Positions 1 to 44,829 of a DNA stretch of 44,829 nucleotides are shown in pieces. Each line of letters begins with the position of its first letter. Position 1 is the stretch's first letter. The stretch comes from Thermoplasmatales archaeon SM1-50. Its GTDB lineage: Archaea; Thermoplasmatota; E2; DHVEG-1. Made by a program: the position numbers and the translations under genes. The notes beneath the pieces were generated by a model. The model saw only the letters and a list, made by a program, of their open reading frames with translations. It had not been told where the DNA came from and did not search any database. The stretch is taken from positions 1 to 44,829 of the forward strand of contig LSSI01000040.1 in the NCBI GenBank assembly GCA_001595945.1. Direction: 5' to 3'.

Positions 1-146
1 GCGGCAGGATCATCAGCCTCTACTTTGAGTATCTGACCGACGTCGATTTTTTCGATTTCTTCTTTGGTCATTGCAATGGGCATCGGACAGTACAGCCCGA
101 CACAATCAATCTCAGCATCAGCAACGGTTTGTTGATTATCTGCAAT
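1..146 (-). CDS. TusA/SirA-like sulfurtransferase, partial at window edge; apparent ATT start
   Basis: Minus-strand translation IADNQQTVADAEIDCVGLYCPMPIAMTKEEIEKIDVGQILKVEADDPA has the TusA CPxP motif. AAGGAGGT and GAGGG precede the ATT at 146-144. Only the in-frame ATGs downstream of the catalytic Cys are canonical. Confidence 0.75.
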   Translation of the reverse strand, partial: MADNQQTVADAEIDCVGLYCPMPIAMTKEEIEKIDVGQILKVEADDPA

Positions 147-164
147 CGTTTCCCTCTAACCTCC

Positions 165-671
165 TTAAGCACCTCTCGGGTCTGGATCATACCATAGCCC
201 GGTTGAACTCAGATGAGAAAATTCCTGTTGAAGGATTCGATAATGATTTTTCTCTTGGTTGATGATTTCGCCAAGGATTTCTTTTACTTCTTTGTCTGAT
301 GCATCGTTCATTATTAATGTGTAGTAGTCAATTGCCTCTTTTTCACTGTCCATCCCTATACGAAGTGCATCGAGTTCATCGCTATTTGGAGTCGCGTTTT
401 CAATGGTTTTTAAATCTTTAGGAAAGACAGCGAGATTGACGTACTTGTCATTTGATTGAACTAACTTTTCCCATGCAACAGAGCTGATTCTCCCTTGGAA
501 TATCTTCTGAAATGTATCGAGATGAACAAATTCATCAGCGGCAAGGCTTTCAAAAACAGCTCTGCCCATTTCACTAGTGGTTTGTGCTGCTGCTTTTGTA
601 TAAAATGCATGTCCATCTTTTTCCATCTGAATCGCTATTTTGATTGCGTCTTTCATATTAAATAATTTCAT
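165..671 (-). CDS. Ferritin-like/rubrerythrin-family diiron protein
   Basis: MKLFNMKDAIKIAIQMEKDGHAFYTKAA...ExxH-type helices typical of the ferritin-like superfamily. Confidence 0.8.
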   Translation of the reverse strand: MKLFNMKDAIKIAIQMEKDGHAFYTKAAAQTTSEMGRAVFESLAADEFVHLDTFQKIFQGRISSVAWEKLVQSNDKYVNLAVFPKDLKTIENATPNSDELDALRIGMDSEKEAIDYYTLIMNDASDKEVKEILGEIINQEKNHYRILQQEFSHLSSTGLWYDPDPRGA

Positions 672-703
672 GGTATGTGGTCACCTACGGGTTTTGCGAT
701 TTT

Positions 704-1294
704 TTAATAATTTTCTGTGTAGATTTCATAATAGCTTTGTGGATGCTGACATGCTGGGCATTTGTTTGGCGCTTCTATACCTTCATGTACATACCCACAG
801 TTTCTGCATTTCCATCTAATGACGTTCTCTTTCTTAAACACCTCTTTTTTCTCAAGGTTTGCACAAAGTGCTCGGTATCGTTTCTCGTGGTATGCCTCCA
901 CCTGGGCGATGTATTTAAAGCTACTGGCAACCTCAGGGAAACCTTCTTTTTCAGCGATTGAAGCAAAATCTGGGTAGATCGTTCCCCATTCTGCCTTTTC
1001 CCCTTCCGCGGCCTCTTTGAGGTTTTCCGCTGTTGCTCCAATGACGCCTGCGGGATACATCGCAGTGATTTCAACCATACCACCCTGCAGATGCTTTAAA
1101 AAGACTTTCGCATGTTCTTTTTCATTCTCAGCTGTCTCAAGAAAAATCGCTGCGATTTGTTCATAGCCTTCTTTTTTTGCCTGTGACGCGAAATAGCTGT
1201 ATCGGTTTCTTGCCTGAGATTCTCCTGCAAACGCTGCTAGGAGATTTTTCTCAGTTTGTGTTCCTTTTAGACTTTTCATGTTTCTCATCTCCAT
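704..1294 (-). CDS. rbr: Rubrerythrin with C-terminal rubredoxin-like domain
   Basis: NLLAAFAGESQARNRYSYFASQAKKEGYEQIAAIFLETAENEKEHAKVFLK plus C-terminal CRNCGYVHEG...CPACQHPQSYYE. Confidence 0.95.
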   Translation of the reverse strand: MEMRNMKSLKGTQTEKNLLAAFAGESQARNRYSYFASQAKKEGYEQIAAIFLETAENEKEHAKVFLKHLQGGMVEITAMYPAGVIGATAENLKEAAEGEKAEWGTIYPDFASIAEKEGFPEVASSFKYIAQVEAYHEKRYRALCANLEKKEVFKKENVIRWKCRNCGYVHEGIEAPNKCPACQHPQSYYEIYTENY

Positions 1295-1305
1295 TTAATT
1301 CAATT

Positions 1306-1800
1306 CTAGGGTCCTGCATGGACCATTGGCCAGTACACATCAGCCTCCTCGAATCGATCCATGCTTTCTTTTTCAATCTCAAGGATTTTGTAGTGCTGCA
1401 GCTCCATGTCTGCGAAGTAGGAAAGCGTATGACGTATCTTGTCATCCTTTGTGAACTGTTTTGCTAGTGATTTGTAGAAATCGTAGGCCGATTGTTCTGC
1501 CTGCATTGCATTTTTTAAAAGATTACCTAATGAAGCATCTTCATCGGGGATGACAAGCGGAGGGAGTGGGACAGGGGTTGTTTTTGGAATGAGTGGTTTT
1601 TTCTTGGGGAACTTTTTTTTGTACACCTTTTGGATAAACTCCTTGTGTTTCTGCTCTTCTTTTGCAAGGAATGTTAGTTTGTCTTTGAGTAAACCGTTTT
1701 TTACTTTTGCAGCAATCTTTGTATAGATTTCATTGCTTTCGATTTCACTTTTTATCGCGGCTAGTAAAAGATCCTCAAGTGTATATTTTCTTAAATCCAT
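1306..1800 (-). CDS. Ferritin-like/rubrerythrin-family protein
   Basis: LLLAAIKSEIESNEIYTKIAAKVKNGLLKDKLTFLAKEEQKHKEFI and a second EQSAYDFYKSL...MELQHYKIL helix pair. Confidence 0.8.
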   Translation of the reverse strand: MDLRKYTLEDLLLAAIKSEIESNEIYTKIAAKVKNGLLKDKLTFLAKEEQKHKEFIQKVYKKKFPKKKPLIPKTTPVPLPPLVIPDEDASLGNLLKNAMQAEQSAYDFYKSLAKQFTKDDKIRHTLSYFADMELQHYKILEIEKESMDRFEEADVYWPMVHAGP

Positions 1801-1843
1801 GTTCCCATCTCTACTCTGTCCTCTGTTTTCCTCTCAAAAATGA

Positions 1844-2341
1844 TTATTCCTTCTTTCTCTTTCCAAGCTCTCGGTCCAACATGAAGAGACCGCCAGTGCT
1901 TTTTTCAATCATTTTGAGTTTTTGAACAATTGTATCAGTTTGGAGTTCTTCTTCTACTTGTTCGTCATGGAACCATTGTAACATACTTGTTGCAGCATAG
2001 TCCTTATCTGCTGCTGCGATGGCAGCGATATTCTCAATCATCGCAGTAACTTTTTGCTCGTGTTTGAATGCTTCCTCAAATGCGTGTAGTGGTGATTTCC
2101 AACTTGTTGGTATCGCAGCGATTGCAGTGAGAACTACCCGACCTCTACGTTCGATGATATGGTTGTAGAACTTCATAGCATGGTCGACTTCCTCTTGTGC
2201 CTGGGCCTTCATCCAGTTCGCAAATCCACCAAAGTTAATGGATTCGAAATAGGCGGACATGGAAAGATACAGGTACGCTGACCAGAGTTCTGCATTTATT
2301 TGCTTATTTATCGCGCTTCCTAATTTCTTACTTAACATCAT
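1844..2341 (-). CDS. ftn: Ferritin
   Basis: INKQINAELWSAYLYLSMSAYFESINFGGFANWMKAQAQEEVDHAMKFYNHIIERRGRV; classical ferritin signature. Confidence 0.95.
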   Translation of the reverse strand: MMLSKKLGSAINKQINAELWSAYLYLSMSAYFESINFGGFANWMKAQAQEEVDHAMKFYNHIIERRGRVVLTAIAAIPTSWKSPLHAFEEAFKHEQKVTAMIENIAAIAAADKDYAATSMLQWFHDEQVEEELQTDTIVQKLKMIEKSTGGLFMLDRELGKRKKE

Positions 2342-2375
2342 TTTTTTTACCTCCTTTTACTTATATATAATAATT

Positions 2376-2534
2376 TTATTTGATACGTTTCATTGGTGAG
2401 CCGCAACAATACGGCACTGCTTTAGGTTCTTTTTCAAACTCAATAATAGAGTCACAGGTGCAGTCTTTTTCCTTACAATCGCATGTGTATTGAATCTTCA
2501 TTCCGGATTCCTCACAACCACAGCTTTTACACAT
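2376..2534 (-). CDS. 52-aa Cys-rich miniprotein, desulforedoxin/zinc-ribbon-like (absent from ORF track)
   Basis: Hand translation: MCKSCGCEESGMKIQYTCDCKEKDCTCDSIIEFEKEPKAVPYCCGSPMKRIK. It has 9 Cys and a CCGxPMK motif and is collinear with the surrounding operon. Confidence 0.8.
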   Translation of the reverse strand: MCKSCGCEESGMKIQYTCDCKEKDCTCDSIIEFEKEPKAVPYCCGSPMKRIK

Positions 2535-2599
2535 TGCTTACTTCCTCCATATCATGTTACAATTTTCAGTTCTTTATATAGTTTCCCGTGTTCTTTTTT

Positions 2600-3301
2600 T
2601 CATTGTTTCTCAAAAGCGTCTTTTCCTGCTCCGCAGATGGGACAGACCCAATCATCAGGGAGATCATTAAATGAAGTCCCTGCGGCAATCCCGTTTTCTG
2701 GGTCTCCTTTTGTCGGGTCGTAGACATATCCACAGACGGTGCATACATATTTGTCCATTTTTACTTCCTCCTTTTTTTTCTCTGTTTTTTTATCAATATC
2801 ACTGAAGTATGTTGGTGCGGTTTTTGGTGAATATCCGCCTTTTACTTCATGGTAATACTCATACGTCATGCTCGATTCTTGCGACAGTATGGCTGCGTCG
2901 GTTATCTTGCCGATGAAAATTGTATGGGTTCCGATATTAATCTTATCGATCACCTCTGCCTCAAGATATCCAAGCGTGTTGTCCAATATGATTGGAACTT
3001 GGGTTTTACTAATTTTAAATTGTACATTTTTGAATTTGTCGATGTCTCTGCCTGATTTGAACCCGAAGGTCCCAATAAGAGTAAGCGGAGTTTTTTTATC
3101 AAGGATAGAGACGGTAAACACCTTGCTTTCATTGATGTAATCATAGGTAAGATTTTGTTTGTTGATGCTGACTGCGATGGTCGGCGGTTCGGAGGTGACT
3201 TGAAATAACGCATTTGCAATTTGACCGTTTGTTTTTTCACCTTTCTTTGAGCATACGACGTAGAGGCCGTAGGAGATTTTATGAAATGTTTTTTTATCCA
3301 T
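2600..3301 (-). CDS. Flavin reductase-like domain fused to C-terminal rubredoxin (high-molecular-weight rubredoxin, Hrb-like)
   Basis: [47 protein letters not shown] (FMN-binding flavin reductase fold), then [50 protein letters not shown] (rubredoxin). Start chosen at the internal Met because the longer ORF overlaps the upstream fur gene. Confidence 0.92.
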
Positions 3302-3725
3302 TGGTTCGCCATCCTTTTTCTTTCTTTTGACAGTTCTTGCAGATACCTTTGAAATACCCATGGACTTCTTCTACATGATGGCCTCCTTGGAGGGTTTTGT
3401 CCATGTTTGGGCAGGCTATGTCGATATCAAGGATGATGCCGCATCGTGTGCAAAGGAAGTGATGATGAAGGCTTTTGTTTAGATCGTATCGGTGTTCTGA
3501 GCCGGAGATAGTGAGGGATTGAACAATCCTGTTTTTTTCCATGGTCTCTAGGGAATTATAGACGGTGGTTCGTGATAATGAGGGGTGTTTCTTTTTGAGT
3601 GATGAATAGATGGCTTCTACATTCGGATGAGTGTGATGTTCATCGAGATATTTGAGGATCTCCAGTCGTGGCGAGGTAATCTTAAGGTTGTGATCCTTAA
3701 GGAGTTTTACGTATTTTTCATACAT
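3294..3725 (-). CDS. Fur/PerR-family metalloregulator
   Basis: [60 protein letters not shown]...[10 protein letters not shown]...CKNC. Confidence 0.92.
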
Positions 3726-3753
3726 GACAATCAGAGCTGTAATTTATACTATT

Positions 3754-3768
3754 TTGTAATTATTACAA
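3754..3768. promoter_or_regulatory. Perfect 7-1-7 palindrome TTGTAATTATTACAA, PerR-box-like
   Basis: Direct reading; sits about 30 bp upstream of the Fur/PerR start. Confidence 0.75.
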
Positions 3769-3773
3769 TTTAG

Positions 3774-3786
3774 TTTGTATTACAAA
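3774..3786. promoter_or_regulatory. Perfect 6-1-6 palindrome TTTGTATTACAAA (second half-conserved box)
   Basis: Direct reading, 5 bp from the first box. Confidence 0.6.
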
Positions 3787-3800
3787 ATCGGTATAAATAC

Positions 3801-3819
3801 TTTTCGAAATTTTCGAAAA
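3801..3819. promoter_or_regulatory. Perfect 9-1-9 palindrome TTTTCGAAATTTTCGAAAA
   Basis: Direct reading; between the divergent Fur/PerR gene and the membrane protein gene. Confidence 0.6.
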
Positions 3820-3856
3820 AGGAACGTTTAAGAGGAAGAACACATCCCTTTGTTCC

Positions 3857-4645
3857 ATGGAATACTCCCTCCTCTACCATATCATCCTCCCTTTTACATT
3901 ATCTGCGCTCATCGTCATCCTTATTACCATCACTGCGGAAAAATACGGCACAAAAACAGGGGGAGTTATAGGGACGCTCCCCTCAACCATCATCATCGCA
4001 TTCCTTCTCATTGCCTTAGATAAAGGAGTACAATTCGCCACAGAATCAGTCGTCATCGTCCCAGCAGAAATGGGAATAAACCTCGTCTTCCTCCTCCTCT
4101 TCGCACTGCTTTCACCAAGAAACATACCAATCGCCCTCACAGGATCACTCCTTGGATGGACAATTCTAACAGTATTACTCTATTACGCACCCATACCATC
4201 CATCTACATGTCTCTTGCCTTATTCCTCTCCTGTCTTCTACTCACATTTATCATCCTTGACAAAAAGAAAAAAATTACATCACAAAATAGCATCAAAGTA
4301 CATTATACGCCACTCAAACTGTTGGGCAGAAGCATCATCGCAGGAACAGTGATTGCTATAGCAGTAACCCTTTCCAACATCGGAACCATCCTTAGCGGAA
4401 TATTCTCCGTGTTTCCCGCGATATTCTTATCCACCATGCTTATCTCCATGAGAGAACACGGTACACAATTCACCTGTGCGATGGCAAAAGGCATGGTCTA
4501 CGGCAGCTCTAGTGTCGTCAGTTACGCCGTCGGAATCTACTTCCTGTATCCTCTCGCAGGTATCGGGTTTGGGACGATTGGATCTTTCCTCATCGCCCTT
4601 GTGATAACGCTGATTCTTTATAGGCTTCGTAAAAACATACGATAA
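3857..4645 (+). CDS. Uncharacterised polytopic membrane protein
   Basis: 262 aa with about 8 hydrophobic segments. Confidence 0.75.
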   Translation: MEYSLLYHIILPFTLSALIVILITITAEKYGTKTGGVIGTLPSTIIIAFLLIALDKGVQFATESVVIVPAEMGINLVFLLLFALLSPRNIPIALTGSLLGWTILTVLLYYAPIPSIYMSLALFLSCLLLTFIILDKKKKITSQNSIKVHYTPLKLLGRSIIAGTVIAIAVTLSNIGTILSGIFSVFPAIFLSTMLISMREHGTQFTCAMAKGMVYGSSSVVSYAVGIYFLYPLAGIGFGTIGSFLIALVITLILYRLRKNIR

Positions 4646-4660
4646 CCATCCATGGTATTT

Positions 4661-5740
4661 TTATTTCTTCGAATACCGATATTCAATTTGACAGCTGCCT
4701 TCACTGCTGACCATACACGGACCAATAGGATTCTCAGGAGTACACTGTCCACCAAACAATGGGCATTGCTTCGATGAAATCAACCCCCGAAGAACCTCAC
4801 CGCAGAGACACCCCGCCGGTTCAGTAAACTCTTCATCCGCAAGCTTCCGAAGTTCGTCCTCGTATTTCATCCGCGCATCATAGATTTCATACTTCCTCCG
4901 AAGTCTCAGACCAGACTTGGAGATTGTTGGAAATCCTCTCCACGTGACATCCACCGTTTCAAAAACTTGTTGTAATAGCTGTTGTGCCTTGATATTTCCC
5001 TGTGTTTTCACTGCACGAACATACTCATTTTCAACCACGGCGTTTCCTTGTTTTATCTGACGCACCAGCATCCAAGTAGCCATGAGAAGATCAAGCGGCT
5101 CAAAACCAGCAATCACCTGAGGAACATGATACTCCTGTGAAATGAACTCATAGGGTTTTGAACCAATGATAGTTGAAACATGTCCTGGTTCGATAAACCC
5201 ATCAATTTTTATTTCACCCATCTGAAGAATCGCCAGCAACGCTGGAGGAATCAATCGATGACAACAGAGAACAGAAAAATTCAAAGGAGGCTTTCGTACG
5301 AGAACCGAAGCGGTAGTCGGGGCAGTCGTCTCAAAACCAACTGCCATAAAGACGACTTCTCGATCCTTTTGTTTTTCAGCAAGCATCAACGCATCTTCGA
5401 TGCTGTATACAGTCCGTACATCACAACCCTCTGTTTTCATCTGCTGAAGAGAAGATGTTACACCAGGTACACGGGTCATATCCCCAAATGTCGCAATCGT
5501 CTTGCCTTTTTTTGCAAGCAGTAATATTTCCTCTATTTCCTTAGGTGTAGTGACACAGACAGGACAGCCCGGGCCCTGTCCTATCTCAACACCACATCGT
5601 TGCAACAAGAAATCCAACCCATGTCTGACCAGCGTATCCTGATGCGTCCCGCACACATGCATAAACCTCAGATGCACCTTTGTATTGGCAATCTGAGAGA
5701 TAATGTCATCAGCAAGTTTTTTATCACGCAAGGAAAACAT
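4661..5740 (-). CDS. hypD: Hydrogenase maturation factor HypD
   Basis: FMHVCGTHQDTLVRHGL...GPGCPVCVTTPKEI...GFETTAPTTA...HVSTIIG. Confidence 0.97.
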   Translation of the reverse strand: MFSLRDKKLADDIISQIANTKVHLRFMHVCGTHQDTLVRHGLDFLLQRCGVEIGQGPGCPVCVTTPKEIEEILLLAKKGKTIATFGDMTRVPGVTSSLQQMKTEGCDVRTVYSIEDALMLAEKQKDREVVFMAVGFETTAPTTASVLVRKPPLNFSVLCCHRLIPPALLAILQMGEIKIDGFIEPGHVSTIIGSKPYEFISQEYHVPQVIAGFEPLDLLMATWMLVRQIKQGNAVVENEYVRAVKTQGNIKAQQLLQQVFETVDVTWRGFPTISKSGLRLRRKYEIYDARMKYEDELRKLADEEFTEPAGCLCGEVLRGLISSKQCPLFGGQCTPENPIGPCMVSSEGSCQIEYRYSKK

Positions 5741-5970
5741 TATCCACCCTCCGTTGACAACATTTCTTTGAACAATGCCAGCGTCTCTAGCGCTTCTTTT
5801 TCATCCAGAACTTGGATGGCAAAGCCCGCATGAACCAGTACATACTCTCCTCGTTTTACTTCGACAAGAGACACATTCACTTTTCGTTTCGTCCCACTCC
5901 CATAATCAACAGTTGCACTTTTATTGTTCTTATCAATTTCAATGATTTTACCAGGAATTGCTAAGCACAC
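5740..5970 (-). CDS. hypC: Hydrogenase maturation chaperone HypC
   Basis: MCLAIPGKIIEID...DYGSGTKRKVNVSLV...GEYVLVHAGFAIQVLDEKEALETL. Confidence 0.97.
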   Translation of the reverse strand: MCLAIPGKIIEIDKNNKSATVDYGSGTKRKVNVSLVEVKRGEYVLVHAGFAIQVLDEKEALETLALFKEMLSTEGG

Positions 5971-6002
5971 GTTCTAACCTCTTTTCCTCAGTTCTTAATT
6001 AT

Positions 6003-6134
6003 TCACGAAGTATTAATTTGATAAATCACATAATAAAAGAATTTTTCATATGAAAATGTACAACCAAACGAAAAAAACAAAACGATGAAGGCTGCCAAAA
6101 AAATATACATTGCCGCAAACACATAATTCACCAT
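6003..6134 (-). CDS. Possible 43-aa single-pass membrane microprotein
   Basis: MVNYVFAAMYIFLAAFIVLFFSFGCTFSYEKFFYYVIYQINTS; below the ORF track cutoff, no strong SD. Confidence 0.3.
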   Translation of the reverse strand: MVNYVFAAMYIFLAAFIVLFFSFGCTFSYEKFFYYVIYQINTS

Positions 6135-6154
6135 GATTTCTTTACCTACTTATT

Positions 6155-6505
6155 TTATTTCTGATACGGTATCAAACATAGAAATTTTAACGTCGTACTC
6201 CCACGGTTGATGATCTGATGCCATTCCATCGGTTTAATAAACAATACATCACCTGACTGCAACGATTGTTCTGAATTTTGGTCTTTTACAAACCCGCCTC
6301 CTTCTAAAATAAAGACCTCATGTTCCCATTCATGCTGATGCAGGGGGGAATTTCCCCCTGGTTTGATTTCGAATAAGCGCATTGCGAAGTTCTGCGCACC
6401 ATCTTTCTTTGAAATCAACCATCGTACCCTTGTGTTCTTCACTCCTTGTTCATGTGGATGGTCTAAATCCACCTCTGAATAATGGATATGCTTCATACTG
6501 TTCAC
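6155..6505 (-). CDS. Cupin-domain protein
   Basis: GGNSPLHQHEWEHEVFILEGGGFVKDQNSEQSLQSGDVLFIKPMEWHQIIN. Confidence 0.9.
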   Translation of the reverse strand: MNSMKHIHYSEVDLDHPHEQGVKNTRVRWLISKKDGAQNFAMRLFEIKPGGNSPLHQHEWEHEVFILEGGGFVKDQNSEQSLQSGDVLFIKPMEWHQIINRGSTTLKFLCLIPYQK

Positions 6506-6603
6506 CCGTATTATTCATGATAGCATCCTACATCATTAATGTTACCTTCAAAAAAACTAGATATACGGGAGATGCATTTATCATCCGACCTAAGGCGGAA
6601 ACC

Positions 6604-7440
6604 ATGAAACTTAAGGATATCAACATCGCAATCATACGCATCGAGGGCACAAACTGTGAACAAGAGTCATATGACGCGTTCAAACGCTTAGGTGCAAACC
6701 CTGAATTTGTTCATCTCAAACAATTGCTACACATCGATTGTATCGCTGATGAAACACGTGAAATCCTCGATTATCATTGTCTGATGATTCCTGGTGGATT
6801 CTCTGCAGGAGACTATATTAGAGCTGGAGCGATTTTTGCAGCACGGATTAAAAGTCAGCTGCAGAGACAACTTGTAGAGTTTGTGAAACAGGACCGCCCG
6901 ATCCTTGGTGTCTGTAACGGTTTTCAGGTGCTGATTGAACTAGGATTACTGCCTGGTTTTGATGAAATCATCCACCCGATCCCTGACGCCTGTCTGTATC
7001 TCAATGATTCTAATCGTTTTGAATGTCGACCCACGTTGCTAAAACATGAGAACCGAGGCACCTGTGTGTTTACAGCAAAAATCCAGAAAAACGAGATTCG
7101 CTTGATTCCCAGTGCCCATGCGGAAGGAAAACTACTATTTCCCCTAGAAAAACAAGAGCAGTATCTAAACAAATTGGAGAAACACGATCAGATCGTGTTC
7201 CGCTATGTCGACCCTGAGGGCAATTATGCAGGGTATCCATGGAACCCAAACGGGTCACCGATGAACGTCGCAGGGATCTGTAACCCGCAGGGGACAGTGT
7301 TTGGGATGATGCCACATCCCGAACGAACGTATTATCGGCATCAGCATTCGGACTGGACTGGAACTCAGCTTGGGCAGAACATCGGTGATGGCCGGGCGAT
7401 TTTTGAGTCAGTACTAGCGTATCTCTCAAAAAAGTTCTAA
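6604..7440 (+). CDS. purQ: Phosphoribosylformylglycinamidine synthase subunit PurQ
   Basis: MKLKDINIAIIRIEGTNCEQESYDAFKRLGANPEFVHLKQL...IPGGFSAGDYIRAGAI...GVCNGFQVLIELGLLPG...MMPHPERT. Start trimmed from the 6382 ORF. Confidence 0.93.
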   Translation: MKLKDINIAIIRIEGTNCEQESYDAFKRLGANPEFVHLKQLLHIDCIADETREILDYHCLMIPGGFSAGDYIRAGAIFAARIKSQLQRQLVEFVKQDRPILGVCNGFQVLIELGLLPGFDEIIHPIPDACLYLNDSNRFECRPTLLKHENRGTCVFTAKIQKNEIRLIPSAHAEGKLLFPLEKQEQYLNKLEKHDQIVFRYVDPEGNYAGYPWNPNGSPMNVAGICNPQGTVFGMMPHPERTYYRHQHSDWTGTQLGQNIGDGRAIFESVLAYLSKKF

Positions 7441-7517
7441 ACCAAGGTGTTAGAAACGCTTTTATAGAGAAAGAGTCCTTCTCTAAACCATAGACAACTG
7501 ATAGGGGGATTCATAAC

Positions 7518-9011
7518 ATGGAAAAAAAAGTTTATGTCTCTTTACTTCTTTGTATCCTTTTGCTATTTTATAGCCTGTGTACTTCATTGCCGCCGGTTTC
7601 TGCCAGCAGCCCTGCGGATTGGCCTGATGGGACGTTCCAAGGAACATGGAACAAGCGAAAGGACAATGCATCTGGTTATCTTTGGGGTGTTTTGAACCAG
7701 GGACGCCGAACTACCAGTGGTAGTTTTACTGGTGGATGGAACACCTCTGATGGGACAGAAAACGGTACGTTTCATGGTGTTTTCTATGGCTTGCTTCTGA
7801 TTGGGCAGTGGGAGGAGACAGGCATAGGAAAAACCATCCATATTAGCGGTATCCTTAACCTAAATGAGACACATTTTTCTGCTCGATTGTTCAGCCCTAG
7901 AGCAGGTGTGTTTGATATCTCTGGTCTTCATGATGCCTCGTTTCTGCCCGCCCTCACAGGCATCTATGGAGTTGGTGTCAGAACTATGCATTTAATCGAT
8001 ACGAGTCGAGCGGAGAATTTTACAACGAACGCAACCGACCTTCGGGAGATGATGATCCAGCTTTGGTTCCCAATCAAAACAGGAAATGATGGGACGCGAG
8101 TCAAATATATGGATTACCTCACATTTCAGTGGTTAAAGGGGCGATCCCCAATCCCACTGATCACCATCCGAAATAACGCGTATCTCTTTGTACGTCCACA
8201 TGGTCGCAATCACACGACCATTGCTGCTGGGATGTTCCCTGTAGTTGTTTTCTCACCAGGGTATGATGGGGTGTACCAGATCTACACCTCCTTTATCGAA
8301 GATTTAGTGAGCCATGGGTTTGTAGTCGTCTCAATCAATCATCCATACATCTCCGGCATCACCGTATTCCCTGATGGTCGTACGATCGGGCTTGCAGATG
8401 TACCAACAGATCCAGTTGAACGGTCAATTTTTTTTAACATGTCACTACGTACTATTATACAAGATACGAAATTCGTGGTGGATACCATAACTGAGCTAAA
8501 TACAACTGACCCAGAGTTCTTCGGCCATTTCGACCTCTTAAAAGTCGGGATGTACGGTCATTCCTTTGGAGGTGCCAACACCGTTGTATGCTGCTACGAA
8601 GATCCTCGATTCCGCGTGGGACTAACCCTTGATGGCGTCTTTTACCAGCATTTCATCCCAGGAAACATTACCGTACCGTTCCTTTTCATGTTTGCAGAAT
8701 CACGTTACACCGATGATTCAACCATTGCCTATCTATGGAATCACACAAGCGACGATACCTTTAAGATGAGTATTTTAGGTTCAACACACTACGCATTCAC
8801 AGATGTTGGTGTTCTGCTTTCCCATCTGGTCCCCTTGATCCCTCCTCGGCTTCTTTTGTTTGGTTCCATAATACCTAAACGCATGGTAAACATCACAAGA
8901 ACATACATAACCGTGTTCTTTCAGGTGTACCTAAAAGGTGAACCCGTAGAAAATTTACTACATCTCTCTTCTGTGTTTGATGAAGTACTCTTCGACTACA
9001 AATGGGGATAA
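7518..9011 (+). CDS. Secreted alpha/beta hydrolase, PAF-acetylhydrolase/dienelactone-hydrolase-like
   Basis: N-terminal signal peptide; GMYGHSFGGANT nucleophile elbow; VVVFSPGYDGVYQIYTSFIEDLVSHGFVVVSINHPY. Confidence 0.82.
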   Translation: MEKKVYVSLLLCILLLFYSLCTSLPPVSASSPADWPDGTFQGTWNKRKDNASGYLWGVLNQGRRTTSGSFTGGWNTSDGTENGTFHGVFYGLLLIGQWEETGIGKTIHISGILNLNETHFSARLFSPRAGVFDISGLHDASFLPALTGIYGVGVRTMHLIDTSRAENFTTNATDLREMMIQLWFPIKTGNDGTRVKYMDYLTFQWLKGRSPIPLITIRNNAYLFVRPHGRNHTTIAAGMFPVVVFSPGYDGVYQIYTSFIEDLVSHGFVVVSINHPYISGITVFPDGRTIGLADVPTDPVERSIFFNMSLRTIIQDTKFVVDTITELNTTDPEFFGHFDLLKVGMYGHSFGGANTVVCCYEDPRFRVGLTLDGVFYQHFIPGNITVPFLFMFAESRYTDDSTIAYLWNHTSDDTFKMSILGSTHYAFTDVGVLLSHLVPLIPPRLLLFGSIIPKRMVNITRTYITVFFQVYLKGEPVENLLHLSSVFDEVLFDYKWG

Positions 9012-9029
9012 ATCAGGAGTTGTGTCAAA

Positions 9030-9455
9030 ATGCCGCAGGTAGTAACCTGTATTTTAGAGAACGATGGGAAGATTCTGGTCTTGAAACGCAGTACACTAGT
9101 AAGTACATACCGAGGACGTTGGGGTGGTGTGGCGGGTTATATCGAAGAACAAGAAAAACCTATTGACACCGCTATTAAAGAGATTTCAGAGGAGGTAGGC
9201 ATCCAGCCTGACGCCCTCACATTAGTGAAAAAAGGTGACCCCATTAATATTTCTGATACATCTGATGGAAGATCGTATGACTGGGTCGTGCATCCATTCT
9301 TATTTCATATCAAGGACAAAACACTGGTTCGTATCGACTGGGAACATGAGGAATACCGATGGGTTTTTCCATCAGAAGTAAAAACCTTTGATACAGTCCC
9401 TGGTCTGGATGCTGTCGTTAAACAGCTTCTTGGAAGAACCGATAATGTTAGATAA
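9030..9455 (+). CDS. NUDIX hydrolase
   Basis: GGVAGYIEEQEKPIDTAIKEISEEVGI NUDIX box. Confidence 0.92.
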   Translation: MPQVVTCILENDGKILVLKRSTLVSTYRGRWGGVAGYIEEQEKPIDTAIKEISEEVGIQPDALTLVKKGDPINISDTSDGRSYDWVVHPFLFHIKDKTLVRIDWEHEEYRWVFPSEVKTFDTVPGLDAVVKQLLGRTDNVR

Positions 9456-9464
9456 AGAACAAGA

Positions 9465-10046
9465 CTACGAGCCAGTAACGTTATCAAGTTCGTTTAATAT
9501 TTTTTCAATCGCGGAATAAGTCTCTTCTATAGACTGACCGGTGTTGATAATATGCCAGCCTTTGGCTAACTCCAATGCCTTTGTCCGTATCTTTAGAAAC
9601 TCTTCCTGAGTCTCAAACATCTCAGTTTCACTGCGTTGTTTGATTCGTTCGACGAGTTCCTCTGGTGTGGCATCTAAGAAAAACATATACTGTGATATCG
9701 GAACCAGTTTTTCAAAAAAACGATACCCGGTTTTCGTCAACGGTCTTGGCAGATATGCAGTCCCCATAAGGTAGCGTACCATGACAAGAGTATCACACGT
9801 TGGTTTTCGGTAGTACCGTCGTAGGCTATACATGACGTCGATCGCATAAAAAACCGATGCTTTCAGCTGATTGATTTTCCCTTTGCCAAGCAAGGCCTTC
9901 TTCGCTGTTCGACCATAGAAGTTATCTGATTCTGGATGGGACCGAACAATCACCTTTTCGCCTTTTTTCTCATAATGCTGTTTGATTAACTGGGCGTGTG
10001 TATCCTTACCTACACCATCAAGACCATCTACAATGATTAGTCGCAT
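9465..10046 (-). CDS. Thymidylate kinase-like P-loop kinase
   Basis: MRLIIVDGLDGVGKDTHAQLIKQHYEKKGEKV P-loop; TPEELVERIKQR lid region. Confidence 0.8.
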   Translation of the reverse strand: MRLIIVDGLDGVGKDTHAQLIKQHYEKKGEKVIVRSHPESDNFYGRTAKKALLGKGKINQLKASVFYAIDVMYSLRRYYRKPTCDTLVMVRYLMGTAYLPRPLTKTGYRFFEKLVPISQYMFFLDATPEELVERIKQRSETEMFETQEEFLKIRTKALELAKGWHIINTGQSIEETYSAIEKILNELDNVTGS

Positions 10047-10047
10047 C

Positions 10048-10716
10048 TCATCCCACCAAAAAGTACCAATACATCACCGCAGCGACAAACGGCACTGAGA
10101 GATTATCAAGACCTAATGGAGTGATGCCTTCAACCATGGTCGCGACCCCAGCCATACAGAGCAAATAAACTACAGCACGAATCGTTAGCGGTTCTGCGTA
10201 AAATACGAGGGTGATGAATAAAAATAGAAATGTACAGACGAGCATCGCAAGGGAACCTACAAAGCTTTTCGTGTCTTTGAAAACCGTATATGTCCGTTTC
10301 CCGTATTTAATGCCAATAAGTGATGCAAGACCATCACCGTAAGACATCGCAAGGATCCCCATCGCGATAATCACTCGTTGATCAAAAAACACGTACGCAA
10401 GCACTGTCCAGGTAATTGCATAGTAGACCAAACCAAGCCCATGACCTGCCTCAGAGGTTTTTCCTCGAATCGATTTGATCGGTGTATATGGGCTCATAAA
10501 AAATGTAAACAAAATGAATGGCCCGGCTGCAAGAAACGCCATAATCTCTCTTGTTTCAAATAAAGGAAGGATAAACGCGATATTCCCAGTCATGATATGC
10601 AAAAATTTTCTGCTTTGAACCGGATATTTTTTTGAAAATACTTTTTCGGTAAAAATGATTAACAAGCCTACATAAATATATACTGCAGCGACCCCGACGA
10701 TATCACTTTGAAACAT
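10048..10716 (-). CDS. Dolichol-kinase/phosphatidate-cytidylyltransferase-like membrane protein
   Basis: SRKFLHIMTGN...GDGLASLIGIKYGKRTYTVFKDTKSFVGSLAM. Confidence 0.75.
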   Translation of the reverse strand: MFQSDIVGVAAVYIYVGLLIIFTEKVFSKKYPVQSRKFLHIMTGNIAFILPLFETREIMAFLAAGPFILFTFFMSPYTPIKSIRGKTSEAGHGLGLVYYAITWTVLAYVFFDQRVIIAMGILAMSYGDGLASLIGIKYGKRTYTVFKDTKSFVGSLAMLVCTFLFLFITLVFYAEPLTIRAVVYLLCMAGVATMVEGITPLGLDNLSVPFVAAVMYWYFLVG

Positions 10717-10722
10717 GGTTTT

Positions 10723-11625
10723 TTATCCACCTGCAAATGCTCCAGCAAGAAACGCAAGAAGCCCGATAAAAATCGCGATAAGAGTATATTTCCGATGAAA
10801 CTTCAGACTTGGGGTTTCCTTTAACACCAGTTGAAGGGAGGTAGCAAGCAACATCGAATCTGTGATAAGCACTAGGATAAAATAGGTTATGTTTTTATAA
10901 TACACTCCGAAATCCTGTAGAAAGAAGGGTAGGAAACTTAGTGCAATAGCACAAAGATATAAAAGTGCAGCCATGCCGTTCGAGGCGCGTTTCCCGATAT
11001 ACCGGGGGAATGATTTAACACCTTTTATTTGGTCTCCTTCGAAATCCATGACATCTTTCATGATCTCCCTCCCTGCCCCCGCAAGAAATGCGATCAGCGC
11101 GATGATGTAGAGAACAGGGTTAATTGTCCCAAGTGAAAAAGCGTCGTTCCCAAGAACTGTTGCTCCCCCGAAGATAAATGGGATGGCCATGATATAGGCG
11201 ATGTAAAAGTTCCCGACGAGTTTGATTTTCTTTATTTTCATATCATATAAGACTGAGATTACTGCAGTGATAAGCGCGATGAGAAAACATGTAAGGTTCA
11301 CAAAAAAGGAGCAGACAAGACCAAGTGGGAAAAGAAGGTAAAACAGGTACAACGCGGTTTTTGGGGAGATATCACCACGGACCAAAGGTCGGTCTGTTCT
11401 TCTGTTAATCCGGTCGATATCAAGATCAAAGTAATCATTAAGCGCAAATGTACTGGCTTCTAAAAACAGAGCGGTAAAAAAGGTAAGGACGATGTTGATT
11501 AGTGGGAGATTCAGGTTATCATGCAGAGTTTTTTGGGAGATAAGTGATCCGATGAGTATGGCAAGAAATAGCATTATCCCATGTTCCAATCGCATGAGTT
11601 GCCAGATGGCTTTGAGTGTTTTCAT
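10723..11625 (-). CDS. UbiA-family prenyltransferase, probable digeranylgeranylglyceryl phosphate synthase
   Basis: LNDYFDLDIDRINRRTDRPLVRGDISPKTAL...GREIMKDVMDFEGDQIKGVKSFPRYIGKRAS. Confidence 0.88.
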   Translation of the reverse strand: MKTLKAIWQLMRLEHGIMLFLAILIGSLISQKTLHDNLNLPLINIVLTFFTALFLEASTFALNDYFDLDIDRINRRTDRPLVRGDISPKTALYLFYLLFPLGLVCSFFVNLTCFLIALITAVISVLYDMKIKKIKLVGNFYIAYIMAIPFIFGGATVLGNDAFSLGTINPVLYIIALIAFLAGAGREIMKDVMDFEGDQIKGVKSFPRYIGKRASNGMAALLYLCAIALSFLPFFLQDFGVYYKNITYFILVLITDSMLLATSLQLVLKETPSLKFHRKYTLIAIFIGLLAFLAGAFAGG

Positions 11626-11691
11626 CTTAGACGAGAATAAAATGCAGAGTTATAAACTTTTGAGAGCAAGACCCTCCCTAGGCTTGTTTTG

Positions 11692-12711
11692 TTATGGCTC
11701 AAGAATCACCTTAATGGATTCTTTTGCTTTTGCAACAAGCCGAAAACCCTCCGCCGCTTCTGAAAGTGGAAGCTTATGTGAAATCATGTCAACTACTGTG
11801 ACTTTCTTTGATGCTATCAGAGTTATTGCACGGTTGATATCTTCTGGGCTTCCTGCATAGGTAGAGATCATGGTTATTTGCTTGTTCCACAACTCAAACA
11901 ACGGGAATGGGATGTTGATTCCTGGTTTTGTTGGTGCGAAGAATAGGATAGTTCCTCCACTCTCCACGGACCGAAGAGCCTGCTGGACCGCTGATACGGC
12001 ACCGGTGCAGAGAACCACAAGATCCGCAAGTCTACCGTCATTGTGTTTCTTTACTTCTTCTGGCACATTGTCCTTTGCATGGATAACGAGGTTTGCACCA
12101 AATCGTTGTGCCGCTTGTAACCGATAGTCCTCTACATCAGTCGCAAAGATTCTTTTAGCGCCCCAGGCCTTGGCTAATTTTATTTGGAGTAACCCCGAAA
12201 TCCCACTACCAATCACCAGAACAGTTTGCCCTGACTTCATTCCAGCGGTCTTAAAGCCCCGGACAACACAAGCAAGCGGTTCGATAAACACCCCCTCATC
12301 ATAGGACATTTCTCCTGGTAGGATAAATACACCATAATCAATGTTTATCTTTGGGACACGCAGATACTCTGCAAAACCACCTGGGTAGAAATTCGTGGAA
12401 TGTAACGTGTGACAAAGGGTATGCTGACCATTTTTGCAAAACCTACACGTGTTACAGGGAACATGATGAGAGACAAAGACACGATCACCTACCTTATATC
12501 GCTTGACGTTCTTGCCGACTTGTACGATGTCACCGGCGATCTCATGGCCAAGGACTTTTGGGGCTTTTTTTATCCGGTACCATTCCATAACGTCGCTGCC
12601 GCAAATACCACTGGTTTTCACCTTAACTAAAAGCTCATCGTCTCCGATAGCAGGAATAGGCACCTCCTCGATACGTACATCGTTATTATTATAATACATC
12701 GCGACTTTCAT
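11692..12711 (-). CDS. Zinc-dependent medium-chain alcohol/sorbitol/threonine dehydrogenase family
   Basis: KTSGICGSDVMEWYRIKKAPKVLGHEIAGDIVQVGKNVKRYKVGDRVFVSHHVPCNTCRFCKNGQHTLC. Confidence 0.92.
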   Translation of the reverse strand: MKVAMYYNNNDVRIEEVPIPAIGDDELLVKVKTSGICGSDVMEWYRIKKAPKVLGHEIAGDIVQVGKNVKRYKVGDRVFVSHHVPCNTCRFCKNGQHTLCHTLHSTNFYPGGFAEYLRVPKINIDYGVFILPGEMSYDEGVFIEPLACVVRGFKTAGMKSGQTVLVIGSGISGLLQIKLAKAWGAKRIFATDVEDYRLQAAQRFGANLVIHAKDNVPEEVKKHNDGRLADLVVLCTGAVSAVQQALRSVESGGTILFFAPTKPGINIPFPLFELWNKQITMISTYAGSPEDINRAITLIASKKVTVVDMISHKLPLSEAAEGFRLVAKAKESIKVILEP

Positions 12712-12789
12712 AGTTTTTATACTCTTCCAATTGTCGGTATAAAGAAGTGTTTAATAGAGTTTATGACCCCGTATTTTCCTTTAGAAAAG

Positions 12790-12811
12790 CAAAGCTTATT
12801 CAAAGCTTATT
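12790..12811. repeat. 11-bp perfect tandem duplication CAAAGCTTATT x2
   Basis: Direct reading, about 43 bp upstream of the arrestin-like ORF. Confidence 0.9.
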
Positions 12812-12853
12812 ATTAGACATCTATTACAATCTCTCTTTGGGTATGAAGATACT

Positions 12854-13333
12854 ATGGGATTATTTGGAGCGCAAAAAATCGTGTTAAATCTAGAGAGATA
12901 CGATTACAAACCAGGGGATACCATCAAAGGGACTGTGACATTACAGTTGAAAAAACCAATAAATGCTCGTAGGTTGGAGGTAGGGCTCATTGGTAGGAAA
13001 ATTCAGCAGCAGAGTGGCATTCGAGTGGGAATGTCTTCAAGTCCTTACAAAAGTGGATATCAGAAGACAACAGAATATCGTACTATCTATGATTTCCGCA
13101 TCCCTCTTGGTGTAGAACAAGAATATCTGGCAGGTTTGTTTCCTTTTAAAATTAAAATACCGACGACGATTCTACAAGGAGAAGTCTTACCGGAAGGAGG
13201 TGTTGCAGCCGATGTCAATGTGCCAAAGGCATTAGGCGGAGTACCCTCCCGTATTGAATGGATGATTGTCGCCCGGCTGGATGTTCCGTTGAAACTTGAT
13301 GTCAGCGCATCGCAAAAGATTGCTCTCTCATAA
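12854..13333 (+). CDS. Arrestin-fold/Spo0M-like beta-sandwich protein
   Basis: MGLFGAQKIVLNLERYDYKPGDTIKGTVTLQLKKPINARRLEVGLIG...TIYDFRIPL...FPFKIKIP pattern. Confidence 0.65.
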   Translation: MGLFGAQKIVLNLERYDYKPGDTIKGTVTLQLKKPINARRLEVGLIGRKIQQQSGIRVGMSSSPYKSGYQKTTEYRTIYDFRIPLGVEQEYLAGLFPFKIKIPTTILQGEVLPEGGVAADVNVPKALGGVPSRIEWMIVARLDVPLKLDVSASQKIALS

Positions 13334-13364
13334 ACGAAAGACGTAAAAAGGGGGTGGTTGTTTA

Positions 13365-13808
13365 TTGGAGCGCACTATGATAATTAAGGCAATCAAATTA
13401 AAATCGATTGAGGCACGTCGATACGTGGAACCTGACAATAAACCACGGCAGATTCGTATTGATCATAATAGTCAGATCTCCCAGGTCATGAATAGCGCGG
13501 AAAAAACTCTCATAATCGAGTTCCAATACACCGCTAGCTACGGACCGATCGGTATGATTAAACTTGATGGTACCATCTTCTCTGAGGAAAATGAGGCAAA
13601 GCAACTAGCCAAAGAATGGCAAAACACAAGGAAAATGCCTGACCAGTTCGCAAGTAACATCCACACCGCAATCATGCATACCTGTGTGCCAGAGGCAGTT
13701 GGTATCGCCAAAGACCTTGGGTTGCCGCCACCAATCCCCTTGCCGCAGGTTCGACTTGGTACTGACCCTAAAAAGGGACAAAGTCAAAGTGGGATAGAAG
13801 TCGCCTAA
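13365..13808 (+). CDS. Conserved hypothetical protein (possibly SecB-like fold)
   Basis: 147-aa ORF in tandem with the arrestin-like gene; IEFQYTASYGPIGMIKLDGTIFSEE strand pattern. Confidence 0.55.
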   Translation: MERTMIIKAIKLKSIEARRYVEPDNKPRQIRIDHNSQISQVMNSAEKTLIIEFQYTASYGPIGMIKLDGTIFSEENEAKQLAKEWQNTRKMPDQFASNIHTAIMHTCVPEAVGIAKDLGLPPPIPLPQVRLGTDPKKGQSQSGIEVA

Positions 13809-13855
13809 TCGTTTTTTTCTATGGTACTTTTAAATAAAACAAAGGGATACTCTGC

Positions 13856-14533
13856 GTGATGAAAACCGTTGTCGTATCGATAGGAGGATCCGTGGTTCTT
13901 TCTCAAGAGGCAGACGAGCTTTTCCTAAGAAACCTGGCTGCTCTTTTTAAAAAAATAAGCAATAATTACAAACTATTTGTCATCGTCGGTGGAGGAACCA
14001 TAGCTAGACGATACATCCAGCTTGGACGTGACCTTGGGTTCGACGAGGACACCTTAGATCTTCTAGGTATCGATGTGACACGGGTGAACGCACGTATCAT
14101 CACCAATCTACTTGATATCTCCAATAAAGAGATTCCTCATACAACAAGTGATGCGTTGAAACTTAATTTTCCGATTGTTGTCATGGGAGGAACTGACCCA
14201 AAACATAGTACAGATTTGGTTGGAGCGGAGCTTGCAGAAAAAACCCATGCAATACGTTTTGTAAACGCAACGAACGTCGATGGTATCTACGATAAAGACC
14301 CGAATATATACAAGGACGCAAAGCAACTTAAGGAAATCTCTATTGATAAGTTGATTGCGCATTACGGAACGACATGGGGAACTGCAGGGAAAAATATCTT
14401 CATGGACGAACCTGCTTTAGATGTCATTAAAAATGCAAAGATCTCAACCTTTATTGTAAATGGGAAGCGACTTGATCAATTGGAGAAAGCAATACGTGGC
14501 CAACCGTTTGATGGTACGACCATTCTTGTGTAG
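13856..14533 (+). CDS. pyrH: UMP kinase (archaeal type)
   Basis: MKTVVVSIGGSVVLS...VGGGTIARRYIQLGRDLG...LDLLGIDVTRVNARI...KTHAIRFVNATNVDGIYDKDP. Confidence 0.93.
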   Translation: MMKTVVVSIGGSVVLSQEADELFLRNLAALFKKISNNYKLFVIVGGGTIARRYIQLGRDLGFDEDTLDLLGIDVTRVNARIITNLLDISNKEIPHTTSDALKLNFPIVVMGGTDPKHSTDLVGAELAEKTHAIRFVNATNVDGIYDKDPNIYKDAKQLKEISIDKLIAHYGTTWGTAGKNIFMDEPALDVIKNAKISTFIVNGKRLDQLEKAIRGQPFDGTTILV

Positions 14534-14628
14534 CATTGAATTTTACTTTTTTACACTCAGCCGATAGCAGAGAAAGTTATATATAGTCCGATTTCTATAC
14601 ATTTCCCACTAAATTCCCACATAGGTGA

Positions 14629-15051
14629 ATGATGAACTCAATAATCAGGTTGGATACACGAGGGCGTCTTGTCATCCCAAACGAATTTCGAGAAACCCTT
14701 AATCTTAAAGAAGGAGATGAATTACTGCTGAGTCTCGATACAAAAACAAATACCCTTGTTATCAGCCCTATTTACGGAAAAACAGACAATTTAGTGAAAA
14801 TAGAAATCAACTTCGATGATAAACCAGGAAGTTTAGCAAAACTCGCCGAAACCTTAGCAAAAATCAACATCGACCTTGTGATGACCGAATCAAAAAGTTT
14901 CCAGCGCGGGACCAAAGCACGATGGAACATTTTCGCAGATACCACAAAATGTCCCTATGGTATAAACGAAATTAAAAAGACATTACTCCAAAATCACTCT
15001 GTGGAGTCCGTGAGTATCACAAAGATAACTCGTGATCGCCTTCATCATTGA
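14629..15051 (+). CDS. AbrB/SpoVT DNA-binding domain fused to ACT domain
   Basis: IIRLDTRGRLVIPNEFRETLNLKEGDELLL (AbrB) followed by KIEINFDDKPGSLAKLAETLAKINIDLVMTES (ACT). Confidence 0.85.
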   Translation: MMNSIIRLDTRGRLVIPNEFRETLNLKEGDELLLSLDTKTNTLVISPIYGKTDNLVKIEINFDDKPGSLAKLAETLAKINIDLVMTESKSFQRGTKARWNIFADTTKCPYGINEIKKTLLQNHSVESVSITKITRDRLHH

Positions 15052-15126
15052 AAAAAAAATGCTTCTAGCACCTCTTTTTTTCGATTCCATCAAGGATAAT
15101 AGTGGAAAAACTAAGGAGAAAAATAC

Positions 15127-15423
15127 ATGTTAGAGAAAAATACCTTAGAACCAAAGGCAGCAGAAATCCTAAAAGGATTGACAACAAAGACAGAAAAAAT
15201 AATTAAAATCGGCCAAATCCTTGACATCACCAACAGCGATATCGTTGCAACATTACAAAAGAAACGATGGATCCAAAACATCATTGTAATACTAGCTGCA
15301 ACAACAATCATCCTATATTCTTATGCCATGCTTGCAAAGGGAGCACACTATGGAGGAATTAGCGTCAAAGACTTCAATACGATTGAGCAACTGGTCTACA
15401 GCACTTTCGGCCGATTTTTATAA
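15127..15423 (+). CDS. 98-aa small protein with one central TM helix; candidate substrate of the adjacent radical SAM enzyme
   Basis: SD AAGGAG before ATG; WIQNIIVILAATTIILYSYAML hydrophobic segment; immediately upstream of a SPASM radical SAM gene. Confidence 0.65.
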   Translation: MLEKNTLEPKAAEILKGLTTKTEKIIKIGQILDITNSDIVATLQKKRWIQNIIVILAATTIILYSYAMLAKGAHYGGISVKDFNTIEQLVYSTFGRFL

Positions 15424-15432
15424 AAAAAAAGA

Positions 15433-15463
15433 AACGATGCAATGCTACTTTCGTTGCATCGTT
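15433..15463 (+). terminator. Intercistronic hairpin AACGATGCAA-(11 nt)-TTGCATCGTT followed by CTCTTTT
   Basis: 10-bp perfect stem between the small ORF and the radical SAM gene. Confidence 0.75.
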
Positions 15464-15490
15464 CTCTTTTGTATATGAAGGAAAAACAAC

Positions 15491-16525
15491 ATGCTTAGAA
15501 AAAAATGGACACCATACGCTGCTTTATACGAACTAACCCTCCAATGCAACATGCGATGCATTCACTGCGGATCCGCGGCAGGGGATGCACGTCGAAAAGA
15601 ACTGCCCACAGAGGACTGGGAGAATATTACAAAACAACTTGCAGATTTGAACTGCAAAGAAATTACTTTACTTGGGGGAGAACCATTTCTCCGGCCAGAC
15701 TGGTATACAATTGCAAAAACAATTAAAAATTATGGTATAAAAGTTACTATTATCTCAAATGGACTATGTGTCAATAATGTAACTATCTCAAAATTACTAA
15801 CACTAGAGCCCTATTCAGTAGCTATTAGTATCGACGGCGGAACACAAGAAACACATGATTCAATTAGACAACGACCAGGTTCATTTGATATCTGCATGAA
15901 AACACTGTTAAAATTGACAGATGTCAATATTCCCACCACGGTCATAACGACACTTAATAAAAAAAATCTTAAAGAACTCCCATTACTCCGTACCTTGTTA
16001 CTAAATAAAGGTATTGCTTGGCAACTACAAATAGCCGCACCTATAGGTCGATTTCCAAGAGAATTTGTGCTTTCAACTGAAGAGTTCTATGCAGCTGCCC
16101 TATTCATTGCTACGACAAGGAAAAAATACACTATGAAGGAAATACCGATTATGGGTGCACATTGTTTTGGATACAATTCACAAGCACTACCAAACATAAA
16201 TTTACTCCCCCTTTGGAGAGGCTGCCAAGCAGGAACCACCCTTTTAGGAATACAGAGCGACGGAGGAGTCAAAGGATGCTTATCTTTACCTAACGAATTA
16301 ATTGAAGGAAATATAAAAAATAATACATTATATGAACTTTGGAACAAACCAACAGCATTCCTGTATAATCGAAAGTTTTCTACAGAAGACCTAACAAACG
16401 ACTGCCAAAGCTGTCGCTTTGGTAAAACCTGTAAAGGAGGATGTCTATCGCTCTCATTAGCAATGACAGGAAAAACACACGGTGATCCATACTGTCTTAA
16501 AACAATTGAAAAAAATTATTTATAA
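15491..16525 (+). CDS. Radical SAM/SPASM protein (peptide maturase-like)
   Basis: LTLQCNMRCIHCGSAAG (CxxxCxxC), LLGGEPFLRPDW, ISIDGG, SPASM Cys set C...CLSLPNE...CQSCRFGKTCKGGC...C. Confidence 0.92.
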   Translation: MLRKKWTPYAALYELTLQCNMRCIHCGSAAGDARRKELPTEDWENITKQLADLNCKEITLLGGEPFLRPDWYTIAKTIKNYGIKVTIISNGLCVNNVTISKLLTLEPYSVAISIDGGTQETHDSIRQRPGSFDICMKTLLKLTDVNIPTTVITTLNKKNLKELPLLRTLLLNKGIAWQLQIAAPIGRFPREFVLSTEEFYAAALFIATTRKKYTMKEIPIMGAHCFGYNSQALPNINLLPLWRGCQAGTTLLGIQSDGGVKGCLSLPNELIEGNIKNNTLYELWNKPTAFLYNRKFSTEDLTNDCQSCRFGKTCKGGCLSLSLAMTGKTHGDPYCLKTIEKNYL

Positions 16526-16571
16526 AAAAAATCCAATCCCTTTTTCTATAATTCTAATCAGGAGACTTCAT

Positions 16572-17786
16572 TCAAGCCCCAAAAATATGCTGAACCATCC
16601 ACTCAGGGTTAAATGGTATCTGATCATCGTACCCCTGACCGACCCCTATAAAAAGCAATGGCTTACCTATTGTATATGCTATGGATAGAGAACTTCCGCC
16701 TTTTGCATCTGCATCGACCTTTGTGAGAACCACTCCGTCGATGCCGACGACCTCATTGAACCGTTTCGCTTGCTCGACCGCATCATTACCTGATAACGCA
16801 TCACCAACGAAGATGATCATATCCGGTTTTGCGACCCGTTTGATCTTCGCCATCTCATCCATGAGGTTAGAGTTTGTTTGCATCCGACCAGCGGTATCAA
16901 GAAGTACGACGTCCTTATGTTTTGCCTTCGCATGTTCAATAGCATCATAGGCAACCGCGGCAGGATCAGCACCAGATCCATGTTTGATGATTTTCACGCC
17001 AAGCTTATCTGCATGAATAGATAGTTGCTCAATTGCTCCGGCACGGAACGTGTCACCAGCGGCCATCACACAGGTCTTACCTTGTTTTTGCAGTTGAAAC
17101 GCAATCTTTGCAATCGAAAGCGTCTTGCCCGTTCCATTCACCCCAACGAACATGACTACCACTGGTTTTTTCCGCTCATCGATAAATTTATGGAAATCAA
17201 AGTCACTGGATTTTAGCACATGGCCAATCGCGTTCTTTAAGACCGTTTCAACAAGATCCCCTGCTTTGCCTTTGTCAAACGGGACATTTTGTATCTCTTG
17301 TTTGACATCTTTTTTTATCGAGTTGATTACCGAATAGGCGACATCTGCCTCTAAAAGCCCCATTTCCAAATCCCAGAGCAGGTCATCAAGTTTTTTCTCA
17401 TCAATCGTCCATGAGGGTTTCTTTTCAGCCCCGATGGTCTCTTCGATGCTTTTTCTGGTCTGTAGCGCCCGCTTTAGCTCGCTTTCGATGCTTTCCTCGA
17501 TTTGTTTATCGATTTGCTTCTCACGTTGTTTTTTTTCTTCGCTTATTGGTTTTTGGGCGCGATGCGCTCGTTTTCGTGTCACAACTGGTTTAGACTCCTT
17601 TTTAATATCAGGAGCGGCGGGTTTCGATTCTACGGATTGCAGTGCTGGACTGATCTCACTGGTTTGTTTTTCAGATTCCTTTTGTAGTCTTTTTTCTAGT
17701 TTCTCTTCTTTTTTCAACTCGGACTCGATCTCTGCTTCTATGTTTTTTTCAAAGAGTTTTAGTTTCTTTTTTAAAAAATCAAACAT
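16572..17786 (-). CDS. ftsY: Signal recognition particle receptor FtsY
   Basis: MFVGVNGTGKTLSIAKIAFQL, GDTFRAGAIEQL, DTAGRMQTNSNLMDEM, TKVDADAKGGSSLS. Start trimmed to MFDFLKKKLKLF. Confidence 0.95.
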   Translation of the reverse strand: MFDFLKKKLKLFEKNIEAEIESELKKEEKLEKRLQKESEKQTSEISPALQSVESKPAAPDIKKESKPVVTRKRAHRAQKPISEEKKQREKQIDKQIEESIESELKRALQTRKSIEETIGAEKKPSWTIDEKKLDDLLWDLEMGLLEADVAYSVINSIKKDVKQEIQNVPFDKGKAGDLVETVLKNAIGHVLKSSDFDFHKFIDERKKPVVVMFVGVNGTGKTLSIAKIAFQLQKQGKTCVMAAGDTFRAGAIEQLSIHADKLGVKIIKHGSGADPAAVAYDAIEHAKAKHKDVVLLDTAGRMQTNSNLMDEMAKIKRVAKPDMIIFVGDALSGNDAVEQAKRFNEVVGIDGVVLTKVDADAKGGSSLSIAYTIGKPLLFIGVGQGYDDQIPFNPEWMVQHIFGA

Positions 17787-17808
17787 ATATACCCTCAGGT
17801 CAACGATG

Positions 17809-18228
17809 TTATCGTTGTGTTTCTTCCACCATCTGCTGTGTTTTACGAGACAGTTCTTCCGCATCAACTTGAATTTTCTTTCCCATCGAAACCATCCTTT
17901 CGAGATTCTCTTGTATCCGTTTCATCCGCTCTTCTAGTTTAACGATCGCCTCATCTACATTTTTTTCTATGACGACCCCCGCTCCGACACCGATGAGAAC
18001 GCTTGATGCATTTGTAAGGGACGCATTGATAAAAGTGCCTGCACCAATAGGCATGAGAAGCGATGAATTGTCATCTACATTATGCAGTTGATCGACCGTT
18101 ATTTTTGCTCGTTGATACTCTGCAAGGGTTGATTGGAGGTATTGAAGTTGCAGGTCGATGGATTCAAGTTGCTGTTTGTAATATTCAATTAATGTAAGGT
18201 TCCTGTTGATTTCTTCTTCTTTTGTCAT
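17809..18228 (-). CDS. pfdA: Prefoldin subunit alpha
   Basis: Coiled coil with central LMPIGAGTFINASLTNASSVLIGVGAGVVIEKNVDEA, adjacent to ftsY. Confidence 0.92.
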   Translation of the reverse strand: MTKEEEINRNLTLIEYYKQQLESIDLQLQYLQSTLAEYQRAKITVDQLHNVDDNSSLLMPIGAGTFINASLTNASSVLIGVGAGVVIEKNVDEAIVKLEERMKRIQENLERMVSMGKKIQVDAEELSRKTQQMVEETQR

Positions 18229-18410
18229 AGTTACCCTTCAATAAATCCCGATGGAAGCGTATCCCTCTATCAAAGAAGGTGTTATTAATATCTTTCCTGA
18301 ACACGCATATTGTGAATTCGTCAACCGAGCGAAACTAATAATTAAGTAAATTATTTATATAAACCATCTATTTACAGTACGAAGGAGAAGGAGAGGAAGG
18401 GATAAACCCC

Positions 18411-18506
18411 ATGAATCTCAGCAGAGAATTCGCTGAAAAATTCTCAGAGATATTTTTAAAAGATACAATGGCTGACTTTTTCAAAACGAAAGAGGATAGC
18501 CGATAA
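18411..18506 (+). CDS. Possible 31-aa microprotein
   Basis: MNLSREFAEKFSEIFLKDTMADFFKTKEDSR; SD-like GAAGGAGAAGGAGAGG and upstream TATA-like TTATTTATATAAAC; contains internal IR GAGAATT/AATTCTC. Confidence 0.4.
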   Translation: MNLSREFAEKFSEIFLKDTMADFFKTKEDSR

Positions 18507-18583
18507 TCCCTCTCTTCTTATTTTTTAGTTTTAACTTATTTGAAGTGATAATATTTTTAATCAACGGTTTTATTTCAAGTCAT

Positions 18584-19213
18584 ATGAAGGTTCTTGCAAT
18601 CGCTGATATCCATGGGTCGCAATATCGGTTGAATCTTGTATTAAAAAACGTTACTGCCTATCGCCCAGACCTCGTTGTCGTCTGTGGGGATATCACTCAG
18701 TTCGGACCGGGGGAGCTTGCGACAACCCTGCTTAATCAGATACCAGTAGAAACACTTGCCCTCGCAGGAAATATCGATACGTCTGATGTTGACCAGGGGA
18801 TCAACACAAGTAAGGCGATAAATCTTCATGGGAAACGGGTGGTGATCCATGGAATTTCCTTTGTAGGAATTGGCAGGGAAATCCCAGCATTTCTCGAAGA
18901 TACCGTGATTGCTAACGGAACAGAGAAAAAGTCTTTGAAAAAAATCCTTGATTCAACAAGCGTGTTGGTGACTCATTATCCACCGTTTAAACTCCAGGAT
19001 AAAATATTCATAGGGACCCACGGGGGCAGTAAGGAGCTACGAAGCCTTATCGATACCATTAAACCTCGATTGGTCTTATGTGGGCATATCCATGAGGACC
19101 CAGGGGTCACCCAAACAGGCGATACAACAGTGGTGAATTGCAGTCTTGGGAAACGCACCGAGGGTGCTATTGTTGATATAAATAAAACAGTCAAAGTCAC
19201 TATCCTTGATTAA
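18584..19213 (+). CDS. Metallophosphoesterase (calcineurin-like)
   Basis: MKVLAIADIHGSQYRL...VVCGDITQFG...LAGNIDTSDV...THYPPF...CGHIHEDPG. Confidence 0.92.
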   Translation: MKVLAIADIHGSQYRLNLVLKNVTAYRPDLVVVCGDITQFGPGELATTLLNQIPVETLALAGNIDTSDVDQGINTSKAINLHGKRVVIHGISFVGIGREIPAFLEDTVIANGTEKKSLKKILDSTSVLVTHYPPFKLQDKIFIGTHGGSKELRSLIDTIKPRLVLCGHIHEDPGVTQTGDTTVVNCSLGKRTEGAIVDINKTVKVTILD

Positions 19214-19235
19214 TATCACATTGTAAAAAAAAGAG

Positions 19236-19308
19236 TAGCCCCGAACGGATTCGAACCGATGTCACGAGAACCAGAGTCTCGTATGATTGACCACTACACT
19301 ACGGGGCT
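19236..19308 (-). tRNA. tRNA-Gln (anticodon CTG)
   Basis: Acceptor AGCCCCG/CGGGGCT, anticodon arm CGAGA-CTCTGGT-TCTCG, T-loop TTCGAAT; no encoded CCA. Confidence 0.93.
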
Positions 19309-19450
19309 ATGAGACTTGTTTTTTTCTTTCCGTAAGGAGTGTATGTAAGGAGAAAGAATTTGTTGTTCTTTATGAAATTTTCTCTTTCTTTTAAAAAACT
19401 ATTTATCTTATTAGAAAATTCCTTTTTCTACAGCTTGGTTGGTGTAACGT

Positions 19451-20467
19451 ATAAAAGTTGATATTATTGGTGGAGGCATCAGTGGTCTAAGCACCGCAAT
19501 CTCTATAAAAGACCATAATCCATTAATCGAGGTTGTGGTTCACGAAAAATACAAAGAGATCGGATACAACCATGAGGGGCGACGGTGCGGGGAGGCTCAC
19601 TCGGTTGAACGTGAATGGATAAAATGGAAACCAACTAATGCGTGCATTTTTAATACAATTCTTCATGCGGATGTTACCGTAGGTAATCATCGATATACTG
19701 CTCAGCGGCCTCCTAATGTTGCCTTTATCCTTAACCGACAGGAGTTCATCTGCCAACTGTCACAGGATGCAAAAAAACGTGGGGTTATACTTCAAACAAA
19801 CGATAAAATACGAACGATTGAGAATCTTGATGGTGATTTGCTTGTCGATGCTTCAGGATGCCCAAGCACGGTGAAACGGGAGCTTGACATCGGAAGTGGG
19901 TTTATCGGGACGACTTATCAACAGAGCCTTGAAAATGCAAACTGTTTTACGGGTGATACCATACAGATTATCTTTGTTCCTTCAGGTGGATATTTCTGGA
20001 TTTTCCCGCGAAACCCTGAGAAAAAAGAGGTTAACGTAGGTGTCGGATTCTTTGGTAATGCTGACTATGACCTCCGGAAGATCTTGAACAAGTTTAAAGA
20101 GAAACATCAGATAACCGGCACGGTTAACTACGTGGTAGGTGGGTTGATTCCACTTGGGCTTCAACCACCATTTTTATTGAGAAATATTCTTTTTGTCGGT
20201 GATGCTGGTGTAGGGGCGTTCCCTCTCACAGGTCAAGGGATCTATCGAGCTTTATTAAGTGGTGATATCGCAGGACGCTGCATCGCACAGAACCGCTTGA
20301 AAAAATATCCGCGTATCATTCGAAGGGAATTTACACACTGGAACGTGATTGGTTCGACATTTATCAGAGTGAATCACGTATTAAAAAAAATTAATCCAGC
20401 ATTGTTTTTGACAACCATGAATTTGTTAATACGACAAGGAAAACATCTTAACTTATTTACTCCTTGA
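19451..20467 (+). CDS. Geranylgeranyl reductase (GGR)-family FAD-dependent oxidoreductase; apparent ATA start
   Basis: (M)KVDIIGGGISGLSTAISIKDHNPLIEVVVHEKYKEIGYNHEGRRCGEAHS... GxGxxG lies upstream of the ORF-track Met; in-frame TAA at 19445-19447, CGT, then ATA AAA GTT; LFVGDAGVGAFPLTGQGIYRAL. Confidence 0.85.
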   Translation: MKVDIIGGGISGLSTAISIKDHNPLIEVVVHEKYKEIGYNHEGRRCGEAHSVEREWIKWKPTNACIFNTILHADVTVGNHRYTAQRPPNVAFILNRQEFICQLSQDAKKRGVILQTNDKIRTIENLDGDLLVDASGCPSTVKRELDIGSGFIGTTYQQSLENANCFTGDTIQIIFVPSGGYFWIFPRNPEKKEVNVGVGFFGNADYDLRKILNKFKEKHQITGTVNYVVGGLIPLGLQPPFLLRNILFVGDAGVGAFPLTGQGIYRALLSGDIAGRCIAQNRLKKYPRIIRREFTHWNVIGSTFIRVNHVLKKINPALFLTTMNLLIRQGKHLNLFTP

Positions 20468-20670
20468 TGCCGTTTGTTTAACAGAAGAAAAAGAAATCAG
20501 TGTCGGAAGAGAAATTCAAATTTTTATTTTATACTTTTATTATTTTTTGATTTTTCCTGAAAAAAATATAAGACTTTTACCTAAATTTTAAAAGTGTTAA
20601 AAAAAGAAAGATATATAAAGGGATGTAATATATTTTATTCAATTCATAATTTTGTGGGGGTATAAAAAAA

Positions 20671-22464
20671 ATGAAAAAGCATATATTCAAAAAAGGAATT
20701 GTCGTAGGACTTATCATCCTATTTTTTGGAGCAAGTGTCATCCCCGCCTCTTTTGGCATTACCCAACTATCAAAAAATGAACCGCTCTCGCCAAACCGCG
20801 GTTTTTTAATGATCCCAGATTCCACAGCAAAATCTGTCGGTATGTACAATCCTTCTAATGGAACATACCTAGGCGACATCATCGTAGACGCGACGCGTTT
20901 CACGACTCCAATTAACGCAGTGAAAGGACCTGATGGAAACATCTATGTCTCTGATCAAGTCGCTGATTCCGTGTTTGTGTATGCTACTAACGGAACCTAT
21001 CTGTATACCTATGCAGATGCAACGGATGGTCTTGATAATATCCGTGGTATTGACTTCCGCGGATCCGAGTTGTTCATTTCAAAGGGTGGCACAGGAGGAA
21101 CAGGTGGTAAATGTATCGCCAGGTTTTCTGGTCCTCATGTTCGTCTGCCTGATTTCATCCCAAGCAGCAGTGGTATCGACCCTTTTGACATTTTGTTCCT
21201 GCCTGACGGCAGATGCTTAATTGCTGATATAGCAGGAACAACGGACAATATCCGTTTATACTATGCAAATGGCACTCTGCAGCAAATACTCTTTCCCGTA
21301 AATTTTCCTGAACAAGTACAATTTGATAGTCTCTCACCTGGCGCATTCTTGACTGCTGCATTTTCAGCAAACGTAATACAAGATTTTGAGCTTAACGGCA
21401 CCATCGTTCAGACTACGCCATATAGCAGTGGACGAGGGGTGTATCGTCTAGGCAATGGTAACATACTTGCGACCTCAAGTGCAGGGATTCAGGAGATACA
21501 ACCGGGCACAGGAACGATTATTCAAACAGAAAAAACAGGTTCAGGAAGATTTATTGAGTTCTTTGCAACCGGTGCGAACCAACCCCCGTACACTCCAAGC
21601 AACCCTAACCCAGCTAATGGTACAGCCAATATTCCTCTAAATAAGGTTTTAAGCTGGACTGGTGGTGACCCAGATCCTGGTGATATTGTCGCTTATGATG
21701 TGTACTTTGGCACAATCAGTCCGCCGCCAAAAATCGTAAATAATCAGACAACAACCTCTTACACTCCTGCAGGTATGACTTACAACGAACAGTATTATTG
21801 GAAGATCGTCGCATGGGATAATGGGGGTCTCTCTGCAGAAGGACCAATCTGGGAATTTTCCACCGTAACAGACACAATCCCACCGACCAGTACTCATGAA
21901 CTATCTGGAACCATGGGGAACGACAACTGGTATGTCAGCTGCGTGACCATTACAGTTGAGGCGACTGATAATACGTCTGGCGTCGATGTTATCTTTTTAA
22001 AAGTAGACAACGGGGACTATGTCGAGTATACAGAACCAGTTGAGATTTGCACTGACGGGGAACATGAATTCTGGTACTACGCGGTCGACATAGCGGGGAA
22101 CATAGAAGATGAAAATGGCCCGTTCAGCTTTAAGATCGATCAGACCGACCCGGTGTTCAATTCGTATACGTTCACGGCCCAGAACACATTGAAGAATAAG
22201 TGGTTGTGTGTCGCGGATGTTGAGGATGAGACCAGCGGTGTCGTGTTGGTAGAGTTCTACGTTGATGACGCTTTAGTGGGTAATGTGACTGCTACACCTT
22301 GGGAGTTCTTATTTGAGGGAAAGCCAAAGGCGTCGTCGCAGGCGATTGCGTATGACGACGCAGGTAACTCAGCGATGAGCGAGGTTGTAAGCTACGTGGA
22401 ATTTAGCAGCCAGCAACAAAGCTATTACCCCTATATGCAGAAAATGTTCACACAGTATCTCTAA
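20671..22464 (+). CDS. Secreted protein with NHL/beta-propeller-like N-terminal half and Ig/FN3-like C-terminal domains
   Basis: Signal peptide; repeats VKGPDGNIYVSDQ..., NPANGTANIPLNKVLSWTGGDPDPGD, SGVDVIFLKVDNGDY. Confidence 0.75.
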   Translation: MKKHIFKKGIVVGLIILFFGASVIPASFGITQLSKNEPLSPNRGFLMIPDSTAKSVGMYNPSNGTYLGDIIVDATRFTTPINAVKGPDGNIYVSDQVADSVFVYATNGTYLYTYADATDGLDNIRGIDFRGSELFISKGGTGGTGGKCIARFSGPHVRLPDFIPSSSGIDPFDILFLPDGRCLIADIAGTTDNIRLYYANGTLQQILFPVNFPEQVQFDSLSPGAFLTAAFSANVIQDFELNGTIVQTTPYSSGRGVYRLGNGNILATSSAGIQEIQPGTGTIIQTEKTGSGRFIEFFATGANQPPYTPSNPNPANGTANIPLNKVLSWTGGDPDPGDIVAYDVYFGTISPPPKIVNNQTTTSYTPAGMTYNEQYYWKIVAWDNGGLSAEGPIWEFSTVTDTIPPTSTHELSGTMGNDNWYVSCVTITVEATDNTSGVDVIFLKVDNGDYVEYTEPVEICTDGEHEFWYYAVDIAGNIEDENGPFSFKIDQTDPVFNSYTFTAQNTLKNKWLCVADVEDETSGVVLVEFYVDDALVGNVTATPWEFLFEGKPKASSQAIAYDDAGNSAMSEVVSYVEFSSQQQSYYPYMQKMFTQYL

Positions 22465-22558
22465 ACATAACAATAACAACATAAGACGGAGTGGGCAGTG
22501 GTTCACTCCTACTATTTTTCTTTTTTCAATTCAACTGGAAGTGATTAGAAAAGAGGAG

Positions 22559-22631
22559 TGGGCCAGGCCGGAATTGAACAGGCGATCTCCGCGTTGTAAG
22601 CGCGACGTCATAACCACTAGACCACTGGCCC
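22559..22631 (-). tRNA. tRNA-Val (anticodon TAC)
   Basis: Acceptor GGGCCAG/CTGGCCC, anticodon arm TCGCG-CTTACAA-CGCGG, T-loop TTCAATT; no encoded CCA. Confidence 0.92.
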
Positions 22632-22891
22632 GTATCGTATTACCCCTGGCTTGAGATATGACCGCTGGCTTAAAAGACCATAGCCCTATCTCGGTAGGTA
22701 AGTAGGAAAGACATCCTTTCTGCTTTTAAAAGTCTTTCAGGTCAATTACTTGGAGGTTAATTATTCCGAAAATCATCTATTTCTATTTCTAGGGATTATT
22801 CGACTATTCTCAAGAATGAAATAATTCATGAGGTCTTGGTTCATCTTCTTCTTTTTTTTCAATTCAAACTACGCAAAATTCCATATTACTA

Positions 22892-24079
22892 TTATGAGTT
22901 ATGTAATTTTTTTATTTGAATGAAATATAGTACAAGTAATGCCGGTCCGAACACCCAAGCAGCATATAGGAACGTACGTGCAAAACCTAGGGCAACAACT
23001 AAAGAACCAGTGACCATACCCCCGCTATTCAAACCAACATTTGCTATTCCGGTAAAAATCCCGTATTGTGTTGCACCTATTCTAGGATTTGTTATATCCA
23101 TAAACAAGGCGCATGATGCTGTGGAATGACCTCCCATCAAAAACCCGATAACTCCATAGATGACAGAGAGTTTCCACCATGTGTCCGCAAAAATAAGAGA
23201 TGCGGTAAACACGATATTAAGTCCTATGAAAATATACAGCGTAGATTTCCTACCAATCTTGTCTGTGACAGCCCCTCCAAAAAGGGAGCCGACTGCAAGA
23301 AATACAGGGAGAATCATCGCGATAAAACCTATCTGGACGTCATTTAGGCCAAGTCCCTCTCTCATATAAATCGGCATAAGGAAAGACATAATCCCCTCAT
23401 TCATAAAAACCAATGGAGAAAAAACTGCTACTAAAAGAACCGTTTTTTTCTTAAATTCTGTAAGAACCAAAGAGGCAATCTTTTGTTGTAATTTATATTT
23501 TGATGTTTCTTTGACGATGAATGGTAAAAGAAGAATAAACAGGATCATCATAGCATTAATCAGATAGACCGCGTGATAACCATAATGAGAGCCAATGATT
23601 GGAAAGAATGCTGCTCCAATAGCCCATGCTCCGTATTGCCCTGCAAACATCGACCCATTGATCTTTCCCCGGTCTTTTTCTGTTGAAACATCAATAGCCC
23701 ATGCATCTGTTGAAACATCAATAAAGCCGATGCCGACATGGCTGAAAAATATCAGGATAGTAAAAGGGATTAGTGAATCACTCGGATCAACAAAAGAGAC
23801 TAAGAACATACAAGAAACGGATAGCGTCCCTCCAAGTATAATGAAGGTCTTTCTTCCGAATCTGATAAAATAATCGACAAGGGGACCCCAGACGAATTTG
23901 AGCATCCAAGGGATGTTGACGATACCAATAATGAGGGTGGTGATTGGGATTGGGATTGCTTTTTCTCTAAGATATAGTGAGGTCGCTACCGTTGTTATTG
24001 CAATCATGAGCCCTTCTGAAAAGTAGAGGCTGCCGAATAACAAGTACTTCAAACCTTTTTTATTATCGATAGTAACCAT
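22892..24079 (-). CDS. Major facilitator superfamily transporter
   Basis: 12-TM pattern, GGAVTDKIGRKSTL loop motif. Start set at MVTIDNKKGLKYLLFGSLYF; upstream TATA AAATATTTAAATC at about 24105-24117. Confidence 0.88.
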   Translation of the reverse strand: MVTIDNKKGLKYLLFGSLYFSEGLMIAITTVATSLYLREKAIPIPITTLIIGIVNIPWMLKFVWGPLVDYFIRFGRKTFIILGGTLSVSCMFLVSFVDPSDSLIPFTILIFFSHVGIGFIDVSTDAWAIDVSTEKDRGKINGSMFAGQYGAWAIGAAFFPIIGSHYGYHAVYLINAMMILFILLLPFIVKETSKYKLQQKIASLVLTEFKKKTVLLVAVFSPLVFMNEGIMSFLMPIYMREGLGLNDVQIGFIAMILPVFLAVGSLFGGAVTDKIGRKSTLYIFIGLNIVFTASLIFADTWWKLSVIYGVIGFLMGGHSTASCALFMDITNPRIGATQYGIFTGIANVGLNSGGMVTGSLVVALGFARTFLYAAWVFGPALLVLYFIQIKKLHNS

Positions 24080-24170
24080 TATTAAATAAATAATAATATG
24101 AAGATTTAAATATTTGTTTTTTGTAAAACTTTTTTGTGCTAAGGGTTGTTCCCCTTGATCAATGCCCATT

Positions 24171-24328
24171 CGAATAGTAAAAAGTTGTTGTTGTATCTTA
24201 AATACACATGGGTATGTCTGGTGATGCTGCAGTGAATAGATCTGGTTCTCGAATAGTAAAAAGTTGTTGTTGTATCTTAAATACACATGGGTATGTCTGG
24301 TGATGCTGCAGTGAATAGATCTGGTTCT
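24171..24328. repeat. 79-bp perfect tandem duplication (two copies, 24171-24249 and 24250-24328)
   Basis: CGAATAGTAAAAAGTTGTTGTTGTATCTTAAATACACATGGGTATGTCTGGTGATGCTGCAGTGAATAGATCTGGTTCT occurs twice head-to-tail. Confidence 0.97.
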
Positions 24329-24426
24329 GCTACGCGTTGCTTTTAAGAGGATAGAAGCGATTTTTCTCCTGTTGATGATCTTTTTGTCTTTTCTTTCCAA
24401 TAGATGGTTTTCATTGAAATCGAAAC

Positions 24427-24523
24427 ATTTATATATAGTATTAACAATTGTTAACTCAGAGAGGTGCAATTGTTGATGAGCGAAACTTTTTTTCTTTCCT
24501 CCCAAATCCTCATCAACAATTAA
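24427..24523 (+). other. Short transcription-unit candidate A: TATA box, palindrome TTAACAATTGTTAA (24441-24454), 13-bp IR (24468-24480/24509-24521), 15-codon ORF (24476-24523)
   Basis: Direct reading; mini-ORF MSETFFLSSQILINN; loop contains TTTTTTTCTTTCCTCC. Confidence 0.55.
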
Positions 24524-24592
24524 CTTCCTATTAGTAACTTTATAAAAAAAATTATAATCCGAGAAAAACACACATGAATTTTTAGTGCAAAT

Positions 24593-24904
24593 TCAATCGT
24601 TATTTTTTTGTCGTGTAAAAAGTCCTTCAATCAAAAGATACATGTTGATACAAAGTAATGGAACGAAAATAAAAAACAGATATTCCTCAACAGGAAGTCC
24701 AAGAATGTTTCCCACAATCTGGTCCTGCGAAAAGCTCCACAATTCCATTCGAACAGAGAGTTGATCCCAAAGCACTGCAATGAGAAATAAGATAAACAGC
24801 GTGATACATAATGTCTTTAAATGTAGTTTTTTTCTATTCAGATACAGCAAAATGATATTAGGAATGATCACAAAAACACTAAGGAGCTGCAGATACAAAT
24901 ACAT
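24593..24904 (-). CDS. Lycopene cyclase-domain protein (single-domain, CarR/CrtY heterodimer-type)
   Basis: 103 aa, 3 TM; LWDQLSVRMELWSFSQDQIVGNILGLPVEEYLFFIFVPLL. Confidence 0.8.
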   Translation of the reverse strand: MYLYLQLLSVFVIIPNIILLYLNRKKLHLKTLCITLFILFLIAVLWDQLSVRMELWSFSQDQIVGNILGLPVEEYLFFIFVPLLCINMYLLIEGLFTRQKNND

Positions 24905-24995
24905 TAAAAAAAAAGAAACATCCGATATTATAAATAATCATCTACGAAAAAGAGATGATTTAAACTGTAGAAGCAGATATATATCTTAAGGGTGA

Positions 24996-25433
24996 ATGGC
25001 TATGAATGCAGTAATAAAACAAATCAAAGGCTGTTCTTTTATCGGGAAGGCGGATAGCAATCACTGGGTGCCTATCGACAGTTCAAAAGAGCATGCAGGA
25101 TCTGATGCTGCGACACGTCCGATGGAGCTTGTGTTGCTTGCATTGGGGAGCTGTACTGGCTGTGATGTCGTATCGATTTTACAAAAGAAAAAGGTTCAAT
25201 TGGAGCATTTTGAGATTGTCATTACTGCGCAGCGATCTGAGACACATCCAAAGATGTTTATAAACATCCATCTTGAGTTTGTGTTCGTTGGTTCAGGACT
25301 AAATCCGACGCATCTTGAAAGGGCTATTGCATTGTCACAGCAGAAATACTGCCCGGTTTCCGCGATGCTTTCAGCAAAGGTCAAAATCACCACCTCCTAT
25401 CGAATTGTTGAAGAAATGAAAAACGATACTTGA
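24996..25433 (+). CDS. OsmC-family protein
   Basis: ATRPMELVLLALGSCTGCDVVSILQKKKV...YCPVSAML. Confidence 0.92.
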   Translation: MAMNAVIKQIKGCSFIGKADSNHWVPIDSSKEHAGSDAATRPMELVLLALGSCTGCDVVSILQKKKVQLEHFEIVITAQRSETHPKMFINIHLEFVFVGSGLNPTHLERAIALSQQKYCPVSAMLSAKVKITTSYRIVEEMKNDT

Positions 25434-25524
25434 TAAAATATTTAAGTTGACATATCGTAGCTCTTAGGGTCAAACCCCTCCTTTTTTTTTATTTTTATTT
25501 GGAAGAAACCGTTAAAAACGAAAA

Positions 25525-25700
25525 CCATATAAATAAGAATTAACAATTGTTAATTAGGGGCGTAAAATATGAGGGAGCGTAGTTTTTTTCCATCTTTCCT
25601 CCTCTTCTCACCAGCAAAAACTTTCTCAATTTTACGTCCGCCTTTCCATACAACACAATATCTCTGTCTCTACAATTCTTTTAAAATCGGTCGTCCTTGA
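25525..25700 (+). other. Short transcription-unit candidate B: TATA box, palindrome AATTAACAATTGTTAATT (25538-25555), IR (25561-25568/25629-25636), 43-codon ORF (25569-25700)
   Basis: Direct reading; mini-ORF MRERSFFPSFLLFSPAKTFSILRPPFHTTQYLCLYNSFKIGRP; loop contains TTTTTTTCCATCTTTCCTCC. Confidence 0.55.
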
Positions 25701-27982
25701 CTCGAAAAACCATGCAATGGCTCATAGGGATTAAAGGCAGGATCACCATATAACACACGAACAAAGAATGTCGGTGGTTCTGCATCGATGCGTTTTTCTC
25801 CACGTAACGCCTCACCAATGCTCCAGTCATCAACAATCAAATGATTCTCTAAAACCGTAAGACCCGATTCCTGACCGGTTTCCCGTGTCGCCCCAACAAA
25901 AGCATTACAGCCCGCATGAAGCATGGCAAGCCCAATGTTCATTTGCGGTGGAAGACCATCGGTGCGTCCCACCAAACACGCGGAGGTCAAAAAAACACTT
26001 GGTTTATCATAGACCCAGTCCTTGGCATGAGCGACATCAACCGCCTTTGAATACATATCAAAACCGTAAAACGACGCGGGGAACCAAAACCAGTCACCAT
26101 GACCAAGGTATTCGATATAGTTCGCAGCAGTAAAAACATAGAACCGCTCTATAAACTGTCGACTGTTGCGGAAAATTCCATAGACTTTTGAGGAAAAATT
26201 ATAGTCCCTTATTTCCCTAGCATAGGGTATCTGATGGAACAATCCTCCTGTTTCACCAAATCCTTCTCCAAATATGAAACTGAACCGATGATGCCAATCA
26301 CTCGCATGTTCTGGGGTTCCACAGAGGGGTTCATAGAAGAACGTCCGCGCAATCAAGACAGAAACATCATAGACATCCCAGCTGATGAGGCGCCCCACGG
26401 AGAGATTCTGGCCAAGGGAATAGGGATTATCAGACGGCAATCCTCGTTCAGGGATACCTCCTTGAGACGGTCCGTAATAGTACATAGGAATCATAGTCGT
26501 GTCCGCTAGAATTGCAAGCCAGGCAGGTCCATTGAGATACCCATTGAGAAGGTCATACGCCTCAAGTGTATCTAATGTCATTTTTAGTTGTTGCACTGTT
26601 GTGTTGACTTTCTCATTGGTAAAGAGATGGAGGGGTTCAGTATACCATGGTCCGGCACCGAAGCCTTGGGCAGCTGCTACATAGGAAATATCCGTTAGCT
26701 CCCAAGAGGCATTTGCGATAAGCAGCCCACCATGAGCTGCAGTAAGGTACGGGGCAAGATTGGAGAGCTTTGGAATGACAGGGATATGTGGAGAACCAAG
26801 CGTTGAAATGGTTATGTTGATGGTGATATCCGCATCAACAAAAGATAACCCTCGCTGGATATAAAATCCACCTTTTATCCCATAATAGACCGTTATCTCA
26901 AGATTGTATGGTCCAGATGCGTTGCAGGTAAGTGTTTCAAGATATGTTTTTCCAACATCATAGCCCATGCTATTGGCGTATGCGATAATCTGCCCATGCG
27001 CATCGAAAAGTTTAATGAAAATAAGGGGGTCAATTGGAGATAGATGCCCAAATAACGACCCGTGTTTTTGCGAGATTTCCCCGGAGATTTGTATATGGTT
27101 AATGCCATCAGGGATTGATATTGAAGCGTAACAAGTATCATTGCCAACAATATCAAGTTTCTTACTTAGGATAATGATTTTTTTATTGGTGATATGCTCA
27201 TGCATCATTATCGTGGTTGTGTTGATGACCTCAGGTGGGATAACGTCTGAAGGATTCGTCATGGCTAGATAGTTGATAGAACCAAATTGTATAGTAATAG
27301 CAGATAAAACTGTCTCGGTAATCGCCTCTTCATTGGGAAGGGATGTGATGGTCACATTTGGCAGGGTAAGTAAGCTATCCCCGACAAGATATGCCTGGGT
27401 GGTATGAAGCTGCGTACAGGCGATTTCAAGCGCCTCCTCGTTATTATCATACAGGAGGATGGGGATGTTAAGGTAACTTGCAAGCGGTGATGCAAGCAGA
27501 CTTAGATGGTACAAATCCGTATTTATTCCATAAGGTAGGATAAGAACAGTTGGTGCTGTGAGAAATATCTCTGTCGCTAGTGCGATAGCAACTGAAGGAG
27601 CAGATCCTAATATCTCAATCGTATGGTGCGTTGTGTTGAGATGCTCACCAATCACTAGGACACTAGTATTACTAAAGGAGAGATACGATGCAAGAAACCG
27701 CGCCTGAGAAGCAGTAAGATTGCCAGCATGAGAGATTAACAAAGGCAGAAGACCGCTGGTGTTCGTTGCGCTATCATACCAACAGGCGACACTAGTACCG
27801 ATAAGACTGAAGAATGGATCGCTTTCTGCCGCAACCACAGCATTCGCGATAGGAGTTCTATACGATTGATGGACGATAAGTTGTGCTGATGGGACATGTA
27901 TCTGTTCTTGTCCGATGCCATGCACTTGCAGACTACAACATAGAAGGAATAAGCCAAGGATGATTGTCGCAGATGCTTTCAT
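25670..27982 (-). CDS. Large secreted protein, C25/gingipain-like (caspase-fold) peptidase candidate with N-terminal cell-wall-binding-repeat-like region
   Basis: Signal peptide; EYLGHGDWFW (His) and PSVFLTSACLVGR (Cys) dyad pattern; LGDPAFNPY-like C-terminus. Confidence 0.7.
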   Translation of the reverse strand: MKASATIILGLFLLCCSLQVHGIGQEQIHVPSAQLIVHQSYRTPIANAVVAAESDPFFSLIGTSVACWYDSATNTSGLLPLLISHAGNLTASQARFLASYLSFSNTSVLVIGEHLNTTHHTIEILGSAPSVAIALATEIFLTAPTVLILPYGINTDLYHLSLLASPLASYLNIPILLYDNNEEALEIACTQLHTTQAYLVGDSLLTLPNVTITSLPNEEAITETVLSAITIQFGSINYLAMTNPSDVIPPEVINTTTIMMHEHITNKKIIILSKKLDIVGNDTCYASISIPDGINHIQISGEISQKHGSLFGHLSPIDPLIFIKLFDAHGQIIAYANSMGYDVGKTYLETLTCNASGPYNLEITVYYGIKGGFYIQRGLSFVDADITINITISTLGSPHIPVIPKLSNLAPYLTAAHGGLLIANASWELTDISYVAAAQGFGAGPWYTEPLHLFTNEKVNTTVQQLKMTLDTLEAYDLLNGYLNGPAWLAILADTTMIPMYYYGPSQGGIPERGLPSDNPYSLGQNLSVGRLISWDVYDVSVLIARTFFYEPLCGTPEHASDWHHRFSFIFGEGFGETGGLFHQIPYAREIRDYNFSSKVYGIFRNSRQFIERFYVFTAANYIEYLGHGDWFWFPASFYGFDMYSKAVDVAHAKDWVYDKPSVFLTSACLVGRTDGLPPQMNIGLAMLHAGCNAFVGATRETGQESGLTVLENHLIVDDWSIGEALRGEKRIDAEPPTFFVRVLYGDPAFNPYEPLHGFSSQGRPILKEL

Positions 27983-28141
27983 TATCTATATTTATAAAGA
28001 GAAGGCTATTAATAATCTTTGTATTGCTATGGGAGATACTTTTGTGTTGGTTTTGCTTTCTTAAATGATTTCTGCATTTTGCTAATCTCCTCTAGAGAAG
28101 AGAACGAGTGTATTTAAAAAAAGTGAGAAGAAAATTCCCTG

Positions 28142-28578
28142 TTATTTCTCAATGATTTGGATGTAATTGATAGTTCCGCGTATTTCATTATGCAATTTCC
28201 CATCTTCATCTATTTCATTGATGGATATGCCTTTAAAATACAACATGCGGAGTTGTGGGACTAAATCTCCCTGATGTCGTCAGAGAATCTCCCAGTTTTC
28301 CTCTAAATAGATTGTCACGACTGAAGTCGCGCAAAACTTGATAAACCAATAGAAAACATTCGCACGGTCATCATCAAATGGCCATATAGAGTATATCTTC
28401 CACATGCTTGTGTCAATTATCGATGGAATTTCTTTTCATTAAGTCTGCCTTCTGCGACAATATTACAATTATTAAAACGTTGTATTTCATTTGACATAGG
28501 TAAAGTGGCTGATTCTATTGGTATGAGAGTGCCAATCATCAGCATACATATTAGTAACCCAACTATTTTTCCCTTCAT
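28142..28578 (-). pseudogene. Decayed small secreted-protein gene
   Basis: MKGKIVGLLICMLMIGTLIPIESA signal peptide, then frameshift at NEKKF/PSIIDTSMWKIYSIWPFDDDRANVFYWFIKFCATSVVTIYLEENWEIL, in-frame TGA, then RHQGDLVPQLRMLYFKGISINEIDEDGKLHNEIRGTINYIQIIEK. Confidence 0.75.
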
Positions 28579-28840
28579 ACATATTTCTCCATATATTGTG
28601 AGTTATCCTTCGATTATTATACTTCCAAGAAATATTTTGTACGAAAAAACATATTGTGCTAAGAAAAATATCAATATAGACAAAAAACAGATAATGATAT
28701 AAATAGAACAAAAAAAACGTTGTGATAATAATTTTTAATTTTATGATAGTATTAATCTTTAATTCGTTGCATATTTGGTGATTATACTTCACTAGAAAAT
28801 ATTGGAAAAATTTATTAGTTGAATAAACGATAGTTATGCC

Positions 28841-29812
28841 GTGCGAGAATTAGATTCAAAGGATCATAAAATCCTATACCATCTTTTTTTAAATTCAAGA
28901 CAATCGCTTTCATCCGTTGCAAAAAAAGTCGGCCTTCAGAAGAGCGTCGTGGAATACCGGATCAAACGACTGCAGACAAAAGGCATCATAAAAAATTTTA
29001 ATGCAATGGTCGACGTCTTCAAACTTGGGTTTTCAGTCTACCGACTATACATCGTCTTACAATACGCATCACCAGACAAAGAAAAGGAAATCATAAATCA
29101 TTTCGTCAACCACCATCATACCTGGAGCATCGCATCAACAAAGGGAAGATATGACCTAATCATCACCATTTTAGTAAAATCCCCAAATCATTTCTATGCA
29201 TTCTACGAAGAAACCCTGCGACACTACCGGTATTACTTCAAAGAAATTTTCTTCTCACAGCTCTACGAGTCTTTCGGGTACAAGCATTCACTGCTTCTCA
29301 ATGACTTTGCAGCATCCCATGAACGAGCCTATGAATATCGATATAACGGACAAACGGTCAACATAGACGTGGTGGACTATAAAATACTTAACTTACTTGC
29401 GAAAAACACGCGGATCAATAGTGTTGAGATCGCAAGCCAAGTTAACGTGTCGACAGTGACGATTCACTCCCGGATAACCAAACTAATCAAATCAGGGGTT
29501 ATACAGCGGTATTCGATTACCATGGACATCAATAAACTTGGGCTGCGGGAATTTATCGTAAACCTCTCCCTACGGGATTACAATAAGAAAAACCAGATCA
29601 TTACCTATCTAAGCGACAACCCATTCCTCTGGGAGATTCATAAAGCGATCGGTGGGTACGATTTGGAAATCACCCTCTATGCGACAAATTTTGAGCATTT
29701 CTACCGTGTAATGGAAGATCTGCGAAAGAAATTCCCTGAGGATATCGCAAATTATGATTATCTGTATGTCACCGAGGTGTTCAAATCAAATATACTGCCT
29801 GAAAAAATATGA
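28841..29812 (+). CDS. Tandem Lrp/AsnC-type transcriptional regulator (two HTH + ligand domains), GTG start
   Basis: DSKDHKILYHLFLNSRQSLSSVAKKVGLQKSVVEYRIKRLQTKGIIKNF and second VDYKILNLLAKNTRINSVEIASQVNVSTVTIHSRITKLIKSGVIQRY. Confidence 0.88.
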   Translation: MRELDSKDHKILYHLFLNSRQSLSSVAKKVGLQKSVVEYRIKRLQTKGIIKNFNAMVDVFKLGFSVYRLYIVLQYASPDKEKEIINHFVNHHHTWSIASTKGRYDLIITILVKSPNHFYAFYEETLRHYRYYFKEIFFSQLYESFGYKHSLLLNDFAASHERAYEYRYNGQTVNIDVVDYKILNLLAKNTRINSVEIASQVNVSTVTIHSRITKLIKSGVIQRYSITMDINKLGLREFIVNLSLRDYNKKNQIITYLSDNPFLWEIHKAIGGYDLEITLYATNFEHFYRVMEDLRKKFPEDIANYDYLYVTEVFKSNILPEKI

Positions 29813-29843
29813 CTGCACGCAACAAAACAAGCATTCTTTCTTA

Positions 29844-30230
29844 TTATTTTTTTTCTGCTCTTTTAAATACATTGTCAATGCGTGTTTTTAACTCTTTTAT
29901 CTCAATAGGTTTCTTGATATAATCTTCTGCAATGAGAGCACCAGCATGCTCAGCGAATTCATCAGTCCGAGCTGTTAGAAATATGATAGGAATACCCTTC
30001 CAAGCAGGATTTGCGCGTAACCGATCAAATACCTCCCATCCGTTCATTTGTGGCATCATGATGTCTAAGAGAATCAAATGGGGAAGCTCTTCCTTCTGTA
30101 ATAGCTCAAAGCATTTCTCACCGCTTTCAACAGGAATAATCTCGTATTCTTTTCCAAACAGATTTTCAAAAGAGGTTTTAATGAAATAGATCTGATCTTT
30201 TTCATCATCAACAAGCATGATTTTTTTCAT
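29844..30230 (-). CDS. Response regulator receiver protein
   Basis: MKKIMLVDDEKDQIYFIK...LILLDIMMPQMNGWEVFDRLR...IPIIFLTAR...DYIKKPI. Confidence 0.93.
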   Translation of the reverse strand: MKKIMLVDDEKDQIYFIKTSFENLFGKEYEIIPVESGEKCFELLQKEELPHLILLDIMMPQMNGWEVFDRLRANPAWKGIPIIFLTARTDEFAEHAGALIAEDYIKKPIEIKELKTRIDNVFKRAEKK

Positions 30231-30347
30231 GGTTTTTTCTGCCTCAAATAATATATCAAACAAGCCGTTAATATGTATTTCTAAAGATGAATAAGAAAGA
30301 CTCAATGATTTGCGTAAACCTAGATAGTTTATCTTCTTTTTTCAGAT

Positions 30348-31979
30348 TTATGATGATCCTGCCGGCATGGTGAAAAACACTGTGACACCTTTCCCAGGAC
30401 CTCGGCTTTCAACCCAGATACGACCCCCATGCTTCTCAACGATTCGCTTGCAAATCGACATGCCTAACCCTGTGTTCTGTATATCATGGCGGGCGTAGTC
30501 CGCCTTGTAGAACTCATCAAAGATCTGTTCTAATTGTTCTTTGGTCATCCCAACACCGTTATCTGAGACAGAGACAACAACAAAATCATTTTCTTTTTTT
30601 GCATTGAGGGTAATTCTACAATCTTCTTGACAATACTTTGTTGAATTTTCAAAGATGTTTGTCAGTAGTTCTTCAAATCGCAAGCGATCTGCTATAATCG
30701 CGATGGTAGGATTGATATTGTTTGATACTTTGGTATCATGTTCCTCAAAAAGGATTTTTTTATTTTCGATAATATTATTAACCTCATTAAACACGTTTAG
30801 ATTTTCTAAGGAAAATCTCGTATTGGGAGAGTTTAACACCGCAAGTTCAAGTGTTTTTACAACAAGGTTTTTCATGTAGGAAGCATTCCGATGCAGAACA
30901 GCAAGCATCTCTTTTTTATCGGTATCGTTCTCCTGTTCCTCCAGAAGTGGGATTAAATTAATTAACGGCCCTAACGGGTTTTTCAGATCATGGCCAAGCT
31001 GGGTGATGAACTCGTCTTTTTGTTTAAGGAGTTTTTCTACTTCTTTTGTTCGTTCATGTACTCGTTGCTCAAGATTCTTATTTAGAACACTAAGTTCTTC
31101 TCGCGCGACTGTTAAATCCGTATTTATCTGCTCAAGACGTCTGGTTTTTTCTTCTAATTCTTTTGTTCTCTCCGCAACAAGTTTTTCCAGATTCTTACTA
31201 TATTGTTCTAAATGATCTTGGGATACCTTTAGATCTACACTCATAACATTAAACGCAGTTGCGAGTTCGCCAATTTCATCCTTTGATTTTATTTTTACCT
31301 CATATCCAAGAGTTCCTTTTCCCATGTTACGAACGCCTTTCGTAAGTTCCCCAATAGGAGCAGAGATGAAAAAGTTAAAAAGGAAAAATATCAGGAGAAA
31401 AGAAACGATGATAAAAACACCGGAATACAATGATATTGTGACAATTAGGTCATAGGTCATTAAATCCAAACTAGCAAGTGAAAAGATATATCGTACTGAA
31501 TAATCGTGTCTGCCCCATTGCTCGAAGTATGGTTCGATGATATCGATATGGCGTGCTTCTTCGTTAATGAAGAGGGAGGACATTGGTTCTCCAGCTCTTT
31601 GGATTAACGTCGCATTTTCAAGGAATCGCTCCCCAAGTGTGTTTTCATCGTATTTTCCATCCTGAATCTCTATAGAGTCAAAGAGAATCTTTCCGTTCAC
31701 ATCGACAATTTGTATTTTAACAAGATCAGTATTTAGCTTCAGCAAATCATCGATGACCTCAGTGAATTTGTAAAATCCAGATTCATATAAAATTTTATAA
31801 TTGTCTATTACGTAGACTGCTGATAAGCTTGAGAAGGAGGCGGCTGTATTTATAAGAGATGTTTTTGCCGCCTTGGATTCTCTATCAATAATCACCAATG
31901 AGCTTGTAAGGAAAACCACGAGAAGAATGACAAGAAGTGGAAAAATGATTTTTAATTTGAGACTGTGGAACTTCTTCAT
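30348..31979 (-). CDS. Membrane sensor histidine kinase (HAMP, HisKA, HATPase)
   Basis: Two TM, HAMP, coiled coil, FITQLGHDLKNPLGPLINLIPLL H-box, VSVSDNGVGMTKEQLEQIFDEFY, GLGMSICKRIVEKHGGRIWVES. Confidence 0.93.
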   Translation of the reverse strand: MKKFHSLKLKIIFPLLVILLVVFLTSSLVIIDRESKAAKTSLINTAASFSSLSAVYVIDNYKILYESGFYKFTEVIDDLLKLNTDLVKIQIVDVNGKILFDSIEIQDGKYDENTLGERFLENATLIQRAGEPMSSLFINEEARHIDIIEPYFEQWGRHDYSVRYIFSLASLDLMTYDLIVTISLYSGVFIIVSFLLIFFLFNFFISAPIGELTKGVRNMGKGTLGYEVKIKSKDEIGELATAFNVMSVDLKVSQDHLEQYSKNLEKLVAERTKELEEKTRRLEQINTDLTVAREELSVLNKNLEQRVHERTKEVEKLLKQKDEFITQLGHDLKNPLGPLINLIPLLEEQENDTDKKEMLAVLHRNASYMKNLVVKTLELAVLNSPNTRFSLENLNVFNEVNNIIENKKILFEEHDTKVSNNINPTIAIIADRLRFEELLTNIFENSTKYCQEDCRITLNAKKENDFVVVSVSDNGVGMTKEQLEQIFDEFYKADYARHDIQNTGLGMSICKRIVEKHGGRIWVESRGPGKGVTVFFTMPAGSS

Positions 31980-32015
31980 TCCTTGCTGCACCAACAATAA
32001 TGTATGTACCCGCCA

Positions 32016-33566
32016 TTATTTAACAGTAATTTCTTCCACAAGAATATTAAGATCCGATCGCGGGTTCCATACGAGATACTCCGGAAAAGCGATATTGCAG
32101 ACACTTATGTAAAGAGGGATGCACGCAACGTCATCCATAGCGATCTTAAATCCCTGTTTCATACGATCCAAGCGTGTCTTCTGGTCCATGGTATAGCTGA
32201 TTTCTGAGGTTATTAAATCGATGGTCTGATTTGAATAGAATCCAAAATTATATGATCCGGCACCAAGTGGATGGCTCTCAGATCGTAAGAGATAATCAAA
32301 TATTTCACCACCATCACCAGTCGCAGGGATCCAACCAAGAAAATAAATGGAGAAGTTCCGTTCATATAATTTCTGATAATATTGCATTCCAGGAATGATA
32401 TTGACGCTGATATTTATTACCTCTGATAGTTGTTTTGCTATTTCTTCAGAAATCTTTATTCGCATTGGAGATTCTTCTATGGTATCTAACGTTATAGTAA
32501 ACCCGTTTTCATATCCTGCATCCCGAAGAAGCTGACTAGAAAGATTCACATCGAATGGTAATCGTTTTATTTCAGGGTTATACCCAAAAATCAAGGGAGA
32601 TAAGAACTGCGAGGCAGGCTCCGCGGCCAAGTCCAATAGTTTAATGATTCTATCAATATCAATCGCATGATACATTGCCTTTCTTACACGTACATCCGCG
32701 AACGGATTCTTCACGCCGGGGAATCTACTACTATTGTTTTCTCTAAAGTCAAACCCAAGGTACCATACAGTAGGATTGGAGATTTTTTTTATTATAATCC
32801 CTGAACAATTGAGTATCTCATCGATGTACATTTGAGGTACATGTTCTAGAATATCAATATCTTTTGCGATGAGTGCATTTTTTCGATCTTCGCTATTTTT
32901 TATGATTTTGTAGATAACTTTTTCTATGACAGGATCACCCATAGAATATTGATCAAATCGTATTAAGGTAAGGTTCTCCTCGCATGCATATTTCTCAAGC
33001 TTATAAGGGCCAGTTCCAACAGGCCATTTTTCTGATGTTTCTTCTACATATTTCTGAGATGCGATGGGTATATTTGTCAACTTGTTTAAAAGAATGGGGA
33101 ACGGTTGAAATGTTATAATGTCAACTGTATAATTGTTAACAACATTGACTTCTTTAACCTCGGTAAGTAAATCCCGTAGCACATGACTTTTATTATTTTT
33201 TATAAAATCGATCGTAAATTTAACATCATGTGCAGTAAAATTATATCCATTATGAAACGTAACATCGTCTCTAAGAAAAAAACGCCATGTGCAATTATCT
33301 GGGTTATTCCATGATTTCGCAAGTTTAGGAAAGAGCTTAAAACTGTTGTCAAACGCAACTAAAGGATTGAAAATATTAAAGTTTATACTTAAGGTATTTG
33401 TATCATAACTATCAATCCATGGAAAGAAACCATGAGGACCTTCTGATATACCGATAGTCAGCAACTCGCTATGTTTTTGATTTCCTTCTTCCGCTTGATT
33501 AATGCAACCGGAAAAACCCACGCAGAGTAGGAGAATCCCTATCGCAATTATAAGTATTTGTCTCAT
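32016..33566 (-). CDS. Extracellular solute-binding protein family 5 (peptide/nickel ABC-type), lipoprotein
   Basis: LLLCVGFSGCINQAEEG lipobox; WTFFLRDDVTFHNGYNFTAHDVKFTIDFI-type SBP5 signature. Confidence 0.92.
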   Translation of the reverse strand: MRQILIIAIGILLLCVGFSGCINQAEEGNQKHSELLTIGISEGPHGFFPWIDSYDTNTLSINFNIFNPLVAFDNSFKLFPKLAKSWNNPDNCTWRFFLRDDVTFHNGYNFTAHDVKFTIDFIKNNKSHVLRDLLTEVKEVNVVNNYTVDIITFQPFPILLNKLTNIPIASQKYVEETSEKWPVGTGPYKLEKYACEENLTLIRFDQYSMGDPVIEKVIYKIIKNSEDRKNALIAKDIDILEHVPQMYIDEILNCSGIIIKKISNPTVWYLGFDFRENNSSRFPGVKNPFADVRVRKAMYHAIDIDRIIKLLDLAAEPASQFLSPLIFGYNPEIKRLPFDVNLSSQLLRDAGYENGFTITLDTIEESPMRIKISEEIAKQLSEVINISVNIIPGMQYYQKLYERNFSIYFLGWIPATGDGGEIFDYLLRSESHPLGAGSYNFGFYSNQTIDLITSEISYTMDQKTRLDRMKQGFKIAMDDVACIPLYISVCNIAFPEYLVWNPRSDLNILVEEITVK

Positions 33567-33726
33567 GCTCTACCTAATTATTGATTATATATATTATTAT
33601 TTAAGATACAATCCTGAAGAGGTTTATTTGATTATCCCTACATATCTCTTACGAGTAAATGAGAATTAAAATGTATCTGTAAATTTTTTGTACAAAAATG
33701 CAGAATTTCCATGAAAAAGTAAGGTT

Positions 33727-34962
33727 TTATCTAATTCTCTCTGTTGCTTCGTAGTTTACGTAAAGAAACGGGTTGCCGATTAGGGTATTTCCTGCACATT
33801 CGGTATGGGGGTCCCGATCAGGATATCGCTCTTGGACAAACGAGGCGGTCTCCACATATGCTTCCATCGCAAACCAGGCGGTCCCAAGATACGCGTTGTG
33901 ATCTCGCATCGTCTCATAGATTATATATTTATATTCGGTTCCATAACTCCATGAGGTCCCACTAGCAGCCTGACCAATGGATCGCCCAAATACGTAGGAA
34001 ACCGCGATATTGACATTCAATGGTGTTGTCCCTGGAGCTTCCCAGAAATCCGCGCTATGGCACCCATAGAGAAACGTCATAAGAGCCCCGTTGGGAAGAC
34101 CAAGGATTTTTAATGAAGAAAAACCACCAGAGTCCCATGCTTGATACCTGAAGTTTGCATGTTGCCATGTGTCAAAGATCTCATATCTATTACTACGGAG
34201 TTGCCGCCAAATTTCGCCATCTACGGTGATATCCGTTCCCTCTCCATCGGTATCGACAAGAGGTATACCGTATATTTCCTGTAAGACAGGGACGACACCA
34301 ATTGGTCCATAGAAATTGTTATCGTAATCTTCGTGACATGCGACAAATGCGTTTTTCATTGTGCTTGACGTGCCGATATAATATCTATGAATTTTCTCTA
34401 AAAATCTGTTCATAAAGAACACTTGCCCGATTATCGGTGGTCGCATCCAACAAACCCAAATTTCAGGTCCTTCATGTGGACCGAAGATATGGTAATCGTA
34501 GAAACCATCTGCATCCGTATCCTTAAAATCACCATCCATATCCTCGTAGAATACGCTAAGTATACCGCTGTTGTTTCCAACACCTTGTTCCCATATTGCA
34601 TATGGGACTTGACCAACAAGCAATGCACCAACGGTTCCATTTATCGCATACTCTTTTTGTAGGATTTGTCTCATCTCAGCAGGCGTGATAGGTTTTAGGC
34701 TTCGAAGACCATTCACGAGTACAGTGGAAAATCTAACAGGGAAGCGTTCTTCGACTTCACTGAGATATCTGTGAAATTTCTTCTGTATCCAGGGATAGAG
34801 CTGTGCATCGATAATAACCACGATATGATCAATTGTATGAGGAAGATGGAAGGAGGAATCTATAATTAATGTCGAAAAAACAGCTGTTGTTCCGTGAACA
34901 ACACTCACAGTATGGTTAAGGAGGAAAAGACAAAGGAGTATACCGATGATTCTTGGTCTGAT
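33727..34962 (-). CDS. Secreted C25-like peptidase candidate; apparent ATC start (or GTG at 34908 lacking signal peptide)
   Basis: (M)RPRIIGILLCLFLLNHTVSVVHG signal peptide only present if translation begins upstream of the track start; FDTWQHANF and MTFLYGCHSADFWEA. Confidence 0.6.
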   Translation of the reverse strand: MRPRIIGILLCLFLLNHTVSVVHGTTAVFSTLIIDSSFHLPHTIDHIVVIIDAQLYPWIQKKFHRYLSEVEERFPVRFSTVLVNGLRSLKPITPAEMRQILQKEYAINGTVGALLVGQVPYAIWEQGVGNNSGILSVFYEDMDGDFKDTDADGFYDYHIFGPHEGPEIWVCWMRPPIIGQVFFMNRFLEKIHRYYIGTSSTMKNAFVACHEDYDNNFYGPIGVVPVLQEIYGIPLVDTDGEGTDITVDGEIWRQLRSNRYEIFDTWQHANFRYQAWDSGGFSSLKILGLPNGALMTFLYGCHSADFWEAPGTTPLNVNIAVSYVFGRSIGQAASGTSWSYGTEYKYIIYETMRDHNAYLGTAWFAMEAYVETASFVQERYPDRDPHTECAGNTLIGNPFLYVNYEATERIR

Positions 34963-35037
34963 GAAATCAAGCCTCTTTTTTTATCAATACGGAAGACTAA
35001 TTTAAATGTTTTGTCAAGGATAAAAATGTTTTGTATA

Positions 35038-35703
35038 TCAAAGCACTTTAAGCAGTTCATCTAAAGACATGACTTTTGCAAAACCTCTCCGCAATACCTG
35101 CAATTCCATTTCATGAAACTTTGGGAAATGCGCTGCCGTCACATCACTTCCAAACACTACTTTAAAGCTTCTTTCATATGCTTGTCGTGCGGTGGTTGAG
35201 CAACAGTAGTTGGTAAGAGTTCCACTGATAATTACTATATCTTTTCCTAGGTTTTTTAAAATGGTTTCTAATGGTGTTTCAAAAAATGCACCATAAGAGG
35301 ATTTATGAAGAACAATCTCATCATCTGTAGGTGCAAGTTCATGCCATACCTCCCCTTTAACGAAAAACGATGATTGATCAATGTCTAAACCAGGGAAACG
35401 ACTTGGCATAAGCGGTAATGTACTAGGTCGATCAAGATACTGATGTGTTCTCGAAAAAACCGTGAATATCACCGGGATTTTTTTCTTACGACAATGTTGG
35501 ATTAATCGTTTCATGTTTGGCACTCGTCTATTGGCCTCAGGTACCCAGTAAGGGGACCACTGTGGTTTTACAAATTCATTCTGCATATCGATAACAAGTA
35601 AGGCACATTTTTCAGGGATGATATCGAATTTCGCATCTTCTGATTTATACGATTTTTTTGCTAATTCCAAAACTCGTGCCTCTGAATACTCTGTTTTTAT
35701 CAT
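35038..35703 (-). CDS. Isochorismatase-family cysteine hydrolase
   Basis: CALLVIDMQNEFVKP...KSSYGAFFETPLETIL...IISGTLTNYCCSTTARQAYERSFKVVFGSDVTAA. Confidence 0.92.
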   Translation of the reverse strand: MIKTEYSEARVLELAKKSYKSEDAKFDIIPEKCALLVIDMQNEFVKPQWSPYWVPEANRRVPNMKRLIQHCRKKKIPVIFTVFSRTHQYLDRPSTLPLMPSRFPGLDIDQSSFFVKGEVWHELAPTDDEIVLHKSSYGAFFETPLETILKNLGKDIVIISGTLTNYCCSTTARQAYERSFKVVFGSDVTAAHFPKFHEMELQVLRRGFAKVMSLDELLKVL

Positions 35704-35893
35704 CGCACTGTAGGAATAATGCTTTTTCTTATGAAGATTGCGACAAAGAACATTGTATCTCTTTAAGAAATATGTCTTTTAAAAAAAACCAATGTTGCAG
35801 AATAATACTTTATAAAGTAGTAGCTTTCTTTACCAGGACATTGATTTTAGAAAACGATATGTTTTTTTAATAAATGGATCATACAATCTGGTT

Positions 35894-37450
35894 TTAATTA
35901 ATAATGAAACGTTTCAGTATATGAACGATAAGTGGAAAACGTTCAAAAAAGTGTAACAGAAAAGAAGATTGTGAAGTTTTCGGCATACTTACCTCAAGTG
36001 TCCCCCAGTCACTCTCTGCATAATAAACGTCCCTGGCTTTTACCCTGATGAGGTAATTTCCCTTTTTTTGAAAAGTGTGACTTACGGTTACATTCTCGTC
36101 TGATGCAGATGGACCCAGCCAACTGCTACTAGTCCCATCGCCCCAGTCAATAAAGTAAAACACCTCATCGTTCTCTGGATCTGTTGATACAAAAGTATAA
36201 GGATACGAGACACCGATTCTCCCTTGTGTTGGACCATAAACGAAAGGAACCGCTGGCATGGTATCATGAACTGTCGTTAACGTTTTCACGCGATATCCAA
36301 AAAGACTCCCACTCGTGCAGTGAACAATAACGCCTCCAGAGCCTGTTTCTCTTCCTGAGAGTGTATCATCGCTTATGGTTGGTGCGTCAATTATTATGGA
36401 ATAATACCCGGCAGAGTTCGTTGTTGTACTCCAGTTGTTTCCTGTCGCGGGGATCTGCAGAGAGATAACACCATTTTGAATCGGGTTCCCAGAGGAAGAG
36501 GAAATCGCTTGACCTGAAACAACAACAGACACACCAGGGGCAACCATCGCTGGCGAGATGTCCTCTGAAATGGTAATCGGCTGCACAGCAGAGTCAACTG
36601 ATTGAAGACTAAGAACTAAGTGGACGGTTATGTTTTCATCGCTTTGATCGACGGTGGATTGTACGATATTACCGACATCAGTTGAATACCATGCTTGGTT
36701 CTCTGAACGCGACCGACCAACCTCATAACATTCGTAAATCCCAGCAGGAACACTTATCGATGTTTTTTGAATGCAGGTGGCTATCTCATCGAACCATTGA
36801 CTTTCATTAAACGATTGCTCATAAACCCCCTGAACAATAAACGAGCCTGAGAAAGAGGTCATGCAGGCAAGCTGCCATTGTTCCCCAACAAACAAAGGAA
36901 AATCATACAATTCAAGTAGAGGAGAGGAACTGGTGACAATATTCATCTCATAGGGGAACGGTACGAACAGCAAGGTAATCGTCCCCTGGGAATGAAGCTC
37001 AGTGATTCCTTCCGCAAGATCAGAAACACGGATGGAGGATTCCCCGGTGATTTGCCCAGCAAGCTGCCCGAGGACACCGTTAATTATGATTTCTCCGCTA
37101 ATCTGACCGGTGATCTCTATCAGATACCATCCATCCGTCATTCCGATAACTTTCTGTTTGAAATTCTGGATGGCCCCAGAGAAAGATGCATTAGGGGTCG
37201 AAAAGTAGAGAGGATCGACTTTGTACACCCATTGATCACCCATAGACCATGTCGGGATGTCTCCCCCCTCGCTTCGTTGACGGGTTGAACCAACACTGGA
37301 TGCTACAAAACACTGACCAGAGTTTTTACTCATCACGGGAAGCGTACTGATACAAACAAATAAAAAACACAAGACACAAACAAAAATAATTTTACCAAGA
37401 TTTTTTCTAAGTTGGTTTTGGCTCATGAGAGTTACTTCCTTGCCATACAA
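35894..37450 (-). CDS. Secreted PKD-domain surface protein with hydrophobic/basic C-terminal tail
   Basis: Signal peptide; FVSTDPENDEVFYFIDWGDGTSSSW...VSHTFQKKGNYLIRVKARD; C-terminus FLLHFFERFPLIVHILKRFIIN. Confidence 0.82.
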   Translation of the reverse strand: MYGKEVTLMSQNQLRKNLGKIIFVCVLCFLFVCISTLPVMSKNSGQCFVASSVGSTRQRSEGGDIPTWSMGDQWVYKVDPLYFSTPNASFSGAIQNFKQKVIGMTDGWYLIEITGQISGEIIINGVLGQLAGQITGESSIRVSDLAEGITELHSQGTITLLFVPFPYEMNIVTSSSPLLELYDFPLFVGEQWQLACMTSFSGSFIVQGVYEQSFNESQWFDEIATCIQKTSISVPAGIYECYEVGRSRSENQAWYSTDVGNIVQSTVDQSDENITVHLVLSLQSVDSAVQPITISEDISPAMVAPGVSVVVSGQAISSSSGNPIQNGVISLQIPATGNNWSTTTNSAGYYSIIIDAPTISDDTLSGRETGSGGVIVHCTSGSLFGYRVKTLTTVHDTMPAVPFVYGPTQGRIGVSYPYTFVSTDPENDEVFYFIDWGDGTSSSWLGPSASDENVTVSHTFQKKGNYLIRVKARDVYYAESDWGTLEVSMPKTSQSSFLLHFFERFPLIVHILKRFIIN

Positions 37451-37611
37451 TAAGAATTATTGTCATTTAAATGTTTTTAAAACGATAAAATTTATGTTTG
37501 ATCCTATTTTTCCGCTTATATAATGTATCAATTCCGCTTTTATTTAACGGGAGTAACTCATATAAAGAGTTAAATAGAGGAGGTCGATTAATATTCAATA
37601 GAGAGGAAAAA

Positions 37612-38412
37612 ATGAACAAAAAAATCGTACTCATAAGTCTCTTAGCCGCTGTACTTGTTGTTGCGACAGGTTTCACCCCTACTTTGGCTTCATCACAAAA
37701 TACCCTTCTATCAATAAAACACGATCTTGTTACCATAGAAGTGAACCATCATCTTGGGAGGCAAACAAAACAAATCAGGACCATGGTCACAGTTTCCGAA
37801 GCCGAAGAAATACGACAGTATCTTAGTAAGTTATATGATGCACAGGAAAGAAACGATTATCAGGCGATTTTAAAATATGAATTACTTCTGAATGAAAAAG
37901 GAATTTTTGGTGACAGCTACCAAAAAATATCCCCCAATATCCCAGGTGTATTCATGTTAGAAAAGACAACGCTACCGTTTTATCCAACCGGTCTCGCTGA
38001 CGAAAATATCTCAAATACCTTCTGCTACTTCAATGCGATTGGTGAAGGGCTTGTGGCATGGTGGTTAGCAGTACAAGTCTTGGAAGGAATTATTACCATG
38101 ATAAAAAATGCATCTAGTTTAATTGTGGCACTTATTATCTTGCTGACATTTCTACCGTTTTTCGTACTTACTATGTTATTTACTAATTTAATTCCCTTTA
38201 GAATACTTGCGCCCAAAGGAGTATTATCCCTAGTAAATGGTACGATATTCGCTTTAGGACTGCAAGGGTTCCAACGAGTTGAGGTAGGAGCAGAATCCTA
38301 TGCGGTGAACCTAAGCGGATTTACTGGGATCACTATTAACATCCCGCCAATAAATGATCGGAAATCATTTCTCTTTGTCTCAGGATTTGCATTAAAAGCA
38401 GAAAAATCCTGA
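37612..38412 (+). CDS. Uncharacterised secreted/membrane protein
   Basis: MNKKIVLISLLAAVLVVATGFTPTLA signal peptide after GAGAGGAAAAA SD; two internal hydrophobic stretches. Confidence 0.7.
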   Translation: MNKKIVLISLLAAVLVVATGFTPTLASSQNTLLSIKHDLVTIEVNHHLGRQTKQIRTMVTVSEAEEIRQYLSKLYDAQERNDYQAILKYELLLNEKGIFGDSYQKISPNIPGVFMLEKTTLPFYPTGLADENISNTFCYFNAIGEGLVAWWLAVQVLEGIITMIKNASSLIVALIILLTFLPFFVLTMLFTNLIPFRILAPKGVLSLVNGTIFALGLQGFQRVEVGAESYAVNLSGFTGITINIPPINDRKSFLFVSGFALKAEKS

Positions 38413-38530
38413 TATAACGTTCTTTAAATGTGACATTAAAGATAGATTCATATTATTTATTACTCTTCTGTGTATCAAATCAGCATATCGATGATATCAA
38501 AGAAAAAAAGAGAAAAAATTTAAGATGCTA

Positions 38531-39872
38531 CTATCGATCCTTCATCCATGAGGTAATATCTGAAATAACTTCCTCATAAACATGCCCTTCAATCAGATAC
38601 TCCGCATTCGTTGGAGTACCGGTTTCAGGAATAAAAAGAGGATTCAATGCCGGATAGGTTTTTTAATGTGACAGATGCATTTTCAACGAACATTTGATCC
38701 CATCGAGTAAAATCTGTCATCGTAACCTAATAATCCCGTCTTCCTTGGAGGATCAGCAAAGGAATGTATACTGCTTGTGCTGTTATTAGGGGATAATATA
38801 TTGCTAGATCCGCCCAATATGATTTTGTGGCACCAAGAACAAACTCACTTTCGTTGATATCTAAATTCTTAATTTTTATGACGAGCTCCTCAAGCTCTCA
38901 AATCTCTCCAGATTGATTATTACCAGAAAGACTCGCAAGATATCGTGACTGTTCTAATATCAGGTTCTCAAGAGGACGGGCCGGTGCCGCAAAAAGAATA
39001 AATTCAATGATCCACTCGTCCTGCGAGACGATACGCGGTGTCATCATACCACCCAAACTATGACCCAGAACAAAAATCCGTGACTGAGCCAAAAAAGAGA
39101 TGTTGTTTAACACATTTATCGCAGCTATGGCATCATAAATAATTTCAACCTGAACCGTGAAATTGTGAATCGCTGTAGATTCCTTAAGGTAGTGCTTTGT
39201 TCGTTTCTCGTAGCGTAAAATCACCAAATCTTTTTGGTGGAAGACCCCAGACGATATCCTTGAAAGATTTATTGGGACCATATGTTTCATCTCAATCATT
39301 TGGCCCGGAGCCATACATAAGAATAACAGCGGGAAATGAGCCGGTACCATTTGCAAGAGTTAACGTCCCTAGTAATTCTCTTTGTCCTGCACCGATAGTG
39401 ATATTTGTTTCAGTGAAAGCGCTTAGATTTGCTTAGGATGGGGGAGAAAAGTTAAACTCCTTCTGTGTTGGAACAACCAGCAATCCAAAGATTTTCTTTT
39501 TATCGTTAAACGAAATCTTAACATCAAGGACAGCGATTTTGCTAATATTACAGGTGACATATACGACAGTATAACCGGATTCATTTGTCACTTTGGATTT
39601 TATAATTCCTTTGATATTACCATTGAGGGGGATAACCTGCTGTGTCCAGATATTTTGAAAATCTTCAGCAGTAATTCGTGAGGTAACCGAGGAAAAAAAG
39701 TATATATGGCGGTAAATTTTTTTTTGCATAAGCAGTTTGATAATATCAGTAGCAAAATATTCTATTGTTTCTACAGGTGGTTGTTGTTCTTATACACAAC
39801 CAGTTAATACCACTCCTGCAAGAACAATTATTACAAAGCAATATGTGATATGTTTTACACTTTCATTTTCAT
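38531..39872 (-). pseudogene. Decayed lipoprotein alpha/beta hydrolase with DUF3887-like N-terminal domain
   Basis: VIIVLAGVVLTGC lipobox, DFQNIWTQQVIPLNGNIKGIIKSKV, ITIGAGQRELLGTLTL, HSLGGMMTPRI, LLILQGRRDY, VYEEVISDITSWMKDR lie in order but in different frames separated by stops. Confidence 0.85.
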
Positions 39873-40233
39873 TACGATATCAACAATATGGCTTTATATT
39901 GTAAATCATTCAATAAAATTTCTGTACTATAAGAGAAAAGTATAAGAGTTCTGTCAGTTTTAAATTATAAAAAATTAAGACAAAATCACTATTTTTCCAA
40001 AAAATCACAGAAAAGATTTAAGAGGGGATTGCTTTTCTAGATTTAATGAATGCATTTCTTTGGGGTAGAATTTGTTGTCTTTTAATGTTTTAGAATTAAC
40101 AATAAAAAAATAGTATAAGATGAAAGATGAATCAAAATAATTGTTCCAATAGAATACCTTGCCTAATCATATAATATATATGTTCAGAAGAAAAAAAATA
40201 TGAATCAAAAAATCGATAATGAGGGAAAAAATA

Positions 40234-42183
40234 ATGTTAGTTGGAAATTCAAAATTTGAAGAGGCTATAACTATTGCGAAAAAAGGCTCCCATTGTGGTA
40301 TGTGCCGATTTGATTTTCTTGATACCGGCTTGTGCCCGTCCGGTACTAAATACGGGTATCTTGCATATTGGCCTCAAGGCCGTATGCAAATATTTAAAAA
40401 TGTTATGTCAGGTAAGGTCAAACCTACTGAAAAATTAATTGAGATAACCGATTCTTGTTCGCTTTGTGGAATTTGTGACAAACAATGTAATTTTGCTACA
40501 CAACTACGTCCTGAAAAAGTAGCGAAAGCTTTAAAGGAATATGTTGAAAGTTTAAATGACAGTGATTTTCAAAACATTCCTGAAGATGAAAATTTAAAAG
40601 GGTTACGTGATATTGTTGGACCTCAATGGGCAACAAATGATCCAATTATTGTATCGTCTTATATTAGTTCGATTATATCTCCGGACGCGGGGTTAAATTT
40701 TTATATAGTGATGCCAAAAGACACAGAAGAACTTTCAAAGGTAATAAAATATGCAAATATTCATAACCTGCCATTTTTACCAAGAAGTGGAGGTACGCTT
40801 CTATCAATGGCTGCCCCAACAGTTCTTTCGAAAGCCTTTGGTCTTGAACAAGGAATTGTTATTGATCTACTGAGAATGAAAAAACTTGAAATTGATACCG
40901 AAACCCTTACAGCAACTGTTGGTGCTGGTATTACAGCATTTGACCTTCAAAAAGAGGCGCATAAACATAAATTACGAGCAAATGTTGCGGAAGCAGGGGC
41001 ACATATATGTGGAAATATTGCATCGACTGGGATTCTATCCACTTGGGGAAATAAATACGGTTGGGCTGCAGATAATTTTATTGATTTAGAATCTGTTGAT
41101 GATGAAGGTAACATTAGCAGACATAGTGATTTAGAGATAAAAAATCCGTATTCAACAGAGTACGGATTTACGAATATATCCTTGACTCCTCCTTTAATCG
41201 TCACACAAGCAACCGTGAGATTAAATCCTGTTTTTGATGATGAGGAAGCGGTGTTTGTACCATTTGAAAATATAAAAGATGCACTCCACTTGTCATTTAC
41301 AGTTGCAAAACGTGGGATAGGGTTTTCAAATGTTATTTTATCACGTAAATATTTAGCTGAATTTATCAGCCCAACACCAAAGATTGCAGAGGATTTCGAG
41401 TTTATTTTGGAAAAATATATGAAATTAAATTATGTCGTTGATATTATCTGCAATAAAGACGAGAAAAAAATAATTGAAAACATGGTGGAGTATACAATTG
41501 ATAAGTCAACACTAACAGCTCTAATTTTAGGATGCCCCAAGCTCGCAACCCTAAAAAATAGTGAATTTATGAAGATACTTTCAGAAGAAAAAGATCCGCT
41601 CAAAGCTCTTTTTGCCGGACCTATGAAAAAACATTTTGAACAGGCTTTAGATGCAACACCTGAAAATATATCAAAAATTTATGACAAAGATTTGCAGGAA
41701 TTCTTTAAAAAAGTATATTCAAAACCAAAGATGACGGACATCGTCTGGTTACATGAACATAGAATCTTTCCATCCCGATTAATGAGACAACGTATGTTTT
41801 TACCAATGGGTGGTGTTATTTGGACCGCATATGAAAATAATCTATTGGAATGGATTAATATGTTTGAAACGGTAGGTGAAAAACATCAGTTAATCCATGC
41901 ACTTGGTTTTATTAGTCCATTTGATCAAGGCAGATTTGCCGTACTTGAATATGATTTCTATTATGACCATAACGATGCTAATGCAAAAAAATGTGTTGAT
42001 AAAGCAATTTTAGAATCGCAAGAAAACTCCTTAATGATAGATGGTATTTTATCTGCATTAAATTTCTATTTCAAGGGCCTTTACAGGAAAGAACATATTC
42101 TCTTTCCGATTGCGAAAGCAATTTCCAAAGAGGACCAAGAACTGTTTAGAGAGTTGCTGAACAATATCATCGGGGATGAATAA
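40234..42183 (+). CDS. N-terminal Cys-rich (2[4Fe-4S]-like) + FAD-binding type-4 oxidoreductase
   Basis: GSHCGMCRFDFLDTGLCP...DSCSLCGICDKQCNF then FLPRSGGTLLSMAAPTV...LTATVGAGITAFDLQKEAHKHKLRANVAEAGAHICGNIASTG. Confidence 0.82.
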   Translation: MLVGNSKFEEAITIAKKGSHCGMCRFDFLDTGLCPSGTKYGYLAYWPQGRMQIFKNVMSGKVKPTEKLIEITDSCSLCGICDKQCNFATQLRPEKVAKALKEYVESLNDSDFQNIPEDENLKGLRDIVGPQWATNDPIIVSSYISSIISPDAGLNFYIVMPKDTEELSKVIKYANIHNLPFLPRSGGTLLSMAAPTVLSKAFGLEQGIVIDLLRMKKLEIDTETLTATVGAGITAFDLQKEAHKHKLRANVAEAGAHICGNIASTGILSTWGNKYGWAADNFIDLESVDDEGNISRHSDLEIKNPYSTEYGFTNISLTPPLIVTQATVRLNPVFDDEEAVFVPFENIKDALHLSFTVAKRGIGFSNVILSRKYLAEFISPTPKIAEDFEFILEKYMKLNYVVDIICNKDEKKIIENMVEYTIDKSTLTALILGCPKLATLKNSEFMKILSEEKDPLKALFAGPMKKHFEQALDATPENISKIYDKDLQEFFKKVYSKPKMTDIVWLHEHRIFPSRLMRQRMFLPMGGVIWTAYENNLLEWINMFETVGEKHQLIHALGFISPFDQGRFAVLEYDFYYDHNDANAKKCVDKAILESQENSLMIDGILSALNFYFKGLYRKEHILFPIAKAISKEDQELFRELLNNIIGDE

Positions 42184-42185
42184 CT

Positions 42186-42596
42186 ATGGTGAAATTTCTC
42201 TCTGAAGAATGGCTTGAACAGTGTAAAAGGTATATGCATGAAAAACTTGATCCTGAAAAAGATTTGAAAAATGTTACAACATCATTACTTGGTGTTGTTG
42301 AGCATATTCCTCCAGAGAATTCAACGATGAATTTCTATTTAAACATCGATAATGGAAAGTTAACAGATTTTACAGTCAGTTCGGGTGATTCGTATGAAAA
42401 AGAAGCTGAATTTGTAATAATGGGTAGCTATGGAACATTTCGAGGCATCCTCAAAGGTGAAACAAACATGACCATTGCTCTTCTGAAAAACAGATTAAAA
42501 TTACAGGGAAACAAGATTAAAGCATTACGATTAATGAAACCACTTGATGGAGTTATTGCATCTTTAAGAGAAGTGACTGATGAATTTGAGGAGTAA
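42186..42596 (+). CDS. SCP2 sterol/lipid-carrier-like protein (copy 1)
   Basis: MVKFLSEEWLEQCKRYMHEKL...FVIMGSYGTFRGILKGETNMTIALLKNRLKLQGNKIKALRLM; small SCP2 pattern. Confidence 0.7.
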   Translation: MVKFLSEEWLEQCKRYMHEKLDPEKDLKNVTTSLLGVVEHIPPENSTMNFYLNIDNGKLTDFTVSSGDSYEKEAEFVIMGSYGTFRGILKGETNMTIALLKNRLKLQGNKIKALRLMKPLDGVIASLREVTDEFEE

Positions 42597-42647
42597 AATA
42601 AAACGTTGAATGTTCGAAATCACGTTCTGAAGAAAAAGGAGAAGCGT

Positions 42648-44033
42648 ATGAGTTCTGTATCTGGAGAAAAACAAGGTATACAACGTTTGATGAAATTGAC
42701 ACCACCAAAGGACCAATGGACCCCGGTGGACAGCGCATTGCATACCCCAAAAATGTTCTTTTGTAACTACAAAAAAGCTCAGGAACGCATGTTTGCTGCG
42801 ATCTATCATACCTTTAAGCATCACTATCAAAACAACTTTCTGTATCATCGCGTCTGCGAAGTCAATGGAATCACTCCTGATCAGATTACCTCGGAATACG
42901 ATGTACAGAAAATACCGCTACTCCCTGATGCGTTTTTCAAGGATTACCCAGATGGAAACAAGTTTTTACACTGGTTGAAAACCATCTTCACAGGATCGCT
43001 TCCGAAACCGTTTTTTAAATCCAACAATCCATCCTATGATGAGATTATCGATGAGTTCAATAGAAAAGGAACCAGCATTATGTTTACAAGTGGTACAAGT
43101 GGTCGATTCAGTTTCATCCCGCGTGACACCCGTTCATGGAATAGGGTGAAATACAGTGCGATGAAATCGGTCATGGAGTTAATGGATTACAACCCAACTG
43201 ACCAAGTTATATTGCTAATTCCTGATCCTCGACAGACAAACCTGACGATTGCAAGTCTCTTTGGGATAGCCTATGATTTATACGACCCGTCAAACATTCA
43301 TGTCGCATTGGACATGAAAATCACCACACAATTCCTCCGGATGCAGCGGGATGAGACGATTGGTCTTTCAGAAAAGTTAAAAGCAAAGGCATTGGCCACA
43401 ATCAGCCCTTTGGTACAGCGGAACTCAGACCTCCGTGTTATCCATTTATTAGAAGAAGCTGAGAAGAACAAAAAACGATTGAACATCGCTGGACCACCGT
43501 TCTGGCTTGACCAGATCATGGAACGAATGAAAAAAGAAGGAACAACAGTGCGTCTCCCAGAAAGTCAGATTCTCACCGGTGGTGGCTGGAAAGCAGAGGA
43601 GAACAAACGCCTTCCTGAAGAATTGTTTCGGGAGAAGGTCACAGAAATCCTTGGGATTCCTGAAGAACGATACCATGATGTCTATGCCATGTCTGAGTGC
43701 AGTTCAGTGTTTCTGAGTTGTGAAGGTCATTACAAGCATATCCCCCCGGTCGTCATCCCCTTAGTCCTTGATGAGAATCTCAACCCGCTTGGATACGAGC
43801 AGGTCGGGCGTTTTGCCTTTATTGACCCCTTGCCGGACAGCTACCCCGGTTTTATCATCACTGGTGATAAAGTAAAGATCCTTGAGCGTTGCCCGAAATG
43901 CAACCGGGAAGGCCCTGTATTGGATGTTGAGGTGACAAGGATGCCTGGTTTTGAGGGTCGAGGATGCGCAGCTATCATGGCTGAGTTGATGCAAAAGGAT
44001 GGTGAGGACCATAGTGAACTTCCCGTCGGATGA
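42648..44033 (+). CDS. LuxE-family acyl-protein synthetase (adenylating)
   Basis: IPLLPDAFFKDYP...SIMFTSGTSGRFSFIPRDTRSW...QILTGGGWKAEENKRLPEELFREKVTEILGIPEERYHDVYAMSECSSVFLSCEGHYKHIPP. Start at MSSVSGEKQ after AAAGGAG. Confidence 0.87.
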   Translation: MSSVSGEKQGIQRLMKLTPPKDQWTPVDSALHTPKMFFCNYKKAQERMFAAIYHTFKHHYQNNFLYHRVCEVNGITPDQITSEYDVQKIPLLPDAFFKDYPDGNKFLHWLKTIFTGSLPKPFFKSNNPSYDEIIDEFNRKGTSIMFTSGTSGRFSFIPRDTRSWNRVKYSAMKSVMELMDYNPTDQVILLIPDPRQTNLTIASLFGIAYDLYDPSNIHVALDMKITTQFLRMQRDETIGLSEKLKAKALATISPLVQRNSDLRVIHLLEEAEKNKKRLNIAGPPFWLDQIMERMKKEGTTVRLPESQILTGGGWKAEENKRLPEELFREKVTEILGIPEERYHDVYAMSECSSVFLSCEGHYKHIPPVVIPLVLDENLNPLGYEQVGRFAFIDPLPDSYPGFIITGDKVKILERCPKCNREGPVLDVEVTRMPGFEGRGCAAIMAELMQKDGEDHSELPVG

Positions 44034-44406
44034 ATGGATTCATATTTTTAAAGAGGAGCTTAATAAAAATAAGACCTATGAGGATGTTGCTAAGGATTGG
44101 GAAGGTGATTTTCTGTTTGTGATTACACCGGATGAGGGATTGAAAGACGAAGTCGTGTTTTACATTGACTTATGGCATGGGAAATGTAGAGATGCATATC
44201 TGGTCAAGGGGGAGAAGCAGGCCAAGTTCGTGTTCAAAGGACCGTTTTCGAACTGGAAGAAGGTCATCCTCAAGGAGCTGGATCCAATCCGGGGATTGAT
44301 CAGGGGGTTGTTCACTGTGGATGGGGATTCTCGGGTGATCCTGGATCAAGCTAAGGCAGCTCAGGAGCTAGTAAACACCGCAAGTACAATACCAGTTGTT
44401 TTCTAA
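44014..44406 (+). CDS. SCP2-like protein (copy 2), GTG start inferred from alignment to copy 1
   Basis: VNFPSDEWIHIFKEELNKNKTYEDVAKDWEG...FVFKGPFSNWKKVILKELDPIRGLIRGLFTVDGDSRVI. Confidence 0.7.
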   Translation: MNFPSDEWIHIFKEELNKNKTYEDVAKDWEGDFLFVITPDEGLKDEVVFYIDLWHGKCRDAYLVKGEKQAKFVFKGPFSNWKKVILKELDPIRGLIRGLFTVDGDSRVILDQAKAAQELVNTASTIPVVF

Positions 44407-44416
44407 TGGGTTATGT

Positions 44417-44829
44417 ATGGGACGACAAACCGTTGACTGTTTCTTCTGGGATTCTAGCATACACTTTGATACGAAGCTTTCGTTTGTCAGTGAGGAAATC
44501 AACAATGGGATTATTCTTCGTAAACCAGTGTTCACTGTTGAGGCGTTAGGGAAAATCATTGACAGGATTCGGATCGCTCGGCAGGAGTTACTGCGTACGC
44601 ATGACATCCCGGCGGTTCTTGATGCAATCGATAAAGTTAACGCGTTATGGCGGGATCCTTCCTACCACGGTAGGAAGATCGTCCGAGATGTGCTGCCGAC
44701 CGTGACTGGGTTTTCCATTGAGATGATTGAATCCTGGGGTTTTGATTATTTCTTTGAGATTCTCAATAAAGAGAGTCTCCCGCTTACAGGCAAGCTTCAG
44801 GCGCAGAACTATCGGGAGTTTTCTCCTTG
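44417..44829 (+). CDS. LuxC-family acyl-CoA reductase, partial at window edge
   Basis: Hand translation MGRQTVDCFFWDSSIHFDTKLSFVSEEINNGIILRKPVFTVEALGKIIDRIRIARQELLRTHDIPAVLDAIDKVNALWRDPSYHGRKIVRDVLPTVTGFSIEMIESWGFDYFFEILNKESLPLTGKLQAQNYREFSP. Confidence 0.72.
   Translation, partial: MGRQTVDCFFWDSSIHFDTKLSFVSEEINNGIILRKPVFTVEALGKIIDRIRIARQELLRTHDIPAVLDAIDKVNALWRDPSYHGRKIVRDVLPTVTGFSIEMIESWGFDYFFEILNKESLPLTGKLQAQNYREFSP

Follow-up and report, generated by a model that had tools for sequence, protein, structure and literature searches.

A candidate family of operator-linked hairpin small RNAs with anti-Shine-Dalgarno loops in sediment Thermoplasmata

The window analysed here is a whole stretch of 44,829 nucleotides from a Thermoplasmatales archaeon. 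An archaeal promoter lies in it near position 24,427 and is followed by a palindrome and by an inverted repeat. What does this short unit (unit A) encode, what might control it, and on what could its product act? An earlier note, made from the letters of the sequence, had read it as a standalone transcription unit with a repressor-site palindrome, an RNA hairpin exposing CCUCC and a 15-codon ORF. We followed up this reading by computational comparison with related genomes.

Results

Unit A is a free-standing promoter, operator and hairpin

A check of the window sequence found all elements at the positions given in the earlier note, in the order CGAAA-CAT-TTTATATATA-GTA-TTAACAATTGTTAA-hairpin. 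The features are as follows.

24330..24420, - strand: decayed remnant of a divergent pyridoxamine-oxidase-like gene (intact copy in G007)
24421..24437, + strand: BRE-like CGAAA and TATA box TTTATATATA (TATA at 24428-24437, CGAAA immediately 5'; sequence check and promoter-direction count)
24441..24454, no strand: operator palindrome TTAACAATTGTTAA (sequence check and genome count against a reversed control)
24455..24529, + strand: predicted small RNA, hairpin (fold z-score, pairing, pairwise identity)
24468-24480 and 24509-24521, + strand: stem arms AATTGTTGATGAG and CTCATCAACAATT; lower stem 24458-24466 with 24523-24529
24481..24508, + strand: unpaired pyrimidine-rich loop, with the anti-Shine-Dalgarno CCTCC at 24498-24502 (sequence check, fold)

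The spacing from TATA box to start is usually about 25 nt in archaea, which places the predicted start just past the palindrome. The latter therefore sits where a bound repressor would block transcription, and the repressor-site geometry that had been proposed is borne out by the coordinates. The exact palindrome TTAACAATTGTTAA occurred 10 times in the 2.09-Mb genome, as compared with once for the reversed control, and 48 sites of TTAACRATYGTTAA were counted in four related genomes versus 2 for the control. The unit also stands alone, as claimed, since the nearest downstream gene (24593-24904) is on the opposite strand and the next gene on the + strand, encoding OsmC, starts at 24996. The 13-bp perfect inverted repeat with CCTCC in its loop is present as described. 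The 79-nt RNA folded at -21.7 kcal/mol, compared with -9.4 ± 2.6 for shuffles (z = -4.7).

Sequence comparison established unit A as a conserved entity, found in six of eight congeners with 86-92% identity. Mean pairwise identity among the orthologues was 0.87 from TATA box to operator and 0.88 in the hairpin, but 0.48-0.57 in the upstream and 0.38-0.45 in the downstream flank. Conservation thus stopped abruptly at the edges of the unit, being confined to promoter, operator and hairpin. In 10 A-type sequences, 97.1% of the stem cells were paired, as against 35-64% with the partners slid, and a U-A to C-G double change was present in 4 of the 10. Covariation was weak within the A alignment, as in that of type D described below, because the sequences are close. 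The loop segment CCTCCCAAATC was the same in all seven A orthologues.

The neighbourhood (pyridoxamine-oxidase-like gene, lycopene-cyclase-like gene, OsmC) was kept between species. The pyridoxamine-oxidase-like gene shares the promoter region of unit A in congeners and is intact in G007 (Pfam Pyridox_ox_2, E = 6e-27), while the frame in the window retains only ...KKIINRRKIASILLKAT and then enters a 79-bp repeat. This repeat, an exact tandem duplication (24170-24328; two copies, 100% identical) within the decayed gene, may have arisen recently or may be an artefact of assembly. The small lycopene-cyclase-like membrane protein (24593-24904, - strand; Pfam score slightly below gathering) adjoins unit A in several of the congeners.

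The 15-codon ORF exists in the window, but it is not conserved. Indels of 1-2 nt in the loop produced three frames in seven orthologues, with ORF lengths of 15, 21, 21, 19, 19, 26 and 39 codons. A small protein or leader peptide gene was therefore rejected, and unit A is best read as noncoding. The earlier reading accordingly holds for the standalone unit, its palindrome, its anti-Shine-Dalgarno hairpin and its kinship with unit B (see below), and fails for the mini-ORF.

Unit A belongs to a multi-copy family

The resemblance noted between unit A and a second unit in the window, unit B, was confirmed: promoter, operator and hairpin plan are common to both, but the stem sequence differs. The features of unit B are as follows.

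25519..25535, + strand: BRE-like CGAAAA and TATA box (sequence check and promoter-direction count)
25540..25553, no strand: operator palindrome (sequence check and genome palindrome count)
25558..25639, + strand: predicted small RNA hairpin (fold)
about 25578-25620, + strand: loop, with the anti-start CAT at 25591-25593 and CCTCC at 25598-25602

The consensus stem of seven B-type sequences comprises 21 pairs, 2 of them compensatory. A third copy, unit C, is present in this genome on contig 39. Unit B is convergent with a gene for a secreted C25 (gingipain-type) peptidase (25670-27982, - strand), and unit C directly precedes a gene for a secreted M28-type peptidase. Further along the window, 28841-29812 (+ strand) encodes an Lrp/AsnC-type protein with two HTH domains on a single chain.

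Homologous hairpin/palindrome pairs, whose absence elsewhere the earlier note would have counted against its reading, proved abundant in relatives. The pattern operator-N32..62-TTCCTCC, i.e. operator, hairpin and UUCCUCC, was found at 43 places (a few of them promoters without hairpin), spread over 14 of the 45 family genomes, and a control pattern at none. When a collection of 84,980 species was scanned, repeated matches were limited to Thermoplasmata MAGs; the single bacterial matches, one each and with folds showing no stem around CCUCC, look like chance. The types agree in promoter, operator, long stem and a pyrimidine loop that is unpaired and contains CCUCC, but share no stem sequence, and the fold z-scores of the units reach -6.6. 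The members are thus predicted to be structured short RNAs with a conserved unpaired anti-Shine-Dalgarno sequence.

Type D, the founding member, is the most widespread type and is divergent from the gene for a 120-aa putative XRE-type regulator (L002:1625-1987). Its 20-nt loop, AUCCUUUCCUCCUCUCCUCA, was present with at most 1 mismatch in 27 of 45 family genomes from 12 genera (control 0), and in none of 35 genomes from other families of the class. In the D alignment 97.8% of cells were paired, versus 64% or less with the partners slid. An all-genera MAFFT alignment failed to align the stems, and the helix that RNAalifold derived from it is spurious; stems were therefore compared across genera by swapping arms. 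D arms paired with their own partner at -30.3 kcal/mol, compared with -19.8 kcal/mol when swapped between genera, and the own partner was better than every foreign arm in 9 of 18 cases.

A covariance search of the window with Rfam 15 returned two tRNAs and no known family at unit A. Among twelve family loci none reached the gathering threshold, the sole match, on one unit, being to Y RNA (26.3 bits versus the 38 required, E = 0.27); a kinship with Y RNA was dropped, as this match fell below gathering. A search of open-access journal papers found no account of such RNAs. These comparisons point to a previously undescribed, multi-copy family of putative hairpin small RNAs in uncultured sediment Thermoplasmata. 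Congeners and relatives of the window's genome are Thermoplasmata MAGs. The host family is probably MBG-D / Ca. Thermoprofundales, which fits the numerous secreted proteins and the C25 peptidase gene beside unit B (PMC6461988).

A candidate regulator and other genes behind the operator

Among 52 genomes of the order, 47 encode homologues of the regulator. The operator motif TTAAC-N4-GTTAA preceded the regulator gene in 20 of the 21 upstream regions examined, most of which also contained a C-rich hairpin in divergent orientation, and further paralogues adjoin other RNA units. Cys55, Cys96, Cys99, Cys112 and Cys115 were invariant in nine regulator sequences, the first lying in the predicted recognition helix and the other four forming a CxxC...CxxC pair. 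The AlphaFold model (pLDDT 75.8) is helical, with helices in an HTH arrangement, and its best Foldseek matches are XRE/lambda-repressor-like, though weak (E of 0.2 or worse). Searches of Pfam, NCBIfam and PDB sequences gave no usable match, and the name COG2522, which we had presumed for this protein, was unsupported by a literature search. From the linkage, and from the presence of the operator upstream of the regulator's own gene, we infer that this protein binds TTAACAATTGTTAA.

Protein genes, too, lie behind the operator, often with the TATA box placed as in the RNA units. They encode an HdrC-like iron-sulfur protein and an HtrA protease (each in several genomes), Thi4, a rhodanese, a SUOX-like molybdoprotein, a desulfoferrodoxin-like small protein and regulator paralogues. 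This set of genes suggests a redox or sulfur signal.

Individual loci behind the operator were inspected. The HdrC-like gene is right behind it in three species (L009:950-1477, L195 and L204) and divergent from malic enzyme in two. A conserved 170-aa protein without Pfam family, carrying a metallopeptidase-like HEYIHSLG, follows it in four genomes (L198:2118-2700, L196, L203 and L210). In one of these (G014) a 70-aa desulfoferrodoxin-N-like protein (L196:5189-5398) adjoins an operator, divergent from the 170-aa protein.

Loops are complementary to the translation starts of secreted proteins

Pairing of the loops with start regions was assessed on about 445 kb of the window's own genome, comprising 238 genes with a Shine-Dalgarno sequence of at least 4 bases, of which 52 were secreted-like and 186 other. 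A simple hydrophobicity rule defined secreted proteins, and gene starts were assigned in part from Shine-Dalgarno strength. For loops A, B, C and E15 the preference for secreted start regions was greater than with any of 60 dinucleotide shuffles; that of D was matched or beaten by 7 of 60 shuffles and that of E70 by 3 of 60. This was replicated on 400 kb of G014, which belongs to a different genus, with 0/60 for F2 and F3, 1/60 for D14 and 6/60 for F1; loops A and E15, taken from the window's genome, likewise gave 0/60 there. In internal gene windows the loops behaved like shuffles, with no pairing excess.

We considered the possibility that generic anti-Shine-Dalgarno loops damp all leadered mRNAs, the preference for secreted proteins reflecting stronger Shine-Dalgarno sequences in the latter. 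In a stricter control, CCTCC was retained and only the loop flanks were shuffled (80 shuffles). Loops A (26/80), C (35/80) and E70 (26/80) then showed no special preference for secreted starts, theirs being accounted for by the CCTCC core, which speaks for this explanation. In contrast, B (3/80), D (3/80) and E15 (0/80) exceeded these shuffles on secreted start regions, indicating extended pairing, and the E15 loop is approximately the antisense of the secreted consensus GGA-GGA-AUG-AAAAA. We consider such an unspecific action unlikely. The complementarity of loops to start regions thus goes beyond composition at the level of the family; for unit A it amounts to the CCUCC core, the simple anti-Shine-Dalgarno sequence being sufficient and no longer match supported. 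Complementarity spanning the start codon rests on the other members. CAT, the anti-start triplet, was found 2-10 nt 5' of CCTCC in 26 of 46 loops versus 7.9 ± 2.6 in shuffles, a count that is indicative only, because paralogue loops are related and units are not independent.

The loop might instead be a protein-binding decoy, recognized by an RNA-binding protein or mimicking the 3' end of 16S rRNA, with no mRNA pairing. Such a role would fit the base-for-base conservation of the 20-nt D loop in 12 genera together with the outcome of a search for a long complementary mRNA target conserved between genomes, in which the D loop returned only the RNA units themselves; an architecture recalling Y RNA, as in the weak match mentioned above, also goes in this direction. 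The lack of a long conserved target is also expected of a broad RNA directed at Shine-Dalgarno sequences. Furthermore, the loops of paralogues vary yet stay complementary to start regions, and the preference for secreted starts recurs in two genera with no such excess inside genes, making a decoy improbable in our estimation.

The antisense of several loops reads GGAGG-N5..7-ATG, as though the opposite strand were the functional transcript, with a hidden translation start or a micro-ORF. Yet 29 of the 46 units have a GAAA-TATA promoter on the C-rich strand, 5' of the operator, whereas only 2 of the 46 have one past the hairpin on the other strand; in random 45-nt windows the frequency was 2.5%. 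In addition, unit A loops have no ATG in either reading, and its + strand mini-ORF is not conserved, so that we regard this strand assignment as very improbable. The several copies per genome might also evoke a mobile element or repeat (MITE, REP), or a palindrome that arose by chance, with no regulatory role. This can practically be dismissed, as stems of different types share only plan and operator, the neighbourhood of unit A is kept between species, and the operator precedes protein genes in the same TATA geometry.

Discussion

On balance, we favour, as probable, the view that these are trans-acting sRNAs which form one repressor-controlled family and would mask the Shine-Dalgarno or start sites of secreted-protein mRNAs. 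Unit A would then be transcribed into a noncoding hairpin RNA of ~75 nt, one paralogue among many. The putative XRE-type helix-turn-helix protein with its conserved cysteine cluster would occupy TTAACAATTGTTAA between TATA box and start, keeping the RNAs off. Upon a signal, probably redox or sulfur stress, it would release the RNAs together with the protective genes for HtrA, the HdrC-like protein, Thi4, rhodanese and the SUOX-like protein. The stem would present the unpaired pyrimidine loop to the Shine-Dalgarno sequence of mRNAs for secreted and surface proteins, several paralogues also pairing with the AUG and the following A-rich codons, and translation of these mRNAs would be blocked.

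More tentatively, the whole may form an archaeal secretome-stress response, in which one thiol- or iron-sulfur-sensing repressor and one operator would govern an HtrA/redox/sulfur regulon and fast-evolving sRNAs antisense to a common secreted-protein start sequence. It would be an independent counterpart, in sediment archaea living on secreted peptidases, of sigmaE-RybB/MicA. The sigmaE regulon also includes the HtrA protease (DegP in E. coli).

To our knowledge, archaeal sRNAs with known targets are few, and those characterised are mostly single RNAs. Repeated sRNAs that share an operator, are linked to a regulator, keep a hyperconserved loop and have a definable class of targets would offer an archaeal model of regulon-wide post-transcriptional control, and the predictions are sharp enough for tests with cloned parts in E. 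coli or in a cultured archaeon. Sediments harbour MBG-D archaea in abundance, and extracellular peptidases, C25 types among them, are expressed by these archaea (PMC6461988); a switch on the translation of secreted proteins would therefore bear on sedimentary protein turnover.

In function, the family would most resemble RybB/MicA and the C-rich IsrR/FsrA RNAs. Multi-copy, stress-induced hairpins with CCUCC-containing loops are also represented by the Rhodobacter CcsR / cuckoo RNAs, which are alphaproteobacterial and under RpoH-type control. RybB and MicA, which are sigmaE-dependent in enterobacteria, are likewise stress-regulon sRNAs acting on many envelope-protein mRNAs, but they are bacterial, Hfq-dependent and activated by a sigma factor, and pair by their 5' end (PMC1804206). 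The new family, in contrast, is archaeal and has a predicted repressor site, a putative pairing region in the hairpin loop, many paralogues and no sequence kinship to them. The iron-sparing IsrR/FsrA RNAs are controlled by a metal repressor and pair through unpaired C-rich stretches with the Shine-Dalgarno sequences of many mRNAs; they are bacterial, Fur-controlled and directed at iron proteins (PMC9410917), whereas here the candidate regulator is a putative XRE-type protein and the putative targets are secreted-protein start regions. The nearest archaeal precedent is sRNA162 of Methanosarcina mazei, a trans-acting sRNA that uses a single-stranded stretch to mask its target's ribosome binding site. 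It differs in its length of 191 nt, in having one main target (the mRNA of an ArsR-family regulator) plus a cis target, and in having one near-duplicate and no operator-linked family (PMC3510493). Hence, the general mechanism is already known from RybB/MicA, IsrR and sRNA162, while the family, its regulator and its class of targets appear to be new for archaea.

Follow-up and report, generated by a model that had tools for sequence, protein, structure and literature searches.

Evidence for a family of operator-associated hairpin RNAs, possibly linked to redox stress, in Thermoplasmatales archaeon SM1-50 and its relatives

To our knowledge, a regulator, a regulon or a mechanism has been established for only a few archaeal sRNAs. 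In Methanosarcina mazei, the intergenic sRNA154 is expressed upon nitrogen starvation, and an anti-ribosome-binding-site sequence in its loop 2 masks the ribosome binding site (RBS) of the glnA2 mRNA (PMC5867862). The trans-acting sRNA162 and sRNA41 of the same organism also mask ribosome binding sites (PMC3510493, PMC5867862). sRNA162 pairs by means of a single-stranded linker between stem-loops, and its homologs have been reported only in Methanosarcina (PMC3510493).

Our analysis concerns a stretch of 44,829 nucleotides from Thermoplasmatales archaeon SM1-50, termed the window, which contains two similar short units, A and B. Unit B (~25525-25650, forward strand) is a candidate structured-RNA gene. 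A TATA box read from the sequence (TATAAATA, 25528..25535) lies 4 bp upstream of the core of a palindrome. The full 18-bp palindrome, AATTAACAATTGTTAATT (25538-25555, unstranded), was identified from the sequence and from genome-wide operator searches, and its 14-bp core, TTAACAATTGTTAA (25540-25553), sits between the TATA box and the predicted start. A transcript-like stretch, GGGGCGUAAAAUAUGAGGGAG...CUUUCUCAAUUUUACGUCC, runs from about 25557, and the hairpin RNA itself (25558..25639, forward strand) is indicated by folding, covariation and homologs. Archaeal start sites can be predicted from the usual distance between TATA box and start, and by this measure the hairpin begins at the expected site.

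The initial annotation of unit B had proposed a TATA box, palindrome, start region, loop and return arm, and every one of these elements is present in the sequence. The hairpin is longer than was proposed: instead of 11 bp with one G.U pair, the stem comprises 19 bp with one bulge, in which 25558-25577 pairs with 25621-25639. The pyrimidine-rich loop of 43 nt (25578..25620, forward strand) contains UUUUUUUCCAUCUUUCCUCCUCUUCUCACCAGC, with a conserved core, CTTTCCTCCTCTTCTCACC, within 25593-25612. The predicted minimum free energy (MFE) is -20.7 kcal/mol, and 0 of 200 dinucleotide shuffles are as stable. Directly 3' of the hairpin, B-type homologs carry ACCTTTCC or ACTTTT, and the pyrimidine-rich tail of unit B (25640..25650, forward strand) is, judging from its sequence and the homolog tails, a probable T-rich archaeal terminator; a scan for bacterial-type terminators found none. 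We consider it very probable that unit B is a genuine gene encoding a small hairpin RNA.

Unit A has the same layout, with a TATA box read from the sequence (TTTATATA, 24428..24435, forward strand), an operator whose core is identical to that of unit B (TTAACAATTGTTAA, 24441..24454, unstranded) and a hairpin RNA (24458..24529, forward strand) with arms AATTGTTGATGAG and CTCATCAACAATT that is indicated by folding, alignment and homologs. Its loop (~24484-24506) includes CTTTCCTCCC, and its MFE of -21.6 kcal/mol is equaled by 0 of 200 dinucleotide shuffles. Homologs of unit A in related genomes adjoin the same genes. Upstream of unit A, between it and an MFS gene, we also observed a tandem duplication of ~80 bp (CGAATAGTAAAAAGTTGTTGTTG...GATCTGGTTCT twice, 24170-24330).

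Convergent with unit A is a gene for a 103-aa lycopene-cyclase-like membrane protein (24593..24904, reverse strand; a weak match, below the cut-off). An OsmC-family gene (24996..25433, forward strand; PF02566, E=9e-19) lies between units A and B, and a peptidase C25-like gene (25670..27982, reverse strand; PF01364, E=5e-11) is convergent with unit B. All three genes are syntenic: the order MFS, A, lycopene-cyclase-like, OsmC, B, C25 is kept across the genus, and a further seven genomes of the genus have the C25 gene adjoining unit B. Downstream of both units there are convergent genes only and no gene on the same strand. Unit B had been thought to run antisense into the 3' end of the C25-like gene, which would hold only upon read-through; otherwise the hairpin and tail stop at ~25650, ahead of the C25 stop codon at 25670. 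For this reason, and because the position of the C25 gene is a synteny of a single genus, an antisense role is not supported.

The palindrome is strongly overrepresented. The window has two sites for TTAACNNNNGTTAA versus 0.10 expected, and 0 of 100 shuffles reach two. Searching the whole 2.09-Mb genome for the pattern TTAAC-N4-GTTAA gave 16 sites, versus 2 for a reversed control, so the shared operator suggested in the initial annotation extends well beyond the two copies from which it was recognized. For the exact palindrome, there are 10 sites in this genome versus 1 for the reversed pattern, and the summed table for 46 genomes of the family gives 189 versus 15. Sites with a single mismatch number only 5, compared with the 10 exact sites, as expected for a selected site. 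At 32 of 36 operator sites of hairpin RNAs, a distance of 4-11 bp separates the palindrome from the end of the best TATA-like box upstream of it. Archaeal repressor sites usually lie between the TATA box and the start.

The center of the operator is AATT, AATC or GATT in 13 of the 16 sites of this genome. Seven of these 13 are followed by a hairpin with a CU-rich loop, namely units A and B and the hairpins at C39:1740, C20:5899 (-), C70:3365 (-), C15:30266 (-) and C57:22033 (+), where the prefixes are contig labels. The other six precede protein genes, some of them with redox or stress functions. Operators lie upstream of genes for an MsrP-like molybdopterin lipoprotein (C21), an HtrA-type protease (on the contig labeled C25), a secreted protein (C52), an HdrC-like Fe-S protein (C68) and, probably, a 168-aa-type protein (C84), and upstream of a regulator paralog (C82), where a gene that reads in translation as dihydroorotate-dehydrogenase-like lies on the other side. 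A separate observation is a Cys-containing protein of 50-55 aa (MKVILCGGGTC...NTCTLT...) encoded directly downstream of the operator, in its exact form or with one mismatch, both in this genome (C88) and in a genome of a sister family, G015 (L023, L024, L037); it has no match in Pfam or NCBIfam.

Three subtypes of the hairpin were aligned: the B type (A1), the A type (A3) and the C20 type (A4), the last of which neighbors the regulator. R3, a covariance model built on the C20 type, was trained with no B-type sequence and did not include the operator, and it recovers unit B of the window at E=1.2e-5. R3 has matches in 34 of 46 genomes and 17 of 23 genera of the family and none in 35 other genomes of the class, counts that should be taken on the basis that the MAG assemblies are incomplete. 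Upstream of most R3 homologs fetched from other genera lies the operator or its one-mismatch form, and a few homologs are without it. No Rfam (release 15) family was found at the gathering threshold in the window and ten other loci, apart from two tRNAs.

In the B type, 11 of 19 pairs are altered on both sides and 94% of cells are paired, and in the C20 type 7 of 8 pairs are altered on both sides; 0 of 500 shuffles match either result, although pairing is overestimated to some degree because the models themselves guided the alignments. For both types, the signal is abolished when the pairing partners are slid. Duplexes between the two arms of individual sequences, which are independent of model fit, outperform almost all of 300 shuffles for most sequences; the few failures arise partly because arm cutting missed the loop. 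The hairpins are thus siblings with a common promoter element and compensatory stem changes, as in an operator-controlled family of sibling sRNAs. That at least seven sibling units in this genome share the operator and form one sRNA family is well supported by these sequence comparisons.

While the stems differ, the loop core of the regulator-linked type, AUCCCAUCCUUUCCUCCUCUCCUCA, is nearly constant across genera, with ~25 nt almost invariant. A 22-nt piece of it was found in 13 stretches in the GTDB collection of ~85,000 species, and every one of these belongs to a MAG with the title Thermoplasmata, Thermoplasmatales, Euryarchaeota or uncultured archaeon. Within the SM1-50 genome, a 20-nt loop core with up to three mismatches occurs only at three hairpin loci, unit B included. 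A conserved purine tract in three further genomes (L181, at ~1450-1560, L182 and L183; G005, G007 and G004) corresponds on the opposite strand to a CU-loop-like hairpin (CCTTTCCTCC...TCTCCTCACC), which apparently lies toward the 3' end of a gene and is possibly a sibling RNA derived from a 3' UTR.

Encoded divergently from the C20-type sRNA is a predicted XRE-type HTH protein of ~110 aa (L001:1646-1987), MKRTPCEYVMWNGLPVIRKEIAE...QYLSHKRG...ETCRICK...CxxC. Thirty of its strongest homologs, picked by protein score alone, were examined. An operator variant occurs within 400 bp upstream in 25 of the 30, in many cases at a distance of exactly 30 bp from the ATG; a divergent sRNA loop occurs in 19. 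Because 25 of these top homologs carry the operator upstream of their own gene, the HTH protein is likely an autoregulated repressor that binds it. Cys6 and the Cys pair of the CRxC motif (CRIC, CRVC or CRLC) are invariant in 17 of 17 aligned regulators, and most have a second CxxC. The HTH_3 match (E=0.002) is below the cut-off. An AlphaFold model (mean pLDDT 78) has a helical core with HTH-like helices, and its Foldseek matches to XRE, HigA and C proteins are weak, as is a separate match of the protein to the 434 repressor.

We take this regulator to be akin to the COG2522-like archaeal XRE-family regulators, likewise small HTH proteins with an N-terminal Cys and a C-terminal Cys motif. For that group, we found no solved relative above weak similarity and no published function, and literature searches yielded no paper on the group or on anti-Shine-Dalgarno (anti-SD) sRNAs of Thermoplasmata. 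The regulator family occurs in 61 of 81 genomes of the class and is thus wider than the sRNA, so position and operator are all that link the two. Given the wider spread of the regulator, the sRNA may be a later addition to an older regulon. In the sister-family genome G015, no sRNA was detected, and the gene that follows the operator encodes a small Cys-rich protein. Another paralog of the regulator (MTIKI[ND]CEESVWY...) was observed at L031 and L059, with the operator TTAACAATCGTTAA 43 bp upstream; it is near a gene for a MacB-like permease that has its own exact operator.

The best explanation, which we regard as probable though far from assured, is a redox-linked family of sibling sRNAs under a transcription factor, with loops that mask SD regions. 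A dimer bound to the operator between the TATA box and the start would block the archaeal basal machinery. Oxidative or metal/thiol stress might be sensed through the cysteines of the regulator, which would then leave the DNA. The sRNAs would switch on together with repair and redox genes, encoding an MsrP-like oxidoreductase, HtrA, HdrC, PNPOx and 8-oxoguanine glycosylase (Ogg). These regulated genes and the neighboring OsmC gene suggest oxidative or thiol stress, and the sRNA family apparently belongs to an oxidative-stress program. The loops (UUUCCUCC, CUCACC) could pair with the SD regions of mRNAs (GGAGG, GGUGAG) and thereby restrain translation. We infer transcription, repression, signal and base-pairing targets from sequence.

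Anti-SD action is plausible, because the loops hold complements of GGAGG and GGUGAG. Targets were sought in a sample of ~440 kb, about a fifth of the genome, in which translation starts were compared with gene interiors. The loops pair better with starts than with interiors, but dinucleotide-shuffled pyrimidine-rich loops nearly match them. When starts were chosen blind to the SD, loop complementarity was slightly, and not consistently, above that of dinucleotide-shuffled loops. By duplex energy against mononucleotide shuffles, the R1 and B loops are favored and the A loop is not, at starts that were chosen partly by their SD. No near-perfect conserved target was found, and sequences complementary to the loop are located mostly at the sRNA loci themselves. 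The additional conserved matches that we inspected were a coding stretch that appears in translation to be glutamate-dehydrogenase-like (L184, L185) and the CU-loop-like hairpin of L181-L183. The top predicted targets were simply genes with strong SDs in the sampled fifth of the genome, and we attach no function to them. The sole match to the 16S 3' end, GGATCACCTCC, in the assembly is outside any detectable rRNA gene.

What keeps ~25 unpaired bases fixed across genera as the stem drifts is a question posed by the near-invariant loop. This length exceeds the need of short SD pairing. The loops might instead be decoys that bind proteins or the ribosome, or titrate another RNA, with the invariant core serving as a protein site. 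The narrow margin over dinucleotide-shuffled loops at starts and the lack of a long matching target also favor such a function. However, UUUCCUCC and CUCACC complement the archaeal SD motifs, and the shorter siblings A, C15 and C57 retain only the UUUCCUCCC part, as a pairing seed would. We consider decoys unlikely, though worth weighing.

It is less likely still that the hairpins serve as 5' leaders or attenuators for genes downstream of them instead of acting as free sRNAs. Several genera have a same-strand gene for 8-oxoguanine glycosylase (PF22175, E=3e-52; NCBIfam equivalog above the cut-off) within ~90-150 nt downstream of the C20-type hairpin (L005, L081, L038, L113, L149), and in others this place is taken by a gene for a Cu/Zn-efflux-like permease or by a Fur/PerR-like gene. 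At these loci, the C20-type hairpin may additionally serve as a leader. By contrast, the convergent surroundings of units A and B offer no gene to lead, none lies on the same strand in the stretches inspected at C15, C57 and C70, and T-rich tails follow the hairpins.

The initial annotation had proposed a small regulon, under one operator, of sRNAs or microproteins. The sRNAs are strongly supported by the seven units, the homologs in 17 genera, the covarying stems, the near-invariant loop core and the operator upstream of most homologs fetched. In this genome, the 5' arms of units A and B do contain an ATG, from which the mini-peptides MSE-TFFLSS and MRERSFFPSF were read. However, neither the peptides nor a start codon and frame are conserved among B-type relatives: the ATG is lost in L030, L035, L061 and L008, and the frame is disrupted by indels in the loop. 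Together with the compensatory stem changes, this makes microprotein genes very improbable. A chance pair of AT-rich palindromes near unrelated inverted repeats has nothing left in its favor given the genome-wide operator excess, the R3 matches and the covariation, and is scarcely credible.

The preferred reading, an sRNA family with SD-masking loops, can be carried further. More tentatively, we propose a family-wide redox circuit in which a thiol- or metal-sensing XRE repressor runs both repair enzymes and a lineage-specific set of sibling sRNAs, whose near-invariant 25-nt pyrimidine loop would be an anti-SD brake on many targets. For an uncultured lineage, one comparative data set provides an RNA family absent from Rfam, an operator, a probable transcription factor and co-regulated genes, which makes the mechanism directly testable.

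Like sRNA154, the predicted RNAs described here are archaeal and intergenic, and their hairpin loop holds a candidate anti-ribosome-binding-site sequence. The likeness is one of proposed mechanism, and we claim no homology. sRNA154 differs in lineage, signal and architecture (two stem-loops). It has been described as a single conserved Methanosarcina sRNA, in contrast to multiple siblings under one operator, and sRNA162 and sRNA41 likewise lack a shared operator family. In bacteria, the LhrC siblings of Listeria, RsaE/RoxS and FsrA are C-rich-loop sRNAs under redox, iron or envelope-stress regulators that occur as sibling copies, carry C-rich single-stranded motifs aimed at SD regions, or both. 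They are without a TATA/operator architecture and are analogous to the unit B family, with no homology claimed. If the proposed redox circuit is correct, it would be an independently arisen archaeal counterpart of this bacterial redox and iron-sparing sRNA strategy.

Follow-up and report, generated by a model that had tools for sequence, protein, structure and literature searches.

Five genes lie in tandem on the plus strand of contig C40 of a Thermoplasmatota MAG, encoding in order a FeS/FAD_binding_4 protein, a first SCP2-like protein (SCP2a), LuxE, a second SCP2-like protein (SCP2b) and LuxC, which is cut after 137 codons where the contig ends together with the window (the whole stretch of 44,829 nucleotides analysed here, ending at 44829). 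This five-gene observation is confirmed. We read the whole as a carboxylic-acid reductase cassette whose substrate is hydrophobic, accompanied by a FeS-flavoenzyme that would act on the same pool, and give this reading a probability of about 45%.

Gene content and conservation of the cassette

The features of the locus, with the evidence for each, are:

40219..42183, plus strand: FeS-FAD oxidoreductase (VAO/PCMH superfamily), 654 aa (PF01565 85.5 bits, conserved Cys pattern, AlphaFold2 fold)
42186..42596, plus strand: SCP2a, SCP2-like putative carrier paired with the FAD gene (PF02036 30.2 bits, adjacency to and co-divergence with FAD)
42606..44033, plus strand: LuxE-like acyl-protein synthetase (PF04443 103.1 bits, 7xc6_E match, motif alignment)
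43999..44406, plus strand: SCP2b, SCP2-like putative carrier (PF02036 34.2 bits, match to Thermus SCP2 2cx7, conservation)
44417..44829, plus strand: LuxC-like acyl reductase, N-terminal 137 residues only (68% identity to L031 LuxC)
38534..39840, minus strand: alpha/beta-hydrolase remnant in three frames (tblastn with L031:6116-7453, frames -1, -2 and -3)

The original prediction had placed the five genes correctly and its archaeal origin for the DNA is borne out; the FAD gene starts at 40219 or 40234, and congeners put the start of SCP2b at 43999, not at 44014 as first given. For LuxE the ATG at 42648, where the congeners begin, is a likelier start than that of the open-reading frame at 42606. 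SCP2b overlaps LuxE by 35 bases in the window, and the same overlap is present in congeners. The window also encodes UbiA and geranylgeranyl-reductase-like genes. The alpha/beta-hydrolase gene, which carries DUF3887 in its intact copies (Pfam), has decayed in the window, whereas in L031, L033, L036 and L037 it is intact and runs divergently to the FAD gene; it is a neighbour, not clearly a member of the system.

The order FAD-SCP2a-LuxE-SCP2b-LuxC recurs in 10 relatives besides the window, spread over four genera of one family (L031-L038, L040, L042), a count that takes in relatives with LuxE in pieces (L033, L034, L035) and LuxC in pieces (L034). The relatives that bear a name are Thermoplasmata/Euryarchaeota MAGs, among them UBA33 and one that came from LacPavin sediment samples. 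The survey of gene order proposed beforehand thus finds SCP2 and the oxidoreductase staying beside LuxE/LuxC, and the FeS-FAD protein predicted to share their operon is indeed conserved with them. Within the genus, gene overlaps of -7, -35 and -4 to -11 bases are found repeatedly. The flanking genes vary between genera, which argues that the cassette is a unit and not part of a general synteny. Elsewhere the cassette lacks SCP2a (L039), is partial (L041, L043) or is interrupted by a run of N with LuxC absent (G014). Besides the three relatives with LuxE in pieces a fourth has it split, through assembly error or decay, and we count this against the main reading. The split case, G034 (L043 and L074, on one contig), is broken inside LuxE, with FAD-SCP2a and the N-terminal part of LuxE near 1.50 Mb and the C-terminal part of LuxE, SCP2b and LuxC near 0.78 Mb, by rearrangement or misassembly.

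The scan of relatives' contigs detects close relatives only, and statements of absence hold within the Thermoplasmatota sampled. Searches of plasmids gave nothing closer than remote matches to the FAD domain and to bacterial acyl-CoA reductases, and a literature search, beyond whose reach most subscription journals lay, found no archaeal LuxE/LuxC/SCP2 cassette described.

LuxE, LuxC and the SCP2 proteins

LuxE scores far above the Pfam cut-off of 24.9 bits, and matches 7xc6_E in a sequence search of the PDB (E 2e-20). It keeps the motifs TSGTSG and TGGGWK as well as C454, which aligns with the GC motif of 7xc6_E and is conserved in the cassettes; it falls below the bioluminescence equivalog NF052244 (89.7 bits against a cut-off of 550). 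Since the contig stops inside the gene, the window's LuxC fragment finds no match in Pfam; the assembly holds no other LuxC match. Residues 3-140 of the fragment are the part 68% identical to L031:11786-13333, a full-length LuxC from the same genus, which scores 207.6 bits with PF05893 over residues 66-473. In this congener C307 lies in a DQQGC motif, conserved in congeners and aligned with 7xc6_A, at a position beyond the end of the window's contig. The profiles named beforehand (PF04443, PF05893, PF02036) therefore all found matches, PF05893 in the full-length congener and not in the window fragment, and the identities first assigned to LuxE and LuxC stand. By family and residues, the pair is likely to reduce an acid to an aldehyde with ATP and NAD(P)H.

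In the PDB, LuxE and LuxC match by sequence nothing but chains E and A of a single solved complex (7xc6), the LuxC-LuxE fatty acid reductase of luminous bacteria, with which they have in common both subunits, the adenylation motif, the LuxE C-terminal Cys and, in the congeners, the LuxC catalytic Cys. In contrast to bacterial lux, the archaeal cassette has two SCP2 proteins and a FeS-FAD enzyme in place of luxA, luxB and luxD, none of which lies within the cassettes of the window and its relatives, as had been noted for the window's operon. The pair had been called unexpected in an archaeon with ether-lipid enzymes; it is present there, but the surprise was overstated, as other Thermoplasmatota carry LuxE-LuxC in different layouts, and the window's own genome has three acyl-CoA dehydrogenase and five aldehyde:ferredoxin oxidoreductase matches, so that acid, aldehyde and acyl-CoA traffic exists without the cassette. 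Both enzyme families are equally common in cassette-less relatives and thus do not discriminate. In the other sets (L110, L120) LuxC follows LuxE as in the cassette, but LuxC either carries a fused AMP-binding domain or precedes a short-chain dehydrogenase, and no SCP2 or FeS-FAD gene was seen in the short stretch examined. Layouts among L110, L120 and L135 are LuxE with a LuxC-AMP-binding fusion, LuxE-LuxC-SDR, and a 492-aa LuxC after a LuxE-like gene that has no Pfam match.

LuxE-like matches occur in 45 of 59 relatives. A LuxE paralogue (~40% identity, same motifs) is found in the window's own genome on C89 (L044:8380-11195) and in L045, L046 and L048-L055, adjoining a ~330-aa protein that has a transglutaminase core in the two copies scanned (L044, L046); at some of these loci a transporter-like protein comes next.

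Both proteins proposed to be SCP2-like exceed the PF02036 cut-off of 21.3 bits. SCP2b is close to the Thermus protein (2cx7, E 1.4e-21), is 74-90% identical across 12 cassettes and has WHGxC in every cassette; SCP2a is a more distant SCP2. That they carry a hydrophobic substrate was, and is, a reasonable guess: SCP2b probably acts as a carrier, and for SCP2a the role is plausible. In ubiquinone synthesis, the SCP2 domain of UbiJ is proposed to serve partner enzymes by holding a polyisoprenoid intermediate (PMC9499169). UbiJ and UbiT are SCP2 proteins too, but their pathway is different and has no LuxE/LuxC. Our literature search turned up no role assigned to archaeal SCP2 proteins.

A phylum search for SCP2b found 53 of 292 genomes with a match, counting those in cassettes. 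From these, 18 loci outside the cassette were hand-picked by score and spread over families, many of them mutually related; at least one of Fe-ADH, ALDH and 3-hydroxyacyl-CoA dehydrogenase is present in 14 of the 18. Fe-ADH is directly adjacent in 10/18, ALDH is nearby in 7/18 (a figure biased upward, since some loci were chosen for a known nearby LuxC/ALDH-like match) and 3-hydroxyacyl-CoA dehydrogenase occurs at 4/18, within ~1 kb in three and ~3 kb away in L165. That Fe-ADH and hydroxyacyl-CoA dehydrogenase would turn up as neighbours was not foreseen when the loci were chosen. A TPP enzyme resembling benzoylformate decarboxylase is present with a 2-hydroxyacid dehydrogenase at four loci, and four others have none of these enzymes. 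These neighbours, overlooked in the original prediction, tie SCP2b to aldehyde, alcohol and acyl substrates independently of the cassette. As in the cassette, the homologous SCP2b of these SCP2b-FeADH-ALDH sets adjoins aldehyde/alcohol enzymes, but alcohol and aldehyde dehydrogenases, sometimes with the TPP decarboxylase and hydroxyacid dehydrogenase, replace LuxE/LuxC and the flavoenzyme. In L160, L166, L171 and L175 the operon comprises 2-hydroxyacid dehydrogenase, the benzoylformate-decarboxylase-like enzyme and SCP2, with Fe-ADH and/or ALDH. Congeners have a TPP enzyme near the cassette (L031:3995-5605), which was considered as a link to the decarboxylase on the SCP2b side and rejected: it is pyruvate-oxidase-like, shares ~21% identity with that decarboxylase and does not occur in the window.

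The FeS-flavoenzyme and its SCP2a partner

The FAD_binding_4 domain of the flavoenzyme spans residues 163-301 (PF01565 cut-off 26.4 bits) and is preceded by a Cys-rich stretch within the N-terminal 120 residues, with C26, C29, D32, C39, C80, C83, C86 and C90, in which D32 occupies the place of the expected third Cys of the first motif. The pattern is conserved in 25 homologues, all positions being constant where the sequence is complete, except D32 (N in L066). Fer4-type Pfam models score below cut-off on this N-terminus (Fer4_17 19.6 against 22.2 bits, Fer4_8 19.4 against 27), the domain alone had no match in a PDB profile search and it modelled poorly when treated separately (pLDDT 63). The conserved Cys pattern nevertheless argues for clusters despite the sub-threshold Fer4 scores, and we infer two iron-sulfur clusters, one perhaps Asp-ligated. 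The family is confined to 18 genomes, all in the window's own taxonomic family, among 389 sampled genomes of the phylum.

An AlphaFold2 model built from 25 sequences (pLDDT 81.7) gives residues 120-651 the predicted fold of flavoenzymes that oxidise alcohols and hydroxyacids. Two groups of structures, the eugenol/vanillyl-alcohol oxidases (Z 17.8) and D-LDH (Z 17.5), are tied, so the fold does not fix the reaction class. Profile ranking against the PDB, for the FAD domain only, places the D-lactate dehydrogenase type above the vanillyl-alcohol type and both above AGPS. The usual C-terminal cap domain is not matched in Pfam, and the C-terminal part has conserved motifs of its own (WLHxxR, EYD, KGLxRKE).

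The FAD gene and SCP2a form a unit of their own, which the original prediction had missed. The two occur without LuxE/LuxC in L061, L062, L063, L064 and L067, so that their job need not depend on LuxE/LuxC (a point against the main reading), and as two tandem pairs ahead of LuxE in L040 and L042. Distances of FAD and SCP2a are correlated (Mantel r 0.93, p 0.0002, 20 pairs) and a tree requires at least four changes of cassette label, both tests being on few, mutually related sequences. The window's FAD protein is 47-50% identical to that of most congeners and 60-66% identical to cassette copies of other genera, whereas its LuxE is 79-82% identical to those same congeners and 67-68% to other genera. 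This contrast and the tree indicate that FAD-SCP2a was swapped, or one tandem copy retained, independently of LuxE-SCP2b-LuxC. One clade of FAD genes is without SCP2a (L066, L068, L070, L071). SCP2a-less FAD genes (L070:7072-9813, L071, L068, L078) stand divergent from a conserved ~225-aa protein that has no Pfam match and carries the sequence MVKNNAGLCTFDPxAPCSxC... in L070.

Proposed chemistry, alternatives and meaning

From what is known of the two families, we infer that LuxE would use ATP to turn a free acid into acyl-AMP and transfer it to its own C454, after which the acyl group would move to the active-site cysteine of LuxC and be reduced to the aldehyde with NAD(P)H. SCP2b would hold the acid or aldehyde for the pair. 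The FeS-FAD enzyme and its own carrier SCP2a would work on the same pool, most likely in alcohol/aldehyde interconversion, exchanging electrons with a soluble carrier, for instance ferredoxin, through the N-terminal clusters. The reaction of the flavoenzyme, its direction, the substrate and the role of the carriers are guesses, in which alcohol/aldehyde interconversion is our first choice and hydroxyacid oxidation the second.

That second choice leads to the alternative that the flavoenzyme is a 2-hydroxyacid dehydrogenase of GlcD/LctD type, supplying or draining 2-oxo acids beside the LuxE/LuxC aldehyde step. The best PDB sequence match is indeed LctD of an electron-bifurcating lactate dehydrogenase (7qh2, E 2e-17, residues 168-365), and the operons that SCP2b homologues share with NAD 2-hydroxyacid dehydrogenase and the benzoylformate-decarboxylase-like enzyme in other Thermoplasmatota point the same way. 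LctD and the flavoenzyme have the FAD_binding_4 domain in common, but in the alignment the 467-aa LctD offers no counterpart of the N-terminal Cys-rich domain, and the C-terminal part is unmatched by sequence. The GlcD equivalog TIGR00387 gives 50.9 bits, over residues 163-358 only and far under its cut-off of 567.9; with the unmatched cap, the peculiar C-terminal motifs and the equal scores of VAO-type structures, this makes the alternative unlikely. Those VAO and eugenol oxidase structures, at the top of the fold list, would suit a cassette that reduces aromatic acids (phenylpropanoid or amino-acid derived) with a vanillyl-alcohol or eugenol oxidase-like dehydrogenase, which we consider quite unlikely given the tie with D-LDH, an identity of 14%, and the preference for acyl chains suggested by the SCP2 carriers and by hydroxyacyl-CoA dehydrogenase/thiolase genes next to some SCP2b homologues.

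LuxE and LuxC might instead perform acyl transfer for protein or lipid modification, the product not being a free aldehyde. The paralogue that in many relatives sits by a transglutaminase-core protein and transporter, without LuxC, indicates that LuxE-like activation has other uses in the phylum; complete cassettes, against this, retain LuxC and, in its DQQGC motif, the Cys, and we think such a role very unlikely. The option put first in the original prediction, an alkylglycerone-phosphate-synthase-like flavoenzyme serving the synthesis of ether or wax lipids, is highly improbable: the shared FAD-binding superfamily yields 37.7 bits to 4bc7, confined to the FAD domain (residues 164-367) and weaker than the matches to D-lactate and vanillyl-alcohol type enzymes. 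AGPS chemistry is not known to require FeS clusters.

The preferred carboxylic-acid reductase reading has a more specific form, an anaerobic archaeal pathway from hydrophobic acid to aldehyde to alcohol with its own SCP2 carrier for each redox step, the second performed by a new FeS-flavoenzyme family that exchanges low-potential electrons and has one partly Asp-ligated cluster; as a complete scheme this is doubtful.

Little is known of how archaea deal with fatty or isoprenoid acids and aldehydes. The cassette represents a compact, testable set: the chemistry of two enzymes can be predicted, two candidate carriers come with dedicated partners of their own, and the FeS-flavoenzyme family is an uncharacterised one. 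The neighbourhood of SCP2b is a lead on SCP2 function across Thermoplasmatota. If the main reading is true, the cassette would plausibly provide anaerobic archaea with a new route for acids and aldehydes.
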